DNA of 53,406 bases. Source: Candidatus Methanoperedens nitratireducens. GTDB lineage: Archaea > Halobacteriota > Methanosarcinia > Methanosarcinales > Methanoperedenaceae. The stretch is from assembly GCF_000685155.1 (NCBI RefSeq), contig NZ_JMIY01000009.1:1-53406 (forward strand), written 5' to 3'. Under the pieces are notes generated by a model. That model ran no database searches and was not told the DNA's origin. It was given only the letters and a program-made list of their open reading frames with translations. Below, one piece after another: positions 1-53,406 of this stretch. Position 1 is the stretch's first letter, and every line of letters begins with the position of its first letter. The position numbers and the translations under genes are program-made.

Positions 1-80
1 GTTACACTATTCACTTTTCGCTATTAAAACTTAGTAATGAGGCAAAATATTAGGAGCTAAACGGATCTAAAAAAACCTGA

Positions 81-1994
81 GTAGATACAATAAATGTTAT
101 TACTGGTCAAAGCCAAACAGGAAAATCCGCTCTTATACCCATTATTGATTATTGTTTAGGCAGCGAAAAGTGTGCAATTCCTGTTGGTCCAATAAGAGAT
201 AAAACTGAGTGGTTCGGCTTACTGTTGCAATTAGAGAAAACCCAAATGCTTGTAGCTAGATCAGAGCCAGGGGATAAGTCTCAAACTACAGACATGTACA
301 TGAATGAAGCTGAGACAGTAGAGATTGTTAATCATCCATATAAGACCTGCAATACTGACGCGCTTAAAAACAGATTGAATCAATTAGCAGGCTTACCAAG
401 CTTGGATTTTGCAGGAGGGGAAGTAGAATCGTCATTTAAATATCGTCCTAGTATACGAGATATGGCTGCATTTGAATTCCAACCCCAGCACATTGTAGCT
501 AATCCATACACGCTCTTTTTCAAGGCAGATACCTTCGACCATAGAGAAAAACTAAAGACAATCTTTCCATTCGTATTAGGTGCAATTACTAATAAAATAC
601 TTGCTTTAAGACGAGAACTTAAGGAATTAGTAAAGGAATTTGAATTAAAAACAGAAGAGTTGAATAATAGAAAAGCAGCTGCGAATGCATGGATTATAGA
701 TATTAAGGCTTCATATTCCAAGGCACGAGAATTTGGTCTTTTGAGAGAAGCGCCGAATCCTCAGACTGATTGGGATATTAACAATTACATCCAAATCCTT
801 CAGAAGGTTCCTAAATCATCTGAATTGAACCTTCCAAAGATAGAAGAAGGCAGTACGGAGCGCGCTGTAAAGGAATTAAATGCGCTCAAGAACGAGGAAG
901 AAGGTATTTCTCATTCTATTGGAGTACTGCGTAATAAACTCTCCAAACTGGAGAGCCTATCTTATTCTGAGGAACAGTATGGGAAAGCACTAAATTTTCA
1001 AACAGAAAGATTAGATAGCGTCGGTTGGTTTGAGGATAAAATCAAGGATAAAACACTATGCCCGTTTTGCGGCTCAGAAAGCAGATCAGCATCAGATGAG
1101 ATTAGTAAGCTTCTTGAAGTAACAAAGAATGTACAGCGAACATCACAAGCTGTTACGAGTGCACGTGAAGTCTTGGATAAAGAAATTGCGGATATCAAAA
1201 AGCAATTACGTGACCTAGAGGGTAGGCTAAATGTTGTTCGTGATCATCGCCAATTACTGGAATCTAAATCTGAGGATTTAAGAGCAAGAAGACAGACATT
1301 AAATGAAATATATCGATTTGTCGGTAGGCTTGAGCAATCACTTGATAATTTAAATATAGTTCAAATCGATAGTCGTCTAGTTGAGGAGTTAAAACTACTT
1401 GAATCTCGCATTAAGGATATAAAGGTGAAACTTAATCCAGAAGAGGAGAAAAGAAGGCTAGGCAATGCTCTAAATTATATATCATCCTACATATCTCACT
1501 ATGTTAAGTTCATTGATGTTGAACGTCCAAATGATCCTATTCATCTTGATACTACTAACCTGACAGTTCAGGTACTATTGAAAAATAGATCCCGAAAAGA
1601 TTATTTGTGGGAAATTGGTAGCGGGGCAAATTGGATGGGATACCATATTTCTACTCTACTAGCTTTACATGAATATTTTTTATCCCTAAATATAAGCCCA
1701 GTTCCCAATTTTCTAGTTATCGACCAACCAAGCCAGGTATATTTTCCAGAACGCTGGCCTGGTGACCTAGATCCTAAGAACCCCAGTAAACTTCCTGAGG
1801 AGCCGAGCTCTGATGATATTGAACGAGTAAATAAGATATTCAGAACACTCTCAGAAGGGCTTTCTCGTACAAAAAATAAACTTCAACTGCTTGTGATAGA
1901 ACATGCTGATGAAATTACTTGGCAAGGAATTAAGGATATTAACCTTGTGGATAGGTGGCGTGATGGTAGAGCACTGATTCCGCAGGATTGGTAA
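81..1994 (+). CDS. DUF3732-type SMC/Rad50-like ABC ATPase with disrupted 5' end
   Basis: Large coiled-coil ATPase of the kind annotated as DUF3732. The frame is open from 81, after a TGA at 78-80. It encodes a Walker A motif (GQSQTGKS, about 105-128) upstream of the first usable start, the TTG at 225, and no ATG or GTG lies between 81 and 225. Downstream come a long coiled coil, a CPFCG zinc-hook-like motif near the middle, a signature-like segment (EIGSGANWMGYH), a Walker B-like LVIDQPSQVYFP and an H-loop-like VIEHAD. The family normally starts about 20 residues before Walker A; here that part is in another frame (ATG at 38) with a stop. The gene is therefore probably broken, or the start carries a sequence error. 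Such ATPases are often defence-linked, but no partner gene is recognised beside it. Confidence 0.65.
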   Translation, partial: VDTINVITGQSQTGKSALIPIIDYCLGSEKCAIPVGPIRDKTEWFGLLLQLEKTQMLVARSEPGDKSQTTDMYMNEAETVEIVNHPYKTCNTDALKNRLNQLAGLPSLDFAGGEVESSFKYRPSIRDMAAFEFQPQHIVANPYTLFFKADTFDHREKLKTIFPFVLGAITNKILALRRELKELVKEFELKTEELNNRKAAANAWIIDIKASYSKAREFGLLREAPNPQTDWDINNYIQILQKVPKSSELNLPKIEEGSTERAVKELNALKNEEEGISHSIGVLRNKLSKLESLSYSEEQYGKALNFQTERLDSVGWFEDKIKDKTLCPFCGSESRSASDEISKLLEVTKNVQRTSQAVTSAREVLDKEIADIKKQLRDLEGRLNVVRDHRQLLESKSEDLRARRQTLNEIYRFVGRLEQSLDNLNIVQIDSRLVEELKLLESRIKDIKVKLNPEEEKRRLGNALNYISSYISHYVKFIDVERPNDPIHLDTTNLTVQVLLKNRSRKDYLWEIGSGANWMGYHISTLLALHEYFLSLNISPVPNFLVIDQPSQVYFPERWPGDLDPKNPSKLPEEPSSDDIERVNKIFRTLSEGLSRTKNKLQLLVIEHADEITWQGIKDINLVDRWRDGRALIPQDW

Positions 1995-2014
1995 TAAGTG
2001 CATCTACTTTTGAA

Positions 2015-2285
2015 ATCACTTTCCTCACCTACCCCCACTTCAAACCATTCTTTAAAACCGCTCTGCTTTAACTCGTCTATGGCGGCTATTTTCTACTACC
2101 AAATCTTTATTAGGCTTCTCTTTTCTTATCCATAGCCCTCAGACCTTTTATCCTTTGTGGCAGATATTGTTTCATTTCTTCAAGGAGAGTCCCACTTCCC
2201 TTCTTTGGTTTCATACAGGATTGTATTCCTCTGAAAGATTATAGTTTTATTCCTCTGCGGCTTGATATTCGAATTTCCTATAAGT
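2015..2285 (-). pseudogene. Decayed 3' remnant of a HerA/TraG-like ATPase gene
   Basis: This stretch has no intact gene. Its first 70 bases closely resemble the 3' end of the ATPase gene ending at 4188: both read, on the minus strand, as a KxSGFKxWFEVG-like tail preceded by a K-PNKDLVVK-like segment. Similarity continues in patches to an ILYE-like motif near 2220 but is broken by frameshifts and stops. It is best read as a leftover of a second copy of that gene, ending just before the pRiA4b-like gene. Confidence 0.6.
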
Positions 2286-2287
2286 TT

Positions 2288-2857
2288 TCATCTGACTTTT
2301 CTCAATTCTCGGTTGATTTCATCAAGATCAAAAGCTTCGGGATCAAAACTACCGCCCACCCACTCAAGCATGTGATCATGCTCTGGGTTGTCGGGATCCT
2401 GAATTGCCTTTAGGAATTCGTAATAGCCCCAGATTCCGCCGCAATCTTCGGGAGGACAGGCGCGTTTGCCTTTAAGGCAGATAGGATAGTGCTTATCTGG
2501 TTCCAGGGGCAGGATCTTTTCAACCAGGATTTTATGATACCAGTAATCTCCAAAATCGTAGATATAGGCAAATTTAGCCCCTTCTTCAAAAACCACTTGA
2601 CCCAATTTCACGGTTTTTTCATTTCTCATTTTAAAGTCATAATCAGGGCTCGGTTCACCGTAATGCATATCATCGATAATGAATTCGTGAAGATGGTAAT
2701 CGTTCCATCCCATGACTACCTGCAAAATCTTGTGAAGCCTATATAATGTAGCGGCGCTCGTAACCTGAATCCTTCTCCAGATCGGCGGTTTGCTATCTTC
2801 GAGAGTTACCTTCATCTGATAAACGTAAATATCTGTGGGCTGTTTCATTTTAGCCAT
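2288..2857 (-). CDS. Plasmid pRiA4b ORF-3-like family protein
   Basis: 189-aa cytosolic protein of the pRiA4b ORF-3 family (PF07929), often annotated as an IS1096 passenger TnpR-like protein. Family hallmarks are visible in order: KPPIWRRIQV near residue 25, LHKILQVVMGWNDYHLHEF near 43-60, FAYIYDFGDYWYHKI near 95-110, a Cys-containing CPPEDCGG stretch near 134-141, and a C-terminal HDHMLEWVGGSFDPEAFD. The start is the ATG at 2857, preceded by a GGAG ribosome site. The biochemical role of the family is unknown; it is common on mobile and accessory DNA, which fits the flanking ATPase remnants. Confidence 0.88.
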   Translation of the reverse strand: MAKMKQPTDIYVYQMKVTLEDSKPPIWRRIQVTSAATLYRLHKILQVVMGWNDYHLHEFIIDDMHYGEPSPDYDFKMRNEKTVKLGQVVFEEGAKFAYIYDFGDYWYHKILVEKILPLEPDKHYPICLKGKRACPPEDCGGIWGYYEFLKAIQDPDNPEHDHMLEWVGGSFDPEAFDLDEINRELRKVR

Positions 2858-2942
2858 GTTCGTTTCTCCTATAGATAATTAGCCCACAATCATTAAAACT
2901 TTACCAAAAAAAGTGAATAGACACTGGCAAATTATTCTTCCT

Positions 2943-3356
2943 TCACGGCATGAAGTGAGGATCATCTCTGATAGTTGCCAAACATTCATCTACAGAAAGA
3001 TCTGTAAAAAGTTCAAGCCATTGCCCTGTGTATCTCATGTATGAGAGGTTAAAAAGGCCGTTTCCAACATACTCCATACGGGCGAACTTTGTTTCAAAAA
3101 ATGGCGATATGCAATTCGGAGCGGGGCAGCAGTACTTCGCATAGAAGTGAAAGTAGCTGCGATACCATTTTGCGTAAATATCCACTATGTAACTGAAATG
3201 CTTATCTTCAGGCGGAGGCTTGATGTAAGTTGGCTTTAGATACGATTCGATAAGCTCACTAGCTTTTGTTTCCACCTCTATCTTGATATTTTCTGGCACC
3301 TTTGGCTTGGGAGGTTTTGGTGGACGAAATACCCAGACTTTTTGTCTTCTTTTCAT
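2943..3356 (-). CDS. Hypothetical protein, 137 aa
   Basis: I do not recognise this protein. It starts with a basic, Pro/Lys-rich segment (PPKPPKPKVP), then an amphipathic stretch and an aromatic-rich middle (WYRSYFHFYAKYCCPAPNC, about residues 64-82) with three clustered cysteines that could bind a metal. There is no signal peptide or membrane segment. It lies 38 bp downstream of the small zinc-ribbon-like gene on the same strand and is probably co-transcribed with it. The ribosome site is weak, so the exact start is uncertain. Confidence 0.6.
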   Translation of the reverse strand: MKRRQKVWVFRPPKPPKPKVPENIKIEVETKASELIESYLKPTYIKPPPEDKHFSYIVDIYAKWYRSYFHFYAKYCCPAPNCISPFFETKFARMEYVGNGLFNLSYMRYTGQWLELFTDLSVDECLATIRDDPHFMP

Positions 3357-3394
3357 GGTGTTCTTGTCGATATCGAATCTAAGTTCTGATGCTT

Positions 3395-3595
3395 TTACTC
3401 AGGATAATAAAACTGGCTTTCGTGGACATGCCATACCTGTACCTGCCCACAAAAAGGGCAAGCGCCTTTAAAGTTTTGAATCTTAGCAGCTTGTTCAGGA
3501 ATGACATGACCGCATGCTTCCCCTTCAATCACACACAGCTCGGGTCGTTTATAGTGTTTTGAGACATCGTGACGTTGCATTTCTTTGTAGTGCAT
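3395..3595 (-). CDS. Small zinc-ribbon-like protein, 66 aa
   Basis: A short protein with a GEACGHVIPE segment and a CPFCGQVQVWHVHESQ segment, giving one Cys, then a CX2C pair and two nearby His residues, consistent with a single zinc site. A strong ribosome site (GGAGGG) lies about 12 bases before the ATG at 3595, which supports a real gene. It is the first gene of a probable pair with the 137-aa gene downstream. Function unknown. Confidence 0.6.
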   Translation of the reverse strand: MHYKEMQRHDVSKHYKRPELCVIEGEACGHVIPEQAAKIQNFKGACPFCGQVQVWHVHESQFYYPE

Positions 3596-4187
3596 ATTTT
3601 AAATTTCCCTCCTCTCAGATAGTTGATATATTAATAGTAAACCTCCCTGGAATTAATAACTATAGCTTAAATCTGGTGGCAAGCAAGTCATCATTGGATT
3701 GGAGGCTTGCTGTAATTAGCAATCTATTAGCTGAAGGTTAAATATCACCATGTAATGAATCCTTCGCTGACCGTATTTTTACGGTTATGGCACCCTCACT
3801 TGTTCCCCACCTCATGCCAGTCTTTTAAAAATTTTCTGTTTGAGTTCATTAATCATATTAGGTTCAAAATTGCGAAATGATTTTTGATTTAAAGGATAGG
3901 TGGATTTCCCCCTTTTTGCCTGTGGGAACAGGAAAAATAGTTTTTGTGGTGGATGGCGGGGGAAATCCGTATGATTTTTTAGGATTTCATGTATTTAAAC
4001 AGAGGTGTGAGATAGGTGTGATCTATAATGCAATATGAAATAGGTTTAAACTTTCGCTATTGTCTGTTAACCCCTTTATTTCTTCTGGAAAAATTAAATT
4101 ATGTTGATGATGGTAATCATGAGAGACCAAATAAAAAAATCCAGTTATGTTATGGTCTTTTCTTGTAGTATGAATGTCTGCTATCGC
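3596..4187. other. Intergenic region holding repeat A copy 1
   Basis: No credible gene is seen here. The short open frames lack ribosome sites and recognisable content. The main content is the nested hairpin repeat at 3881-4022, described separately. The rest is AT-rich and lies between a gene start on the left and the 3' end of the HerA-like gene on the right. Confidence 0.6.
3881..4022 (+). repeat. Dispersed repeat A, copy 1 (nested hairpin plus TATA/GTGTGA)
   Basis: An 11-bp perfect inverted repeat, GGATTTCCCCC (3902-3912) and GGGGGAAATCC (3958-3968), encloses a smaller hairpin CCTGT-GGGA-ACAGG (3919-3932). The small hairpin can be extended by TTTTT (3913-3917) pairing with AAAAA (3933-3937). 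A T-run (3975-3980), a TATA-like TGTATTTAAACA (3990-4001) and two GTGTGA motifs (4005-4022) follow. The same order recurs at 18811-18945 (+) and 33861-33993 (-). In this copy no plus-strand gene ends just upstream. Confidence 0.8.
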
Positions 4188-6461
4188 TTACCTATTCCCC
4201 ACCTCGAACCAATCTTTGAAGCCGCTCTTCTTAAGTTCGTCTATTGTGGCTATTTTAACCACCAGATCTTTATTGGGCTTCTCCTTCCTTAACCGAAACA
4301 TTGTCTTCAGGGCAACCTGAATCAGTTTCTTTTTGGCTATCCCGTCGCTGGCTATCTCATAGAGAATATCAGAATATTCAAGGTTCTTCCTGATATTCTT
4401 CTCAATTTGTTCTTTTGTTGTGCGGTGCTCAATTTCGATTCTTAGAATCTGGCCATCCTTTTCTGCCACAAGGTCGGTGTATCCTCTTTTACTCAGGTTA
4501 AGATCAGTGTCAATCCCGTCTTCCTTTCTCACTTTGTATCCTTCTGGCTCAAGCCAGTTCTTGATGATCTCCAGGGATACTGCCTTTCCAAGTTTTCCCC
4601 CGCCTCCAAGCTCGTTTATTGCGCGGTCAGAAGGGACGCTGAATTTCTCGGCAAAAGCCATCTCTCCCCATTGGGAGAGCCAGTAGCAGGAGCTTTTCCC
4701 TCTTTTTACGAACTCAACCAGTCCTTTACCTTCAGGAGGGAGCTTGGAAAGTTCATAAAACTTCTTCTTGAATTCGGAGTAATTGCTGGTCGAGGCTCCC
4801 AGGGATTTCAATTTCTTGTTTGCTGCCTCATATATGTCCGAGGCCAGATAGTTACCAGTGCCGATTGCCCAGAGCATTGCCTTTTCCAGGTGAGTAAGAG
4901 AGGCAGTGATCTCTTCCAGAGTTCTTGATTTTTTAAGCTCATGGCTGGTCTCGCTTTGTGGAATTTCTTCTTTTGGCTCTGCTGTTTCTTCGGATTGGGG
5001 TTTCTTACCCTTCTCTTTTGCCTCTTCCAGTTGCGGCTTTCCTCTTGGCTTAAGATACTTGAGACCGAAGTGGTAATCTGCAAGAATTTCATCATATGTT
5101 ACTTTATTAACTTCGGCTAATTCATGGCCAGGAACGATGTTATCTGTCTGAAGCGGGATTATTCCGCCCTCTATCTTGTGCTTTACGTAAAAGAACCTGT
5201 TCGGCAGGGACTGTAGTTCCTGAAAATTCCATTCCCATTCTTCTTGGTAGGAATAGAACTGGGCTTTGCTGGATTCTGGAGAGATTGAAAAGTGCTTGAT
5301 CTCTGTGCCTGTAGTTTCAAAGAATTCCTTTGCCATTGTTTCCGCGTCTTTTCTTGAGATCCTGAAGCAGGCCTGGATTCCGCAGTTAGTGAGGATAGAG
5401 TCCTGGAGATCCTCTGGCAGTTGAGAAAGGTTCTGGTGAGCCAGTACCAGGGACAGGCCATATTTTCTGGCTTCTGAAAGTAGCTCAATGAAAGTTTTGG
5501 TGGCAAAGTTCTGGAATTCATCGATGTAAAGGTAGAACCGGGTTCTCTGTTCTTTTGGGACCCCTGAGCGGGAGAAGGCAGCAAGCTTAATCTTGGTCAT
5601 GAAGAGGGAGCCGATAAGGTCAGCGTTTTCCTTGAGCCTTCCCCGATCAAGCTTCAGGAGAAGGATTCGGCTGTTATCCATTACTTCCCTTAAGGAGAAT
5701 GAGGATCTCTTGAATGAGAACATCTCCCTCAGCCTGTCGTCTGAAAGAAAGGCATTAACCTTGTTCAGGGTTGATTCCATCCATTCGTCCCTTGTTTTTG
5801 GGGAGAGGTTGTTGAAACGCTGGAAATACTGCTTTGTGATTGGGTGTTTTACTTTTTCCAGGGTATTTAATCTAAAGTCCTCGTCTGTCAGGAAACGTGG
5901 AAGATCAACCAGGGTGAGTTCGGCTTCTATGAGAGCAATCATGGTGTTCCTCAGGAGATCCTCCATCCTTGCTCCCCAGGAGTCATGCCAGATTTTCTTG
6001 AAGGCTTCAATAAGCTCGGCTGAGATTTCAGATGAAGAGATGCCTTCTGTTTTCTCAAGGGGATTGAAGGCTATGGTGTATCCTTCGTTTGCAGGGTCAA
6101 CATAGACTATCCTTTCCTCTGTTTCTTCTTTTGATAGATATAAGGCAAGAAAGCCTTTGATTTCTTCTACCAGATCGCCGTGAGGGTCTATGAGGCCGAA
6201 TCCCTTTTGGTTCAGGATATCCTGCCTGATCAGGAACTCCAGGAACTTGGATTTTCCTGCACCTGAGGCTCCTACCACGTAAAGATGGGTACGCCTATCC
6301 TTTTCCCTGATTTTAGCCATCTGCAATTCGTCTTTGCTCTCGCTCCAGTACCAGCCAAGATCCAGGGCATCCTCTTCAGGGATAACTTCGGTCTCTTCCT
6401 CCTCTAGTATGGTCTCAGCTTCTTCCTTTTTGTTTCCTCTGAGCCAGTCTAAAAGCCACAT
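4188..6461 (-). CDS. HerA/TraG-like DNA-pumping ATPase with nuclease-like C-terminus
   Basis: 757-aa ATPase of the HerA/TraG/VirD4 branch. Near the N-terminus lies Walker A GASGAGKS (about residue 64-71) followed by LIDPHGDLVEEI; Walker B LYIDEFQNF lies near 310, then LSEARKYGLSLVLAHQNLSQL and LTNCGIQACFRIS, all typical of conjugation-type coupling ATPases. After an acidic Lys/Glu linker (about 480-530) the C-terminus carries a segment with D663 and E676/E678 (TDLV...RIEIEH) resembling a PD-(D/E)XK nuclease core, although the usual final Lys is not seen. The upstream membrane-protein gene abuts it, so the two are probably co-expressed. Its role (DNA transfer, defence or repair) is not determined. 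Confidence 0.8.
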   Translation of the reverse strand: MWLLDWLRGNKKEEAETILEEEETEVIPEEDALDLGWYWSESKDELQMAKIREKDRRTHLYVVGASGAGKSKFLEFLIRQDILNQKGFGLIDPHGDLVEEIKGFLALYLSKEETEERIVYVDPANEGYTIAFNPLEKTEGISSSEISAELIEAFKKIWHDSWGARMEDLLRNTMIALIEAELTLVDLPRFLTDEDFRLNTLEKVKHPITKQYFQRFNNLSPKTRDEWMESTLNKVNAFLSDDRLREMFSFKRSSFSLREVMDNSRILLLKLDRGRLKENADLIGSLFMTKIKLAAFSRSGVPKEQRTRFYLYIDEFQNFATKTFIELLSEARKYGLSLVLAHQNLSQLPEDLQDSILTNCGIQACFRISRKDAETMAKEFFETTGTEIKHFSISPESSKAQFYSYQEEWEWNFQELQSLPNRFFYVKHKIEGGIIPLQTDNIVPGHELAEVNKVTYDEILADYHFGLKYLKPRGKPQLEEAKEKGKKPQSEETAEPKEEIPQSETSHELKKSRTLEEITASLTHLEKAMLWAIGTGNYLASDIYEAANKKLKSLGASTSNYSEFKKKFYELSKLPPEGKGLVEFVKRGKSSCYWLSQWGEMAFAEKFSVPSDRAINELGGGGKLGKAVSLEIIKNWLEPEGYKVRKEDGIDTDLNLSKRGYTDLVAEKDGQILRIEIEHRTTKEQIEKNIRKNLEYSDILYEIASDGIAKKKLIQVALKTMFRLRKEKPNKDLVVKIATIDELKKSGFKDWFEVGNR

Positions 6462-7115
6462 TTAGGATATGCCAAGGAATCCTTTTGATTTCCTTTCGAT
6501 CTTGGAGGGGTCTTGATCAAGAGCAAGCATGAGCTTTCCCACTGATTTCAGAGTGGAGTGGTGGCAGACCGTGGTATAGGCAGTCAAGTCCTGCAACTCA
6601 AAAAGGTCAAGTTCGCTTAAAGCAATAGACGATGCCCCAGGACGGAACAGGAGAAGCAAAGCCTCAAAAAGTGAGGGTCTGTAGGTCAAATACCAGGAGA
6701 CATCAAGATTGTTGCCATAGTCCCTTGCATTAATGAAAATTTGATAGGGACTGAGCATTGAGCTTTGTTGGTCTTTAACCATTAAGAAATCTCTTTTGGC
6801 GCTAAAGAAACTTCCGATTATTCCTGGTGACATCTTTTCTTTCCTTATCCCAAGAGACGGGGCTTTGCTTTCCTTGATGAAATCCTCGGTATCTTTGAAA
6901 ATCTCGTTGAACTTGCCCTGACCGTTCTCAATTAACATTCCCCAGCTATCCAGAACCTGCTCTTTTCTTAATATCCCGCCTAGCCTTAAACCCAGATAGA
7001 GACCGGCTCCAATGAGGATAAGCCCTAAGTAAAAAAGAATATCGGACACAAAAGAACCGATCAGTAAAAGGAGAGTGCCAAAAACTATCAAAGCCCAGAT
7101 TTGTGCTTTTGACAT
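6462..7115 (-). CDS. Membrane protein partnered with HerA-like ATPase
   Basis: 217-aa protein with two adjacent hydrophobic segments at residues about 8-47, then a cytosolic domain rich in charged residues. Its stop codon directly abuts the ATG of the HerA-like ATPase, so the genes should be translationally coupled. The likely role, by position, is a membrane anchor for the ATPase; I recognise no family. A TATA-like TTTAAATAAAG on the minus strand (about 7243-7254) may drive the pair. Confidence 0.7.
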   Translation of the reverse strand: MSKAQIWALIVFGTLLLLIGSFVSDILFYLGLILIGAGLYLGLRLGGILRKEQVLDSWGMLIENGQGKFNEIFKDTEDFIKESKAPSLGIRKEKMSPGIIGSFFSAKRDFLMVKDQQSSMLSPYQIFINARDYGNNLDVSWYLTYRPSLFEALLLLFRPGASSIALSELDLFELQDLTAYTTVCHHSTLKSVGKLMLALDQDPSKIERKSKGFLGIS

Positions 7116-7206
7116 CTTATCCTCCTGATTCTTCTACAATTAAGAGATTACAGTTGTCTATTACCTGTTCCTTGGAAAGAATTCCTGTCCCAACCATGTT
7201 TTTCAC

Positions 7207-7321
7207 TCACCTATCCGTAGGTACTGGCATTTAAAAAGAAAAGCTTTATTTAAATAGTTTTTGGTTTCTACTTGGCTGTAGATTTCTGCTATTTAACAAT
7301 TGATTTCTAAGTTGCCGTAGA
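7207..7321. promoter_or_regulatory. Candidate promoter region with short repeats
   Basis: Upstream of the membrane-protein/HerA pair. Visible are CCTATCCGTAGG (7210-7221, 4-bp inverted arms), a minus-strand TATA-like box near 7243-7254, and two related 18-bp direct repeats of the form TTTCTA-(C/A)-TTG-CYGTAGA at 7265-7282 and 7304-7321. The CYGTAG core occurs three times. They could be regulator sites; nothing in the sequence identifies the regulator. Confidence 0.35.
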
Positions 7322-7344
7322 ATTACATATACAGCCAATTCTTT

Positions 7345-8445
7345 CTATTTTTGTACTACCGTAATTTTATCCATAATAGTTGCGCTAGCAGGTAATGGTA
7401 TACCAGGATAATTCCCTGTTTTGTCTCCTGTTCTTCTATAATTCCAGAGATATTGATCATCCTTTTCGTTCACTAAAATGATAGCAATATCAACATTGGA
7501 TGTCGTGTTACCAATCCAAACTTGCATATTCCATTGTCCTTTTTTGGGCTCAACTCGCAACCCTTGTGGCCACCATAAACTAGGGGTTATTTGGGGATTT
7601 ACGAATACCCACATATATCGCTCTTCTGGCAATTTTCCAGAAAAGGTTCCGCTAACCATGGTAGAAACTGAGACTTTATCACCCTCTCTTGGAGCAATGA
7701 TTTTTATTTCAGGTAATTTAAATAAACTTTGGAAGCATTCTTCTGCTTTCTCTTTAGATCCTATTTTTCGATATGATACACATTTACCATACCATGCAGA
7801 ATATTTAATTTCTACTATCGGTGAATCTTGTCTATATGAAGAAGTATCATCTATAACAGTCACTACTTCTTCAAACTCTGAAATCGGATTATAACCGGAA
7901 GAATTAGAAAGATAAAGGCTAGCTATCCCTTTGTAAAGTAAAGCTTCAAAATCTTTTGGATTGCTTTTATATGTCTGATCAAAAGAATAGTATGCATTCT
8001 CAAAAGCATCTTGGTTTATAATAATGGAGTCATCAGATGAATTATAAAATTCTATTAGCGATCTTGCGTTGCTATATGCTCTGGTTAGATTAATTATTAA
8101 ACTTTCGTTGTTAATCCCTATATTAAGATAAGCAAAGCCCTTCTTTCTCCAAGCGTTTCCATTTTCCTTATCAATATCCAATGATCTACCATAATTTTTA
8201 ACGGCTTCTTGATAATCTCTCTTTTCATAAAAATTATTTCCTCTCTCTACTAGCTCATCACTTGAATATGGTAGAGGTGGATGAATGTAAGTAATTGCTC
8301 CTAAAAATAAAATAAGCGCTGTACAAATTGCTACTATTCTGTTGCTACTAACCCCACGACCAATTTGATTACAAACTTTGGTTATCTTATACGAAAAACT
8401 CCTCAAAAATCTCGACACTATACCAATTACTAGAGTAATTCCCAT
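7345..8445 (-). CDS. Membrane-anchored TPR protein
   Basis: 366-aa protein. A hydrophobic segment at about residues 35-54 is followed by a TPR unit (ELVERGNNFYEKRDYQEAV, then GNAWRKKGFAYLNIG) and further helical repeats to about 240. A beta-rich C-terminal domain (about 250-366) starts with IKIIAPREGDKVSVS. The topology suggests an external protein-binding domain tethered to the membrane. It lies 37 bp after the CBM-like surface protein on the same strand and may be co-transcribed with it. Function unknown. Confidence 0.7.
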   Translation of the reverse strand: MGITLVIGIVSRFLRSFSYKITKVCNQIGRGVSSNRIVAICTALILFLGAITYIHPPLPYSSDELVERGNNFYEKRDYQEAVKNYGRSLDIDKENGNAWRKKGFAYLNIGINNESLIINLTRAYSNARSLIEFYNSSDDSIIINQDAFENAYYSFDQTYKSNPKDFEALLYKGIASLYLSNSSGYNPISEFEEVVTVIDDTSSYRQDSPIVEIKYSAWYGKCVSYRKIGSKEKAEECFQSLFKLPEIKIIAPREGDKVSVSTMVSGTFSGKLPEERYMWVFVNPQITPSLWWPQGLRVEPKKGQWNMQVWIGNTTSNVDIAIILVNEKDDQYLWNYRRTGDKTGNYPGIPLPASATIMDKITVVQK

Positions 8446-8482
8446 CCAAACGCCTACTAGTATTGATTTTAAATGTTACATA

Positions 8483-9292
8483 TTACTCGTAACTTATATC
8501 ATCTAAGTAAATAATGCTACCTTGTGGATTCTGTTCTTTGTTTGTGACCCATAAAAATCCCCCGATGACATGACTTAAGTCCTTGCCTTTTAAATCAATA
8601 GTGTATTGTTGCCATTTATCTGACAAAGAAATTATACCTGTGGAAACTGGTGGTTGGATTGAGTCTGGATATTGACCAGTTATACCGCCTACTTTGAACT
8701 CTGCTTTTTCTCCCCCTTTCTCGCCTCTTGCCCAGAATGTTAGTTTGGTTGCTCCAGTCAAGTTCATGCCCTCAGGTTTGTCCCCCCAATTCTTAGCCGG
8801 ATATTGCCAATAAATTCCAGCCCATCCTTCTCCTTGTGAACGTGCTGCAGAGTAGTTGATTTTTATACTTATTGGCTTTGAATAGAAGTCTTCTGTTGAG
8901 CTTTCATCTAACTTTATATCACCCCAATCTCCCATCCAGCCAGAAGGATAAAAAGCATCAGGAATATATATCGGAGTGAATGAGTAGGTTTGTGTTATTG
9001 TAGATGTTGGTGTTGGCGTAATTATAGGAGTAGATGAAGGTGTTGGTGTAGGAGTTGGAATAGATGTTGTTATTGGTGTTGGCTTAATCTCAGGAGGTAG
9101 GAATATCCCTATGGATGGCGCGATTAATCCAAGACCAAGGAGACTAACACCGACTATTCCGAGAAATTTAGCTTGATTTTCGTCAATTGATGTTTCGAGC
9201 TTACCGCTAATATTTCTAACTATTGCTATAAAAAGGAATATTAACCCAGCTATAACAAGTATAGTTGGAATATCAGATATATTTAAAACCAT
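8483..9292 (-). CDS. Membrane-anchored protein with CBM-like external domain
   Basis: 269-aa protein with two membrane segments (about residues 8-25 and 44-66) and a Thr/Pro/Ser linker (about 73-100). The C-terminal beta-sandwich-like domain has LTFWARGEKGGEKAEFKVGG, WQQYTIDLKGKDLS and a final IYLDDISYE. Those features resemble CBM11/galactose-binding-like modules, so carbohydrate or cell-surface binding is a reasonable inference. A GGAGG ribosome site precedes the ATG at 9292. Confidence 0.7.
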   Translation of the reverse strand: MVLNISDIPTILVIAGLIFLFIAIVRNISGKLETSIDENQAKFLGIVGVSLLGLGLIAPSIGIFLPPEIKPTPITTSIPTPTPTPSSTPIITPTPTSTITQTYSFTPIYIPDAFYPSGWMGDWGDIKLDESSTEDFYSKPISIKINYSAARSQGEGWAGIYWQYPAKNWGDKPEGMNLTGATKLTFWARGEKGGEKAEFKVGGITGQYPDSIQPPVSTGIISLSDKWQQYTIDLKGKDLSHVIGGFLWVTNKEQNPQGSIIYLDDISYE

Positions 9293-9506
9293 ATCTTTTT
9301 TCCTCCATTTTTATCGTCTGATTTCTATGCTTTGGATTAATGGAAAAACTGAAATCAGGCAGAGGTGGATTTAACCAAAATGCCCATATAGCCCTTACTA
9401 TAACTGCGAGTGTTGTTGCTGCTGTAGGAGTTACTATTGTAGATCTTATGTACCATGTTGTATTATAAGACATTTTTAGGATATTCTTCTCACCGACACT
9501 TTGCAT
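9273..9506 (-). CDS. Possible small membrane protein
   Basis: A short frame with one hydrophobic stretch (TPTAATTLAVIVRAIWAFW) and a charged C-terminus overlapping the start of the next gene by 20 bp. The overlap would also contain that gene's ribosome site. No family is recognised and the ribosome site is poor, so it may not be real. Confidence 0.3.
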   Translation of the reverse strand: MQSVGEKNILKMSYNTTWYIRSTIVTPTAATTLAVIVRAIWAFWLNPPLPDFSFSINPKHRNQTIKMEEKRYGFKYI

Positions 9507-9687
9507 GGACAAATATTACCACCGTCCAATCCGTAGCTTGCTATATTTAGTAACACGGATAAACTTTTCGATTGCGCCTTACAAATATTTACTTAGAGGG
9601 ATGGGGGAAGAGCAGAAAGAATTGGGAATTGGCTAGAGATTAATTACATAAATTTTTATAAGGTAAAAGGATCGGTTCATGTTCGTC

Positions 9688-10065
9688 TTAATATCCCTTT
9701 AATATCTTCAACCGCTCAATCTTTTCCTGCGATTTATCTACAACCTTTTTCTGTTGCTCTTCAAGCTGGGCTACTATCTCGTTAAAACCTATTTTAAGTG
9801 AGTATATCTTATACGGCCTGCCTTTGCCTGTTTTCTTCTCATCACGCTCGTTTATCCAGTCACGTTCCTTTAGCTCTCTCATAGCAATGCTGACTTCAGG
9901 CTGGCGCAATCCGGCTCTTCTCTCAAGCTCTATCGCTGTAGCCTCGTTCACACCTTGAAGATAGCCTAACGCCATAGCAACAGGTCTGCTTATTCCCAAG
10001 GAAATAAGAGTATCTGCGATTTCTTCTTCCTTCTTGTTGAGTTGTTTGACAGTAGTAGTTATCAT
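9688..10065 (-). CDS. Winged-HTH transcriptional regulator (MarR/TrmB-like)
   Basis: About 125 aa. The first 85 residues form a winged helix: RPVAMALGYLQGVNEATAIE, then RRAGLRQPEVSIAMRELKER as the recognition region and a wing with KKTGKGRPYKIYSL. A C-terminal coiled coil (VAQLEEQQKKVVDKSQEKIERL) should dimerise it. I chose the ATG at 10065 because GGGAG lies 9 bases upstream; a frame extension to 10092 lacks a ribosome site. It may act on its own promoter or on the tandem 13-bp repeats at 10227-10264. Confidence 0.8.
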   Translation of the reverse strand: MITTTVKQLNKKEEEIADTLISLGISRPVAMALGYLQGVNEATAIELERRAGLRQPEVSIAMRELKERDWINERDEKKTGKGRPYKIYSLKIGFNEIVAQLEEQQKKVVDKSQEKIERLKILKGY

Positions 10066-10922
10066 TATTAACTCCCAAGCAATGTTATGCATTGTTATTA
10101 TTTTAATCTTTTGATGGCAAAACCTTGAGTGAACTACATGTCGCTGTTAGCTAAATGAAGAGAGGAGGATAAAACCACTCCCACCCCCTCTATAACCACT
10201 TCCCAACCTGCCGATCTGCCAGGTACATGTGTACAATCTATGTGTACGATGCATATGTACGATCTACATAAATATATATTTATCCATGTAAATAATAATC
10301 TTAAGCATTATGATTATCATGTAATTTTTGGGTATACAATCAATTGGGTGGGGTTTGAGATCCCGTGCCTCTTTCATATAAAAGCTCGAATTCGTATATT
10401 AATAGAATATCAAAGCGAGCCCGAGCGCAAGCGAGGGCGAGCGAGAAGGGTACACCATATATATGGTCTTTGAGATATTTGGCAATTCTCACTGTTGTAA
10501 ATATGGAAGCAAGAATGAATGGGTGGGGGGTGGAAGGTTAGAGAACGAAAGGCAAAACAAGCTTTCATATTCTTCCATATCGGTATTGGAGTTTTCATAT
10601 TATTCTATATTCTTTCATATTGCTTCCATTTTCTTTTATATCCAAAAAATATCGTAAAAACCCTGGATTTTGGTATGCGGTAGCTAAGTATACCTTTATA
10701 ACCAATTAGCTCATAACTGAAATTACCACGCTTCAAACTTCGAGTTCGGCGTGAATCAAAATAGAGGTGAGTTGTAAAAGGCAAATAAATCAAAGCTATC
10801 CAAAAACATGGAGGTCTATAGACACCATGATGTAAAATAAGGCTTTCATTTACAAATAGTGCTCAGCAAAGCTTCTGTTAACGACACAAAAATAAAAAGA
10901 TGCCTCTGGTATCCAGCCTACC
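10066..10922. other. Long non-coding stretch
   Basis: About 850 bases with no credible gene. It contains the 13-bp repeat array at 10227-10264, a GC-rich run of GCGAG/GAGCG motifs at 10412-10447, a 12-bp palindrome CCATATATATGG at 10453-10464, and a tract of repeated TTCATATT-like words at 10565-10640. The GC-rich run is unlike the AT-rich surroundings. The region separates the regulator from the 3' end of the pilin pair. Confidence 0.5.
10227..10282. promoter_or_regulatory. Three tandem 13-bp repeats next to a TATA-like box
   Basis: The words ATGTGTACAATC (10227), ATGTGTACGATG (10240) and ATATGTACGATC (10253) repeat with an exact 13-bp period and run into an AT box, ATAAATATATATTTAT (about 10268-10282). 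This looks like an operator array at a promoter. The nearest gene start is the winged-HTH regulator (minus strand, about 160 bp away), so autoregulation is one option. Confidence 0.45.
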
Positions 10923-11429
10923 CTACCTTACTTCGACCACGGTATCAAGCACCATGTTCTTGAACGGGTACACGATTATCTTAACATCGTACTTCTGACC
11001 CGCTACAAGTCTCGTCACAGCAGGGTCATCGCCAGCCGTTATATTGACAACAGAATTGGTCACATTATACACAGCGTTTGGATGATTGGTCACGTTCATG
11101 GTCATTATCTGATCCCCGACCTTGAGATCAGTAAGTGAGCGCTGATATACAGGAGGCTGTCCGACAGGGACTATGGATAAACTCCAGTCACCTCCTACCA
11201 GCCTGTCCCCGCCTTTATGCTGTATCTTCAGGTCAGCAACCCCGATTGTATCAGGAGCATTCTCAACTGTAATGGCCGCAGTCGGTCCTTTTGATTCTGT
11301 TGCGCCAAAACTGAACCCGAACACAGCGACCAGTGCTGCAATCATAACAGTAATAACCACTGTCAGGACAACGCCTATGATGGGTGATACCGCATCCGCA
11401 TTCTTGAGAAAAATGCTTATAAGTTGCAT
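10923..11429 (-). CDS. Archaeal type IV pilin
   Basis: 168-aa pilin precursor. A short N-terminus leads to NADAVSPIIGVVLTVVITVM, the class III signal of archaeal pilins (DUF1628/Pilin_N type), with a hydrophobic assembly helix through about residue 45. A beta-rich external domain follows, containing DLKIQHKGGDRLVGGDW and a C-terminal VLDTVVEVR. It is 49 bp downstream of a paralogue on the same strand with the same layout, so the two are probably co-transcribed and assembled into the same or alternative pili. Confidence 0.85.
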   Translation of the reverse strand: MQLISIFLKNADAVSPIIGVVLTVVITVMIAALVAVFGFSFGATESKGPTAAITVENAPDTIGVADLKIQHKGGDRLVGGDWSLSIVPVGQPPVYQRSLTDLKVGDQIMTMNVTNHPNAVYNVTNSVVNITAGDDPAVTRLVAGQKYDVKIIVYPFKNMVLDTVVEVR

Positions 11430-11478
11430 TTTAAAAAGGAAAAGACCCCTGAAAAAGGGAATGGGGCCTTTGATAGCT

Positions 11479-11988
11479 CTACCTTACTTCAACGACTGTG
11501 TCAAGCAGCATGGCGTTGGATGGGATGTGAACCAGCTTAACGTCGTACTTGGTATTTGTTAATAGCGATCCACCAGGAACAGTAAGTATTGTGTTGTTTA
11601 CGTCACAGGTGGTAGAAGTACATGGAGTTGTTACATTAGTTATTTTGATCTGGGCTCCAACTGATAATTCACCAAATGTTGAATTTGAGATTACAAAAAC
11701 CGGTGCGGTATCAGATCCACTTGCGTTGACTACGGATAATTTCCAGTCTCCACCTTTCAGTGTATCTCCGCCTTTATGCTGTATCTTCAGATCGAATTCA
11801 TTGGGTGTATCTGGGTTGTTTGATGCTGTTATGCTCGCTGTCGGTGCTTTTTGCTGTTCGCCGCCTATCTGGAACACAAATACAGCGATCACAGCCGCAA
11901 GTATGACAGTGATCGCCACCATCAGGATAACACCGATGACGGGCGATACTGCCTCTTCATTTTTAGTTATTCTTTCCTTTATTCTCAT
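11479..11988 (-). CDS. Archaeal type IV pilin (paralogue)
   Basis: 169-aa pilin precursor with N-terminal MRIKERITKNEEAVSPVIGV followed by a hydrophobic helix to about residue 43. The external domain holds DLKIQHKGGDTLKGGDWKLS and the same LLDTVVEVR end as the next pilin. The ATG at 11988 has an AAGGTGA ribosome site. It is the first gene of the pair. The conserved KGGD-GGDW block and divergent remainder suggest an old tandem duplication. Confidence 0.87.
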   Translation of the reverse strand: MRIKERITKNEEAVSPVIGVILMVAITVILAAVIAVFVFQIGGEQQKAPTASITASNNPDTPNEFDLKIQHKGGDTLKGGDWKLSVVNASGSDTAPVFVISNSTFGELSVGAQIKITNVTTPCTSTTCDVNNTILTVPGGSLLTNTKYDVKLVHIPSNAMLLDTVVEVR

Positions 11989-12032
11989 ATCAATTCACCT
12001 TCTTTTTATTTTTTGGTGTCCACATCCCCTGG

Positions 12033-12059
12033 ATTATATTGAATCGTCAGCTCTGACGT
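12033..12059 (-). promoter_or_regulatory. Pilin promoter with inverted repeat
   Basis: On the minus strand a TATA-like CAATATAATCC lies at about 12033-12043, some 50 bp before the first pilin start. Directly upstream is CGTCAG-CT-CTGACG (12046-12059), a 6-bp inverted repeat in the position of an activator or BRE-adjacent site. Confidence 0.5.
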
Positions 12060-12128
12060 AAATCTGACTGCTTCCTGGTCTGTAGGACACTAAATCAACG
12101 ACTGATAAAATGCGCACAAAGGATATAA

Positions 12129-12149
12129 TCATTATCCTTATGATAATGA
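12129..12149. promoter_or_regulatory. Inverted repeat TCATTATC/GATAATGA
   Basis: 8-bp perfect arms at 12129-12136 and 12142-12149 separated by CTTAT. It lies about 140 bp upstream of the pilin pair and could be a distal operator; no protein can be named. Confidence 0.35.
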
Positions 12150-12194
12150 GGTAATTATGTTAGGACAGGGGCGAATGTAGAAATTTAAAAGTGC

Positions 12195-12320
12195 TACTAT
12201 CATGTACTGCAGGGACTGCAGAAAATTGCTCACGGAATGCACCGCAGGTGTAGCCTTCAGGAGTGTCTGGCTGGAGACACGATGAGGCAGGAGGCCCCGT
12301 CCTTAAGTGTTGTAGTTCAC
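12195..12320 (+). mobile_element. Right-end remnant of an IS605/IS1341-like element
   Basis: The order and wording match right ends of IS605-group elements as I remember them. There is an AATGCACCGCAGGTG stretch like a tnpB 3' end, then GATGAGGCAGGAGGCCCCGTCC (about 12280-12301), ending in GTAGTTCAC (12312-12320). The CCCCGTCC arm no longer pairs well with what follows (TTAAGTGTTG), so the terminal hairpin is decayed. No tnpA or intact tnpB is present. In such elements this segment also encodes the reRNA/omega RNA. The end overlaps the stop codon of the neighbouring gene. Confidence 0.5.
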
Positions 12321-12517
12321 CTTTCTTCCTGTTTTCGTCTCACAACATTTTCAATCTTTTTTGCCCACATATCTTCTACGTGTGTGTACTGGCATTCAAG
12401 AAAATGATGAACGGCTTTTGCTAGAGCTTCTTTGGTGCTTCCCTCTCCTGTCTTCTGCTTTAAAGCCTCGATATCTTCCATTGAAAGAACTGTCTGCACA
12501 TGCATTATTTTTGCCAT
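12317..12517 (-). CDS. Small KxxHVQ-type conserved protein (DUF5371-like)
   Basis: 66-aa protein beginning MAKIMHVQTVLSMEDIEAL, then a helical segment KEALAKAVHHFLECQ and a basic tail. The ATG at 12517 follows GGAGAT, which decides it over the longer frame to 12556. A paralogue lies at 21583-21720 (MKIVHVQSVLPQDDV..., KEAISKAVYHYLKC). The layout of a short strand followed by two helices resembles small ribbon-helix-helix proteins, so DNA binding is possible but not shown. I believe this matches the archaeal DUF5371 family. Confidence 0.7.
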   Translation of the reverse strand: MAKIMHVQTVLSMEDIEALKQKTGEGSTKEALAKAVHHFLECQYTHVEDMWAKKIENVVRRKQEER

Positions 12518-12684
12518 TTTCCTTTTCCATCTCCTTATTTGAGATGATGCCCGCACAACATGAACTGCAGTACAACCATCTCATCTTATAATCATCATAT
12601 GATTATGATAATCAGTATTTAAAGGTTGCGGGTGCAAAAAGCCCATCCACTAATTCAACATACGATCTTCATTGAATAAATCAC

Positions 12685-12843
12685 CGCAAAGTCGGCTATG
12701 AACTGGTTCATAGATAACAATAAAAAGGACGATTAACAACGAACTCAAAACGAACTTAAACGAACTCCAGCCCGAGTTCGTATCGAGTTCGTACCAGTTC
12801 GTTGTTTATATTAGCTCAACCACATCCGAGTCTAAGATGCGAT
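12685..12843. repeat. Dispersed repeat B, copy 1
   Basis: A 159-bp unit starting CGCAAAGTCGGCTATGAACT and ending CTAAGATGCGAT. Its core has three CGAACT words at 12740, 12751 and 12761 and three reverse-orientation AGTTCG words at 12775, 12786 and 12796, all 10 or 11 bp apart, flanked by AACAA and TTGTT. It repeats 185 bp downstream and again at 53240-53345. Confidence 0.85.
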
Positions 12844-12869
12844 ATATATTGAACTTTTTCATACCAGGA

Positions 12870-13030
12870 CGCAAAGTCGGCTATGAACTGGTTTATAGAT
12901 GACAATGAAAAAGACGATTAACAACGAACTCAAAACGAACTTAAACGAACTCATAAGTCCGAGTTCGTATCGAGTTCGTACCAGTTAGTTGTTTATATTA
13001 GCTCAACCACATCTGAGTCTAAGATGCGAT
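12870..13030. repeat. Dispersed repeat B, copy 2
   Basis: Near-identical to copy 1 over about 160 bp, including the six half-sites. The last half-site has changed to AGTTAG, and the centre between the arms differs (ATAAGTC instead of CAGCC). It lies about 200 bp upstream of the secE start. Confidence 0.85.
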
Positions 13031-13236
13031 TCCGTGTCATCCTTGCAATCAGTGTTCAATCGCATTTATCCTGCCAGGCATGTATGGATTCCTATGATGT
13101 CTAATTGCTCATGTAAAGACTGGATGGGTTCAATTAAGGCGAAAACTATTTTTATATTGAGTATAATTGGGGACTGCTATTATTTTGGGATAGCTTTTAT
13201 CACTTATTACTACCATTTAAGTGGATGTGAAAGATA
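13031..13236 (+). promoter_or_regulatory. Upstream region of secE-spt5-rpl11
   Basis: A TATA-like TTTTATATT (about 13150-13158) precedes the secE start by about 80 bp. No convincing gene lies here; an 84-aa frame (12989-13243) crosses the repeat and the promoter and has no recognisable content. Confidence 0.45.
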
Positions 13237-13437
13237 TTGTTAGAAGACAAGCAAATACCAGGGAATATACCTTTAAAATTCAGTGAGTACCTCAGGATAC
13301 TCAAGTTGACAAGGAAGCCCACAAGAGAAGAATTTACCGTGATCGCAAAAGTCGCGGGAGCAGGTATACTATTAATAGGATTTATCGGATTTATCATATA
13401 TTTACTTGTGACTGTAATGCCAGGATGGTTTAAATGA
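13237..13437 (+). CDS. secE: Protein translocase subunit SecE (Sec61 gamma)
   Basis: 66-aa essential subunit of the SecYE(beta) channel in the cytoplasmic membrane. An amphipathic N-terminal half ([19 protein letters not shown], about residues 16-34) is followed by a single membrane helix ([20 protein letters not shown]). The length is normal for archaea. The frame starts with TTG at 13237 and no ATG is available. It overlaps the Spt5 gene by 4 bp (ATGA), the usual archaeal secE-spt5 arrangement. Confidence 0.9.
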
Positions 13438-13898
13438 ATGATGAATCTGCTATCTACGTTGTCAAGACGACAGCAAATCAGGAAAGAGCTGTGGCTAACC
13501 TTATTGAGAAGGTAGCAAGAAAAGAACACCTTGATATCCTCTCGATCCTTGCGCCTGATGAATTAAGAGGATACATTCTTGTTGAGGCGGCAGGCCCTGA
13601 GATAGTGGAACAGGTTATCCATACCCTGCCTCATGCACGTACCGTGGTGAAAGGCAGATCCAGTTTTGCTGAGATCGAGCATTTCCTTACACCAAAGCTT
13701 ACAGTTACGGGTATCACTGAGGGCAGTATAGTAGAGCTTATATCCGGTCCTTTCAAGGGTGAAAAGGCAAGAGTAAAACGGATTGATGAGGCTCGTGAAG
13801 AGATCACGGTTGAACTCTTTGAGGCGATGGTTCCTATCCCTGTTACAGTTCGTGGTGACAATGTAAGAGTATTGAAACGAGAAGAGATCGAGAAATAA
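13434..13898 (+). CDS. spt5: Transcription elongation factor Spt5 (NusG)
   Basis: 154-aa archaeal Spt5 with an N-terminal NGN domain ([18 protein letters not shown] through about residue 85) and a C-terminal KOW domain ([20 protein letters not shown], about 99-118). It binds RNA polymerase with Spt4 and promotes processive elongation. The ATG overlaps the secE stop, and rpl11 follows after 25 bp, so the three form an operon. Confidence 0.95.
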
Positions 13899-13923
13899 TC
13901 ATTATTTAATATAGGAGATAAAA

Positions 13924-14406
13924 ATGGTAAGCGTTGTAGAAGCACTGGTTGTTGGCGGTCAGGCTACCCCGGGCCCACCACTGGGTCCAGCACTTGGTCC
14001 GCTTGGTGTAAATGTAAAAGCGATCATAGATAAGATCAATGAACAGACAGCGGACTTCAAGGGAATGCAGATCCCTATCAAGATCATAGTTGACGATAAA
14101 AAACAATTCACAATCCAGGTCGGGACCCCGCCTACATCCGCGCTCATTAAGAAAGAAATAGGAACTGAGAAAGGCTCAGGAACCCCTGGCACACAGGTAG
14201 TTGGTAATCTTACTGTGAAGCAGGCCGTGAAGATTGCGCGCATGAAGAAGAACGGTACCCTCTCAAAATCATTAAAGAATATAGTAAAAGAGGTCATTGG
14301 CTCATGCGCTCCTCTGGGTGTGACTTTTGAAGGTATGAATCCCAAAGAAGCTACTGCGGCTATTGACAGCGGAAAATTCGACTCGGAGCTATCCGAGCCG
14401 CTTTAA
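13924..14406 (+). CDS. rpl11: Ribosomal protein uL11
   Basis: 160-aa large-subunit protein of the GTPase-associated centre. The N-terminal domain has GGQATPGPPLGPALGPLGVN (about 12-31), and the C-terminal rRNA-binding domain has GSGTPGTQVVGNLTVKQAVK and a GSCAPLGVTFEG motif near the end. A GGAG ribosome site precedes the ATG. A T-run (14411-14418) follows the stop. The rpl1-rpl10-rpl12 genes often found next are absent here. Confidence 0.97.
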   Translation: MVSVVEALVVGGQATPGPPLGPALGPLGVNVKAIIDKINEQTADFKGMQIPIKIIVDDKKQFTIQVGTPPTSALIKKEIGTEKGSGTPGTQVVGNLTVKQAVKIARMKKNGTLSKSLKNIVKEVIGSCAPLGVTFEGMNPKEATAAIDSGKFDSELSEPL

Positions 14407-14410
14407 TTTA

Positions 14411-14418
14411 TTTTTTTT
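14411..14418 (+). terminator. T-run terminator after rpl11
   Basis: Eight consecutive T residues lie 5 bases after the rpl11 stop, in the position of an archaeal U-tract terminator for the secE-spt5-rpl11 operon. No strong hairpin precedes it. Confidence 0.5.
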
Positions 14419-14444
14419 GATTATTTGTAAGCGTAAATTTAATA

Positions 14445-14804
14445 TTGTTCAGGATGTATGATTTGACTATGCAGACCCGGATAAAAAGATACAATATCTT
14501 ATTACCGCATATATTCAGCAGGGTGGCAACTGATAATTATTATGAATTTAGTAAAAAATTTGATATTGGTATAGACCTGCTTGATGGAATAAAAGCAGAT
14601 ACCGGGGAGATGAAAGGTACGCTTGGAGAGATGAGTGGTACGCTTGGAGAGGTGAGTGGTACGCTTGGAGAGGTGAAAGGTACTCTTACTAAAATGAACA
14701 CAACGCTTGAAACGTTTGTAATAAATCAAGACGAGCACAACCGGTGGATGAAAGAGCATAACCAGCGCCTTGAGAGAATCCTTGAAAAACTGGCAGAGAA
14801 ATAG
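14445..14804 (+). CDS. Coiled-coil hypothetical protein with GTLGE heptads
   Basis: 119-aa protein. The first 55 residues (RYNILLPHIFSRVATDNYYE, FDIGIDLLDGIKADTGEM) form a small domain I do not recognise. They are followed by four heptads of the form KGTLGEM/SGTLGEV (about 58-85) and a polar tail (NRWMKEHNQRLERILEKLAE) predicted to be helical. The heptads come from a 21-bp tandem DNA repeat. The start is uncertain (14445 or the ATG at 14455). It may be transcribed separately from rpl11 because of the T-run between them. Confidence 0.55.
   Translation: MFRMYDLTMQTRIKRYNILLPHIFSRVATDNYYEFSKKFDIGIDLLDGIKADTGEMKGTLGEMSGTLGEVSGTLGEVKGTLTKMNTTLETFVINQDEHNRWMKEHNQRLERILEKLAEK
14616..14699 (+). repeat. 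21-bp tandem repeat inside the coiled-coil gene
   Basis: GGTACGCTTGGAGAG-type units begin at 14616, 14637, 14658 and 14679, an exact 21-bp period. The first three are nearly identical and the fourth is diverged. In frame they encode the GTLGE heptads, so copy number could vary by whole heptads. Confidence 0.8.
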
Positions 14805-14852
14805 CAACTTAATAAAATTTATATGTGCTAACTGCGTTAGCAGCAAAGACCT

Positions 14853-15023
14853 ATGAGCCTTAATGTAAACCGTTATAAGTGTGGATACTGCGGGGCATGT
14901 GTTGGTGTCTGTCCCGCAGGTGCGCTTGAACTGATAGAGACCTGGGTAGAGGTGGATAATACCTGCACCAGTTGCGGTATCTGTGCAAAGATATGTCCTG
15001 TGGGTGCGCTGGAGGTTAAATGA
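14853..15023 (+). CDS. Small 2[4Fe-4S] ferredoxin
   Basis: 56-aa ferredoxin with two CX2CX2CX3CP motifs: [12 protein letters not shown] (residues 10-21) and [12 protein letters not shown] (38-49). It overlaps the geranylgeranyl reductase gene by 4 bp (ATGA). From established work on Methanosarcina, as I recall it, a ferredoxin gene beside this reductase supplies the electrons for lipid saturation; here the coupling suggests the same role. Confidence 0.93.
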
Positions 15024-16198
15024 GGGACAGGTATGACGTGATCGTTGTTGGGGCAGGGCCTGCAGGCTCGATAACTGCAAAAACCTGCGCTGAGGCAGGG
15101 CTGGATGTCCTGCTCATTGAAAAAAGGCAGGAGATAGGAGACCCTGTAAGATGTGCTGAAGGGGTGGGGAAAGATGCCCTGAAAAAGCATATAGAACCTG
15201 ACAATAGATGGATAGCTGCAGAAGTAAAAGGTTCCTTGCTGATTGCTCCAGATGGGACTGAGATTAAGATATCTGAAGATACATCCAGCATGAAAGCGGG
15301 TTACGTGCTTGAGAGAAAGGTCTTTGATCGCGCATTAGCCCAGATGGCCGCTATGGCAGGTGCTGAGGTCATGGTGAAGACAAGGGCGACAGGGTTACTC
15401 AGATCAAATGGAAGAGTTGCCGGGATCGAGGCCATGTATCTGGGGGAGACTTATAATATTAAGGCTGATATAGTCATAGGAGCAGATGGCATAGAATCAA
15501 AAATAGGAAGATGGGGCGGGATAGACACCTCATTAAAACCTGCTGATATTGAGACCTGTGCACAATTCTTGGTCTCAAACATTGACCCGGGTGAATACAG
15601 TACGTTCTATCTGGGCAATAATTATGCCCCTGGTGGGTACTTATGGATATTCCCAAAAGGCGGGCATATGGCAAATGTTGGGATCGGTATTCTCGGAAGC
15701 AAGTCCGGGGATGTAAGAGCAATATCACTCCTCCAAAGATATATACATAATAACATGCCTCAGGCTAAAATCGTGGAAATGGTAGTCGGCGGCGTACCTG
15801 TCAGCGGACCGATAGAACAGACAGTTACCGATGGTCTTATGCTTGTGGGTGATGCGGCCAGGCAGTCCGACCCTCTGACTGGAGGCGGCATTACCAATGC
15901 AATGGACGCAGGGAAAATGGCAGGAGAAGTCTGTATAAAAGCAAAAGAAATAGGAGATTATTCTGTTAATACTTTAAAGGAATACGAGGATAAATGGCGC
16001 GCCACTATAGGAAAAGAACTCGGTAAGTCCCTTCAGGTCAAAAACCTGCTTATTAAACTAACAGATGAACAGTTAAATAAGCTTGCATACTCGCTTAAAG
16101 GTGTGGATGTCAGTAATATGGCATTGCCATCGTTATTGTTTATTCTGTTTAAGAAGAATCCTAAAATGCTCTGGGAACTCAGGACGTTGTTCAAGTGA
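15020..16198 (+). CDS. Digeranylgeranylglycerophospholipid reductase
   Basis: 392-aa FAD-dependent reductase that saturates the isoprenoid chains of archaeal membrane lipids. The N-terminus has the dinucleotide motif [15 protein letters not shown] (about 8-22) and the family motif [11 protein letters not shown] (about 43-53). The second FAD motif [19 protein letters not shown] lies near 273-291. The length is typical. It is translationally coupled to the ferredoxin upstream. Confidence 0.93.
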
Positions 16199-16349
16199 AA
16201 GTGAACTATCCCTCACTTATGTGTAATATTTAGAAAACAATTTTTAAGACGGACAAAAGTATTATGAAAATAATTTTGTATCCTGTTCTGGAAAAAAATA
16301 TGCTTTAAATGGAAAGACATAAATACTCACCTAAGTTAAATAATTAATT
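16199..16349 (+). promoter_or_regulatory. Upstream region of the coenzyme M pair
   Basis: AT-rich gap containing TATA-like stretches (TAAATAATTAATTATG just before the start at 16350). No gene is seen; a short leader or leaderless transcript is likely. Confidence 0.35.
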
Positions 16350-17675
16350 ATGATATATAGTAGATCTGCATGTGGTGATCATATTTTACAATTGCACTCA
16401 GGGATTCTATCCGGGGATTCAAAATATAACCTTGTCTGCACAGGCTGCTCTGGCATTTATTCTGATGATCGTCTGAAATGCCCGACAGACAGCGCACTGC
16501 TACGGACGAATTACAGTAACAGGCAGATCATATTAAAAGACGTTCCTGGAATGGGAAAATTCCATGACTGGCTGCCTGTACATGAGATAATAACATCAAA
16601 TGCAGGTTCGATTACATATAAAAGCATAGATCTTGCCTCTGAACTGGGATTAAATAACCTGTATATCTCTTTTAATGGTTACTGGCCTGAGAGGGGGGCT
16701 TTTATAAAAACATGCAGCTTCAAGGAACTGGAAGCTTTCCCGACTATCCAGAGACTTAAGAATTCAGGAGGCTCACTTGTACTGGCATCGGCAGGGAACA
16801 CAGCGCGCGCTTTTGCCCATGCATCGGCCCTGACAGGGATAGAGGTCTATATCATAGTTCCAGAGAGCGGAATACCAAGGATGTGGCTTCCAGAGGAGCC
16901 CTCTGATTCTGTACATCTTATACAGATGGGAAAGAACTGCGATTATACAGATTCGATCCATCTTGCTGAGCGGCTTGCATCCCTTCCGGGCATGGTGGCA
17001 GAAGGCGGTGCGAGGAATGTGGCACGCAGGGATGGGATGGGGACTGTAATGCTCGATGCTGCATTTCATATGAAACGAATGCCTGATCATTATTTCCAGG
17101 CTATCGGCAGCGGAACAGGCGGTATTTCAGCATGGGAAGCATCACTGCGGCTTATCGTGGATGGACGGTTCGGCATGAGATTGCCAGAGCTTCATCTTGC
17201 CCAGAATTTGCCTTTTACTCCCATGCTCAACGCCTGGAAGGCGGGAAGGCGCGAGATAATCAAGGATATCGATATGCCCGATCCCAAGAAACTCATCCAT
17301 GAGATGTATGCTGATATCCTCTCAAACAGAGAACCGCCGTACTCCATAGGAGGCGGTGTGTACGATGCACTGTGTTCAACAGACGGGACAATGTACGGGA
17401 TCTCAAACAATGAAGCAAAAGCTTCCCAGAAGCTGTTTGAACATCTTGAAGGTATAGATATTTTCCCGCCTGCAGGTGTGGCGGTCGCATCTCTAATAAA
17501 GGCTGTGGAGAACCGGCAGGTGGAAGTTGATGACCATATCCTGCTGAATATAACAGGCGGTGGTGTAAAACGTCTTGAGATGGATTATTCCCCATACAAG
17601 ATAGAGCCGACAGCATATGCAGAGAATGCAAATATCCCGCTTGAGGAAATAATCTGCGAAAAGGTACTGGCTTGA
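16350..17675 (+). CDS. Cysteate synthase
   Basis: 441-aa PLP enzyme of the threonine-synthase family. It converts O-phosphoserine and sulfite to L-cysteate, the entry to the Methanosarcinales coenzyme M pathway. A zinc-ribbon-like CTGCSG segment lies at about 30-35. The PLP-lysine region is KTCSFKEL (about 120-127), LVLASAGNTARAFAHA follows near 143-158, and a glycine-rich phosphate loop AIGSGTGGISAW lies near 252-263. The sulfopyruvate decarboxylase gene overlaps its 3' end. The pairing distinguishes it from true threonine synthase. Confidence 0.92.
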   Translation: MIYSRSACGDHILQLHSGILSGDSKYNLVCTGCSGIYSDDRLKCPTDSALLRTNYSNRQIILKDVPGMGKFHDWLPVHEIITSNAGSITYKSIDLASELGLNNLYISFNGYWPERGAFIKTCSFKELEAFPTIQRLKNSGGSLVLASAGNTARAFAHASALTGIEVYIIVPESGIPRMWLPEEPSDSVHLIQMGKNCDYTDSIHLAERLASLPGMVAEGGARNVARRDGMGTVMLDAAFHMKRMPDHYFQAIGSGTGGISAWEASLRLIVDGRFGMRLPELHLAQNLPFTPMLNAWKAGRREIIKDIDMPDPKKLIHEMYADILSNREPPYSIGGGVYDALCSTDGTMYGISNNEAKASQKLFEHLEGIDIFPPAGVAVASLIKAVENRQVEVDDHILLNITGGGVKRLEMDYSPYKIEPTAYAENANIPLEEIICEKVLA

Positions 17676-18790
17676 TAGATAGTCCTGAACACAGGGTAGT
17701 TGAGATCCTCAAAAACAACAGCATCGATATTGCCGCAACGCTGCCGTGCGACAGGATAAAAGTGCTTCTACCGCAGATCAGCAGAAGCATAAAGACTATT
17801 CCCCTTACACGCGAGGAGAACGGCGTTGGGATCTGTGCAGGCGCGTACCTTGGGGGCAAAAGACCTGTAATGGTTATCCAGAGTACAGGTATCGGCAATA
17901 TGATAAACGCGCTTCTCTCCCTCAATCTCACCTATGGCATCCCGCTGCCTGTACTTGTAAGCTGGCGCGGTGTTTATAAGGAGTCAATAGAAGCCCAGGT
18001 GCTGTCTGGAGAAAGGATGCCTGCTATCCTGGACGCTGCAGGTATAAATCTCACAAAGATCGAATCAAGGGATGAACTTGATAAGATAGATCCTGCAATC
18101 AGGGATGCTTTTAAAAATGAGAGGCCGCATGTTGTTCTTATATCCCCTGCTGTGTGGGAGGGATCTCCAGGCGAAGTTCCTGCACCTTTAGAGATAATCC
18201 CGAGGGTCTCAGAATTGAACCTTGCAGCAGAAATTAAAGAACCTGTGATGACGCGGTACGAGGCGATTAAGGTATTAGCATCCACAGCAGGTGAGGATAT
18301 TATACTCTCAAATCTTGGTATCCCTGCTAAAGAATTATATGAGATCAGGGACAGGGAGCTTAATTTCTATATGATGGGTTCTATGGGACTGGTATCGCCT
18401 ATCGGGTTAGGGCTGGCTATGGCACAGAAAAGGCATGTGTATGTGATCGATGGCGACGGAAGCCTGCTCATGAACCCCAATGCTCTGAGCTGCATCGGGG
18501 CTTATAAACCGGGGAACCTGAGTGTAATAGCGGTCGATAATGCAGCGTACGGCTCAACAGGAAACCAGGAGACCTGTACACGCACACAGGTTGATCTTGA
18601 ACTTCTGGCAGTGGCGAGCGGGATAAAAAATACCGCAAAGGCAAATACAGAAGAGGAATTGAAGCAGGCCTTACTGCGTAAGGCGAATCTTATTCATGTG
18701 GTTGTAAAGCCTGTAAATGCTGCTTGCAGGGAGATCCCTCTTTCTGCCAGGGAGATCAAGCAGAGGTTCATGAAAGCGATAGGATCGTGA
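17672..18790 (+). CDS. comDE: Sulfopyruvate decarboxylase, fused alpha and beta subunits
   Basis: 372-aa TPP enzyme turning 3-sulfopyruvate into sulfoacetaldehyde for coenzyme M. The ComD-like half covers residues about 1-170 (LTREENGVGICAGAYLGGKR). The ComE-like half (about 190-372) carries the TPP motif GDGSLLMNPNALS and later VDNAAYGSTGNQ. The two halves are separate genes in Methanocaldococcus but fused in Methanosarcina, as I recall. The start is TTG at 17672, overlapping the cysteate synthase stop. Repeat A copy 2 lies just downstream. Confidence 0.93.
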   Translation: MIDSPEHRVVEILKNNSIDIAATLPCDRIKVLLPQISRSIKTIPLTREENGVGICAGAYLGGKRPVMVIQSTGIGNMINALLSLNLTYGIPLPVLVSWRGVYKESIEAQVLSGERMPAILDAAGINLTKIESRDELDKIDPAIRDAFKNERPHVVLISPAVWEGSPGEVPAPLEIIPRVSELNLAAEIKEPVMTRYEAIKVLASTAGEDIILSNLGIPAKELYEIRDRELNFYMMGSMGLVSPIGLGLAMAQKRHVYVIDGDGSLLMNPNALSCIGAYKPGNLSVIAVDNAAYGSTGNQETCTRTQVDLELLAVASGIKNTAKANTEEELKQALLRKANLIHVVVKPVNAACREIPLSAREIKQRFMKAIGS

Positions 18791-18810
18791 TCAAGCGTAC
18801 ACATTGAGAA

Positions 18811-18945
18811 TTGATTTAATGAGTGGATTTTCCCCCCTTTTTGCCTGTGGGACAGGAAAAATAGTTTATATGGGTGGAGTGGGGAAAATCCAGGCATCTT
18901 TTTAAGGTTTTATGTATATAAACAATGGTGTGAAAAAAGTGTGAT
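18811..18945 (+). repeat. Dispersed repeat A, copy 2
   Basis: Outer arms are GGATTTTCCCC (18825-18835) and GGGGAAAATCC (18881-18891), and the inner hairpin is CCTGT-GGG-ACAGG (18844-18856). Compared with copy 1, one outer C-G pair has become T-A on both sides, so pairing is kept. A T-run (18899-18903), TGTATATAAACA (18913-18924) and two GTGTGA motifs follow. It sits between two convergent genes and could terminate the comDE transcript. Confidence 0.82.
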
Positions 18946-18953
18946 GTTTTTCC

Positions 18954-19598
18954 CTAAACCTGAATCCTCGGACTTATATTTATTATTGCCTCTTCGATCC
19001 CGGCGATAATGAACTGTACAGATATGGCTGCAAGAAGTAATCCCATTATCCTGACAATGACCATCGTGCCTGTGTAACCCAGGATTTCAAAAGCCTTATC
19101 AGATCTGGACAGGATATAATATGAAACAAGATATACAAGAATAATACTTACAAAAAGGAGAGCCTGATCTGTTACTTCTTCTGCCGTGTTGAAGAGAACT
19201 ATACTGGTTGTAATAGCCCCCGGCCCTGTGAGAAGGGGTATCGCAAGCGGCGTAACGGCTACATCCTCCTTATGTATAGCCTCTTCTTCCTCTTTGGCAG
19301 TGCTCTTGGTGCTTGGTCTCATGCCGAAAAGCATCTCGAGGGAGATTATAAATAAAAGAAAACCCCCTGCTATTCTGAAAGAGTACATCTCTATACCGAG
19401 GTAGCGAAATATCGCATTTCCTGCAAGCGTAAATATAATCAGGATAATAACTGCAATAATTACTGCTCTCTTCACCATAGCCCTGCGTTTCTTCTTGCTG
19501 AAATCAGCAAGAATTGCCATGAATATCGGCACGTTTGCTACAGGGTCCACTATTATGAAAATTGCAATAAACGAGTATAAAGCGAAGTTTAAATCCAC
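18954..19598 (-). CDS. MarC family membrane protein
   Basis: 214-aa integral membrane protein with about six hydrophobic segments. Family signatures are IVDPVANVPIFMAI (about 16-29) and VTPLAIPLLTGPGAITTSIV (about 115-134). The function of MarC proteins is unsettled; a multidrug role was proposed and then doubted. It overlaps the 3' end of the archaeoflavoprotein gene by 10 bp and is the last gene of the purE-led operon. Confidence 0.92.
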   Translation of the reverse strand: MDLNFALYSFIAIFIIVDPVANVPIFMAILADFSKKKRRAMVKRAVIIAVIILIIFTLAGNAIFRYLGIEMYSFRIAGGFLLFIISLEMLFGMRPSTKSTAKEEEEAIHKEDVAVTPLAIPLLTGPGAITTSIVLFNTAEEVTDQALLFVSIILVYLVSYYILSRSDKAFEILGYTGTMVIVRIMGLLLAAISVQFIIAGIEEAIINISPRIQV

Positions 19599-20158
19599 GA
19601 TGATCTCTTGCCCTCGATATGCTTTTTAACGATTTCCCTTATTTCATCAGGATGCCCCATCACAGTTATCCCGTGCATTTTTCTAAGTTTATCCACAGCC
19701 TCGATATCTATATCCCGCATTGTGAGCGTGAGTTTTTTGCCACCAGGCAGATCCGTGGTGATTTCGCCTTCTCTCTGGTCTGCTGGAAAAATATAGACCG
19801 GCACTTTTGCTTTCATGGCCAACGCTGCCGCATTCGACAGAAGGGTATCCGAAATTCCGGCAGCGATTTTTCCCACTGTGTTGGAGGTGGAGGGCAGGAT
19901 CAGGAGAAAATCGTATTTGCCAAGCTGAAGGTCACCCGCCAGAAACGGGATGTTCGGTGATTTTTCAACAAAAGTCCTGGGAAAACTGGATTTTAGATCA
20001 TTAAAGAGCTTATACCATTTTACGACCATCTCACCTGCCTGTGAGAGAAATACCCTTACCTCAAGGTCATGCTCTCTAGTTACCTCTTTCATTATCTCAA
20101 GGCTTTCTTTTAGATAATCGCCGCAGCCTGTAATTCCCCATGCGATTCTTAAAGTCAT
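19589..20158 (-). CDS. afpA: Archaeoflavoprotein (AfpA-like)
   Basis: 189-aa FMN protein of the flavoprotein (Dfp/UbiX-like) fold. Motifs are IAWGITGCGDYLKESLEIMK at the N-terminus, FLLILPSTSNTVGKIAAGI (about 85-103) and a PVYIFPADQ stretch. This wording fits archaeoflavoprotein AfpA. In Archaeoglobus, as I recall, AfpA lies next to an iron-sulfur flavoprotein and passes electrons to it, and the gene upstream here is such a protein. The related dihydromethanopterin reductase DmrB is the alternative. Confidence 0.82.
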   Translation of the reverse strand: MTLRIAWGITGCGDYLKESLEIMKEVTREHDLEVRVFLSQAGEMVVKWYKLFNDLKSSFPRTFVEKSPNIPFLAGDLQLGKYDFLLILPSTSNTVGKIAAGISDTLLSNAAALAMKAKVPVYIFPADQREGEITTDLPGGKKLTLTMRDIDIEAVDKLRKMHGITVMGHPDEIREIVKKHIEGKRSSWI

Positions 20159-20179
20159 AGCATTACCAGTGGTTATATC

Positions 20180-20809
20180 TCAATCCTTTATGCTCTTTAG
20201 CATTAAAGCCATTTTCATCAATTTATTTACAGTCCTGCGCATGCTCTTCAAGCCTTCCTCATCATCTCTAACGCCATTCGCTCCCAGGTCTTTTGACCAC
20301 AACGTACCGCCCAGATTCGCCCCGAAGGAACCGCCACCCACCGGGATTGCCCCGTTTATGATATAAAAGTTGAGTATTGCCTGTATAGAAGGCTCCTGCC
20401 CGCCTATCCTGTCTCCCCCGACTGCGATCGCGCCACCCGGTTTATTCATGATAAAATGCGGATACTGCGCAGCTATGGCCCTGCACCTGTCCATTATCAC
20501 CTTTATCTGGCCGCTCACCATCCCCTGATATACGGGCGTGCCGATTATGAGTGCATCAGCCCATTTAAGTTTTTCATAGACCTGCTGCATATCATCGTTA
20601 TGGATACAGCCGCTCTTTTCTCGTATACAGTAATCGCAGTGGATACAGAAGTTTAATTTCTTTCCCTGGGCAGAGAAGTATTCAGTTTCTACAGGGTATT
20701 TTTCTGAAGCGTATCTCAGTGACTCTCTCACTATGTAATCAGTTGAGGCTTTTCTTGGACTGCCTGAGATCCCGAAAAGTTTTATTCTTTCCACTCCCAA
20801 AATGTTCAC
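20180..20809 (-). CDS. Iron-sulfur flavoprotein (ISF)
   Basis: 209-aa flavodoxin-like FMN protein. The FMN loop is LFGISGSPRKASTD (about 11-24). The compact cluster motif CX2CX2CX6C (CIHCDYCIREKSGC, about 54-67) is the ISF signature for a [4Fe-4S] cluster. ALIIGTPVYQGMVSG (about 86-100) is the second FMN region. ISFs handle electrons and oxidative stress in methanoarchaea, reducing oxygen or peroxide by common proposal. Its neighbour AfpA is a plausible electron donor. Confidence 0.9.
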   Translation of the reverse strand: MNILGVERIKLFGISGSPRKASTDYIVRESLRYASEKYPVETEYFSAQGKKLNFCIHCDYCIREKSGCIHNDDMQQVYEKLKWADALIIGTPVYQGMVSGQIKVIMDRCRAIAAQYPHFIMNKPGGAIAVGGDRIGGQEPSIQAILNFYIINGAIPVGGGSFGANLGGTLWSKDLGANGVRDDEEGLKSMRRTVNKLMKMALMLKSIKD

Positions 20810-20818
20810 CTGCTGAGT

Positions 20819-21205
20819 TCACTTCGTACCGAGTATCCTGAGGGCAAGGTGTGCTGCATTCTCACCATTGTCTATCCCTACGCAGGCTACAGGGACGCCT
20901 TTTGGCATCTGGGCTATGGATAAGAGAGCATCAAGACCTCCGAGTTTAGAACTTACAGGAACGCCGATAACAGGTTTTTTTGTTCTTGAGGCAATTGCTC
21001 CAGGAAGTGCTGCTGATAAACCTGCAATTCCTATAAAGATCTCTGCATCACTGTCTGATATATAACTATCTAACTCCAGTGGATTCCTGTGCGCAGAAAG
21101 TACACGTATCTCATAATTCACTCCCGCCTCATCAAACACATTCGCTACTCGCTCTGCAATGTGCCTGTCTGACTCTGAACCAATCAATATTGCTACGGTC
21201 ACCAT
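20819..21205 (-). CDS. purE: PurE, 5-(carboxyamino)imidazole ribonucleotide mutase / AIR carboxylase
   Basis: 128-aa enzyme of purine synthesis that places the carboxyl group on aminoimidazole ribonucleotide. Signature motifs are [15 protein letters not shown] (6-20), [12 protein letters not shown] (about 35-46), and [16 protein letters not shown] (about 58-73). It is slightly shorter than bacterial PurE (about 160 aa). It is first in the purE-ISF-afpA-marC run with 9-21 bp gaps. Confidence 0.93.
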
Positions 21206-21323
21206 AGTTCATTAATAGTTAATTAATACTTAAAACCTTTTTAATTCCAGGTTCTAAGTGGAGAGGTGTGGGGGATGACCGGTCCCCCAGCTTTATGGCT
21301 CCTTATTGGTTCATTGTTGCCAT

Positions 21324-21581
21324 TTAATCATCATCTTCAAATGCCATTTTTATATGCCTTGAGAACATGGATAGCCACATCGAGTATTTCCCGCTTGCCA
21401 GCAGTCCACTGTTGGGAAAAGCGTCATCATTCATATAATTTGAACTCTGCTCAAGTTCGACAGAGTCTCCAAAATATATACCAATTGCTCCATTTTTATC
21501 AGAACCCAGGGATATATTTATATATCCTGTTTGCTGATTTTGAATTGGAATTGATGTAATATATCTGGGAGCATACTTCAT
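21324..21581 (-). CDS. Hypothetical protein, 85 aa
   Basis: A small soluble protein with beta-type segments (GYINISLGSDKNGAIGIYFG) and an acidic C-terminus; no family is recognised. A strong ribosome site (GGAGGAG) precedes the ATG at 21581, which lies just after the stop of the KxxHVQ-type gene, so the two form a small operon. Confidence 0.6.
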   Translation of the reverse strand: MKYAPRYITSIPIQNQQTGYINISLGSDKNGAIGIYFGDSVELEQSSNYMNDDAFPNSGLLASGKYSMWLSMFSRHIKMAFEDDD

Positions 21582-21582
21582 A

Positions 21583-21720
21583 TTACTCCTCCTTATTACA
21601 TTTTAAATAATGATACACTGCCTTTGAAATTGCCTCTTTAATGGAGGACTCACGCGCCTTTTCCTTCAATGCAACTACATCATCCTGTGGAAGTACAGAT
21701 TGAACATGGACTATTTTCAT
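21583..21720 (-). CDS. Small KxxHVQ-type conserved protein (DUF5371-like)
   Basis: 45-aa protein MKIVHVQSVLPQDDVVALKE... with helix KEAISKAVYHYLKC. The ATG at 21720 is preceded by GGAGATAAC; the longer frame to 21780 would begin with an unlikely poly-Ile stretch. It is a clear paralogue of the protein at 12317-12517. A small regulatory or DNA-binding role is possible but unproven. Confidence 0.68.
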   Translation of the reverse strand: MKIVHVQSVLPQDDVVALKEKARESSIKEAISKAVYHYLKCNKEE

Positions 21721-22038
21721 TTTGTTATCTCCTCTGTATGCCAATAGAACCATAATAATGATGATTATAATAATTCGCATTATGTATATACTTTTCTGTT
21801 TTTAAACTATTATTTAATTTATATATTAATTTACTAAAATTAAGATTACCGTACGGATGGTGTTACTAAGCATAATAATATTAATATGCATGATCATATA
21901 TACATTAAGAGACTTTGAAGGCGATCACTTAAACAGTATTAAATAAGAGTGTCGTCTTCATGCCTATATTTATATGATATACATTAATTAGTGGCATGAT
22001 AGTACATAAAGAACATATAAATAAGAGGATATGAGTTT
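21721..22038. promoter_or_regulatory. Divergent AT-rich promoter region
   Basis: No gene is seen in these 318 bases. They separate the KxxHVQ gene (leftward) from the FAH-family gene (rightward). An 8-bp palindrome CCGTACGG lies at 21849-21856 and a CATATAAATA box at about 22013-22022, which is only some 25 bp before the FAH start and suggests a leaderless transcript. Confidence 0.4.
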
Positions 22039-22797
22039 ATGATCGGCAGATTCAAACACGGTAATGAGATATTCGATGGTGAAGTGAGAGGCAGCAGTGT
22101 TGTTGTTAACAGGGGATTGTACTCTGATACATATCTACTTTCAGATATACTATTATTACCACCAGCACAGCCCAGTAAAATAATATGTGTGGGACTTAAC
22201 TATAGAGATCACGCCAGAGAGCTAAATATGCAGATACCTGATAAACCAGTACTCTTTTTGAAGCCTCCATCTGCGGTTATAGGTAATCTTGGGAAGATCA
22301 TATATCCTGATTCAACCAGCCATGTTGATTATGAGGGAGAGCTTGCTGTGATAATCAGTAAGCGTTGCAGGAATATCCGCGCAGCCGATGCCGGCAGCGT
22401 GATAATGGGCTATACATGTTTTAATGATGTAACCGCAAGGGATCTTCAAAAGGAGGATATACAGTGGACGCGTGCCAAGTGTTTTGATACGTTCGCGCCT
22501 GTTGGTCCTTATATTGCAGATCCGGGGCTGGATGTAAGCAATCTTGCTATTAAAACAAGGGTGAACGGAAAACTGCGGCAGGACTCAACGACAGCCAACC
22601 TCATTTTTGATGTGCCGCAGCTAATTGAGTTTATCTCTGGCATCATGACCCTTGAGCCAGGTGATATAATATCTACCGGTACACCGCCCGGGGTGGGTAA
22701 ACTGTCAGTAGGGGATGAAGTAGAGATAGAGATAGAAGATATAGGTATATTGAAAAACACTGTAGTTGCTCAAGATTATACTGAGAAGGTGAATTGA
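22039..22797 (+). CDS. Fumarylacetoacetate hydrolase-family protein
   Basis: 252-aa member of the FAH family, which hydrolyses or decarboxylates beta-keto acids with a divalent metal. Motifs are ICVGLNYRDHARELN (about 50-64), FLKPPSAVIG (about 74-83), VDYEGELAVII with metal-binding Glu residues (about 95-105), GYTCFNDVTARDLQ (about 124-137) and DIISTGTPPGVGKL near the C-terminus. The exact substrate cannot be told; oxaloacetate decarboxylase or acylpyruvase activity is common. Two tiny basic ORFs follow. Confidence 0.9.
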   Translation: MIGRFKHGNEIFDGEVRGSSVVVNRGLYSDTYLLSDILLLPPAQPSKIICVGLNYRDHARELNMQIPDKPVLFLKPPSAVIGNLGKIIYPDSTSHVDYEGELAVIISKRCRNIRAADAGSVIMGYTCFNDVTARDLQKEDIQWTRAKCFDTFAPVGPYIADPGLDVSNLAIKTRVNGKLRQDSTTANLIFDVPQLIEFISGIMTLEPGDIISTGTPPGVGKLSVGDEVEIEIEDIGILKNTVVAQDYTEKVN

Positions 22798-22950
22798 ATG
22801 TCTGATGTATATGAGAATATCTGGGAAAACCGAAAACATAAACCTCCCAAGAGAGAAGAGAAAAAGCTTCCTGAAGCAAAAATGCCATCCAGTGACCATG
22901 ATAGGTTAAAGGATTCAATAGAAAGAAGAAGAAAGAAGTATATGGGTTAG
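22798..22950 (+). CDS. Small highly charged protein, 50 aa
   Basis: The ATG directly follows the stop of the FAH-family gene with no gap, and the frame runs 50 codons to TAG. The product (MSDVYENIWENRKHKPPKRE..., ending RRRKKYMG) is rich in Lys, Arg and Glu and probably disordered. AAGGTGAATTG upstream can serve as the ribosome site. No family is recognised. Confidence 0.6.
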   Translation: MSDVYENIWENRKHKPPKREEKKLPEAKMPSSDHDRLKDSIERRRKKYMG

Positions 22951-22985
22951 ATAGTTTAAATATTTTCAATTAAGAGGTATAGAAC

Positions 22986-23123
22986 ATGTCAATGTCGAAA
23001 AAGATTATGGAAAGAAAAGAGCGTGAGCGTAAGGAAAAAATAACAGAGCTTGAAAAACTGGCAGCTTCAGGAAGCGGTGATGCAAAAAAGAAGCTTGCAA
23101 AAGAAAAAAGAAAGATGAAATAA
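22986..23123 (+). CDS. Small Lys-rich helical protein, 45 aa
   Basis: A 45-codon frame starting MSMSKKIMERKERERKEK and ending AKEKRKMK, nearly all charged and helical. AAGAGGT upstream may be its ribosome site. It lies 35 bp after the previous small ORF on the same strand. Nucleic-acid contact is plausible from composition alone. Confidence 0.5.
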   Translation: MSMSKKIMERKERERKEKITELEKLAASGSGDAKKKLAKEKRKMK

Positions 23124-23131
23124 ATATTATT

Positions 23132-23920
23132 TCATTTCATGATGTCCTGGGGTGCACCGCACAGTTTCACCAGCGCTTCAGCCTCAATAAAATGGAGTTG
23201 AGCAGGAATAATAAGAGTATGGAGAGGCCTGCCAAAATCATAATCTTTTAGTTTTTCAAGATAATCAGCATGTGCTACAGGAGAATCCGACCCTGCCCTT
23301 GCGATACCCACAGCCAGCGCATTTACAAGTACGCCCTCACCCCGTCGCTCTTCCATCTCCATCAGTATTGATACAGCTTCTCCGATTCTCATAAATCCCT
23401 TCTCCCTGTCTATATCAAGAAAAACAAGTGTATGGAGGTTATTTCTCCTGTTCATTTTGATAGTATCGTATGGAGCCTCTGATATGATGGTCTTATCTCT
23501 CCGTGTGTAGGGGAACGGAATAGTTGTTGATTTGCCGAACCTGTAGTTCTGTAACCCGCTCAATCCCGAGACTGCGGATGAGATCGACGGAGCATGTATA
23601 ATCGCTGTATCAATACCCATATCGATTGCGCGAAGACGCAGGTCTATATGTGTGGTCGCCACCATGGCATCCCCGCCTGTCAGGAACACCACGTTCTTTT
23701 CTTTTGCAAGAGAAAGCCATGATGTATTCTGCTCAACATCTTCTCTTGTGAGTACTGTCACTTTCCTGCCGTAGAGTTCTTCCATTTTCTCTATGCTGGT
23801 ACCCATCAGGTGCGAGGTATAGAATTCAGCATAAACTATATCTGCTCTCCTTACAGCTTCCAGTCCTTTTACTGTTATGTCTTTCTCATCGTATAATCCA
23901 AGTCCAATAAACGTAAGCAC
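23132..23920 (-). CDS. dphB: Diphthine synthase
   Basis: 262-aa SAM-dependent methyltransferase of the tetrapyrrole-methylase fold that methylates the modified His of elongation factor 2 in diphthamide synthesis. Motifs are MLTFIGLGLYDEKDITVKGL at the N-terminus, YAEFYTSHLMGTS (about 30-42), VVFLTGGDAMVATTHIDLR (about 76-94) and HAPSISSAVSGLSGLQNYRFG (about 109-129; cite residues only). The start is GTG at 23920. It is convergent with the small ORFs. Confidence 0.95.
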   Translation of the reverse strand: MLTFIGLGLYDEKDITVKGLEAVRRADIVYAEFYTSHLMGTSIEKMEELYGRKVTVLTREDVEQNTSWLSLAKEKNVVFLTGGDAMVATTHIDLRLRAIDMGIDTAIIHAPSISSAVSGLSGLQNYRFGKSTTIPFPYTRRDKTIISEAPYDTIKMNRRNNLHTLVFLDIDREKGFMRIGEAVSILMEMEERRGEGVLVNALAVGIARAGSDSPVAHADYLEKLKDYDFGRPLHTLIIPAQLHFIEAEALVKLCGAPQDIMK

Positions 23921-24013
23921 ATTGCAGTATTAGTCGGCAATATTTGTAAGCCTTACTATCGAGGTGAACAAAAAGCTAAAATATTATATCCTTATAACGA
24001 TTATTTTAATAAT

Positions 24014-24982
24014 ATGGAATCCCTGTGCATAAGAATCCCTAAAAAAGCCGCAGAAGAGGCAAGACGAAAACTCATTGAACTTGACGCTATTGATAAGAGC
24101 CTGAAAATAAGATCCGAGGATGATTACCTTTTAATTCCGATCACCAGGCCAGTCCAGGGATACGATATCGAAAAGAGGGATTTTGAAGTATTAGAGAAAG
24201 AAAAATCTCCTGCTGAAATACTGGGATTCGCACCTGCGTATGAGCAGATAGGGGACATCGCGATTATAGACAGGCATGAGCCTGAAGCACAGCGGATTGC
24301 AGAGGTCCTGATACGGCAGAAAAAGATAAAAACAGTCCTTCAGGCTGAAACCTCGGTAGGCGGAGAGTACAGGACGCGTGGATTATCAGTACTGGCAGGG
24401 GAGAGGAAGACAGAGACGCTCTATAAAGAGAACGAGTGCAGGTATAAGCTTGATATCGCCAGGGTGTATTTCACTCCACGCCTTGCAACTGAGAGATTGA
24501 GGGTTGCAAACCAGATACATGATGGTGAGAAGGTGGTGGATATGTTTGCAGGCGTCGGGCCATTCAGCATCCTGATCGCAAAAAAGTTTCCTTCTGCGCA
24601 CGTGATCGCTATTGATAAGAATCCGGATGCGATCCACTACCTGAGAGAGAATGTGAAACTTAATAAGGTAAGAAATGTTGAAATAAGAGAGGGGGATGCA
24701 AGGGATGAGATCAAAGGGATCTCAGGGGTTGATCATGTCATCATGAACCTGCCTCACAGCAGCCTTGAGTTTCTGGATGCTGCACTGGGCATAGTAAAAA
24801 AAGGCGGGATCATTCATTTCTATGCCATAGCGCACGAAGATGATCTATTCGATGGGGTACTAAAGAAGATCGAAGAGACAGCATCACATCATGGTATGAG
24901 GATAGTACCCCTCAATAAAAGAATAGTGAGACCTTACGCCCCGTACCAGTATAACATATGTATCGATTTTCAGGTATTTTGA
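24014..24982 (+). CDS. trm5: tRNA (guanine(37)-N1)-methyltransferase Trm5
   Basis: 322-aa enzyme that forms m1G37 in tRNA to prevent frameshifting. The N-terminal region (about 1-60) resembles the D1 domain of archaeal Trm5b. The SAM site is VVDMFAGVGPFSILIAKK (about 173-190), and VIAIDKNPDAIHYL follows (about 197-210). The catalytic motif is NLPH (about 244-247). The length fits Trm5b. Confidence 0.93.
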   Translation: MESLCIRIPKKAAEEARRKLIELDAIDKSLKIRSEDDYLLIPITRPVQGYDIEKRDFEVLEKEKSPAEILGFAPAYEQIGDIAIIDRHEPEAQRIAEVLIRQKKIKTVLQAETSVGGEYRTRGLSVLAGERKTETLYKENECRYKLDIARVYFTPRLATERLRVANQIHDGEKVVDMFAGVGPFSILIAKKFPSAHVIAIDKNPDAIHYLRENVKLNKVRNVEIREGDARDEIKGISGVDHVIMNLPHSSLEFLDAALGIVKKGGIIHFYAIAHEDDLFDGVLKKIEETASHHGMRIVPLNKRIVRPYAPYQYNICIDFQVF

Positions 24983-25016
24983 CCTGCTGTTGTGATACTT
25001 TAGAGACTGCACAGTA

Positions 25017-27344
25017 TCAGGTTTTAATACGCGCATAAATAATGCCTGATGCAGTATGGTTTGCATCATCAGATGCAAGTACATCGATAACAAAATCCTC
25101 CTGTCCGGTGAAAGTAATGCTGGTATTAAATGAGGTATTTTCCCCACTGGCTAAATTGCTGATGTTCCATGCGGTTTCTGTTGCAGTGACATTTTCTGGA
25201 AGCAAAACACTGACATTTATATTACTGGCATTTAAACTACCTACATTAGATACAGTGAAATTCAACAGGGCACTCTTACTGATACCAGAAGATACTGGAG
25301 GCTCTAATGTAATAAAATTATTATCTACGGATAATATTGCTGGTATTGTGACCATGTGATGATCATTTAGCGTCTGGTTACCTCCATCATCACTTTCTAT
25401 CTTAAAAGCACATCTTATCCTGGGTTTATTTCTAATTTCATTGGGAGTGACATTCCATGATATAATCTGAGACTCCCCTGCAGACAGGGAATTTACGCTT
25501 CTTATAAGAGGACCGGATATATTATACAAGGGATGGCTGAACTCTACACTCAAATTATTAATGGGATAATCAACAACATTCGTCAGGTTTAAAGAGACAG
25601 TAAATGATTCATCCGGTAAAACCTGTGAAATAATTGTCTGAGCCTTATATGCCGGCACCAGCTCAAAATTCTCAAGATCCATTGCTGATAAGCTTATAGG
25701 TTCGTTCTTTAGGATTGCCTGCGCAATGTAGGTATCTGTGGAATAATAGGTCTCATTTACGAAAAAGATGTACTCTTTTGTGAAGGATGAGTTCGGAAGA
25801 ATTTCTATCGTCTCATTAATACTTGCTATGGGGCTCCCTATAACACCAGTTCCATTCGTATTCAGTTCTGAATCTCCAAAAGCATCCCTTCCATCCTCTC
25901 CTGAACCAATCTTATTAATAGTAACATTAAGGTTAGCTACCAGACTTGTGGAGTTCGGATTACTAACTGTAATATTTGCTCTGATGGGCTCTTTAACTCT
26001 ATATTCTGACCTGTCCAGTACCAGATCAATTATTGGTGGATCGAAAGGTGGATCACTGGCACAACCTGCAGTATCATAGTTTTTATTTTGACACTTTTCT
26101 AAAAGAGAATCAAAAGCATTTCTGTTCCCTCTATCTACATATGAAAAAAGATAATTAAGCCTCAGGTATCCATCATCAAATACCCATGTCCGGTTCCCAA
26201 CTGCGATTTCATATGCATTGCTTCCATAATGTGCACTTTCTCTTGGTGAAGAACCTGTGGCAGGATTGGCCAGATCCTTTTCAGGCGTATGGGGCTCATC
26301 AGTATAATCCATGGCATCAAAGATATACCACTTATCAATGCCTGCAGGGGGATACTCCAGGTAAGCCTCTGTCCATTGATGATAAATAAAACCACCGTTC
26401 TGTATGTTGGTTGCAACCCTTGCCGGTATGCCTATGGTCCTGTAGATTGCTGTCAGGCCATTTGCATAATCTAAACACTGTCCTGTTATTATCGGGCGCT
26501 CTATACCGGAGTAAGCATCCCTGAACTGCCTGACCGTAACCCGGGAGAACATCACATCAATATCAGCACCGTTTGGGCTGTCATAGTATATTACATTTGA
26601 AACCGCATTCATCAGCTTCTCAGCGGTCGTTGATTCATTGATTTCACCGTCTGTCGCGTTTATTACAATCCCGAAGAGGTGTTCATCGAATGGATTCAGT
26701 ACCCGGACACTCTCATTCCATTTCAAATATCTTTGAGCAGCGACACTCCAGTTACTGTAGTAATTATAATTGATTGACTCTTCATCCCTTGTTTCAAAAA
26801 TATTATCATCGTAAAGATAAGCTTTTAGATCTGCATCATCTGAGCTTTGTGGTTTTTGAAATATAGCATAGAAATTCTTTTTCTCTGAACTGGCTAATTC
26901 CTCTCCATTCTCTGATACGATTTTTGCCTTTGCTTCGTATTCACCTACCGGGATATCATCCGGTATCTTACTCCATGCGTTACTCTTCCAATCCCATGTA
27001 GCACTATATACACCTCCAGGTGCATTCTGTACTGTATCCAGTGTTGCAAGCGTAGTCCCCCCTCTAAGAATATCAACCATTATCTTAGAACCGGCAGGCA
27101 ATATGGCTGTTACCTCGAATCTTATTGGTTCATCACCTCTTCTGAAAACTATGTCCTTGTATCTACCTTCATACTGGCGCAATCCCCCGGCAACGCTTAT
27201 ATCAGGCAGTCCGGCGTGAGATGAATTATCAGAGTTAACGCTGAAGGCTTCTGCCTTAACTGTACTATGAAAAGCCATGCTATGAAAAGCCATGAACGCC
27301 AGTATCACTATCCCAAAAACAAGGATTCTGAGCCGAATCGTCAT
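25017..27344 (-). CDS. Secreted transglutaminase-like protein
   Basis: 775-aa exported protein. An N-terminal signal/anchor lies at about 8-24. The region 55-175 reads as an Ig-like domain. A transglutaminase-like core (about 240-370) carries the Cys in GQCLDYANGLTAIYRTIG, the His in YHQWTEAYLEYP and the Asp in IFDAMD. Three or more Ig/CARDB-like repeats follow with many N-glycosylation sequons. It has no C-terminal membrane helix or sorting signal. A cell-surface protease or cross-linking role is inferred. Confidence 0.78.
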   Translation of the reverse strand: MTIRLRILVFGIVILAFMAFHSMAFHSTVKAEAFSVNSDNSSHAGLPDISVAGGLRQYEGRYKDIVFRRGDEPIRFEVTAILPAGSKIMVDILRGGTTLATLDTVQNAPGGVYSATWDWKSNAWSKIPDDIPVGEYEAKAKIVSENGEELASSEKKNFYAIFQKPQSSDDADLKAYLYDDNIFETRDEESINYNYYSNWSVAAQRYLKWNESVRVLNPFDEHLFGIVINATDGEINESTTAEKLMNAVSNVIYYDSPNGADIDVMFSRVTVRQFRDAYSGIERPIITGQCLDYANGLTAIYRTIGIPARVATNIQNGGFIYHQWTEAYLEYPPAGIDKWYIFDAMDYTDEPHTPEKDLANPATGSSPRESAHYGSNAYEIAVGNRTWVFDDGYLRLNYLFSYVDRGNRNAFDSLLEKCQNKNYDTAGCASDPPFDPPIIDLVLDRSEYRVKEPIRANITVSNPNSTSLVANLNVTINKIGSGEDGRDAFGDSELNTNGTGVIGSPIASINETIEILPNSSFTKEYIFFVNETYYSTDTYIAQAILKNEPISLSAMDLENFELVPAYKAQTIISQVLPDESFTVSLNLTNVVDYPINNLSVEFSHPLYNISGPLIRSVNSLSAGESQIISWNVTPNEIRNKPRIRCAFKIESDDGGNQTLNDHHMVTIPAILSVDNNFITLEPPVSSGISKSALLNFTVSNVGSLNASNINVSVLLPENVTATETAWNISNLASGENTSFNTSITFTGQEDFVIDVLASDDANHTASGIIYARIKT

Positions 27345-27517
27345 GTTCCTCCTTCATTTTGATCTAACCCGCAATGAGTAAACAGCTATTCAAGAGTCGG
27401 TCATGATAACACAAAAAGCTTGTGGACGACAGGAGACCATACAATAATTCCAGCATCTAAACCTGGTTGACGCTATAGTTAAGTATATTCTAATGATGCG
27501 ACATACCACACACTATT

Positions 27518-28669
27518 ATGAAACAGGTATATATGGATCACAGTGCCACCACTGCAGTAGATCCTGAGGTCACAGAGGCCATGCTTCCTTATTTCTCAGA
27601 GAGATTTGGCAATCCCTCAAGTCTATATACTATTGGAAGACAGTCAAGAAGAGCCATAGAGGAGGCACGGCAAAAAGTAGCGGATCTTATCGGTGCTAAA
27701 AAAGAGGAGATAATATTCACAGGAAGCGGCACTGAATCAGATAATCTTGCCATAAAAGGAACAGTATATAAAAACAGGAAAAAAGGCGATCATATAATAA
27801 CAAGTTCGATCGAACACCATGCTGTCCTGAATACATGCAAATATCTTGAAACACAGGGATTCAGGGTCACCTATCTCCCTGTAAATAAGGACGGACTTGT
27901 CAACCCTGATGATGTTGAAAATGCGATCACGCCACAGACCATACTCATATCAATTATGCATGCAAACAACGAGATTGGCACAATCCAGCCCATAGAAGAG
28001 ATTGGTAAGCTCGCAAAAGAAAAGGATATTCCCTTTCATACGGATGCTGTCCAGACCGGAGGAAAGCTCCCGATCAATGTGGATGCAATCGGTGTTGATC
28101 TTCTGTCCATATCAGCTCACAAGATGTACGGACCAAAAGGTGTCGGAGTGCTTTATATGAGGAAAGGAGTTCGCATAGAACCCCTGATACATGGGGGAGG
28201 GCATGAGAGAGGTATCCGCTCAAGTACAGAGAATGTCCCCGGAATCGTTGGTTTTGGGAAGGCGGCTGAGCTTGCAAAGAAACGCCTGCCAGAAGAGGCA
28301 GGAGTAGTAAAACTGAGGGATTCGCTTATCAGGGGTGTACTTGAGATTGATGATTCATACCTTAACGGCCATCCCACAAAACGACTTCCAAATAATGCAA
28401 ATTTCAGGTTCAGTTATATAGAAGGTGAATCCATGGTACTGAACCTGGATATGAGAGGAGTCGCAGCATCGACCGGTTCTGCCTGTTCGTCCACATCCCT
28501 TGAGCCATCTCACGTCCTTTTAGCAATAGGCTTAAGACCTGAAGAGGCGCATGGCTCTCTCAGATTGACTCTTGGGCTTGATAATACGCAGGAAGATGTG
28601 GATTACGTCGTTTCAATATTACCCGAAATCGTGAATAAGCTTAGAATGATGTCACCACTGGCAAGGTGA
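27518..28669 (+). CDS. iscS: Cysteine desulfurase (IscS/NifS-like)
   Basis: 383-aa PLP enzyme that takes sulfur from cysteine for Fe-S clusters. MDHSATTAVDPEVTEAMLPY starts just after the N-terminus. Other motifs are SSIEHHAVLNTCKYLE (about 93-108), the PLP-lysine motif SISAHKMYGPKGVGVLY (about 198-214) and the sulfur-carrying Cys in STGSACSS (about 322-329). The iscU gene follows after 4 bp. Confidence 0.95.
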   Translation: MKQVYMDHSATTAVDPEVTEAMLPYFSERFGNPSSLYTIGRQSRRAIEEARQKVADLIGAKKEEIIFTGSGTESDNLAIKGTVYKNRKKGDHIITSSIEHHAVLNTCKYLETQGFRVTYLPVNKDGLVNPDDVENAITPQTILISIMHANNEIGTIQPIEEIGKLAKEKDIPFHTDAVQTGGKLPINVDAIGVDLLSISAHKMYGPKGVGVLYMRKGVRIEPLIHGGGHERGIRSSTENVPGIVGFGKAAELAKKRLPEEAGVVKLRDSLIRGVLEIDDSYLNGHPTKRLPNNANFRFSYIEGESMVLNLDMRGVAASTGSACSSTSLEPSHVLLAIGLRPEEAHGSLRLTLGLDNTQEDVDYVVSILPEIVNKLRMMSPLAR

Positions 28670-28673
28670 GATA

Positions 28674-29057
28674 ATGACTGACGGATACAGTGAAAAAGTT
28701 ATGGAGCATTTTGCCAACCCGCGCAATGTTGGTGAGATAAATGATGCTGATGGTATCGGAAAAGTAGGGAATCCAGTATGCGGCGACCTTATGTGGATAT
28801 ATATAAAGGTAAAAGACAACCGGCTTGAAGATGTGAAATTCAAGACATTCGGATGTGGCGCAGCGATTGCCACAAGCAGCATGATTACTGAAATGGCAAA
28901 AGGCAAGACTATTGAGGAGGCGCTTAAAATCACGCGTAGTGATGTGGCAGAAGCGCTTGATGGGCTGCCCTCTGTAAAGATGCATTGCTCGAATCTTGCA
29001 GCAGATGGCTTGCATGCTGCAATAAAGGATTATTTTGAAAAATCAGGGAAAAAATGA
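28674..29057 (+). CDS. iscU: Iron-sulfur cluster scaffold IscU
   Basis: 127-aa scaffold on which [2Fe-2S]/[4Fe-4S] clusters are built. The three ligand cysteines are visible in GNPVCGDLM (about 36-44), FKTFGCGAAIATSSM (about 59-73) and KMHCSNLAADG (about 103-113), along with the VMEHFANPRNVG start typical of the family. It lies between iscS and an HTH gene that overlaps its stop by 4 bp. Confidence 0.95.
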   Translation: MTDGYSEKVMEHFANPRNVGEINDADGIGKVGNPVCGDLMWIYIKVKDNRLEDVKFKTFGCGAAIATSSMITEMAKGKTIEEALKITRSDVAEALDGLPSVKMHCSNLAADGLHAAIKDYFEKSGKK

Positions 29058-29407
29058 GACCGCCATGTGAAATAGTGGTACAGAAAGTACTTCCTGCGAT
29101 CCGTGCAGAACTCGCCAGGATAATGCTTGAGTCAGGACTGCCGCAGCAGGAGGTTGCAAGCAGGCTTTGTCTCTCAAAAGCCGCAATCTCACAGTATGTA
29201 AGTGCAAAGAGAGGAAGATATATGCCATTCCCCCCTGATACCGAGGAAAAAATAAAAGAACTGGCAAAGAGCCTTGCGGAAGACTTAGAGGTGAATGATG
29301 CTGTAAGCAGTCTGTGCGCTGTGTGCAGGGATATCCAGTCATCTGGATGGCTATGCAAGGAACATATGCAGAAGAACAATCAGTGTACTTATTGCCTCAA
29401 GAGATAA
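29054..29407 (+). CDS. HTH regulator with C-terminal Cys cluster
   Basis: 117-aa protein with an XRE-like HTH (ARIMLESGLPQQEVASRLCL, SKAAISQYVSAKRG, about residues 20-55). The C-terminus holds CX2CX9CX2HX6CX2C (about 88-115). Such a cysteine set can bind zinc or an Fe-S cluster. Overlap with iscU (ATGA) suggests it senses Fe-S status or iron and controls the isc operon, as IscR does in bacteria but from another family. It looks like the archaeal predicted regulators of COG2522. Confidence 0.82.
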   Translation: MRPPCEIVVQKVLPAIRAELARIMLESGLPQQEVASRLCLSKAAISQYVSAKRGRYMPFPPDTEEKIKELAKSLAEDLEVNDAVSSLCAVCRDIQSSGWLCKEHMQKNNQCTYCLKR

Positions 29408-29426
29408 TTATTGACATCTTGACTAC

Positions 29427-30695
29427 CTAATCTGCTACTTCCAGATCGCCTCCTTCCTCAGTTTGTGTGGGCGTTGGGGTTACAGTTGGTGTTGGAGACT
29501 CAGTTTGTGTGGGTGTTGGGGTCTCAGTTGGTATGGGCGTTGGAGTCTCAGTTGGTGTAGGTGTTGTAGTTACTGTTGGTATGGGTGTTGGAGTCTCAGT
29601 TGGTGTAGGTGTTGGGGTTACTACCGGGGTTGCTGTGGATTCTGGAGTAGTTGTGGGTGAGGGTGTTGCTGTTGCTGTAGGCGTGGGTGTTGGGATCTCA
29701 GTTGGTATGGGCGTTGGAGTCTCAGTTGGTATGGGCGTTGGAGTCTCAGTTGGTATGGGCGTTGGGGTTACTACCGGGGTTGCTGTGGGTTCTGAAGTTG
29801 TTGTGGGTGAAGGTGTTGCTGTTTGAGTTGATGTTGGTGTAGGTGTGGAAGTATTGGTCGGTGTAGGTGTTGGAGTTGCTGTTGGTATAGGCGTTGGAGC
29901 CATTGTTGCCGCAGGTGCAGGAGCAGGAGGTGCTGTAGGCCAAAAATACCAGGGAGGTATTGTTGGCCATGGATTTAATGCTGGTTCTGAGGATGGTGTT
30001 GATGCTGGTGCAGGGGCTGGCGTAGATGAAATTACTATCGGCGCAGATGAAGGTACAGCAGTTTCAATAATATTGATCTTCATGCTCTCGGATACAGGGT
30101 CTATATCACCTGATTGCAGCACCAGTGAGCTCTCAAGCATGGTAGGCTCTGATGGTGCTTTCAACTGAAGGTAGCCGCGTGTTTCACCAGGCGATATATT
30201 CCCTAATTTTAGGGTATCAGAGTCGATATTAAAGTTGGATTTTGCCTCAGAGAGGTTCAATCCCGCTAATTTAATTGTTGCATTATGTATTGTTCTTGAG
30301 GAGGGATTGTATATCCTGAAAGAGACCATGTAGCTATCATCGGTCTTGATATTATATGGATAGTACATATAAAGAAGTACGGAACTGTTTGTTTCTGGCA
30401 CCTCAGGTTCTATTGCTCCAAAGGCATTAGTGCTGCTCCCAATTCTCTCAGGCAGGTACATAGCCTGGGCAAAGAAGTAGAACATCCCGCCTGCTAAGAA
30501 CAGTATTCCGATCAGGAAACCTGTCTTTGCGATCTGGATTTTAAGACTCTTCTCTTCCCTGAAGGTCTCTTTTATTCTAAATGCAATGTATAGTGTTATA
30601 GCTGAAAGGGCTATTATTGTGAATGCAACCGCAATTCCAATCCCAATTATGCTAAAATTCATTATCCTAATTCCTCCCGTTTTGGTTTTTCCCAT
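29427..30695 (-). CDS. Membrane protein with long Thr/Pro stalk
   Basis: 422-aa protein with two hydrophobic segments (about 13-34 and 51-70), an external beta-type domain (about 95-215) and a C-terminal stalk of roughly 190 residues made of T/P/S/E repeats such as [12 protein letters not shown]. The stalk is probably O-glycosylated and extends from the cell. Its 5' end overlaps the glycosyltransferase gene by 34 bp, which suggests co-translation and perhaps glycosylation by that enzyme. Confidence 0.65.
29461..29900. repeat. Low-complexity tandem repeats coding the Thr/Pro stalk
   Basis: Related GGTGTTGG-AGTCTCAGTTGG-type units of 12-24 bp repeat throughout and differ by point changes. Long open frames of Gly/Val on the plus strand are a by-product of this composition, not genes. 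Confidence 0.8.
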
Positions 30696-32011
30696 CTCAT
30701 AGTAAGGTTCAGTGACTCTTCAACGAATGCCATAATGCCTACTCCATCATTGAAGACACTATAGAACAGGTACAGGGGACTTACAAGTATCTCCTTAATA
30801 CCTGGCTTTGGATCTATCAGCACAGCATAGATAGAGACTCCAACAGTTAATACCCAGTATACAAGCATCCCTGAGGTAAGTGAGTTCATATCTGCGCCGT
30901 AAAGACTTGATATAAGCAGTGTGAAAAGCAAAACCATGTTTAGCAAGGATGAGCCTAACTCAAGCCACATGTACGGTACTCCAATTATCCCGGCTGTACC
31001 GTATCTCGGATTGAGGTACATCTTCTGGTACTTTGCCAGAACCTGGGCCATACCGCGATACCATCTTCTTCTCTGCTTCATGAAATCTTCTATGCTCTCA
31101 GGTGCCTGCGTGAAGGCTATTGCCCGGGACTCATACTCCACATGATAGCCTGCCTGCAGGATCTTCATGGTTATATCAAAATCCTCAGCAAAGGTATCCT
31201 GCGGGAAATAGCCTATCTCCTTGAGAACCTGGGTTTTCAGAGCTGCTATAGCACCTGGCACTATCATAACGCAGTGCAGGAGAGATTGCGACTTTCGTCC
31301 AAGGTTTATGGCTGTAGTGTACTCAAGTGATTGCAAGATTTTCAATAGACCTGTTGGTTTATCTATCTTTACATTGCCCGCTACTGCGCCAAGGCGAGGG
31401 TTACTATCGAAGCGTCTTGAGATCCACTTAAGGGCATCAGGATGCAGCTTTGAATCAGCATCAACTGTGATCACTACGTCACCCGATGAGTTCCTGATGC
31501 CTGTGTTAATGGCACCTGGCTTTCCCGTATTTTTCTGACGTATGACTTTTACTCCTTTATCCGAATGTTTTGAGGCCTCATTAAAAGTGTTATCCGACGA
31601 CCCATCATCAACCACTATAACCTCATAGGATGGATAATTTAGATCCAGCATTGATTTTATGCAACTGGATATTGTGACTTCTTCATTATAGGCCGGAACG
31701 ATTATAGAGATCTTAATGAACTCATCGATTTCCTTTTTCTTTTTTATAACACTTGAGATAAATGGGGCCACAAAAGTATAGATAAAAGAGAGAGAGCAGA
31801 AACTGACAAGGCGGAAAATAAGAATAAAAAGCGACCCATAAAAAAATGCTTCAATCAAAAAAGCATAATTAAATATGGAACTATAATCCGGAACCCTGAT
31901 CTGAGTCAATATATCTATGGCTGAGGCATAAGCAGGGGTTACCAGTACCAGTGACTGTACCAGTGCAGCTGCAAAGAGCAACCGCACAGTACCTCTCATC
32001 AGTCTCATCAA
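30662..32011 (-). CDS. Family 2 glycosyltransferase, membrane-bound
   Basis: 449-aa processive-type GT2 enzyme. Membrane segments near the N-terminus are followed by a catalytic domain: IVPAYNEEVTISSCIKSML (about 107-125), VVDDGSSDNTFNEA (about 136-149), ITVDADSKLHPDAL (about 183-196), DTFAEDFDITMKI (about 274-286) and the QRRRWYRGMAQ motif (about 318-328). Several C-terminal helices follow. It probably polymerises a surface glycan or glycosylates surface proteins. Confidence 0.9.
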   Translation of the reverse strand: MMRLMRGTVRLLFAAALVQSLVLVTPAYASAIDILTQIRVPDYSSIFNYAFLIEAFFYGSLFILIFRLVSFCSLSFIYTFVAPFISSVIKKKKEIDEFIKISIIVPAYNEEVTISSCIKSMLDLNYPSYEVIVVDDGSSDNTFNEASKHSDKGVKVIRQKNTGKPGAINTGIRNSSGDVVITVDADSKLHPDALKWISRRFDSNPRLGAVAGNVKIDKPTGLLKILQSLEYTTAINLGRKSQSLLHCVMIVPGAIAALKTQVLKEIGYFPQDTFAEDFDITMKILQAGYHVEYESRAIAFTQAPESIEDFMKQRRRWYRGMAQVLAKYQKMYLNPRYGTAGIIGVPYMWLELGSSLLNMVLLFTLLISSLYGADMNSLTSGMLVYWVLTVGVSIYAVLIDPKPGIKEILVSPLYLFYSVFNDGVGIMAFVEESLNLTMRWEKPKREELG

Positions 32012-32165
32012 AGGCCAACATAGCCACTAGAAGCATAAACACATCGATAGTTTGTTTTGGATTTCTTTTATCTTTTAGTATTTAATATGGTTTATTCTGG
32101 TTTTTTATGGTTTACAAATGGTTTTTTAGATTTAAAATTATCCCATTAACATAGAATCTAATTTA

Positions 32166-33446
32166 TCACCGCTCAAAGTTAAAATTCTGCTTGACAATCT
32201 TAAGGGCACAGTAATTACCGCACATGGTACATGCCTCTTCATCCTCTGGCGAGCGGCTATTCCGAATGGATTTTGCATGTTCAGGGTCAATCGCAAGCTC
32301 GTACATCCTGTCCCACTTTAGATCACGCCTTGCTCTCCCCATATCAAGATCACGCTCCCTATCCCCGTTCTTCACCATATCACCGATATGGGCTGCAATC
32401 CTCGCTGTCATTACGCCCTGCCTCACATCCTCTATGTTTGGAAGCGCCAGGTGCTCTGCCGGGGTCACATAGCAGATAAAATCAGCACCACAGGCGCTTG
32501 ATATGGATGCGCCGATGGCAGCCACTATATGGTCGTACCCGGGCGCTATATCTGTAACCAGGGGTCCGAGCATGTAGAATGGCTTTTCCCCGCTTAAACG
32601 CTTCATGAGCTTCACGTTTGCATCTATCTCATCTATCGGGATGTGGCCAGGCCCTTCTACGATTGTCTGAACGCCTGCTTCGTGAGATCTATCTGATAGC
32701 TCAGCGTTCATGATAAGCTCCTGGATCTGTGCCCTGTCGGTCGAATCGTGTATTGCGCCCGCGCGCATCCCGTTGCCCATGCTGAGCGTGACCTCGTGCT
32801 CCTTCATGATCTCAAGCAGATAATCGAACTCACTGTATAAGGGGTTCTCTTTCTCATTATGCAGCATCCATGCTGTCATGAACGCACCTCCCCGGGAGCA
32901 GAGACCCCCGAAGCGCCCCTGTATTTTGAGCCTCTCGACTGTCAGCAGGTTAATGCCTGTATGGATTGCCATGAAATTGGTCCCCAGCTTTGCCTGCTCT
33001 GCTGTGATCCTGAACAGTTCATCCTCTTTCATATCAACGGCAGAACCGTATCTGCGGATTGCCTCTATAAAAGCCTGGTACAGGGGCACGCTTCCAACAG
33101 AGAGGGTCGTGGAATCAATCACCTTTTTCCTGATCTCATAGAAATCCCCGCCAGTTGAGAGCTCCATGAGCGTGTCTGCGCCTGCCGCCTCAGCTACCCT
33201 TGCCTTCTCTATCTCCGTATCGATATCGACGATATCCGAGGATGTTCCTATTGATGCGTTCACTTTTGTATGCAGCCCTTTTCCTATCCCGCAGGGCTTT
33301 GTATAGCGGTATGGACTAACCGGGATAACGATGCGGCCATTTGCTATCCCGCGCCGTACGAACTCGGGTTCAACGCCCTCGTCCTCTGCTACCTTTTCCA
33401 TCTCTTCTGTCAGATTGCCTTTTTTTGCTTCAGTTATAAGACTCAT
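32166..33446 (-). CDS. thiC: Phosphomethylpyrimidine synthase ThiC
   Basis: 426-aa radical-SAM enzyme that turns aminoimidazole ribotide into HMP-phosphate for thiamine. Family motifs are [20 protein letters not shown] (about 63-82), [15 protein letters not shown] (about 157-171), [20 protein letters not shown] (about 221-240), [11 protein letters not shown] and [15 protein letters not shown]. The C-terminal Cys motif is CTMCGNYC (about 409-416). I see no TPP riboswitch signature upstream. Confidence 0.95.
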
Positions 33447-33519
33447 AATTGATGCAGAAAGAAGGATAATTGTATTTAAATATGCTTAATCAACAAAATT
33501 GAATTGAGATCAAGTTTAC

Positions 33520-33562
33520 TTGAGAAGATTTAACCGCAGATGCAAGAAGATGGACGCAGATC
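33520..33562. repeat. GCAGATG-type intergenic words upstream of thiC
   Basis: CCGCAGATGCAAG and GGACGCAGATCAATG occur here; similar GCAGAT-rich words are common in intergenic DNA of many prokaryotes. Only two words are present, so this is a minor observation. Confidence 0.3.
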
Positions 33563-33576
33563 AATGATAGATACGG

Positions 33577-33786
33577 CTATCCTGTAAGATATAATGACCA
33601 TAATAGAACTGCTACGATTGTTATAAATGTAATCAGGTTCGCAGGAATCAAATCAACCATAACAGAAACTACAACCACCAGGATAAAATAGAACATTAGC
33701 ATAAAAGCTACGATCAGGAGAAGTAAGCGTTCAGAAAATGCTGGTCTATAGTTTAGTTTTTTTAATGGATATGATTGCCATCCCAT
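33577..33786 (-). CDS. Small two-helix membrane protein
   Basis: From the ATG at 33786 the product is 69 aa (MGWQSYPLKKLNYRPAFSER...) with two adjacent hydrophobic helices (LLLLIVAFMLMFYFILVVVV and a second to the C-terminus). The longer frame to 33864 runs into repeat A and lacks a ribosome site, so I prefer the shorter start. Function unknown. Confidence 0.5.
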   Translation of the reverse strand: MGWQSYPLKKLNYRPAFSERLLLLIVAFMLMFYFILVVVVSVMVDLIPANLITFITIVAVLLWSLYLTG

Positions 33787-33860
33787 GTCACAACGCCCCG
33801 GTTGAAATGCTCTTATCTCATATAAATGGTTTGTGATATGTTTCTGAAAGGCTCCTGGCT

Positions 33861-33993
33861 TCACACAGATATCACACCCTTATTTATATATATGAAACCT
33901 TAAAAGCTGTCCGGATTTCCCCCCCACTTCCACAAAAACTATTTTTCCTGTCTTAGCAGGCAAAAAAAGGGGGAAATCCACCTATCAAATCAA
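33861..33993 (-). repeat. Dispersed repeat A, copy 3
   Basis: Minus-strand copy. The outer arms at 33913-33923 and 33969-33979 are GGATTTCCCCC/GGGGGAAATCC, and the inner CCTG/CAGG hairpin has a different loop (CTAAGA on the minus strand). A TTTTAAGG run, a CATATATATAAATA box and GTGTGATATCTGTGTGA follow. It lies just downstream of the thermosome gene in the same orientation, so a terminator or 3'-UTR role fits. Confidence 0.82.
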
Positions 33994-34062
33994 TGGTTGA
34001 AAACGGTTCTAATTTTCACGGTCATGGCAAAACATAAAGGGGAAGTCCCTCTGTTCCAGAGT

Positions 34063-35703
34063 TCAATACCCCCCAGGACCTGGTGGTGGTGCTCCAGGCA
34101 TTCTCTCCCTGCCTGCTGATATGACATCATCTATTCGCAGTATCATGGACGCAGCCTCGGTTGCTGAGTCTATAGCCTGGATCTTTACACGCAGGGGTTC
34201 GATTATACCCGTCCTGGCCATATCCACTACCTTACCAGCGTAAATGTCTATGCCTGCATCTTTAACTCCCCTCTCGTGCTGACCCCTTAACTCCACGAGC
34301 ATATCTATGCTGCTGAGACCTGAATTCTCTGCAAGAGCTTTTGGGACTATGTCAACAGCCTCAGCGAATTTATACACTGCAAGCTGCTCCCTGCCCTTTA
34401 GAGAGGCAGCATACTTTCGCAGCCCCAGGCTGACCTCAATTTCAGGTGCGCCGGCGCCTGCCACATATCTACCATCCTCTATAACCGTGCCTACCACTCT
34501 GATGGCATCGTTGAACGTTGTTTCCATGCTCTCCACCACATGCTTTGTCCCTCCGCGCAGCAATACTGTAACAGATTTGGGATTAGAGCACTCACGCACA
34601 AAGATGAGTTTTTTCTCGCCTATCCTGACCTCCTCTGCTATACAGGCTCCACCCAGGTCTGAATCAGAGATCGCTTCAAGATCAGTCAGTATTTTTGCTC
34701 TTGTCGCTCTTGATAGCTTCTCCATGTCTTTTTCGCTTACATTTTTCACTGCCAGAATATTAGATTTTGCAAGGTAGTACTCAGCTACATCATCTATTCC
34801 CTTCTTGCAGAATACAACATTCGCTCCGCTGTTCTCTATCTTATGAACCATATCTCGAATTAGATCTTCCTCCTGGTCAAGGAACAGCATCATCTGCTCA
34901 GGCGTGGTTATATCTATCCTGGACTTTGTCTCTGTCTTCCTGATCTCAATTGCTCTATTGAGCAGTAGTATCCTGGCATCCTCTATTATCCGGGGCATGT
35001 TGATACTTGCACGCTCTTTATCTATAACAACACCAAGGATCAGCTCTGAATCCTCAACACTTCCTCCCTCCAATTTCTCTATCTTTATCTCATCAGGGTC
35101 AACTTTTCTCCCATCGCTGACATCAGTGACAGCTTTTACTGCTTCCACTGCAATCTTAGCAAGCCTCGTTTTCATGGAGTGATCTTCCCTGCCCTTGATC
35201 GCTGTGGTGGCTATATTCATGAGGATATCCTCCTGCTCTGGTGAAACATGTTTTGCGAGCGACTCCAGGATCTCCTTGGATTTATCTACCGCAATCCTGT
35301 AACCTTTTACGATAATGGTTGGATGCACTCCCATATCAAAAAGCTCTTCAGCCTTTGCCAGTAGCTCTCCAGCCAGGACAACTGCCGTTGTCGTACCGTC
35401 TCCAATCTCTTCATCCTGGGTTTTAGCGACTTCTACGATCATCTTTGCAGCAGGATGCTCGATATCCATCTCCTTCAGGATATATGCGCCATCCCCTGTT
35501 ATAATCACATCTCCCAGTGAGTTTACCAGCATTTTGTCCATGCCCTTTGGGCCAAGCGTGGTCTTTACTGCGGCAGCAACAGCCCTGGCAGCCGTGATAT
35601 TGGCACTCTGGGCGTCCCTTCCTTTTGATCTCTGGGTACCTTCCTTCAGTATCAGTACAGGAACTCCGCCCATCTGCCCTGCAGAGCTGACCTCTCTCCT
35701 CAT
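34063..35703 (-). CDS. ths: Thermosome subunit (group II chaperonin)
   Basis: 546-aa ATP-dependent protein-folding chaperonin of the cytoplasm. The N-terminus has [20 protein letters not shown]. ATPase motifs are [13 protein letters not shown] (about 49-61), [15 protein letters not shown] (about 97-111) and, near the C-terminus, [13 protein letters not shown] and [12 protein letters not shown]. The tail ends [11 protein letters not shown], where many family members end in Gly-Met repeats. The start at 35703 is preceded by GGTGAG. Confidence 0.96.
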
Positions 35704-35819
35704 CTCACCTATATTTCTAATAATTTATCCCTCCACTAATAGTAAAACCTGATTGTTTTCTATTTGTAGAATTGTTTTGTGGCTCTATTAATAAGTATCG
35801 CTCAGCTCCAAAAAAAAAT

Positions 35820-37370
35820 TTACAAAAAACCCCTTTTAATTAAAACACCTTTAATTTTCTCTTCATCTCTTCCTGAATAAAGTATCTTATTGGCTGTGAT
35901 AATGGCCTCAGCACCGTCTATGAATTTTGAGAGCGGATTGAGAAAAAAATGACTCTCAAGTACAAGCCTTATTGAACGCTCTCTTGCTTTGATCCTGTTA
36001 TCTTTTTCCTCAGAGTTCCCTCCTAAAGTGAGATATAGATCCCATAAAGCTGAAGACCAGATCTCTCCATCAGCATCGCATGATATCACTCCAAGAAAAT
36101 TTTCTGGATAATATTTTTGACTATCTACTCTGCGAACGCAGCGCAGTACATTGCCTATGCCGTTCCAGTCGCCCACTGCCTCGCGATTAAATCCAGCACT
36201 CTCTTCTGCAAAAAAACATGCGGCAAGAAAATCCCCAAAACCTTGCTCCATGGCACCGCCTTCTTCCGTTAAACTTAAAAAAGAAACCTGGTCATCCATT
36301 ATGGCATGGGCATATTCATGAATAATAATATCAGCATCCTCTGCATCTGGTATTCCAATTGCACCAAATGTAATGTCTTTGGTATCACAATCAAAATAAG
36401 AACCGCGTTCTTCAGCGTAGGCATTTACTTTTATCTGTTTATTGCAAATGTTTTTAAACCCAAGTTCCTGGATAAATCTCTGGCATGAATCGATATGGTA
36501 ATAAGCCATGACCTCACAGAACCTGCTGTCCCCACGTTTATAATAGAATAAATGGGAAGGTTCGTATGCTCTGCTCGGTGTGTTGACTGTATCTACATAT
36601 TCTCCTCTTAGAAAACCTGAGCCGTCAAGACCTTTTAAAACCACTGTAGTGTAGGCATCTTCTGTAATGTCTGATTCAGGTGTAAGATTCAGATGTCTAA
36701 GAGCCACCACAGGGTTAGGAATAAAAACTCTGCCTTTTCCAATTGTTTTCCTTCTAAAAACACCCATCTTTTTAATTATTTCCCCATGTCTAACATCGAC
36801 ATAAATATGATGTCCTTCTGACGGATTTTTTAATGCAACACTTACTTCCCATGTTAGATAAAATTCATCTTCTATTGGAAGAATCACAAGATCCACAGTG
36901 GAATCTCGCTTCAATCTTGTTTCAGCATTTAGATCTAAATGTACGATTTCGATTGCCTTCTCTTTTGATATTCCTCCATTTAGAATGGCTTTTGTATCTA
37001 ATGCTATTTCGGGATGGTAATTATTTTTAACCATAATGATTTTAGATTCTTCGTTTAAATGGACTGATATAAAGGCATATAGAACAGGAATTTCTTCGTA
37101 AAACTGTTGGTATCTTATATGGTATGTATTTAGGCTATAGGTCTTAGTAATAAATTTCAGATCTGAAAGATCTTTCTTAAACCCAAAGAGAGCACTGTAT
37201 TCCATTAAGAAATGACGAATAGATTCATCAATATCTTTTGTTACAGGAATTGTAATAAGACCATCTATCAGAGTTACCAATCCTTTTCCGCTCCACAGTA
37301 TTTTGATATTTTCATCCAGAATTTTTAATTTTTCTGCAAGTTCTTTTTGTTCTTCAGCAGGTTCAACCAT
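35820..37370 (-). CDS. Thermolysin-fold metallopeptidase (M4/M36-like), no signal peptide
   Basis: About 516 aa. The N-terminal 200 residues look like an FTP/PepSY inhibitory prodomain (YHIRYQQFYEEIPVLYAFIS). The catalytic domain has the zinc motif HEYAHAIMD and downstream EQGFGDFLAA, giving His, His and Glu ligands (gluzincin pattern). It differs from usual M4/M36 enzymes in lacking any signal peptide. I chose ATG at 37370 because GGTG lies upstream; TTG at 37382 is possible. It follows the 206-aa gene by 40 bp, in one run with HtrA. Confidence 0.82.
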   Translation of the reverse strand: MVEPAEEQKELAEKLKILDENIKILWSGKGLVTLIDGLITIPVTKDIDESIRHFLMEYSALFGFKKDLSDLKFITKTYSLNTYHIRYQQFYEEIPVLYAFISVHLNEESKIIMVKNNYHPEIALDTKAILNGGISKEKAIEIVHLDLNAETRLKRDSTVDLVILPIEDEFYLTWEVSVALKNPSEGHHIYVDVRHGEIIKKMGVFRRKTIGKGRVFIPNPVVALRHLNLTPESDITEDAYTTVVLKGLDGSGFLRGEYVDTVNTPSRAYEPSHLFYYKRGDSRFCEVMAYYHIDSCQRFIQELGFKNICNKQIKVNAYAEERGSYFDCDTKDITFGAIGIPDAEDADIIIHEYAHAIMDDQVSFLSLTEEGGAMEQGFGDFLAACFFAEESAGFNREAVGDWNGIGNVLRCVRRVDSQKYYPENFLGVISCDADGEIWSSALWDLYLTLGGNSEEKDNRIKARERSIRLVLESHFFLNPLSKFIDGAEAIITANKILYSGRDEEKIKGVLIKRGFL

Positions 37371-37410
37371 GATCAACACCAACTAAACCTGATATTTATT
37401 TACTTACTTC

Positions 37411-38031
37411 CTATGCATTTTTAACAGCTTGATGGAAGGCTTTCATAGATTCATCATCGATTAATTTCAATTTTTTGGTTTTCAGAAATTCTCTTGCCTC
37501 TCTCATTTTTTTAGCATATATGTACAACCATCCTTCATTAATAAGAATAGCCGCATCTCTTATTGTCTCTTTATTCAATGTTCCTACTCCAAATTCCTTG
37601 AGTAGTTGTATTACTGCTATAAGAGCAGCAACATGTTCGTCCATGTCTTTATTCTCAGTAGCAATATCATAAAGTAGCAATTTAAAAAGATCTCTAAATT
37701 TAGTGGGTACTATACGAACTCCTTCAGTCATTTCAAGAACATTGATTTCAGTAAGTTCATCGATTAGTTTGTCTATTTTATCATTTTCCCATGCATCAAC
37801 AGGATATTCAGTTTTTTTATAAACCCCAAATATACTTTTCAGAATTTCGTCTATTTCATCTTTGTCTTCAAACCTTTTTAATTCATAATCTTTCGACTTT
37901 AATTCAGGTATGGAAGATAGATAATATCTGTAAAGATTTCTTAATTTTTCTCCATCTTTCCCTTCTATCTTTTCCAATGAATTAAGAATTTCAAATTCTT
38001 TATCAGTTAGATCTACCTCAATTTTTGGCAT
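37411..38031 (-). CDS. Hypothetical protein with RHH-like N-terminus, 206 aa
   Basis: The N-terminus MPKIEVDLTDKEFEILNSLE resembles the strand-helix start of ribbon-helix-helix proteins. The rest is helical and charged with no membrane segment (KFRDLFKLLLYDIATENKD, DAAILINEGWLYIYAKKMRE). A GAGGAGTGA ribosome site precedes the ATG. It lies 34 bp after the HtrA-like gene and 40 bp before the metallopeptidase. The mini-ORF at 39012-39122 shares its first 18 residues in pattern. Function unknown; by position, a regulator or substrate of the two proteases. Confidence 0.65.
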   Translation of the reverse strand: MPKIEVDLTDKEFEILNSLEKIEGKDGEKLRNLYRYYLSSIPELKSKDYELKRFEDKDEIDEILKSIFGVYKKTEYPVDAWENDKIDKLIDELTEINVLEMTEGVRIVPTKFRDLFKLLLYDIATENKDMDEHVAALIAVIQLLKEFGVGTLNKETIRDAAILINEGWLYIYAKKMREAREFLKTKKLKLIDDESMKAFHQAVKNA

Positions 38032-38065
38032 TTATGTCACTCCTCGGTTTTCTGAGTATTCTAAT

Positions 38066-39031
38066 CTATTTGGTCCTTTGCGGGATTCGTGCAGTCGGTG
38101 CTTTTTCAAGCTTCGTCTCAAGTTGTACTTTCTCTTTTCCCCGGAACAATTCCATAGTAATTTTATCACCCACCTCATGTTTATTTATAACTTTCATAAG
38201 GTCTCTGACATTATTGATCTCTATATCGTCGATCCGAATCAAGATATCGTCCACCTGTACACCTGACTTATCAGCCTCTCCTCCTGGTAATACATTGGTA
38301 ATCACTACTCCTTTATCAGTCGGCAAGTCAAAGTATGCCACCAATTTTGGATTGATATCTACCGCACTTATGCTAATCCAGGGTCTGGTTACTTCGCCAG
38401 ACTTAATTAATTGCTCAGCTACCCACATGGCTGGTTGTATCGGAATAGCAAATCCGATGCCTTGGGCAAACGGTATGATTGCACTATTGATCCCTATTAC
38501 AATACCTGAACTATTTATCAGAGGCCCCCCGCTATTCCCGGGATTGATGGCTGCATCTGTCTGTATCAGTCCTTCCATAAACGTTACTTCGGTCTGAATA
38601 GATCGGTTCAACGCGCTGATAACTCCTGCCGTGACCGTGGGACCTCCTACTAGACCCAACGGGCTGCCTATGGCTATGGCCATCTGCCCGATCTTGAGAT
38701 CGTCGCCCCTAGCAATCTCAGGTACTGGCAGAGATTTTGCTTCTATTTTGATTACTGCCAGATCCGTTATAGTATCGATCCCTCTGATTTTTCCCTCAAA
38801 TAGCCTACCATCTTCAAGTGCTACTTTTATCTCATGGGAGCCGTATACCACATGGGCATTGGTCAGTATGTAGCCTTTGTCATCTATTAAGAAACCAGAA
38901 CCTACTCCAGGAACTGGATGTATATTCAGATACGCATCCCTGATCAGTTTCACTTCACTGATATTCACAACACTTGGTATCACCTTTTCTACTGCGTCGG
39001 TGACCATCTCATCAAAACCCAAATTTTTCAT
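38066..39031 (-). CDS. HtrA/DegP-like serine protease with PDZ domain
   Basis: 321-aa trypsin-fold protease. The catalytic residues are the His in ILTNAHVVYGS (about 51-61), the Asp in TITDLAVIKIEA (about 86-97) and the Ser in INPGNSGGPLINSSG (about 161-175). A PDZ domain occupies about 225-305 (GVVITNVLPGGEADKSGVQV). There is no signal peptide or membrane segment, so it should act in the cytoplasm, unlike most HtrA proteins. AAGGTGA precedes the ATG. Confidence 0.93.
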   Translation of the reverse strand: MKNLGFDEMVTDAVEKVIPSVVNISEVKLIRDAYLNIHPVPGVGSGFLIDDKGYILTNAHVVYGSHEIKVALEDGRLFEGKIRGIDTITDLAVIKIEAKSLPVPEIARGDDLKIGQMAIAIGSPLGLVGGPTVTAGVISALNRSIQTEVTFMEGLIQTDAAINPGNSGGPLINSSGIVIGINSAIIPFAQGIGFAIPIQPAMWVAEQLIKSGEVTRPWISISAVDINPKLVAYFDLPTDKGVVITNVLPGGEADKSGVQVDDILIRIDDIEINNVRDLMKVINKHEVGDKITMELFRGKEKVQLETKLEKAPTARIPQRTK

Positions 39032-39122
39032 ACTTATTCACCTTCTTATTTATTTTATCATTTTTTAGTTCTGCGAGAATTTCATACCCCTTTTCGCTGA
39101 GATCTACGCAAACTTTGGGCAT
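39012..39122 (-). CDS. 36-aa mini-ORF overlapping the HtrA start
   Basis: A frame of 36 codons (MPKVCVDLSEKGYEILAELK...KFGF) with a GGAG ribosome site 10 bases upstream. It overlaps the HtrA-like start by 20 bp, so translation should be coupled. Its first 18 residues match the pattern of the 206-aa protein (MPKxxVDLxxKxxEIL). It is either a functional RHH-like peptide or a truncated duplicate now acting as a leader. Confidence 0.55.
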   Translation of the reverse strand: MPKVCVDLSEKGYEILAELKNDKINKKVNKYEKFGF

Positions 39123-39224
39123 TTCTATATCACTCCTGGCTGGCTACCCTTTTTATTTCTCTTTATCGCTTCCCAGTATTAGAGAACTAGGCTTGCTAGC
39201 TATATATTTATATCGGTTAGCTTT

Positions 39225-40538
39225 CTATCTGTTTCCCCAAAAGAAGTATATTATCACTGGCAGCAATATTACTCCCATAGCGTGTGTCTTTCTTATCTTT
39301 GCAAACGATGAGATCATGCCGATGGGCGTGGAGATCAGGAATATCATAAATCCGAACAAGCCTGTAAATATCGTAACCATCAGGGTAAGTCCTATCAGGA
39401 CTGCCGTGCACAGCTTTGAATAATCAATCCTCGACAGGAACCCTGCTATCCGGTCCCCAAGAAAGATGGTGGCATAATAAGAGATTATTGAGATAAACAG
39501 TATAATGATTAATAAAAGAATGACTGTTGAAAATCCCCATTCATTTATATTAATTAATCTATCAATAGCAACCATTGCACCGCTTCTTGTCCTGTCAATG
39601 ATGTACAGGGCAACTAAATTGAAAATCGCATTCGCAGTATTGGTACCGCTTAATGCTATGATAAACTCCCTGGGCGAATCACCGTCTTTTTCCTCACGGA
39701 CAAGTAGCCTGGCGATCACCGTGCCAACGCCAGATGACACTCCGGGGAGCCACGCCACAAGAGAGCCTGCTGCGCTTCCTGTCACCATGCCTCTTACAAT
39801 CCTTTTCTGAGAGAGCGCAAACCCGCATGATTCCTGCTGCACAGGTACTTCTGACCGCGTCATAAGGCTCAGCAAGAGCATGGACGCGCCGAATAACCCG
39901 GAGAGAAGAGGAAGGAGGATAGAGGGCTCGCCGAACCTGACCAGAGGCGACATCCTGCCCTCATAGTCAAACGCGAACACTCCCAGAAGACCGGATATGG
40001 TAAAAAGGATGATCGCATATGCCTTGAATTTAAGATGCACAAGCGATCCCTGGCCCTGGATTACCTCCCCCTTCTCTGTGGCGATCATCAGTACGACGAT
40101 CAGGATAAGGATCCATCCTATATAGGTATATATCGTGTCATATATATTCAGGAAGAAAAGACCCAGGGGAGCTGCCATTATCAGTGCGATCACCACAGCG
40201 CCGGCGCTTCCTATTGCTGAGAGGCGAACAGCCTCCGCACCTCTTCCCTCCATCAGGAGCGCATGGCCTGGAAGTACCGAGAGCGCGGTATCCGCCTCAG
40301 GTGCACCGAGGAAGACCGAGGGGATAATATTGATAAACGTATGCGTGATCGAGTTTGAGAGGATTATCACAGCGATATAGAAGGGTGCAAACCCCATCTC
40401 AAGAAAAAGCGGGGATAATGCCACGAGGATAAGGGCGAAGTTATTGACATGGATGCCAGGTGTGAGACCTGATATTATCCCGAGGATGAAGCCAAACAGC
40501 ATAGAGAAAATAAGTAACGTTATTGAGACCTCTATCAT
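39225..40538 (-). CDS. TctA/DUF112-family membrane permease
   Basis: 437-aa integral membrane protein with about ten hydrophobic segments. The family pattern appears as FGFILGIISGLTPGIHVNNF (about 15-34), NIIPSVFLGAPEADTALSVLPGHAL (about 70-94) and the inverted half GSAAGSLVAWLPGVSSGVGT (about 253-272). It resembles the tripartite tricarboxylate transporter permease, but no TctB or TctC genes are nearby. Archaeal versions occur alone. The substrate is unknown. Confidence 0.85.
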   Translation of the reverse strand: MIEVSITLLIFSMLFGFILGIISGLTPGIHVNNFALILVALSPLFLEMGFAPFYIAVIILSNSITHTFINIIPSVFLGAPEADTALSVLPGHALLMEGRGAEAVRLSAIGSAGAVVIALIMAAPLGLFFLNIYDTIYTYIGWILILIVVLMIATEKGEVIQGQGSLVHLKFKAYAIILFTISGLLGVFAFDYEGRMSPLVRFGEPSILLPLLSGLFGASMLLLSLMTRSEVPVQQESCGFALSQKRIVRGMVTGSAAGSLVAWLPGVSSGVGTVIARLLVREEKDGDSPREFIIALSGTNTANAIFNLVALYIIDRTRSGAMVAIDRLININEWGFSTVILLLIIILFISIISYYATIFLGDRIAGFLSRIDYSKLCTAVLIGLTLMVTIFTGLFGFMIFLISTPIGMISSFAKIRKTHAMGVILLPVIIYFFWGNR

Positions 40539-40605
40539 CAGGTGCTTCTACTCAATTATTATATATAATATATGTGCTTATTTGGGAATACTAAACAATC
40601 TTTGT

Positions 40606-41547
40606 CTATCGGCTTTCGATCCTGGCTCCCTCATTCCTTGCCTTTGTAATAAAAACCTCTCCTTTCCCATCAATAAACTCACCTGCTATTCTCCTGAGGT
40701 TGTCCGCATCCTCTCCAAATGCGTACACAGCGGGGCCGAATGAACTCATACCAGCGCCGTAAGCGCCCTGGTCTCTTAGCATATACATCAATTCCCTTGA
40801 TACTGGCTGAAGTTCTATCTCCTTTTTCTTGAAGCCTGTATCCTGGATGGCATTGATGCTGCTGCCAAAGGTTACAATATCCTCCTCAGCAAGCGCAGGA
40901 AGCAGTTGCATCAGGATGATATGGGATAGTTCTTCAACCTCCCGCAGCGGCACCGGACACTCTCTCTGGAATATACTTATCTCTTTTTCTCTTGATGCAC
41001 CCCTCTGATCGGGTATTGCGATTAAGATATCCCAGTCCGGGAAATCATTTCTTAGTAAAACCGGTGCAGGTGGAAGCCTGCTTGCTGAGGAGGGAAGAAA
41101 ATCCTTCTTATCGCTGAATCTATGGCCGCAGTCAAGAATGAATCCACCGCTCTCAAATGCTGCCACACCAATACCGCTTGTCCCTCCACGCCCTATTCTC
41201 CTGGCAACTTCATATACGCTCAGGCCAAGGGAGTATAACCTGTTAACAGCCATGCCTGCTGCCAGAGAAGCCTGTGTTCCTGAGCCCAGGCCGATATGCG
41301 AGGGGTACTCCTCCCCGATAGATATATGCACGCCCGCTCCCTCTGGCAGAAGCATCAGTGCACTGTTCCTCATGCGCTCAAGATGCTCACTGTTCCCTGT
41401 TATCTCGATCGTGTCTGATGTCTCTGCATCAATGCTGATAACAGGTTTATCAAGAGTAAGTCCGATACTGCCGTCAACACGGCCCCTGGAGGCGTTCATA
41501 TCAATCAGGGTTAGATGCAGTCGCGAAGGAGTCGTTATCTTTAACAT
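40606..41547 (-). CDS. Beta-ribofuranosylaminobenzene 5'-phosphate synthase
   Basis: 313-aa GHMP-kinase-fold enzyme that joins p-hydroxybenzoate or p-aminobenzoate to PRPP, the first committed step of methanopterin synthesis. Visible motifs are TPSRLHLTLIDMNASRGRVD (6-25), SHIGLGSGTQASLAAGMAVN (about 83-102) and RGGTSGIGVAAFESGGFILD (about 121-140). It confirms a methanopterin-using archaeon. Confidence 0.92.
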   Translation of the reverse strand: MLKITTPSRLHLTLIDMNASRGRVDGSIGLTLDKPVISIDAETSDTIEITGNSEHLERMRNSALMLLPEGAGVHISIGEEYPSHIGLGSGTQASLAAGMAVNRLYSLGLSVYEVARRIGRGGTSGIGVAAFESGGFILDCGHRFSDKKDFLPSSASRLPPAPVLLRNDFPDWDILIAIPDQRGASREKEISIFQRECPVPLREVEELSHIILMQLLPALAEEDIVTFGSSINAIQDTGFKKKEIELQPVSRELMYMLRDQGAYGAGMSSFGPAVYAFGEDADNLRRIAGEFIDGKGEVFITKARNEGARIESR

Positions 41548-41672
41548 GTAAATCTGTCTTTTAAAGTTGTTAATTTAGCTTTTTAACTAAATAGTTTATC
41601 TTTTTCACATTTCTGTAAAATTCTGATTTTCACCCAACGAAAGTATTAATAAAATGGAAAATAGAACAATAG

Positions 41673-42800
41673 ATGGGGATGGATAACATGAAGAAGAAGA
41701 TATTAATAGGATTATTAATAGCAGTCGCACTTGTCAGTATTCCAGCAACTGCATCTAACGTGACCGGGGCGGATTCAACAACACCTAAACCAAGTGAAGG
41801 CTGGACGCTACATGTTGATGCCAAGGGGCATTTTCCAAGCGATCCAGATCTAACCGCGCACCATTACTGCAAGACCGGCGCTGGTGGCCTGGTGGCACAG
41901 TGCCAGCTATACGACAGTGATAGCCCGAATGCCAGTCTGGTAGGCGTAGAGGTGGTCGTGGATGCGGAAACCTATAACTCATTCAACGAGATTGAGAAAG
42001 CTCTGTGGCATTACCACAAGGATGAGCTTTCCAGGGTAGAAGTAACGTTTCCTGATCTCCCGCCAGAGGAGGCAGCTAGTGTTCTAAAGGACATAGAAGA
42101 TACCTACGGCAAGGTCTATACCCTGTGGGACCCGGGCATAAGCAACCTTCCGATAGGAAAACCAGAGATAACCCTCCACGATTCAACCCACGGCCAGGCG
42201 CAAAAACCGACTGTAACACCGAATATAACACCGGCTATAACGCCAACGATAACGCAAATATCTAAACCAAGTGAAGGCTGGACACTACATATTGATGCCA
42301 AGAGGCATTTCCCGAGCGATCCTGATCTAACCGCGCACCATAACTGTAAGACCGGTGCTGGTGGTCTGGTGGCACAGTGCCAGCTATACGACAGTGATAG
42401 CCCGAATGCAAGTTTAGTAGGCGTAGAGATGATTGTGGATGCGGAAACCTATAACTCATTCAATGAGACTGAGAAAGCTCTATGGCATTACCACAGGGAT
42501 GAGATTCTAAGGGATATAACGCTTCCTGACCTTTCTCCAGAAGAGGCAGCTAGTGTTCTAAAGAGCATAGAAGATACGTATGGCAAGATCTACATCCTGT
42601 GGGATCCGGGCATAAGCAACCTTCCAGTAGGAGAACCAGAGATAAGTATAGCCTATCCGGGCCCGGCACAGACACCAGCCGTAACACCGACCATAACACC
42701 AGTACCACCAACCATTATTCCAGAGTTCCCTACGCTCGCCTTTCCTATTGCAGCGGTAATGGTTCTAATATTGCTATTAGCCAGGAGAAAAAGGGATTAA
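41673..42800 (+). CDS. Secreted double-DUF1264 protein with PEF-CTERM tail
   Basis: 375-aa exported protein. A signal peptide lies at about 6-26. Two tandem copies of a DUF1264/OBAP-like domain follow (about 36-170 and 193-325). Each has SEGWTLH(V/I)DAK, DPDLTAHH, CKTGAGGLVAQCQLYDSD and ALWHYH. A Thr/Pro linker separates the copies. The C-terminus is a PEF-CTERM sorting signal: PEFPTLAFPIAAVMVLILLL then ARRKRD. The two halves are very similar in DNA, so the duplication is recent. Plant OBAPs coat oil bodies; the role in archaea is unknown. Confidence 0.85.
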   Translation: MGMDNMKKKILIGLLIAVALVSIPATASNVTGADSTTPKPSEGWTLHVDAKGHFPSDPDLTAHHYCKTGAGGLVAQCQLYDSDSPNASLVGVEVVVDAETYNSFNEIEKALWHYHKDELSRVEVTFPDLPPEEAASVLKDIEDTYGKVYTLWDPGISNLPIGKPEITLHDSTHGQAQKPTVTPNITPAITPTITQISKPSEGWTLHIDAKRHFPSDPDLTAHHNCKTGAGGLVAQCQLYDSDSPNASLVGVEMIVDAETYNSFNETEKALWHYHRDEILRDITLPDLSPEEAASVLKSIEDTYGKIYILWDPGISNLPVGEPEISIAYPGPAQTPAVTPTITPVPPTIIPEFPTLAFPIAAVMVLILLLARRKRD

Positions 42801-42860
42801 AATAAAAAACAGTAAATCTGAACCGGATTAGCAGGGTTGACAGGATAAGACTTTGTTTAT

Positions 42861-42884
42861 ATCCTGTTATCCTGTTATCCTGTG
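42861..42884 (+). repeat. ATCCTGTT tandem repeat
   Basis: Three 8-bp units start at 42861, 42869 and 42877. The words GGATTAGCAGG and GACAGGAT nearby belong to the same sequence style. Such words recur in intergenic DNA of many prokaryotes. Confidence 0.6.
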
Positions 42885-42942
42885 AGAACAAAGCTATTAA
42901 GTTTATTCAGTATCTTATAGGTAGACCACAGGATGAAAAATT

Positions 42943-43869
42943 ATGATCTATGATGTGGTTATAATCGGAGGAGGTCCGGCAGGTCTCACCGCAGGGATAT
43001 ATGCAAAACGTGCGATGTTAAAAGCGCTACTTCTTGAGAAAATAGGCACGGGCGGCCAGATAATCATTACTGATCTTATTGAGAATTACCCCGGATTCAC
43101 TGAGATATCAGGTGCAGAGCTTGCACAAAAACTGGAGGAACACGCAGGGAAATTTGGCCTTGAGACAAAGAGCCTGGCTGAAGTCACAGGGATTGAGGAC
43201 AAAGGAAAAACAAAAGTTGTGAAAACAGCGGATGGCGATATAGAAGCAAAAGCTGTGATAATAGCATCAGGCACCACACCCAGGAAATTAGGAGCACGGG
43301 GAGAACTTGAGTTTACAGGCAGAGGGGTATCTTACTGTGCTACGTGTGATGGCTTTTTCTTCAGGGACAAGGTCGTTGTTGTGGTAGGAGGAGGGGATTC
43401 CGCAATTACTGAGGCCATCTTCCTGACCAAGATGGCAAAGAAAGTAATTATCGTTCACAGGCGTGATAAGCTTAGAGCCGAGAAAATAAATCAGGAACAT
43501 GCCTTTGCGAATCCGAAGATAAGCTTTGTATGGGATTCTGTGGTTGAAGAGATAGCAGGTAAGCAGGTAGTCGAGAAGGTGATTGTAAGGAACGTAAAGA
43601 CGAACCAGATCTCGGAAATAAAAACAGACGGGGTGTTCATATACGTGGGTCTGATCCCGAACACTGGTTTCGCAGATGTCAAAAAAGACGACTGGGGTTT
43701 CATAATCGCAAACGATAAAATGGAAACATCTGTCAGAGGCATCTTCGTGGCAGGGGATTGCAGGAACACACCGCTGCGCCAGATAGCCACGGCTGTAGGC
43801 GATGGGGCAATCGCAGCAGTATCTGCAGAGAGGTATATAGAAGAATCACAGCAGTATCTGCAGAGATAG
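42943..43869 (+). CDS. trxB: Thioredoxin reductase
   Basis: 308-aa FAD flavoenzyme of thiol redox control. The FAD motif VVIIGGGPAGLTAGIYAKRA (about 5-24), active-site pair in CATCDGFFFRDK (about 133-144), second dinucleotide motif VVVVGGGDSAITEAIFL (about 146-162) and C-terminal FAD motif GIFVAGDCRNTPLRQI (about 267-282) are all seen. The electron donor in methanoarchaea may be NADPH or F420; HRRD (about 172-175) favours NADPH. It is convergent with the AIM24 gene. Confidence 0.95.
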   Translation: MIYDVVIIGGGPAGLTAGIYAKRAMLKALLLEKIGTGGQIIITDLIENYPGFTEISGAELAQKLEEHAGKFGLETKSLAEVTGIEDKGKTKVVKTADGDIEAKAVIIASGTTPRKLGARGELEFTGRGVSYCATCDGFFFRDKVVVVVGGGDSAITEAIFLTKMAKKVIIVHRRDKLRAEKINQEHAFANPKISFVWDSVVEEIAGKQVVEKVIVRNVKTNQISEIKTDGVFIYVGLIPNTGFADVKKDDWGFIIANDKMETSVRGIFVAGDCRNTPLRQIATAVGDGAIAAVSAERYIEESQQYLQR

Positions 43870-43889
43870 AAGCATAAGCGAATTATCCT

Positions 43890-44558
43890 CTACCCGCTCT
43901 TTGGCAAAAACGGTGTAAGCCAGTCAAGGAACGAGTTCATGCTCCGCGTCTGGAGATAGAGCGTCCCTGTACCCCTGAACTCCGCTACAAGACCTTCGCC
44001 GCTGAGCAGGGTTGATTTCAGGCCGCCGACTCTTTTTACATTGTAATCAAGCCCTTCTGTGAAGGCTACCATGTGTCCTGTGTCAATGGTGAAGCTCTCA
44101 TTATTTAATCTGACCTCATGTATGGCACCAAAGCTTGAGATATACGCATCGCCCTTTCCACTCATCTTCAGGAGAAAGAACCCTTCACGTGAGAAGAACG
44201 ATCTTGCCCCGCCCCACCTGGTATCAAGGCTAAGCTCCGGAGAGGATGCAATGTAGCTCCCGTTTTGAATATACAGCGTCTCACCATTGAGCCTGTGGTG
44301 GGTGATATCGCCCTGATATGGCGGCGCAAATCCCACCACACCTTTTGAATTTGCGGTAAAGGTATTGGTAAAGAAAGATTCGCCTCCGAGCAAACCTCGC
44401 GTGAGCGCTCCAAAGACGCCACCTTTTGTCTTTGTACTGATCCCGATCCCCGGGGACATATATACCATGGCTCCTGCCTCTGCTTCAATACGTTCTCCTG
44501 CCTCAAGCCTTATCTCAAGAAGGGTATAGGCTGGCTTATACATGATCTCGTGCTGCAT
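43890..44558 (-). CDS. AIM24/TIGR00266 family protein
   Basis: 222-aa soluble beta-rich protein of the AIM24 family. Family motifs are RLEAGERIEAEAGAMVYMSP (about 17-36), GGVFGALTRGLLGGESFFTN (about 46-65) and SGEGLVAEFRGTGTLYLQTR (about 187-206). The molecular role is unknown; it forms trimers in known structures, as I recall. It faces the nar-type operon across a 258-bp regulatory gap. Confidence 0.92.
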   Translation of the reverse strand: MQHEIMYKPAYTLLEIRLEAGERIEAEAGAMVYMSPGIGISTKTKGGVFGALTRGLLGGESFFTNTFTANSKGVVGFAPPYQGDITHHRLNGETLYIQNGSYIASSPELSLDTRWGGARSFFSREGFFLLKMSGKGDAYISSFGAIHEVRLNNESFTIDTGHMVAFTEGLDYNVKRVGGLKSTLLSGEGLVAEFRGTGTLYLQTRSMNSFLDWLTPFLPKSG

Positions 44559-44699
44559 GATAAGGATAATTGTTATATCTGTTCTTAAACCTGGCGTTTA
44601 ATTGAGATATTTGGTTCTTCCTTTGCCTGATTTTATAAAATAAATAAATATATAAATTAGCAATTATTCTGCCTATAGGTCATAACCGGTTTTGAAATA

Positions 44700-44816
44700 A
44701 TAATTATAATATATAATAGATAAATTTATAAGATATATCTACATAAAATATGATTATTATTCGTATGTGTACGAATAATATGAGCAGATAGTTATCGATA
44801 TGATAGGAGATCATTC
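44700..44816 (+). promoter_or_regulatory. Promoter region of the nar-like operon
   Basis: AT-rich region with TATA-like boxes (ATATATAA near 44710, AATTTATAAG near 44723-44732) followed by the inverted repeat at 44756-44779. A site downstream of TATA would normally block transcription when bound. Confidence 0.5.
44756..44779. promoter_or_regulatory. Operator-like inverted repeat before the nar-like operon
   Basis: ATTATTCGTA (44756-44765) and TACGAATAAT (44770-44779) are perfect 10-bp inverted arms around TGTG. It lies 37 bp upstream of the leader ORF and is the only strong dyad in this gap. It is probably a regulator site for the operon; the regulator is not in this window as far as I can tell. 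Confidence 0.65.
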
Positions 44817-44933
44817 ATGATATCAAGAAAAAAGTTTGCGGCTTTGAGTCGCACTGCTGCTGATTATATATCAGGAGTTCACTGGCAGAGAATAAGAACA
44901 CCAACTGGTTTTGATCCGGGGTATGTAGCATGA
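44817..44933 (+). CDS. 38-aa leader ORF coupled to the NarG-like gene
   Basis: The ATG at 44817 has a GGAG site 8 bases upstream, and the stop TGA overlaps the NarG start (ATGA). The peptide MISRKKFAALSRTAADYISG...FDPGYVA has no clear family, signal or cofactor motif. It could be a leader that controls translation of the catalytic subunit or a small accessory protein. Confidence 0.55.
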   Translation: MISRKKFAALSRTAADYISGVHWQRIRTPTGFDPGYVA

Positions 44934-47900
44934 GTCCCGCAATGGAAACCAGTGCTGCTCTGACCAGAGGAAAGATCACGCGGAGAGATTTTATAAAAAT
45001 CTCTTCGGCTGCCGTTGCAGGCCTCAGTATGAGCAAACCTGTGCTCTCGGCTTTGAATTTTATTCCTCAGATTGATAATCCCCTTGATTATTATCCTGAA
45101 AGAGACTGGGAAAAGATATACCGTGACCAGTTTAGATACGATTCTACTGTTCACTTCCTGTGTGCTCCTAATGATACCCATAACTGCCTCCTCCGTGGGT
45201 ATGTTAAGAATGACATAATCACCAGGATCGGGCCTAGTTACGGTTACGGGAAAGCAGAGGATGTTTACGGGAATAAAGCATCCCACAGATGGGACCCGCG
45301 TTTGTGCCAGAAAGGGCTTGTGATGGTTCGCAAGATATACGGGCCAAGAAGAGTGAAGTACCCGATGGTCAGGGAGGGTTTCAAGAAATGGATCGATGAT
45401 GGGTTCCCAAGGGATGAAGACGGGAGGATGCCAGAAAAATATCTAAAGCGCGGAAAAGAATCCTTTTTGCGGGTTACATTTGAAGAGGCATGCGAGATTG
45501 TTGCAAGGTCAATGGAAAACATCGCAACCACGTATTCAGAGAAGAAAGGGGAGGAGCTTCTTAGAAAGCAGGATTACGATGAATCAATGATCGAGACGAT
45601 GCACGGTGCAGGGACCCAAACACTGAAATTCCGCGGCGGGATGCCGCTTCTTGGTGCAACAAGGATATTTGGAATGAACCGTTTTGCAAACTCACTTGCC
45701 CTCCTGGATGATAGAATCAGAGGGGCAGGAGAAGAGAATGCCTTCGGTGGCCGGGCATTTGACAGTTACTCCTGGCATACTGACCTGCCTCCAGGACATC
45801 CAATGACATGCGGACAGCAAACAATAGATTTTGATCTGGCCACAGTGGAAAATGCAAAAATGGTGATCTGCTGGGGAATGAACTGGATTGCCACAAAAAT
45901 GCCTGATGGGCACTGGCTCACAGAAGCCCGCCTTAAAGGGACAAAGGTTGTGACAGTGGCATGTGAATACCAGTCAACATCCAGTAAGGCAGACAGTGTT
46001 ATAGTGGTCCGTCCTGGAAGCGATCCAGCATTTGCACTGGGGCTTGCTCATGTCATTATCAGAGATAACCTCTACGACATAGATTTTGTGAAAGGGCACA
46101 CCGACCTGCCGCTCCTGGTGCGGATGGATACTCTTAAACTTTTGAAGCCACAGGATATAACTAAGGATTATAAACCGCACGAATTGAGGAATACACAGAT
46201 ACTTAAAGAAGGAGAGAAAGCGCCTCCAAACATAAAACAGGATCGCCAGATAGTAACTGAAAAACTGCGCAATGAATGGGGAGATTTCGTTGCCTGGAAT
46301 CAGGATACCAGCAAGGCAGAGGTCGTTACGCGGGACGATGCAAGCACGGTAAAAAATTTTGCTCTTGAGGGTGAATTTACAGTTGATACCATTGAGGGTA
46401 AAAAAGTCACTGTGAGACCTGTGTTTGACCTGATGAAAGAACATGTCTCCTACTTTACTCCAGAGGTGGTAGGCGATATCTGCCGTGTAAATCCGGCCGC
46501 AGTCATCGATCTTGCCCGGGAGATCGCCAATTATAAATCAGAAACCCTGATTCCGGTTGGAATGGGTCCGAACCATTTCTTTAATAATGACCTGAAAGAC
46601 CGCGCTATATTCCTTGTTTGCGCCCTGACTAAGAACATAGGATTCCATGGCGGAAACATTGGCAGTTTTGCCGGTAACTACCGGGGCGCCTATTTTAATG
46701 GGCTTCCCCATTATATCGATGAGAATCCTTTTGATATCGAGCTGGATTCATCTAATAATTCCCGCATCAAAAATTACTCAAAAAAGGAATCGGCACATTA
46801 TTATAATTACGGCGACCGCCCCCTCAGGGTAGGCAACAAGCTTTTTACAGGACAGAGCCATCTTCCTACTCCAACCAAGTTCTTCTGGTTCAATAACGGG
46901 AATTCAATCCTGGGGAATCTGAAATGGCATCATGATTTTGTGATGAATACGCTTCCCAGGATAGAATGCGTGGTGGTGAATGACTGGTGGTGGACAGCGT
47001 CCTGTGAATATGCTGATGTTGTTTTCGCTGTGGATTCATGGGCTGAGTTAAAGTTCCCTGACATGACAGCAGCAGTCACCAATCCTTTCTTGCAGATCTT
47101 TCCAGGGACTCCCCTGAAAAGGCTGCATGATACCCGCGGCGATATAGAAACATTTGCCGGCGTGGGCAAGGCACTGGCCCGGGTTACAGGCGACAGCCGC
47201 TTTGCTGATTACTGGAAGTTTGTCGATGAGCACAAGGTCGAGGTTTATCTTCAGAGGATCATAGATAACTCCACTGCTCTTCGTGGTTACAATATAGAGG
47301 ATCTGGAAGCCAGGGCAAAGGAAGGCATACCTGCGCTTCTTATGACGCGAACCTATCCCAAGATCATGGGCTGGGAGCAGTCCAACGAGAACAGGCCTCA
47401 TTACACAAAATCAGGAAGAATGGAGTTCTACCGGGATGAGGATGAATTCTTAGAGCATGGCGAGAATATCCCTGTTCACCGCGAACCTGTGGATGGCACT
47501 TTCCATGAACCCAACGTGATCGTTTGCGGTGCAACGGGTCTGATAAGGCCAAAAGGCCCGGAGGACTATGGATTATCCAGGGATGATCTCTCTGTTGAAG
47601 TAAGGCAGGTGCGCAATGTGGTGATACTGCCTGCAGACCTTACAAAAACCGTCCATCCACGGCGTAAGGATGGATTCACCCTGGTTTATATAACGCCCAA
47701 GTACCGCCACGGGGCGCATACAACGCCTGTGGATGTCGATCTTATGTCCCTGTGGTTCGGTCCTTTCGGGGATGTGTACCGCAGGGATAAAAGGATGCCC
47801 TGGGTTGGAGAAGGATACATAGACCTGAACCCTGAGGATGCAAAAGAGCTGGGAATAGAGGATGGGGATTATGTCTATATCGATGCCGATCCTGAGGACA

Positions 47901-48388
47901 GGCCGTTCCGTGGATGGCAGGAGAAGCCGCAGGATTACAGGATCCACCGTGCCATGATGCGGGCGCGCTACTACCTGGGGATTCCAAAAGGCATAGCACG
48001 CTCATGGTTCCATATGTACGTAGCCACCTATGGTTCTGTAGAGGGTCATGAGACCAATCCCGATAAGCTTGCAAATAATCCGCGCACGGACTACCAGGCG
48101 ATGTTCAGGTACGGCTCCCATCAGTCGGCTACGCGGGCATGGTTGAGGCCCACTTTAATGACAGAATCGTTAGTGCGCAAGGAATATTTCGGGCAGGTGA
48201 TCGGAAAAGGATTTGCTCCGGATATCCACTGTACGGTCGGGGCTCCAAAAGAATCGTTTGTGAAAGCCAGCAAAGCTGAGCAGGGCGGCGTGGAGCAGCC
48301 ACTCTGGCGGCCTGCTCAACTCGGTTTCCGTCCTGGCTACGAGAACGGGGCTATGAAAAGATTTATTAAAGGAGAATTTTTATTATGA
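44930..48388 (+). CDS. narG: NarG/NxrA-like molybdopterin oxidoreductase, catalytic subunit
   Basis: 1152-aa subunit of the type II DMSO-reductase family. A Tat signal ([16 protein letters not shown], residues 17-32) sends it outside the membrane. The cluster motif near the N-terminus is C78-X3-D82-X3-C86 plus C126, not the HX3CX3C of E. coli NarG. The Mo-ligand Asp is D285 in [11 protein letters not shown], which aligns with the type II DWYCDLPPASP. Late motifs include [15 protein letters not shown]. Nitrate reduction is the likely reaction given the organism type, but nitrite oxidation or another oxyanion cannot be excluded from sequence. Confidence 0.9.
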
Positions 48389-49524
48389 CCAGAGTATATA
48401 ACTGGCAGCTAAAAAGAGAGATGGAGTATAAATTCCAGGATATACCTCCCGATAAACAGGTTGCCTGGATCTTTGATACGAATAAATGCATTGCCTGTCA
48501 GACCTGCACCATAGCATGCAAGAATGCCTGGACTGCTGGTAAAGGACAGGAATTCATGTTCTGGAACAACGTGGAGAGCAAGCCCTGGGGATTCTATCCT
48601 CTCGGCTGGGATGTAAGGCTTTTAGAAGAACTTGGCCCTCAGACGTGGAGCGGCGGTAAATACACAGGTAAGACCATCTTTGAAGGAGCCCCCTATGGTG
48701 AGGAGATACTGGGCTACCACCCTGATGAGAAGGACTACTCATACCCCAACCTGGGAGAGGATGAAGTAAACCTGCAGGTTAAAGATGGGGATTACATAAA
48801 AATCCCGCACCAGCCCTGGATGTTCTATCTGCAGCGGATATGCAATCACTGCAGCCATCCCGCATGTCTTGCAGCCTGTCCGAGAAAGGCCATCTACAAG
48901 AGAAAAGAAGACGGCATTGTTCTTATAGACCAGGATAGGTGCCGTGGCTACCAGGAATGCGTGCGTGCCTGCCCTTATAAAAAACCGATGTTCAGGGCAT
49001 ACACAGGAAAATCAGAGAAATGCATCTCCTGTTACCCTGCTGTTGAGCAGGGCAAGCAGACTCAGTGCGTCCAGAACTGTATAGGGAAGATCAGGATGTT
49101 TGGCTATATAAGCAACTTGAAAGAGCCAAGACAGGATAATCCCATTGATTATCTTGTCCACATCAAAAAAATTGCCCTTCCCCTTTATCCCCAGTTTGGG
49201 ACCGGGCCGAATGTGTACTATATACCACCCATACATGTGCCCGAGGGATTCAACAGGCAGTTATTTGGTCCCGGGGCCGGGGATGCGGTTGAGCAATATA
49301 AAAAAGCGAGTGAAGATGAAAAACTCATCGGTCTTTTAATGCTTTTTGGCTCAACGGATGACATAATCCACTCATTCAGGGTTGAAGGCGATGCAAATGA
49401 CCGCTACTGTGCCGGTTATGACGATAACGGCAAGGAGCTTATCAGGGTACCATTAAAAGAACCGATTATAATCAGGGAGGAATACGATGCACAAAGAGAT
49501 GTACGCAGATTCAGTGTTACCTGA
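48385..49524 (+). CDS. narH: NarH-like iron-sulfur subunit
   Basis: 379-aa electron-transfer subunit with four cluster motifs: CIACQTCTIACK (about 35-46), CNHCSHPACLAACP (about 153-166), CRGYQECVRACPYKK (about 190-204) and CISCYP...CVQNC (about 217-240). In the third, Tyr takes the place of Cys, as Trp does in NarH, so a [3Fe-4S] cluster is expected. It has no Tat signal and would be exported with the catalytic subunit. It overlaps NarG by 4 bp with an AAAGGAG site and the chaperone gene by 38 bp. Confidence 0.93.
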   Translation: MTRVYNWQLKREMEYKFQDIPPDKQVAWIFDTNKCIACQTCTIACKNAWTAGKGQEFMFWNNVESKPWGFYPLGWDVRLLEELGPQTWSGGKYTGKTIFEGAPYGEEILGYHPDEKDYSYPNLGEDEVNLQVKDGDYIKIPHQPWMFYLQRICNHCSHPACLAACPRKAIYKRKEDGIVLIDQDRCRGYQECVRACPYKKPMFRAYTGKSEKCISCYPAVEQGKQTQCVQNCIGKIRMFGYISNLKEPRQDNPIDYLVHIKKIALPLYPQFGTGPNVYYIPPIHVPEGFNRQLFGPGAGDAVEQYKKASEDEKLIGLLMLFGSTDDIIHSFRVEGDANDRYCAGYDDNGKELIRVPLKEPIIIREEYDAQRDVRRFSVT

Positions 49525-50056
49525 TAGGGAGCGGATGCTTATGTATAAAACATTTGCTACAGCGTTCTCTTATCCGGATGACAACCTGTTCGGGTCCTTT
49601 TCGCTTGCAGATGAAGAGAGGAAGGAACTGGTATTGGAGTATGACAGACTTTTTCGGGCAAACAACATCTGGCTCTATGGGACAGAGTATAAAGCCCTGA
49701 ATGAATTCCAGAGGGTGCAGTACCTATCTGATATCATGGGGTTCTACAGGGCATTTGGCCTGGAGCCTGATAGAGATAGACCTGATTCACTGCATATTGA
49801 GCTTGAATTCATGTATTATCTTATCTTTAAGAAGCTTCATGCACTTAATAAGGATAATACAGCGGATTCAAAAGAGAAAGCCTTTATCTGTACCAGTGCC
49901 CAGAGGAAGTTCTTTACTGAGCACCTTCAGCCTGCTGCAGAGAAGATAGCCGGGGCAATTATTTCTAAAAGTAAAAATAGTTTCTATATACAGACTGCAA
50001 ACGAGATGCTTGAGTTTTTAGGGTCTGAAGAGGAACTCTTCAGGAGGAGTACATAA
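49487..50056 (+). CDS. TorD/NarJ-like maturation chaperone
   Basis: 189-aa all-helical protein (YKTFATAFSYPDDNLFG, EFQRVQYLSDIMGFYRAFGL, SLHIELEFMYYLIFKKLHAL). The LHIELEFMYYL segment is the usual TorD-family EFxYxL motif. It would fold and load the molybdenum subunit before Tat export. GGGAGGA precedes the ATG, inside the NarH gene. Confidence 0.87.
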   Translation: MHKEMYADSVLPDRERMLMYKTFATAFSYPDDNLFGSFSLADEERKELVLEYDRLFRANNIWLYGTEYKALNEFQRVQYLSDIMGFYRAFGLEPDRDRPDSLHIELEFMYYLIFKKLHALNKDNTADSKEKAFICTSAQRKFFTEHLQPAAEKIAGAIISKSKNSFYIQTANEMLEFLGSEEELFRRST

Positions 50057-50917
50057 ATGAATAGAAAAAACGTTATCTTAATTGCCATTATAGTGCTATC
50101 TTCAGCAGTACTTATTTACGGACTTGAGATCTCAAGAGGAGTACCTGCTGCTACTCAGGAACATAGTATGTCTATGGGCATTGAGATACCCTTTATTGAC
50201 AAAGATATTGATTTAAATAAAGGTATTTCACCTGATATCTGGGATTCGGTTCCCTCAACAGAGATAGAGATGGAATACCAGGTCATGGTGTTGCCATGGG
50301 GAAAGAGCCTGATATCCCCTGTTACTGTAAAGGCGTTCCATAATGAAAGGGATATTTACTTCTATATGGGCTGGAAGGATGATACTGAGGATAGGGTTCT
50401 GGGAACGAACAGGTTCTCTGATGCAAGCGCAGTCATGTTCCCTATGGGAGATAATGTCCAAAACTCATCGATCATACTGGGCTTTATGAGTGGAGCAAAT
50501 GTCTGGCAGTGGAAGGCAAGCCAGGATAAGGAATACTGGCTAAAAGAGACACCAGAATCCGGGGCTTATTCAGATTTCTATTATCCTTTTGAGGAGAACG
50601 AAACCCTCGCTGTCTCAAAAGTTGTGCCAGGATCGGCGGTCAATGATGTATTTGCTATAAGAGCAGGCACGCTTACGCCCAAAGAATCACAGAACGTGGA
50701 GGGCAGAGGCTTGTGGGATAATGGAATGTGGCATGTAGTGTTCAAGCGCTCCCTTAAACAGGCCGACCCTGAGCTTGATGCCAGATTTGATGCCAGTGGA
50801 AATAAACTCGTTGCCTTTGCTGTCTGGGACGGAGCAAAGGGTGACAGGGGAAGCCGAAAATCGATCTCTCATGACTGGACGACATTTGAGATAATACCAA
50901 AGGGGGCAGCAAGATGA
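50057..50917 (+). CDS. Ethylbenzene-dehydrogenase-type heme b subunit
   Basis: 286-aa exported subunit with an N-terminal membrane anchor (about 5-25). The EB_dh heme-binding domain (PF09459) has VTVKAFHNERDIYFYMGWKDD, SDASAVMFPMGD with the probable Met ligand and ANVWQWKAS with the probable Lys ligand. It would accept or donate electrons between the NarGH pair and an outside carrier, as the gamma subunit does in ethylbenzene dehydrogenase. It replaces NarI in this operon. Confidence 0.88.
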   Translation: MNRKNVILIAIIVLSSAVLIYGLEISRGVPAATQEHSMSMGIEIPFIDKDIDLNKGISPDIWDSVPSTEIEMEYQVMVLPWGKSLISPVTVKAFHNERDIYFYMGWKDDTEDRVLGTNRFSDASAVMFPMGDNVQNSSIILGFMSGANVWQWKASQDKEYWLKETPESGAYSDFYYPFEENETLAVSKVVPGSAVNDVFAIRAGTLTPKESQNVEGRGLWDNGMWHVVFKRSLKQADPELDARFDASGNKLVAFAVWDGAKGDRGSRKSISHDWTTFEIIPKGAAR

Positions 50918-51363
50918 AGAAGGATAAGCTGCTCATGGGCATACTTGTTTTCATCATGCTGGCCGGCCTCCCGCTCATGCTAGCCCAGTCTGAGGAGCCA
51001 AAGGAGTATGTGATACCCATAGAGGCTAAGCAGTTCTCCTACACCCCGAATATAATCGAGGTGAACAAGGGAGACAGGGTGACTATCAGGTTCATCAGTA
51101 CGGATGTACACCATGGATTATATATCGATGGATACGAGCTTGAGACCAATGCACGGCCAGGACAGGACGGGAGCATTACTTTCGTGGCAGATGAGACCGG
51201 GAAATTCGCGATGCGCTGCTCGGTCACATGCGGGTCTTTCCATCCATATATGATAGGTTATCTCAAGGTCAAGCCAGATTACCGGCTCTTTGGTTCAATC
51301 TGGCTCGCACTGGGCATACTCATAGGTTCTGTAATACTTGTCTCAAGGAGGCAGAAGCCATGA
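50914..51363 (+). CDS. Membrane-anchored cupredoxin with CuA motif (first)
   Basis: 149-aa protein with an N-terminal hydrophobic signal (about 6-24), a cupredoxin domain and a C-terminal membrane helix (about 126-143). The ligand set is a His in STDVHHGLYIDG plus CSVTCGSFHPYM, the CX3CX3HX2M arrangement of the binuclear CuA centre of cytochrome oxidase subunit II and nitrous oxide reductase. No oxidase subunit I is nearby, so it is likely an electron carrier for the nar-like complex. It overlaps both neighbours by 4 bp. Confidence 0.88.
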   Translation: MKKDKLLMGILVFIMLAGLPLMLAQSEEPKEYVIPIEAKQFSYTPNIIEVNKGDRVTIRFISTDVHHGLYIDGYELETNARPGQDGSITFVADETGKFAMRCSVTCGSFHPYMIGYLKVKPDYRLFGSIWLALGILIGSVILVSRRQKP

Positions 51364-52772
51364 ACGACAAAAAAGACAGGATACTTGGATTAATCCCCGT
51401 GGACTGGAGGTACGATCTTACCTCGCTTCCCTATGTACGCAGGATGTTTAAGAGCAGATGGATGCCGTTTTTGCCCATTGTGTTAAACCTGTTCGTCTTC
51501 ACTGTAATACTGATGGCAGGACTGACAGGTGGAGTTTCAGCAGGCAACTACAACTTTGGTATAATGTTCGTCTGGATAGTCTGGTGGGTACTGCTGATGA
51601 TGGTCATGGTACCTGTTTTTTCCAGGATATGGTGCATGGTATGTCCGCTCCCGGCTTTTGCAGAGTGGATGCAGAGGGGGAGCTTCTTAGGAGTAAGAAA
51701 GAAGCTCATAGGGCTTAACAAGAAATGGCCAAAGCCCTTGAAGAACATGTGGCTTATGAACTTCCTGTTCCTTGCCACAACATATACAACTGGGTTCATA
51801 ACCACACGTCCCCTTGCTACCTTCATACTCCTGATGTCTATTATCGTGGGCTCTATCGTTCTCTCCATGATCTATGAGCGTAGGAACTTCTGTGTTTACG
51901 GCTGCCCTGTCAGCGGCTTCCAGGGATTGTACTCCAACCTTGCCATGACAGAGATACGCGCCAAAGATCCTGAGGTATGCAAGAACCACAAGCTCAGGGA
52001 ATGCGTGATAGGGAACGAGAAAGGCTATGCCTGCCCCTGGATGCAGACCCCATTCTCTATGAAGAGGAACACTTACTGCGGCATGTGTCTTGAATGCTTC
52101 AAGACATGCAAGTACGACAACATGGTGTTTAACCTTCGCGCTCCTGGCACGGATCTTCTTGTGGATGAGAAGCGCGGGCTTGATGAAGCATGGAAAGCCT
52201 TTATCATGCTTGGCATATCTGTGTTCTTCTTCCTGATTATGCAGGGGCCGTATGGTATATTAAAGGACTGGGCAAATGCAAATACAATAGAGGGTTACCT
52301 CTCATTCGTGGGAATACACTCTGTCTTCAATCTCCTGCTGCTCCCCGGAATATTCCTTGTATTCGCCTATGCATCTCAGGTTCTCGGAAGAAAGGACGTA
52401 CCGCTCAAGAAGGTGTTCATCAACTTCTCATACACGCTTGTACCCCTGGGGCTCATGGCATGGATAGCCTTCAGCTTCGGCATTCTGTTCCCCAACAGCA
52501 GCTATGTGCTGCATGTGATCTCAGACCCGTTTGCCTGGGGCTGGGATCTCCTGGGTACAGCAAAATTCCCGTGGACGCCGTTCATGACCGGAGTTATGCC
52601 CTATTTCCAGATAGGGACACTGCTTCTCGGGCTTGCCCTGTCGCTTGATATTGGCTTTAAGATCTCAAAACAGACCTTCCAGAACAGGGAAGAAGCAGTC
52701 AGGGGCTACTATCCTATCGCGGTATTCCTGACCGCTGCGACCATGTTCCTGATATGGCTCTTTACAGGATAA
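51360..52772 (+). CDS. NosR/NapH-like membrane iron-sulfur protein
   Basis: 470-aa integral membrane protein from the ATG at 51360 (a frame extension to 51228 runs back into the cupredoxin gene). Hydrophobic segments occur at about 35-105, 145-190, 290-325, 350-400 and 420-465. Cytosolic-face Cys motifs are WCMVCPL, CVYGCPVSG, CKNHKLRECV/YACPW and CGMCLECFKTC. This layout resembles NapH/NosR polyferredoxins that take electrons from the quinol pool. It would couple menaquinol or methanophenazine to the cupredoxins. Confidence 0.85.
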   Translation: MNDKKDRILGLIPVDWRYDLTSLPYVRRMFKSRWMPFLPIVLNLFVFTVILMAGLTGGVSAGNYNFGIMFVWIVWWVLLMMVMVPVFSRIWCMVCPLPAFAEWMQRGSFLGVRKKLIGLNKKWPKPLKNMWLMNFLFLATTYTTGFITTRPLATFILLMSIIVGSIVLSMIYERRNFCVYGCPVSGFQGLYSNLAMTEIRAKDPEVCKNHKLRECVIGNEKGYACPWMQTPFSMKRNTYCGMCLECFKTCKYDNMVFNLRAPGTDLLVDEKRGLDEAWKAFIMLGISVFFFLIMQGPYGILKDWANANTIEGYLSFVGIHSVFNLLLLPGIFLVFAYASQVLGRKDVPLKKVFINFSYTLVPLGLMAWIAFSFGILFPNSSYVLHVISDPFAWGWDLLGTAKFPWTPFMTGVMPYFQIGTLLLGLALSLDIGFKISKQTFQNREEAVRGYYPIAVFLTAATMFLIWLFTG

Positions 52773-52795
52773 AAAAATACTAGAGAGGTGAAATA

Positions 52796-53206
52796 ATGCA
52801 AAGTAAACATATCGCTGAGATCGTGGCCGGGCTGCTCGTCATTCTGGCTACAGTCGGCACCATTGCAGGTGCCCTCATCTACGAGGATAAGCTGACCCGG
52901 GAAAATACCATCGAGCTCATAGCGCGTGCCCCTGAGCGGGGTAACTGGAATCTGCCTGATATAGAACTTATGCAGGGAGAGACGTACCGGATAAAGATAA
53001 AGAACATAGACACTGTGAGCCATGGCTTTGCCATACCCGGGCTTGGCATTAGCTTAAGTGGAAACGGAGAGATTAAACCTGGCCAGGTTGCTACCATAGA
53101 GATCACGCCTGAGAAGACGGGTAACTTCATGTACACCTGTACGACGTGGTGCAGTGACAGGCACATGCAGATGACAGGCAGGGTAGTGGTTCTGGAGAAG
53201 AGATAG
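52796..53206 (+). CDS. Membrane-anchored cupredoxin with CuA motif (second)
   Basis: 136-aa protein with one N-terminal membrane helix (about 8-28) and a COX2-like cupredoxin domain. Ligands are a His in DTVSHGFAIPGL and CTTWCSDRHMQM, again CX3CX3HX2M, with Trp in the classical position between the Cys residues. It differs from the first CuA protein in lacking a C-terminal helix. GAGGTG precedes the ATG 23 bp after the NosR/NapH-like gene. It may hand electrons to the EB_dh subunit. Confidence 0.88.
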   Translation: MQSKHIAEIVAGLLVILATVGTIAGALIYEDKLTRENTIELIARAPERGNWNLPDIELMQGETYRIKIKNIDTVSHGFAIPGLGISLSGNGEIKPGQVATIEITPEKTGNFMYTCTTWCSDRHMQMTGRVVVLEKR

Positions 53207-53239
53207 ATCAATCAAAATCAGCCACAGAGTCGACTATAA

Positions 53240-53345
53240 AAGACGATTAACAACGAACTCAAAACTAACTTAAACGAACTCATCAGCCCGAGTTCGTTTA
53301 AGCTCGTACCAGTTCGATGTTAATATTAGCTGAATTACATCGAGC
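53240..53345. repeat. Dispersed repeat B, copy 3
   Basis: Same core as at 12.7 kb: GACGATTAACAACGAACT, further CGAACT-like words (one is CTAACT), then GAGTTCG, AGCTCG and AGTTCG, and TTAATATTAGCT. It is more diverged than the other two copies and lacks the CGCAAAGTCGG prefix in full. It lies directly after the nar-like operon. Confidence 0.78.
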
Positions 53346-53406
53346 CCATTTTCCGCACATTTTAATACAACTCCCTCCCGAATCAGTATTTAGAAAATGG
53401 ACTACA

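What the first reader, a model, noticed from the sequence alone, without database searches (positions are those of the whole stretch)
3881..4022. Repeat A: nested hairpin with compensatory change in three dispersed copies
Copies at 3881-4022 (+), 18811-18945 (+) and 33861-33993 (-) share order: outer 11-bp stem, inner CCTG/CAGG hairpin, T-run, TATA-like box, two GTGTGA words. In copy 2 the outer stem changed a C-G pair to T-A on both arms, and inner loops vary while the stem stays. That is evidence for selection on folded structure. Candidates are a family of small RNAs, a 3'-UTR/terminator module (copies 2 and 3 follow comDE and the thermosome gene), or a MITE-like element.
Basis: partly seen in the sequence, partly recalled or inferred. 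Interest (0 to 1): 0.78.

Follow-up and report, generated by a model that had tools for sequence, protein, structure and literature searches.

The report
Small-RNA genes in an archaeal swimming regulon
The three look-alike hairpins are copies of a previously undescribed small-RNA gene of methane-eating archaea (Candidatus Methanoperedens), apparently switched on by the same DNA switch as the cell's swimming and chemotaxis genes, which suggests that an archaeal motility programme includes its own regulatory RNAs.

Summary
There, every copy runs TCACAC-N5-TCACAC-N5-TTTATATA, about 22 nt, then a roughly 70-nt RNA: an outer 8-12 bp helix, a nearly G-free pyrimidine-rich internal loop, and an inner hairpin. 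A covariance model finds 23 members in 8 of 31 Ca. Methanoperedens species and none in 141 other genomes of the class. The outer helix is 97.6% paired, and 9 of its 11 pairs have changes on both sides. In 19 of 23 members the operator, which was not part of the model, sits at exact spacing (chance about 0.0002 per site). The same promoter has only about 14 sites in this genome: seven at these RNA genes and five inside the 14-kb archaellum/chemotaxis cluster, including those of cheY and archaellin. An exact-pattern scan of 84,980 species genomes found it almost only in Methanoperedens. I conclude that this is a multicopy sRNA family in the motility regulon. Transcription itself, the targets and the regulator are not shown; computed pairing with translation starts was uninformative. 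No Rfam family matches.

The parts
3992..4021 (-). Copy 1 promoter: TCACAC-N5-TCACAC-N5-TTTAAATA (operator direct repeats plus TATA box)
3895..3970 (-). Copy 1 predicted small RNA; outer stem 3958-3968/3902-3912, inner CCTG/CAGG hairpin 3919-3932; ends are inferred
18915..18944 (-). Copy 2 promoter: TCACAC-N5-TCACAC-N5-TTTATATA
18817..18893 (-). Copy 2 predicted small RNA (outer stem 18881-18891/18825-18835, with the C-G to U-A double change); convergent with the comDE gene
33861..33890 (+). Copy 3 promoter: TCACAC-N5-TCACAC-N5-TTTATATA
33911..33987 (+). Copy 3 predicted small RNA (outer stem 33913-33923/33969-33979); convergent with the thermosome gene

Best explanation
Each copy is a free-standing small-RNA gene. 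A transcription factor, not yet identified, binds two TCACAC boxes 11 bp apart (one helical turn) just upstream of a TATA box; the same arrangement stands in front of archaellin, cheY, an MCP and other genes of the archaellum/chemotaxis cluster. The RNA therefore should be made together with the swimming apparatus. It starts at about the 5' foot of the outer helix and is about 70-85 nt long, with a closed 8-12 bp helix, an inner hairpin stacked on the 3' arm, and a long, nearly G-free, C/U-rich 5' internal loop held open. The most likely action is base-pairing in trans: the open loop (for example CUCCACC, CCCACUCC) pairs with G-rich ribosome-binding or start regions of mRNAs that should be turned down when the cell swims. 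Paralogues differ in loop sequence and so may divide the targets. Shown here by comparative sequence evidence: the family, its structure under selection, promoter sharing, strand and taxonomic range. Inferred: transcription, exact ends, trans-pairing, targets, and activation rather than repression by the factor. The confidence given is for the sRNA gene family in the motility regulon; for ribosome-binding-site masking alone I would give about 0.35.
For: Family and structure: 6 close copies in the genome; covariance-model hits at E down to 1e-15 to 1e-21 in 8 of 31 congeners and 0 of 141 other-genus class members (0 of 29). Across 20 members the outer helix is 97.6% paired, 9 of 11 pairs change on both sides, covariation 0.350 against 0.165 for shuffles (0/500) and at most 0.132 for slid partners. 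All 23 fold alone with the outer helix, mean z -5.6, against -4.5 on the other strand. Promoter and strand: operator at exact spacing in 18 of 23 by script, 19 with G009, which the script mislocated (seen); background 45/200,000. TATA lies about 30 nt before the stem. Regulon: 13 sites with up to 3 mismatches genome-wide, 0 reversed-control hits; 14 sites by PWM trained on other species, 0 controls: 7 at these RNAs, 5 in the arl/che cluster at C7:612-626 kb. 22 of 31 congeners carry the motif, 0 controls; 27 of 29 exact hits in genome contigs are Methanoperedens or its close MAGs.
Against: No RNA-seq was available, so transcription is not shown. Duplex energies between the loops and about 2,200 predicted gene starts were little better than shuffled controls, and motility genes did not rank high, so the Shine-Dalgarno-masking step is unsupported. 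No U-rich terminator follows the stem. The three G030 members stand behind a different upstream box (GATTATTAA-N-T-N-C-N-AAGA-TATA) found essentially only at those RNAs, so the motility link is not universal. 12 motif-bearing species with at least 4 sites have no detected member. Two copies in G024 are truncated relics (L020, L021), so individual copies are dispensable. The alignment used for covariation was fitted to the model; an unguided MAFFT alignment of diverged members misaligns the arms and supports only 8 pairs. Seven to eight of the 20 rows are paralogues from one genome. Wobble counts on the inner helix do not discriminate strand.
Confidence: 0.8

Rival explanations
1. The RNA is transcribed from this promoter but does not pair with mRNAs: it binds a protein (for example titrating an RNA-binding or ribosome-associated factor) as a sponge of the motility programme.
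For: Structure is kept while loop sequences drift, and no convincing targets came out; several near-identical copies raise dosage.
Against: The G-free, open, C/U-rich loop is a recurrent feature, as expected of an antisense region; no conserved protein-binding sequence common to all members was seen beyond the helix.
Confidence: 0.25
2. A 3'-UTR or transcription-terminator module of the upstream genes (comDE, thermosome), read on the reader's strand.
For: Copies 2 and 3 follow those genes on the same strand, and a stem followed by a T-run looks like a terminator.
Against: Copy 1, the C7 copy and the C2 array do not follow a gene on that strand. The T-run is not kept in diverged members whereas the operator on the other side is. 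A terminator does not explain sharing of an operator with cheY and archaellin.
Confidence: 0.05
3. A MITE-like mobile element that happens to carry a promoter and a hairpin.
For: Dispersed copies; homology begins exactly at the first operator base and stops about 10 nt after the stem; copies are gained and lost between species (L020, L021).
Against: The two ends are not inverted repeats of each other; diverged members in other species keep the fold through compensatory changes; the promoter is tied to a functional regulon; real MITE-like repeats in this genome have dozens of copies (window 12677-13030).
Confidence: 0.07
4. A regulatory leader (riboswitch-like) of a downstream protein gene.
For: The C2 array lies about 75 bp upstream of an adenylate kinase operon.
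Against: Copies 2 and 3 point at the 3' end of convergent genes, and copies 1 and C7 have gaps of more than 300 bp before the next start; no common downstream gene.
Confidence: 0.04

Closest known systems
sigma28-dependent flagellar sRNAs of E. coli (UhpU, MotR, FliX, FlgO; PMC10578931)
   Same: Small RNAs placed under the transcription control of the motility regulon.
   Different: The E. coli RNAs are UTR-derived and act with Hfq in a bacterium; these are free-standing genes in several copies with an archaeal TATA promoter; no sequence relation claimed.
hvo_1211s of Haloferax volcanii (PMC13286277)
   Same: A regulatory RNA in an archaeal archaellum network.
   Different: Overlaps cirA (a cis-type RNA) in a halophile with another regulator (CsmR, TATCA-N4-TGATA); not a dispersed family with its own motility-type promoters.
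EarA-type archaellum promoters (boxes TACATA; PMC10665913, PMC13286277)
   Same: Tandem 6-bp boxes just upstream of BRE/TATA of archaellum genes.
   Different: Box sequence is TCACAC rather than TACATA; exactly two boxes at 11-bp spacing; many sites per genome, not only the first archaellin gene; EarA itself was not searched for here.
Trans-acting sRNAs of Methanosarcina mazei (sRNA162, PMC3510493; sRNA154, PMC3177094)
   Same: Same order of archaea, intergenic regulatory RNAs.
   Different: Single genes tied to other physiology; the present family has no Rfam match, and the models found nothing in the other families of the order that were searched.

Membership tests
Motility-regulon small RNA (functional class) | Promoter shared with flagellum/archaellum or chemotaxis genes | tested here: met
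Motility-regulon small RNA (functional class) | Conserved non-coding RNA structure | tested here: met
Motility-regulon small RNA (functional class) | Transcript observed and co-expressed with motility genes | not testable with these tools
   no RNA-seq available
Motility-regulon small RNA (functional class) | Alters motility or target mRNA levels | not testable with these tools
   target energies uninformative
Any Rfam 15 family | Match at gathering score, or E<1 for copy 1 | tested here: not met
MITE | Terminal inverted repeats | tested here: not met
   ends read directly: TCACAC at one end, no GTGTGA at the other
MITE | Target-site duplication | not tested
   no clean empty site was compared
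Intrinsic terminator / 3'-UTR module | Lies downstream of a gene on the same strand in most copies, with a kept T-run | tested here: not met
   2 of 6 copies; T-run lost in diverged members
EarA-regulated promoter | TACATA-type boxes | tested here: not met
   boxes are TCACA(C/A)
EarA-regulated promoter | EarA homologue binds the boxes | not tested
   EarA was not searched for; binding needs experiment

The most novel reading that the evidence does not exclude
A multicopy family of trans-acting sRNAs built into the archaellum/chemotaxis regulon of Methanoperedens, with paralogues carrying different antisense loops under one operator, couples swimming to the repression of other mRNAs: an archaeal counterpart, evolved independently, of the flagellar-sigma sRNAs of bacteria. 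In one lineage (G030) the RNAs have been rewired to another promoter box.
Probability: 0.5. Interest if true: 0.8.

Novelty: new variant of a known kind. Interest (0 to 1): 0.7.

Why it matters
Post-transcriptional control of archaeal motility is almost unexplored, and the archaellum regulator of Methanosarcinales methanotrophs is, as far as I could find, undescribed. The finding supplies a sharply defined operator (about 14 sites per genome, essentially no background), a candidate regulon, and a new RNA family with a clear fold. Both can be tested on existing Methanoperedens metatranscriptomes.

Tried and rejected
Rfam at gathering score on the whole window and at E<1 on copy 1: nothing. A first promoter pattern with the wrong spacing found nothing. 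Terminator, MITE and leader readings were considered and rejected (see rivals). Target prediction by duplex energy against about 2,200 computed gene starts: no better than weak bias, no motility enrichment. Unguided MAFFT plus RNAalifold of diverged members misaligned the arms. Wobble counting as a strand test: 6 versus 2 in the outer helix, but 6 versus 7 in the inner one, so not used as proof. Test of whether the 348-aa cluster protein (L035:14219-15265, autoregulated by the motif) is the regulator: orthologues at 70% identity or more in 19 of the 20 genomes with at least 2 motif sites and in none of the other 11, but the whole cluster type co-varies. Its N-terminus resembles a ribbon-helix-helix only by eye; Pfam gives nothing, so it is only a candidate. 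Viral contigs: no exact promoter hits. Literature: no paper linking Methanoperedens with an archaellum sRNA in the library.

Full report
WHAT IS THERE. The three copies are real, at the stated coordinates, about 79% identical over about 135 nt. A whole-genome search gave three more close copies (C7:578019, C2:485704, C6:21536). Copy 1 and the C6 copy lie in a shared 432-bp duplicated segment (91% identity), so they are not independent. Among the other copies homology starts exactly at the first base of TCACAC and stops about 10 nt beyond the outer stem.

STRAND. Read on the opposite strand, every copy is TCACAC-N5-TCACAC-N5-TTTA(T/A)ATA, about 22 nt, then GGATTTCCCCC-[loop]-TTTTTCCTG..CAGGCAAAAA-GGGGGAAATCC. 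The TATA box lies about 30 nt before the stem, the usual distance from an archaeal TATA box to a start site (general knowledge), so transcription should begin at the stem's 5' foot. In two members single changes (C7 copy, C6 copy) give G-U pairs on this strand and mismatches on the other; over the family this asymmetry is 6 to 2 in the outer helix but absent in the inner one, so the main strand evidence is the promoter.

THE PROMOTER IS THE MOTILITY PROMOTER. With up to 3 mismatches the promoter pattern has 13 sites in the genome and no reversed-control hits. A weight matrix trained only on other species gives 14 sites at 29 bits or more in the 2.36 Mb read, none lower down to 9 bits (the scan pruned poor first boxes), and no control hits. 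Seven sites are at these RNAs (six close copies plus the diverged C2:485537). Five lie at C7:612-626 kb, in front of cheY (followed by cheB, A, R, C, D), an archaellin (followed by arlF, G, H, I, J-type genes), a 348-aa protein, an MCP and a KaiC-like ATPase. Two precede small membrane-type proteins (C6:19535, C7:479130). In the genus 22 of 31 genomes have sites with up to 2 mismatches, none in the control, with cheY orthologues visible right after the site in G002, G006, G008, G012, G018 and G024. Among 84,980 species genomes the exact pattern hits 29 stretches, 27 of them Methanoperedens or MAGs matching genomes of this genus set; this names the genus.

THE RNA FAMILY. Behind some sites stand hairpins with different stem sequences but the same architecture: GTGGACTCCC/GGGAGTCCAC at C2:485537, GGACTCCCT/AGGGAGTCC in G024, GGACTTCTCC/GGAGAAGTCC in G009. 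Model R1 (8 sequences, operator not included) and its successor R2 give 23 members in 8 genomes: G000 8, G005 4, G024 3, G030 3, G007 2, G009, G012 and G015 1 each. In 141 genomes of the class outside the genus R2 finds nothing at E<=0.001. On 20 members the outer helix is 97.6% paired, nine of eleven pairs have changes on both sides, and the covariation score is 0.350 against 0.165+-0.015 shuffled (0 of 500) and 0.08-0.13 for slid partners. The alignment was fitted to the model, which favours the structure, but each of 23 members folded alone forms the outer helix (mean z -5.6). The operator, outside the model, is at the exact spacing with up to 3 mismatches in 19 of 23 (18, plus G009, mislocated by the script because the locus is cut short, seen); the background rate is 45 in 200,000. 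The four exceptions are one degenerate member of the C2 array and the three of G030, which share another box, GATTATTAA.T.C.AAGA-TATA, that occurs with few mismatches only at these three RNAs.

HOW IT MAY WORK. The 5' side of the internal loop is long, open in the predictions, and almost free of G (for example CCCACUUCCACAAAAACUA, CUCUCCCAUCUAUAUAAAAACUA, ACUCCACCCAUAUAAACUA). This is what an antisense region against G-rich ribosome-binding sites looks like. Duplex energies with computed gene starts were however no convincing support, and archaellum/chemotaxis genes were not among the best partners. Trans-pairing is therefore the preferred but unproven step; a protein sponge is the main rival.

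CONTEXT AND TURNOVER. In G024 the comDE and thermosome sites carry only the 3' half of the RNA, without promoter (L020, L021): decayed orthologues, so single copies are dispensable. comDE is here one fused gene. Of the nine genomes without the motif, six (G001, G013, G016, G022, G026, G030) have two arlI matches back to back (two adjacent ORFs read in G030), so the promoter goes with one type of archaellum cluster.

KNOWN RELATIVES. No Rfam match. In function it resembles the sigma28-dependent sRNAs of E. coli (PMC10578931); a regulatory RNA, hvo_1211s, is reported in the archaellum network of Haloferax (PMC13286277). The two-box promoter recalls EarA boxes (TACATA; PMC10665913) but the sequence differs. 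I found no paper on this family.

VERDICT. A new, multicopy small-RNA family of the Methanoperedens motility regulon: family, fold and promoter sharing strongly supported by comparison; transcription, targets and regulator still to be shown.

Noticed in passing
window 12677-13030 and 53238-53341: A roughly 100-190-nt dispersed repeat (AACGAACTCAAAACGAACTTAAACGAACTC...) with some thirty further places across C1, C2, C4 and C7, mostly 85-97% identical (one piece 100%): a true MITE-like family of this genome.
   Followed up: partly
G000:C2:485419-485833 (L038 about 7419-7833): Three RNA genes in a row (two with operator, one degenerate) about 75 bp upstream of an adenylate kinase gene.
   Followed up: partly
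L077, L122, L123 (G030): Three members of the RNA family in a genome without the TCACAC motif share another upstream box, GATTATTAACTGCTAAGA-TATATA; one stands next to a pilin-like gene.
   Followed up: partly
L248:3156-6380 (G030:C73) and matches in G001, G013, G016, G022, G026, G011: Two complete archaellum motor ATPase (arlI) genes lie back to back in genomes with no (G011: one) TCACAC site; motif-bearing genomes have a single full-length one.
   Followed up: partly
L035:14219-15265 and L035:13338-14006: Two proteins of the archaellum cluster without Pfam match whose N-termini resemble ribbon-helix-helix by eye; the first has the motif directly upstream, and close orthologues occur only in motif-bearing genomes. 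Candidate regulators.
   Followed up: partly
L020:1501-1548 and L021:1501-1537 (G024): Truncated relics of the RNA gene at the thermosome and comDE sites; both lack promoter and 5' arm and end at nearly the same point, possibly by deletion between TCCTG repeats.
   Followed up: partly
window 29427-30695: Predicted protein with about 15 tandem 24-nt repeats at its C-terminal coding end.
   Followed up: no
window 41780-42700: Direct duplication of about 450 nt (84-90% identity) inside one predicted gene.
   Followed up: no
window 23-102 and 53345-53406: Both contig ends lie in short repeats found at several other places of the genome at 91-100% identity, so the contig ends are probably assembly breaks in repeats.
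   Followed up: no
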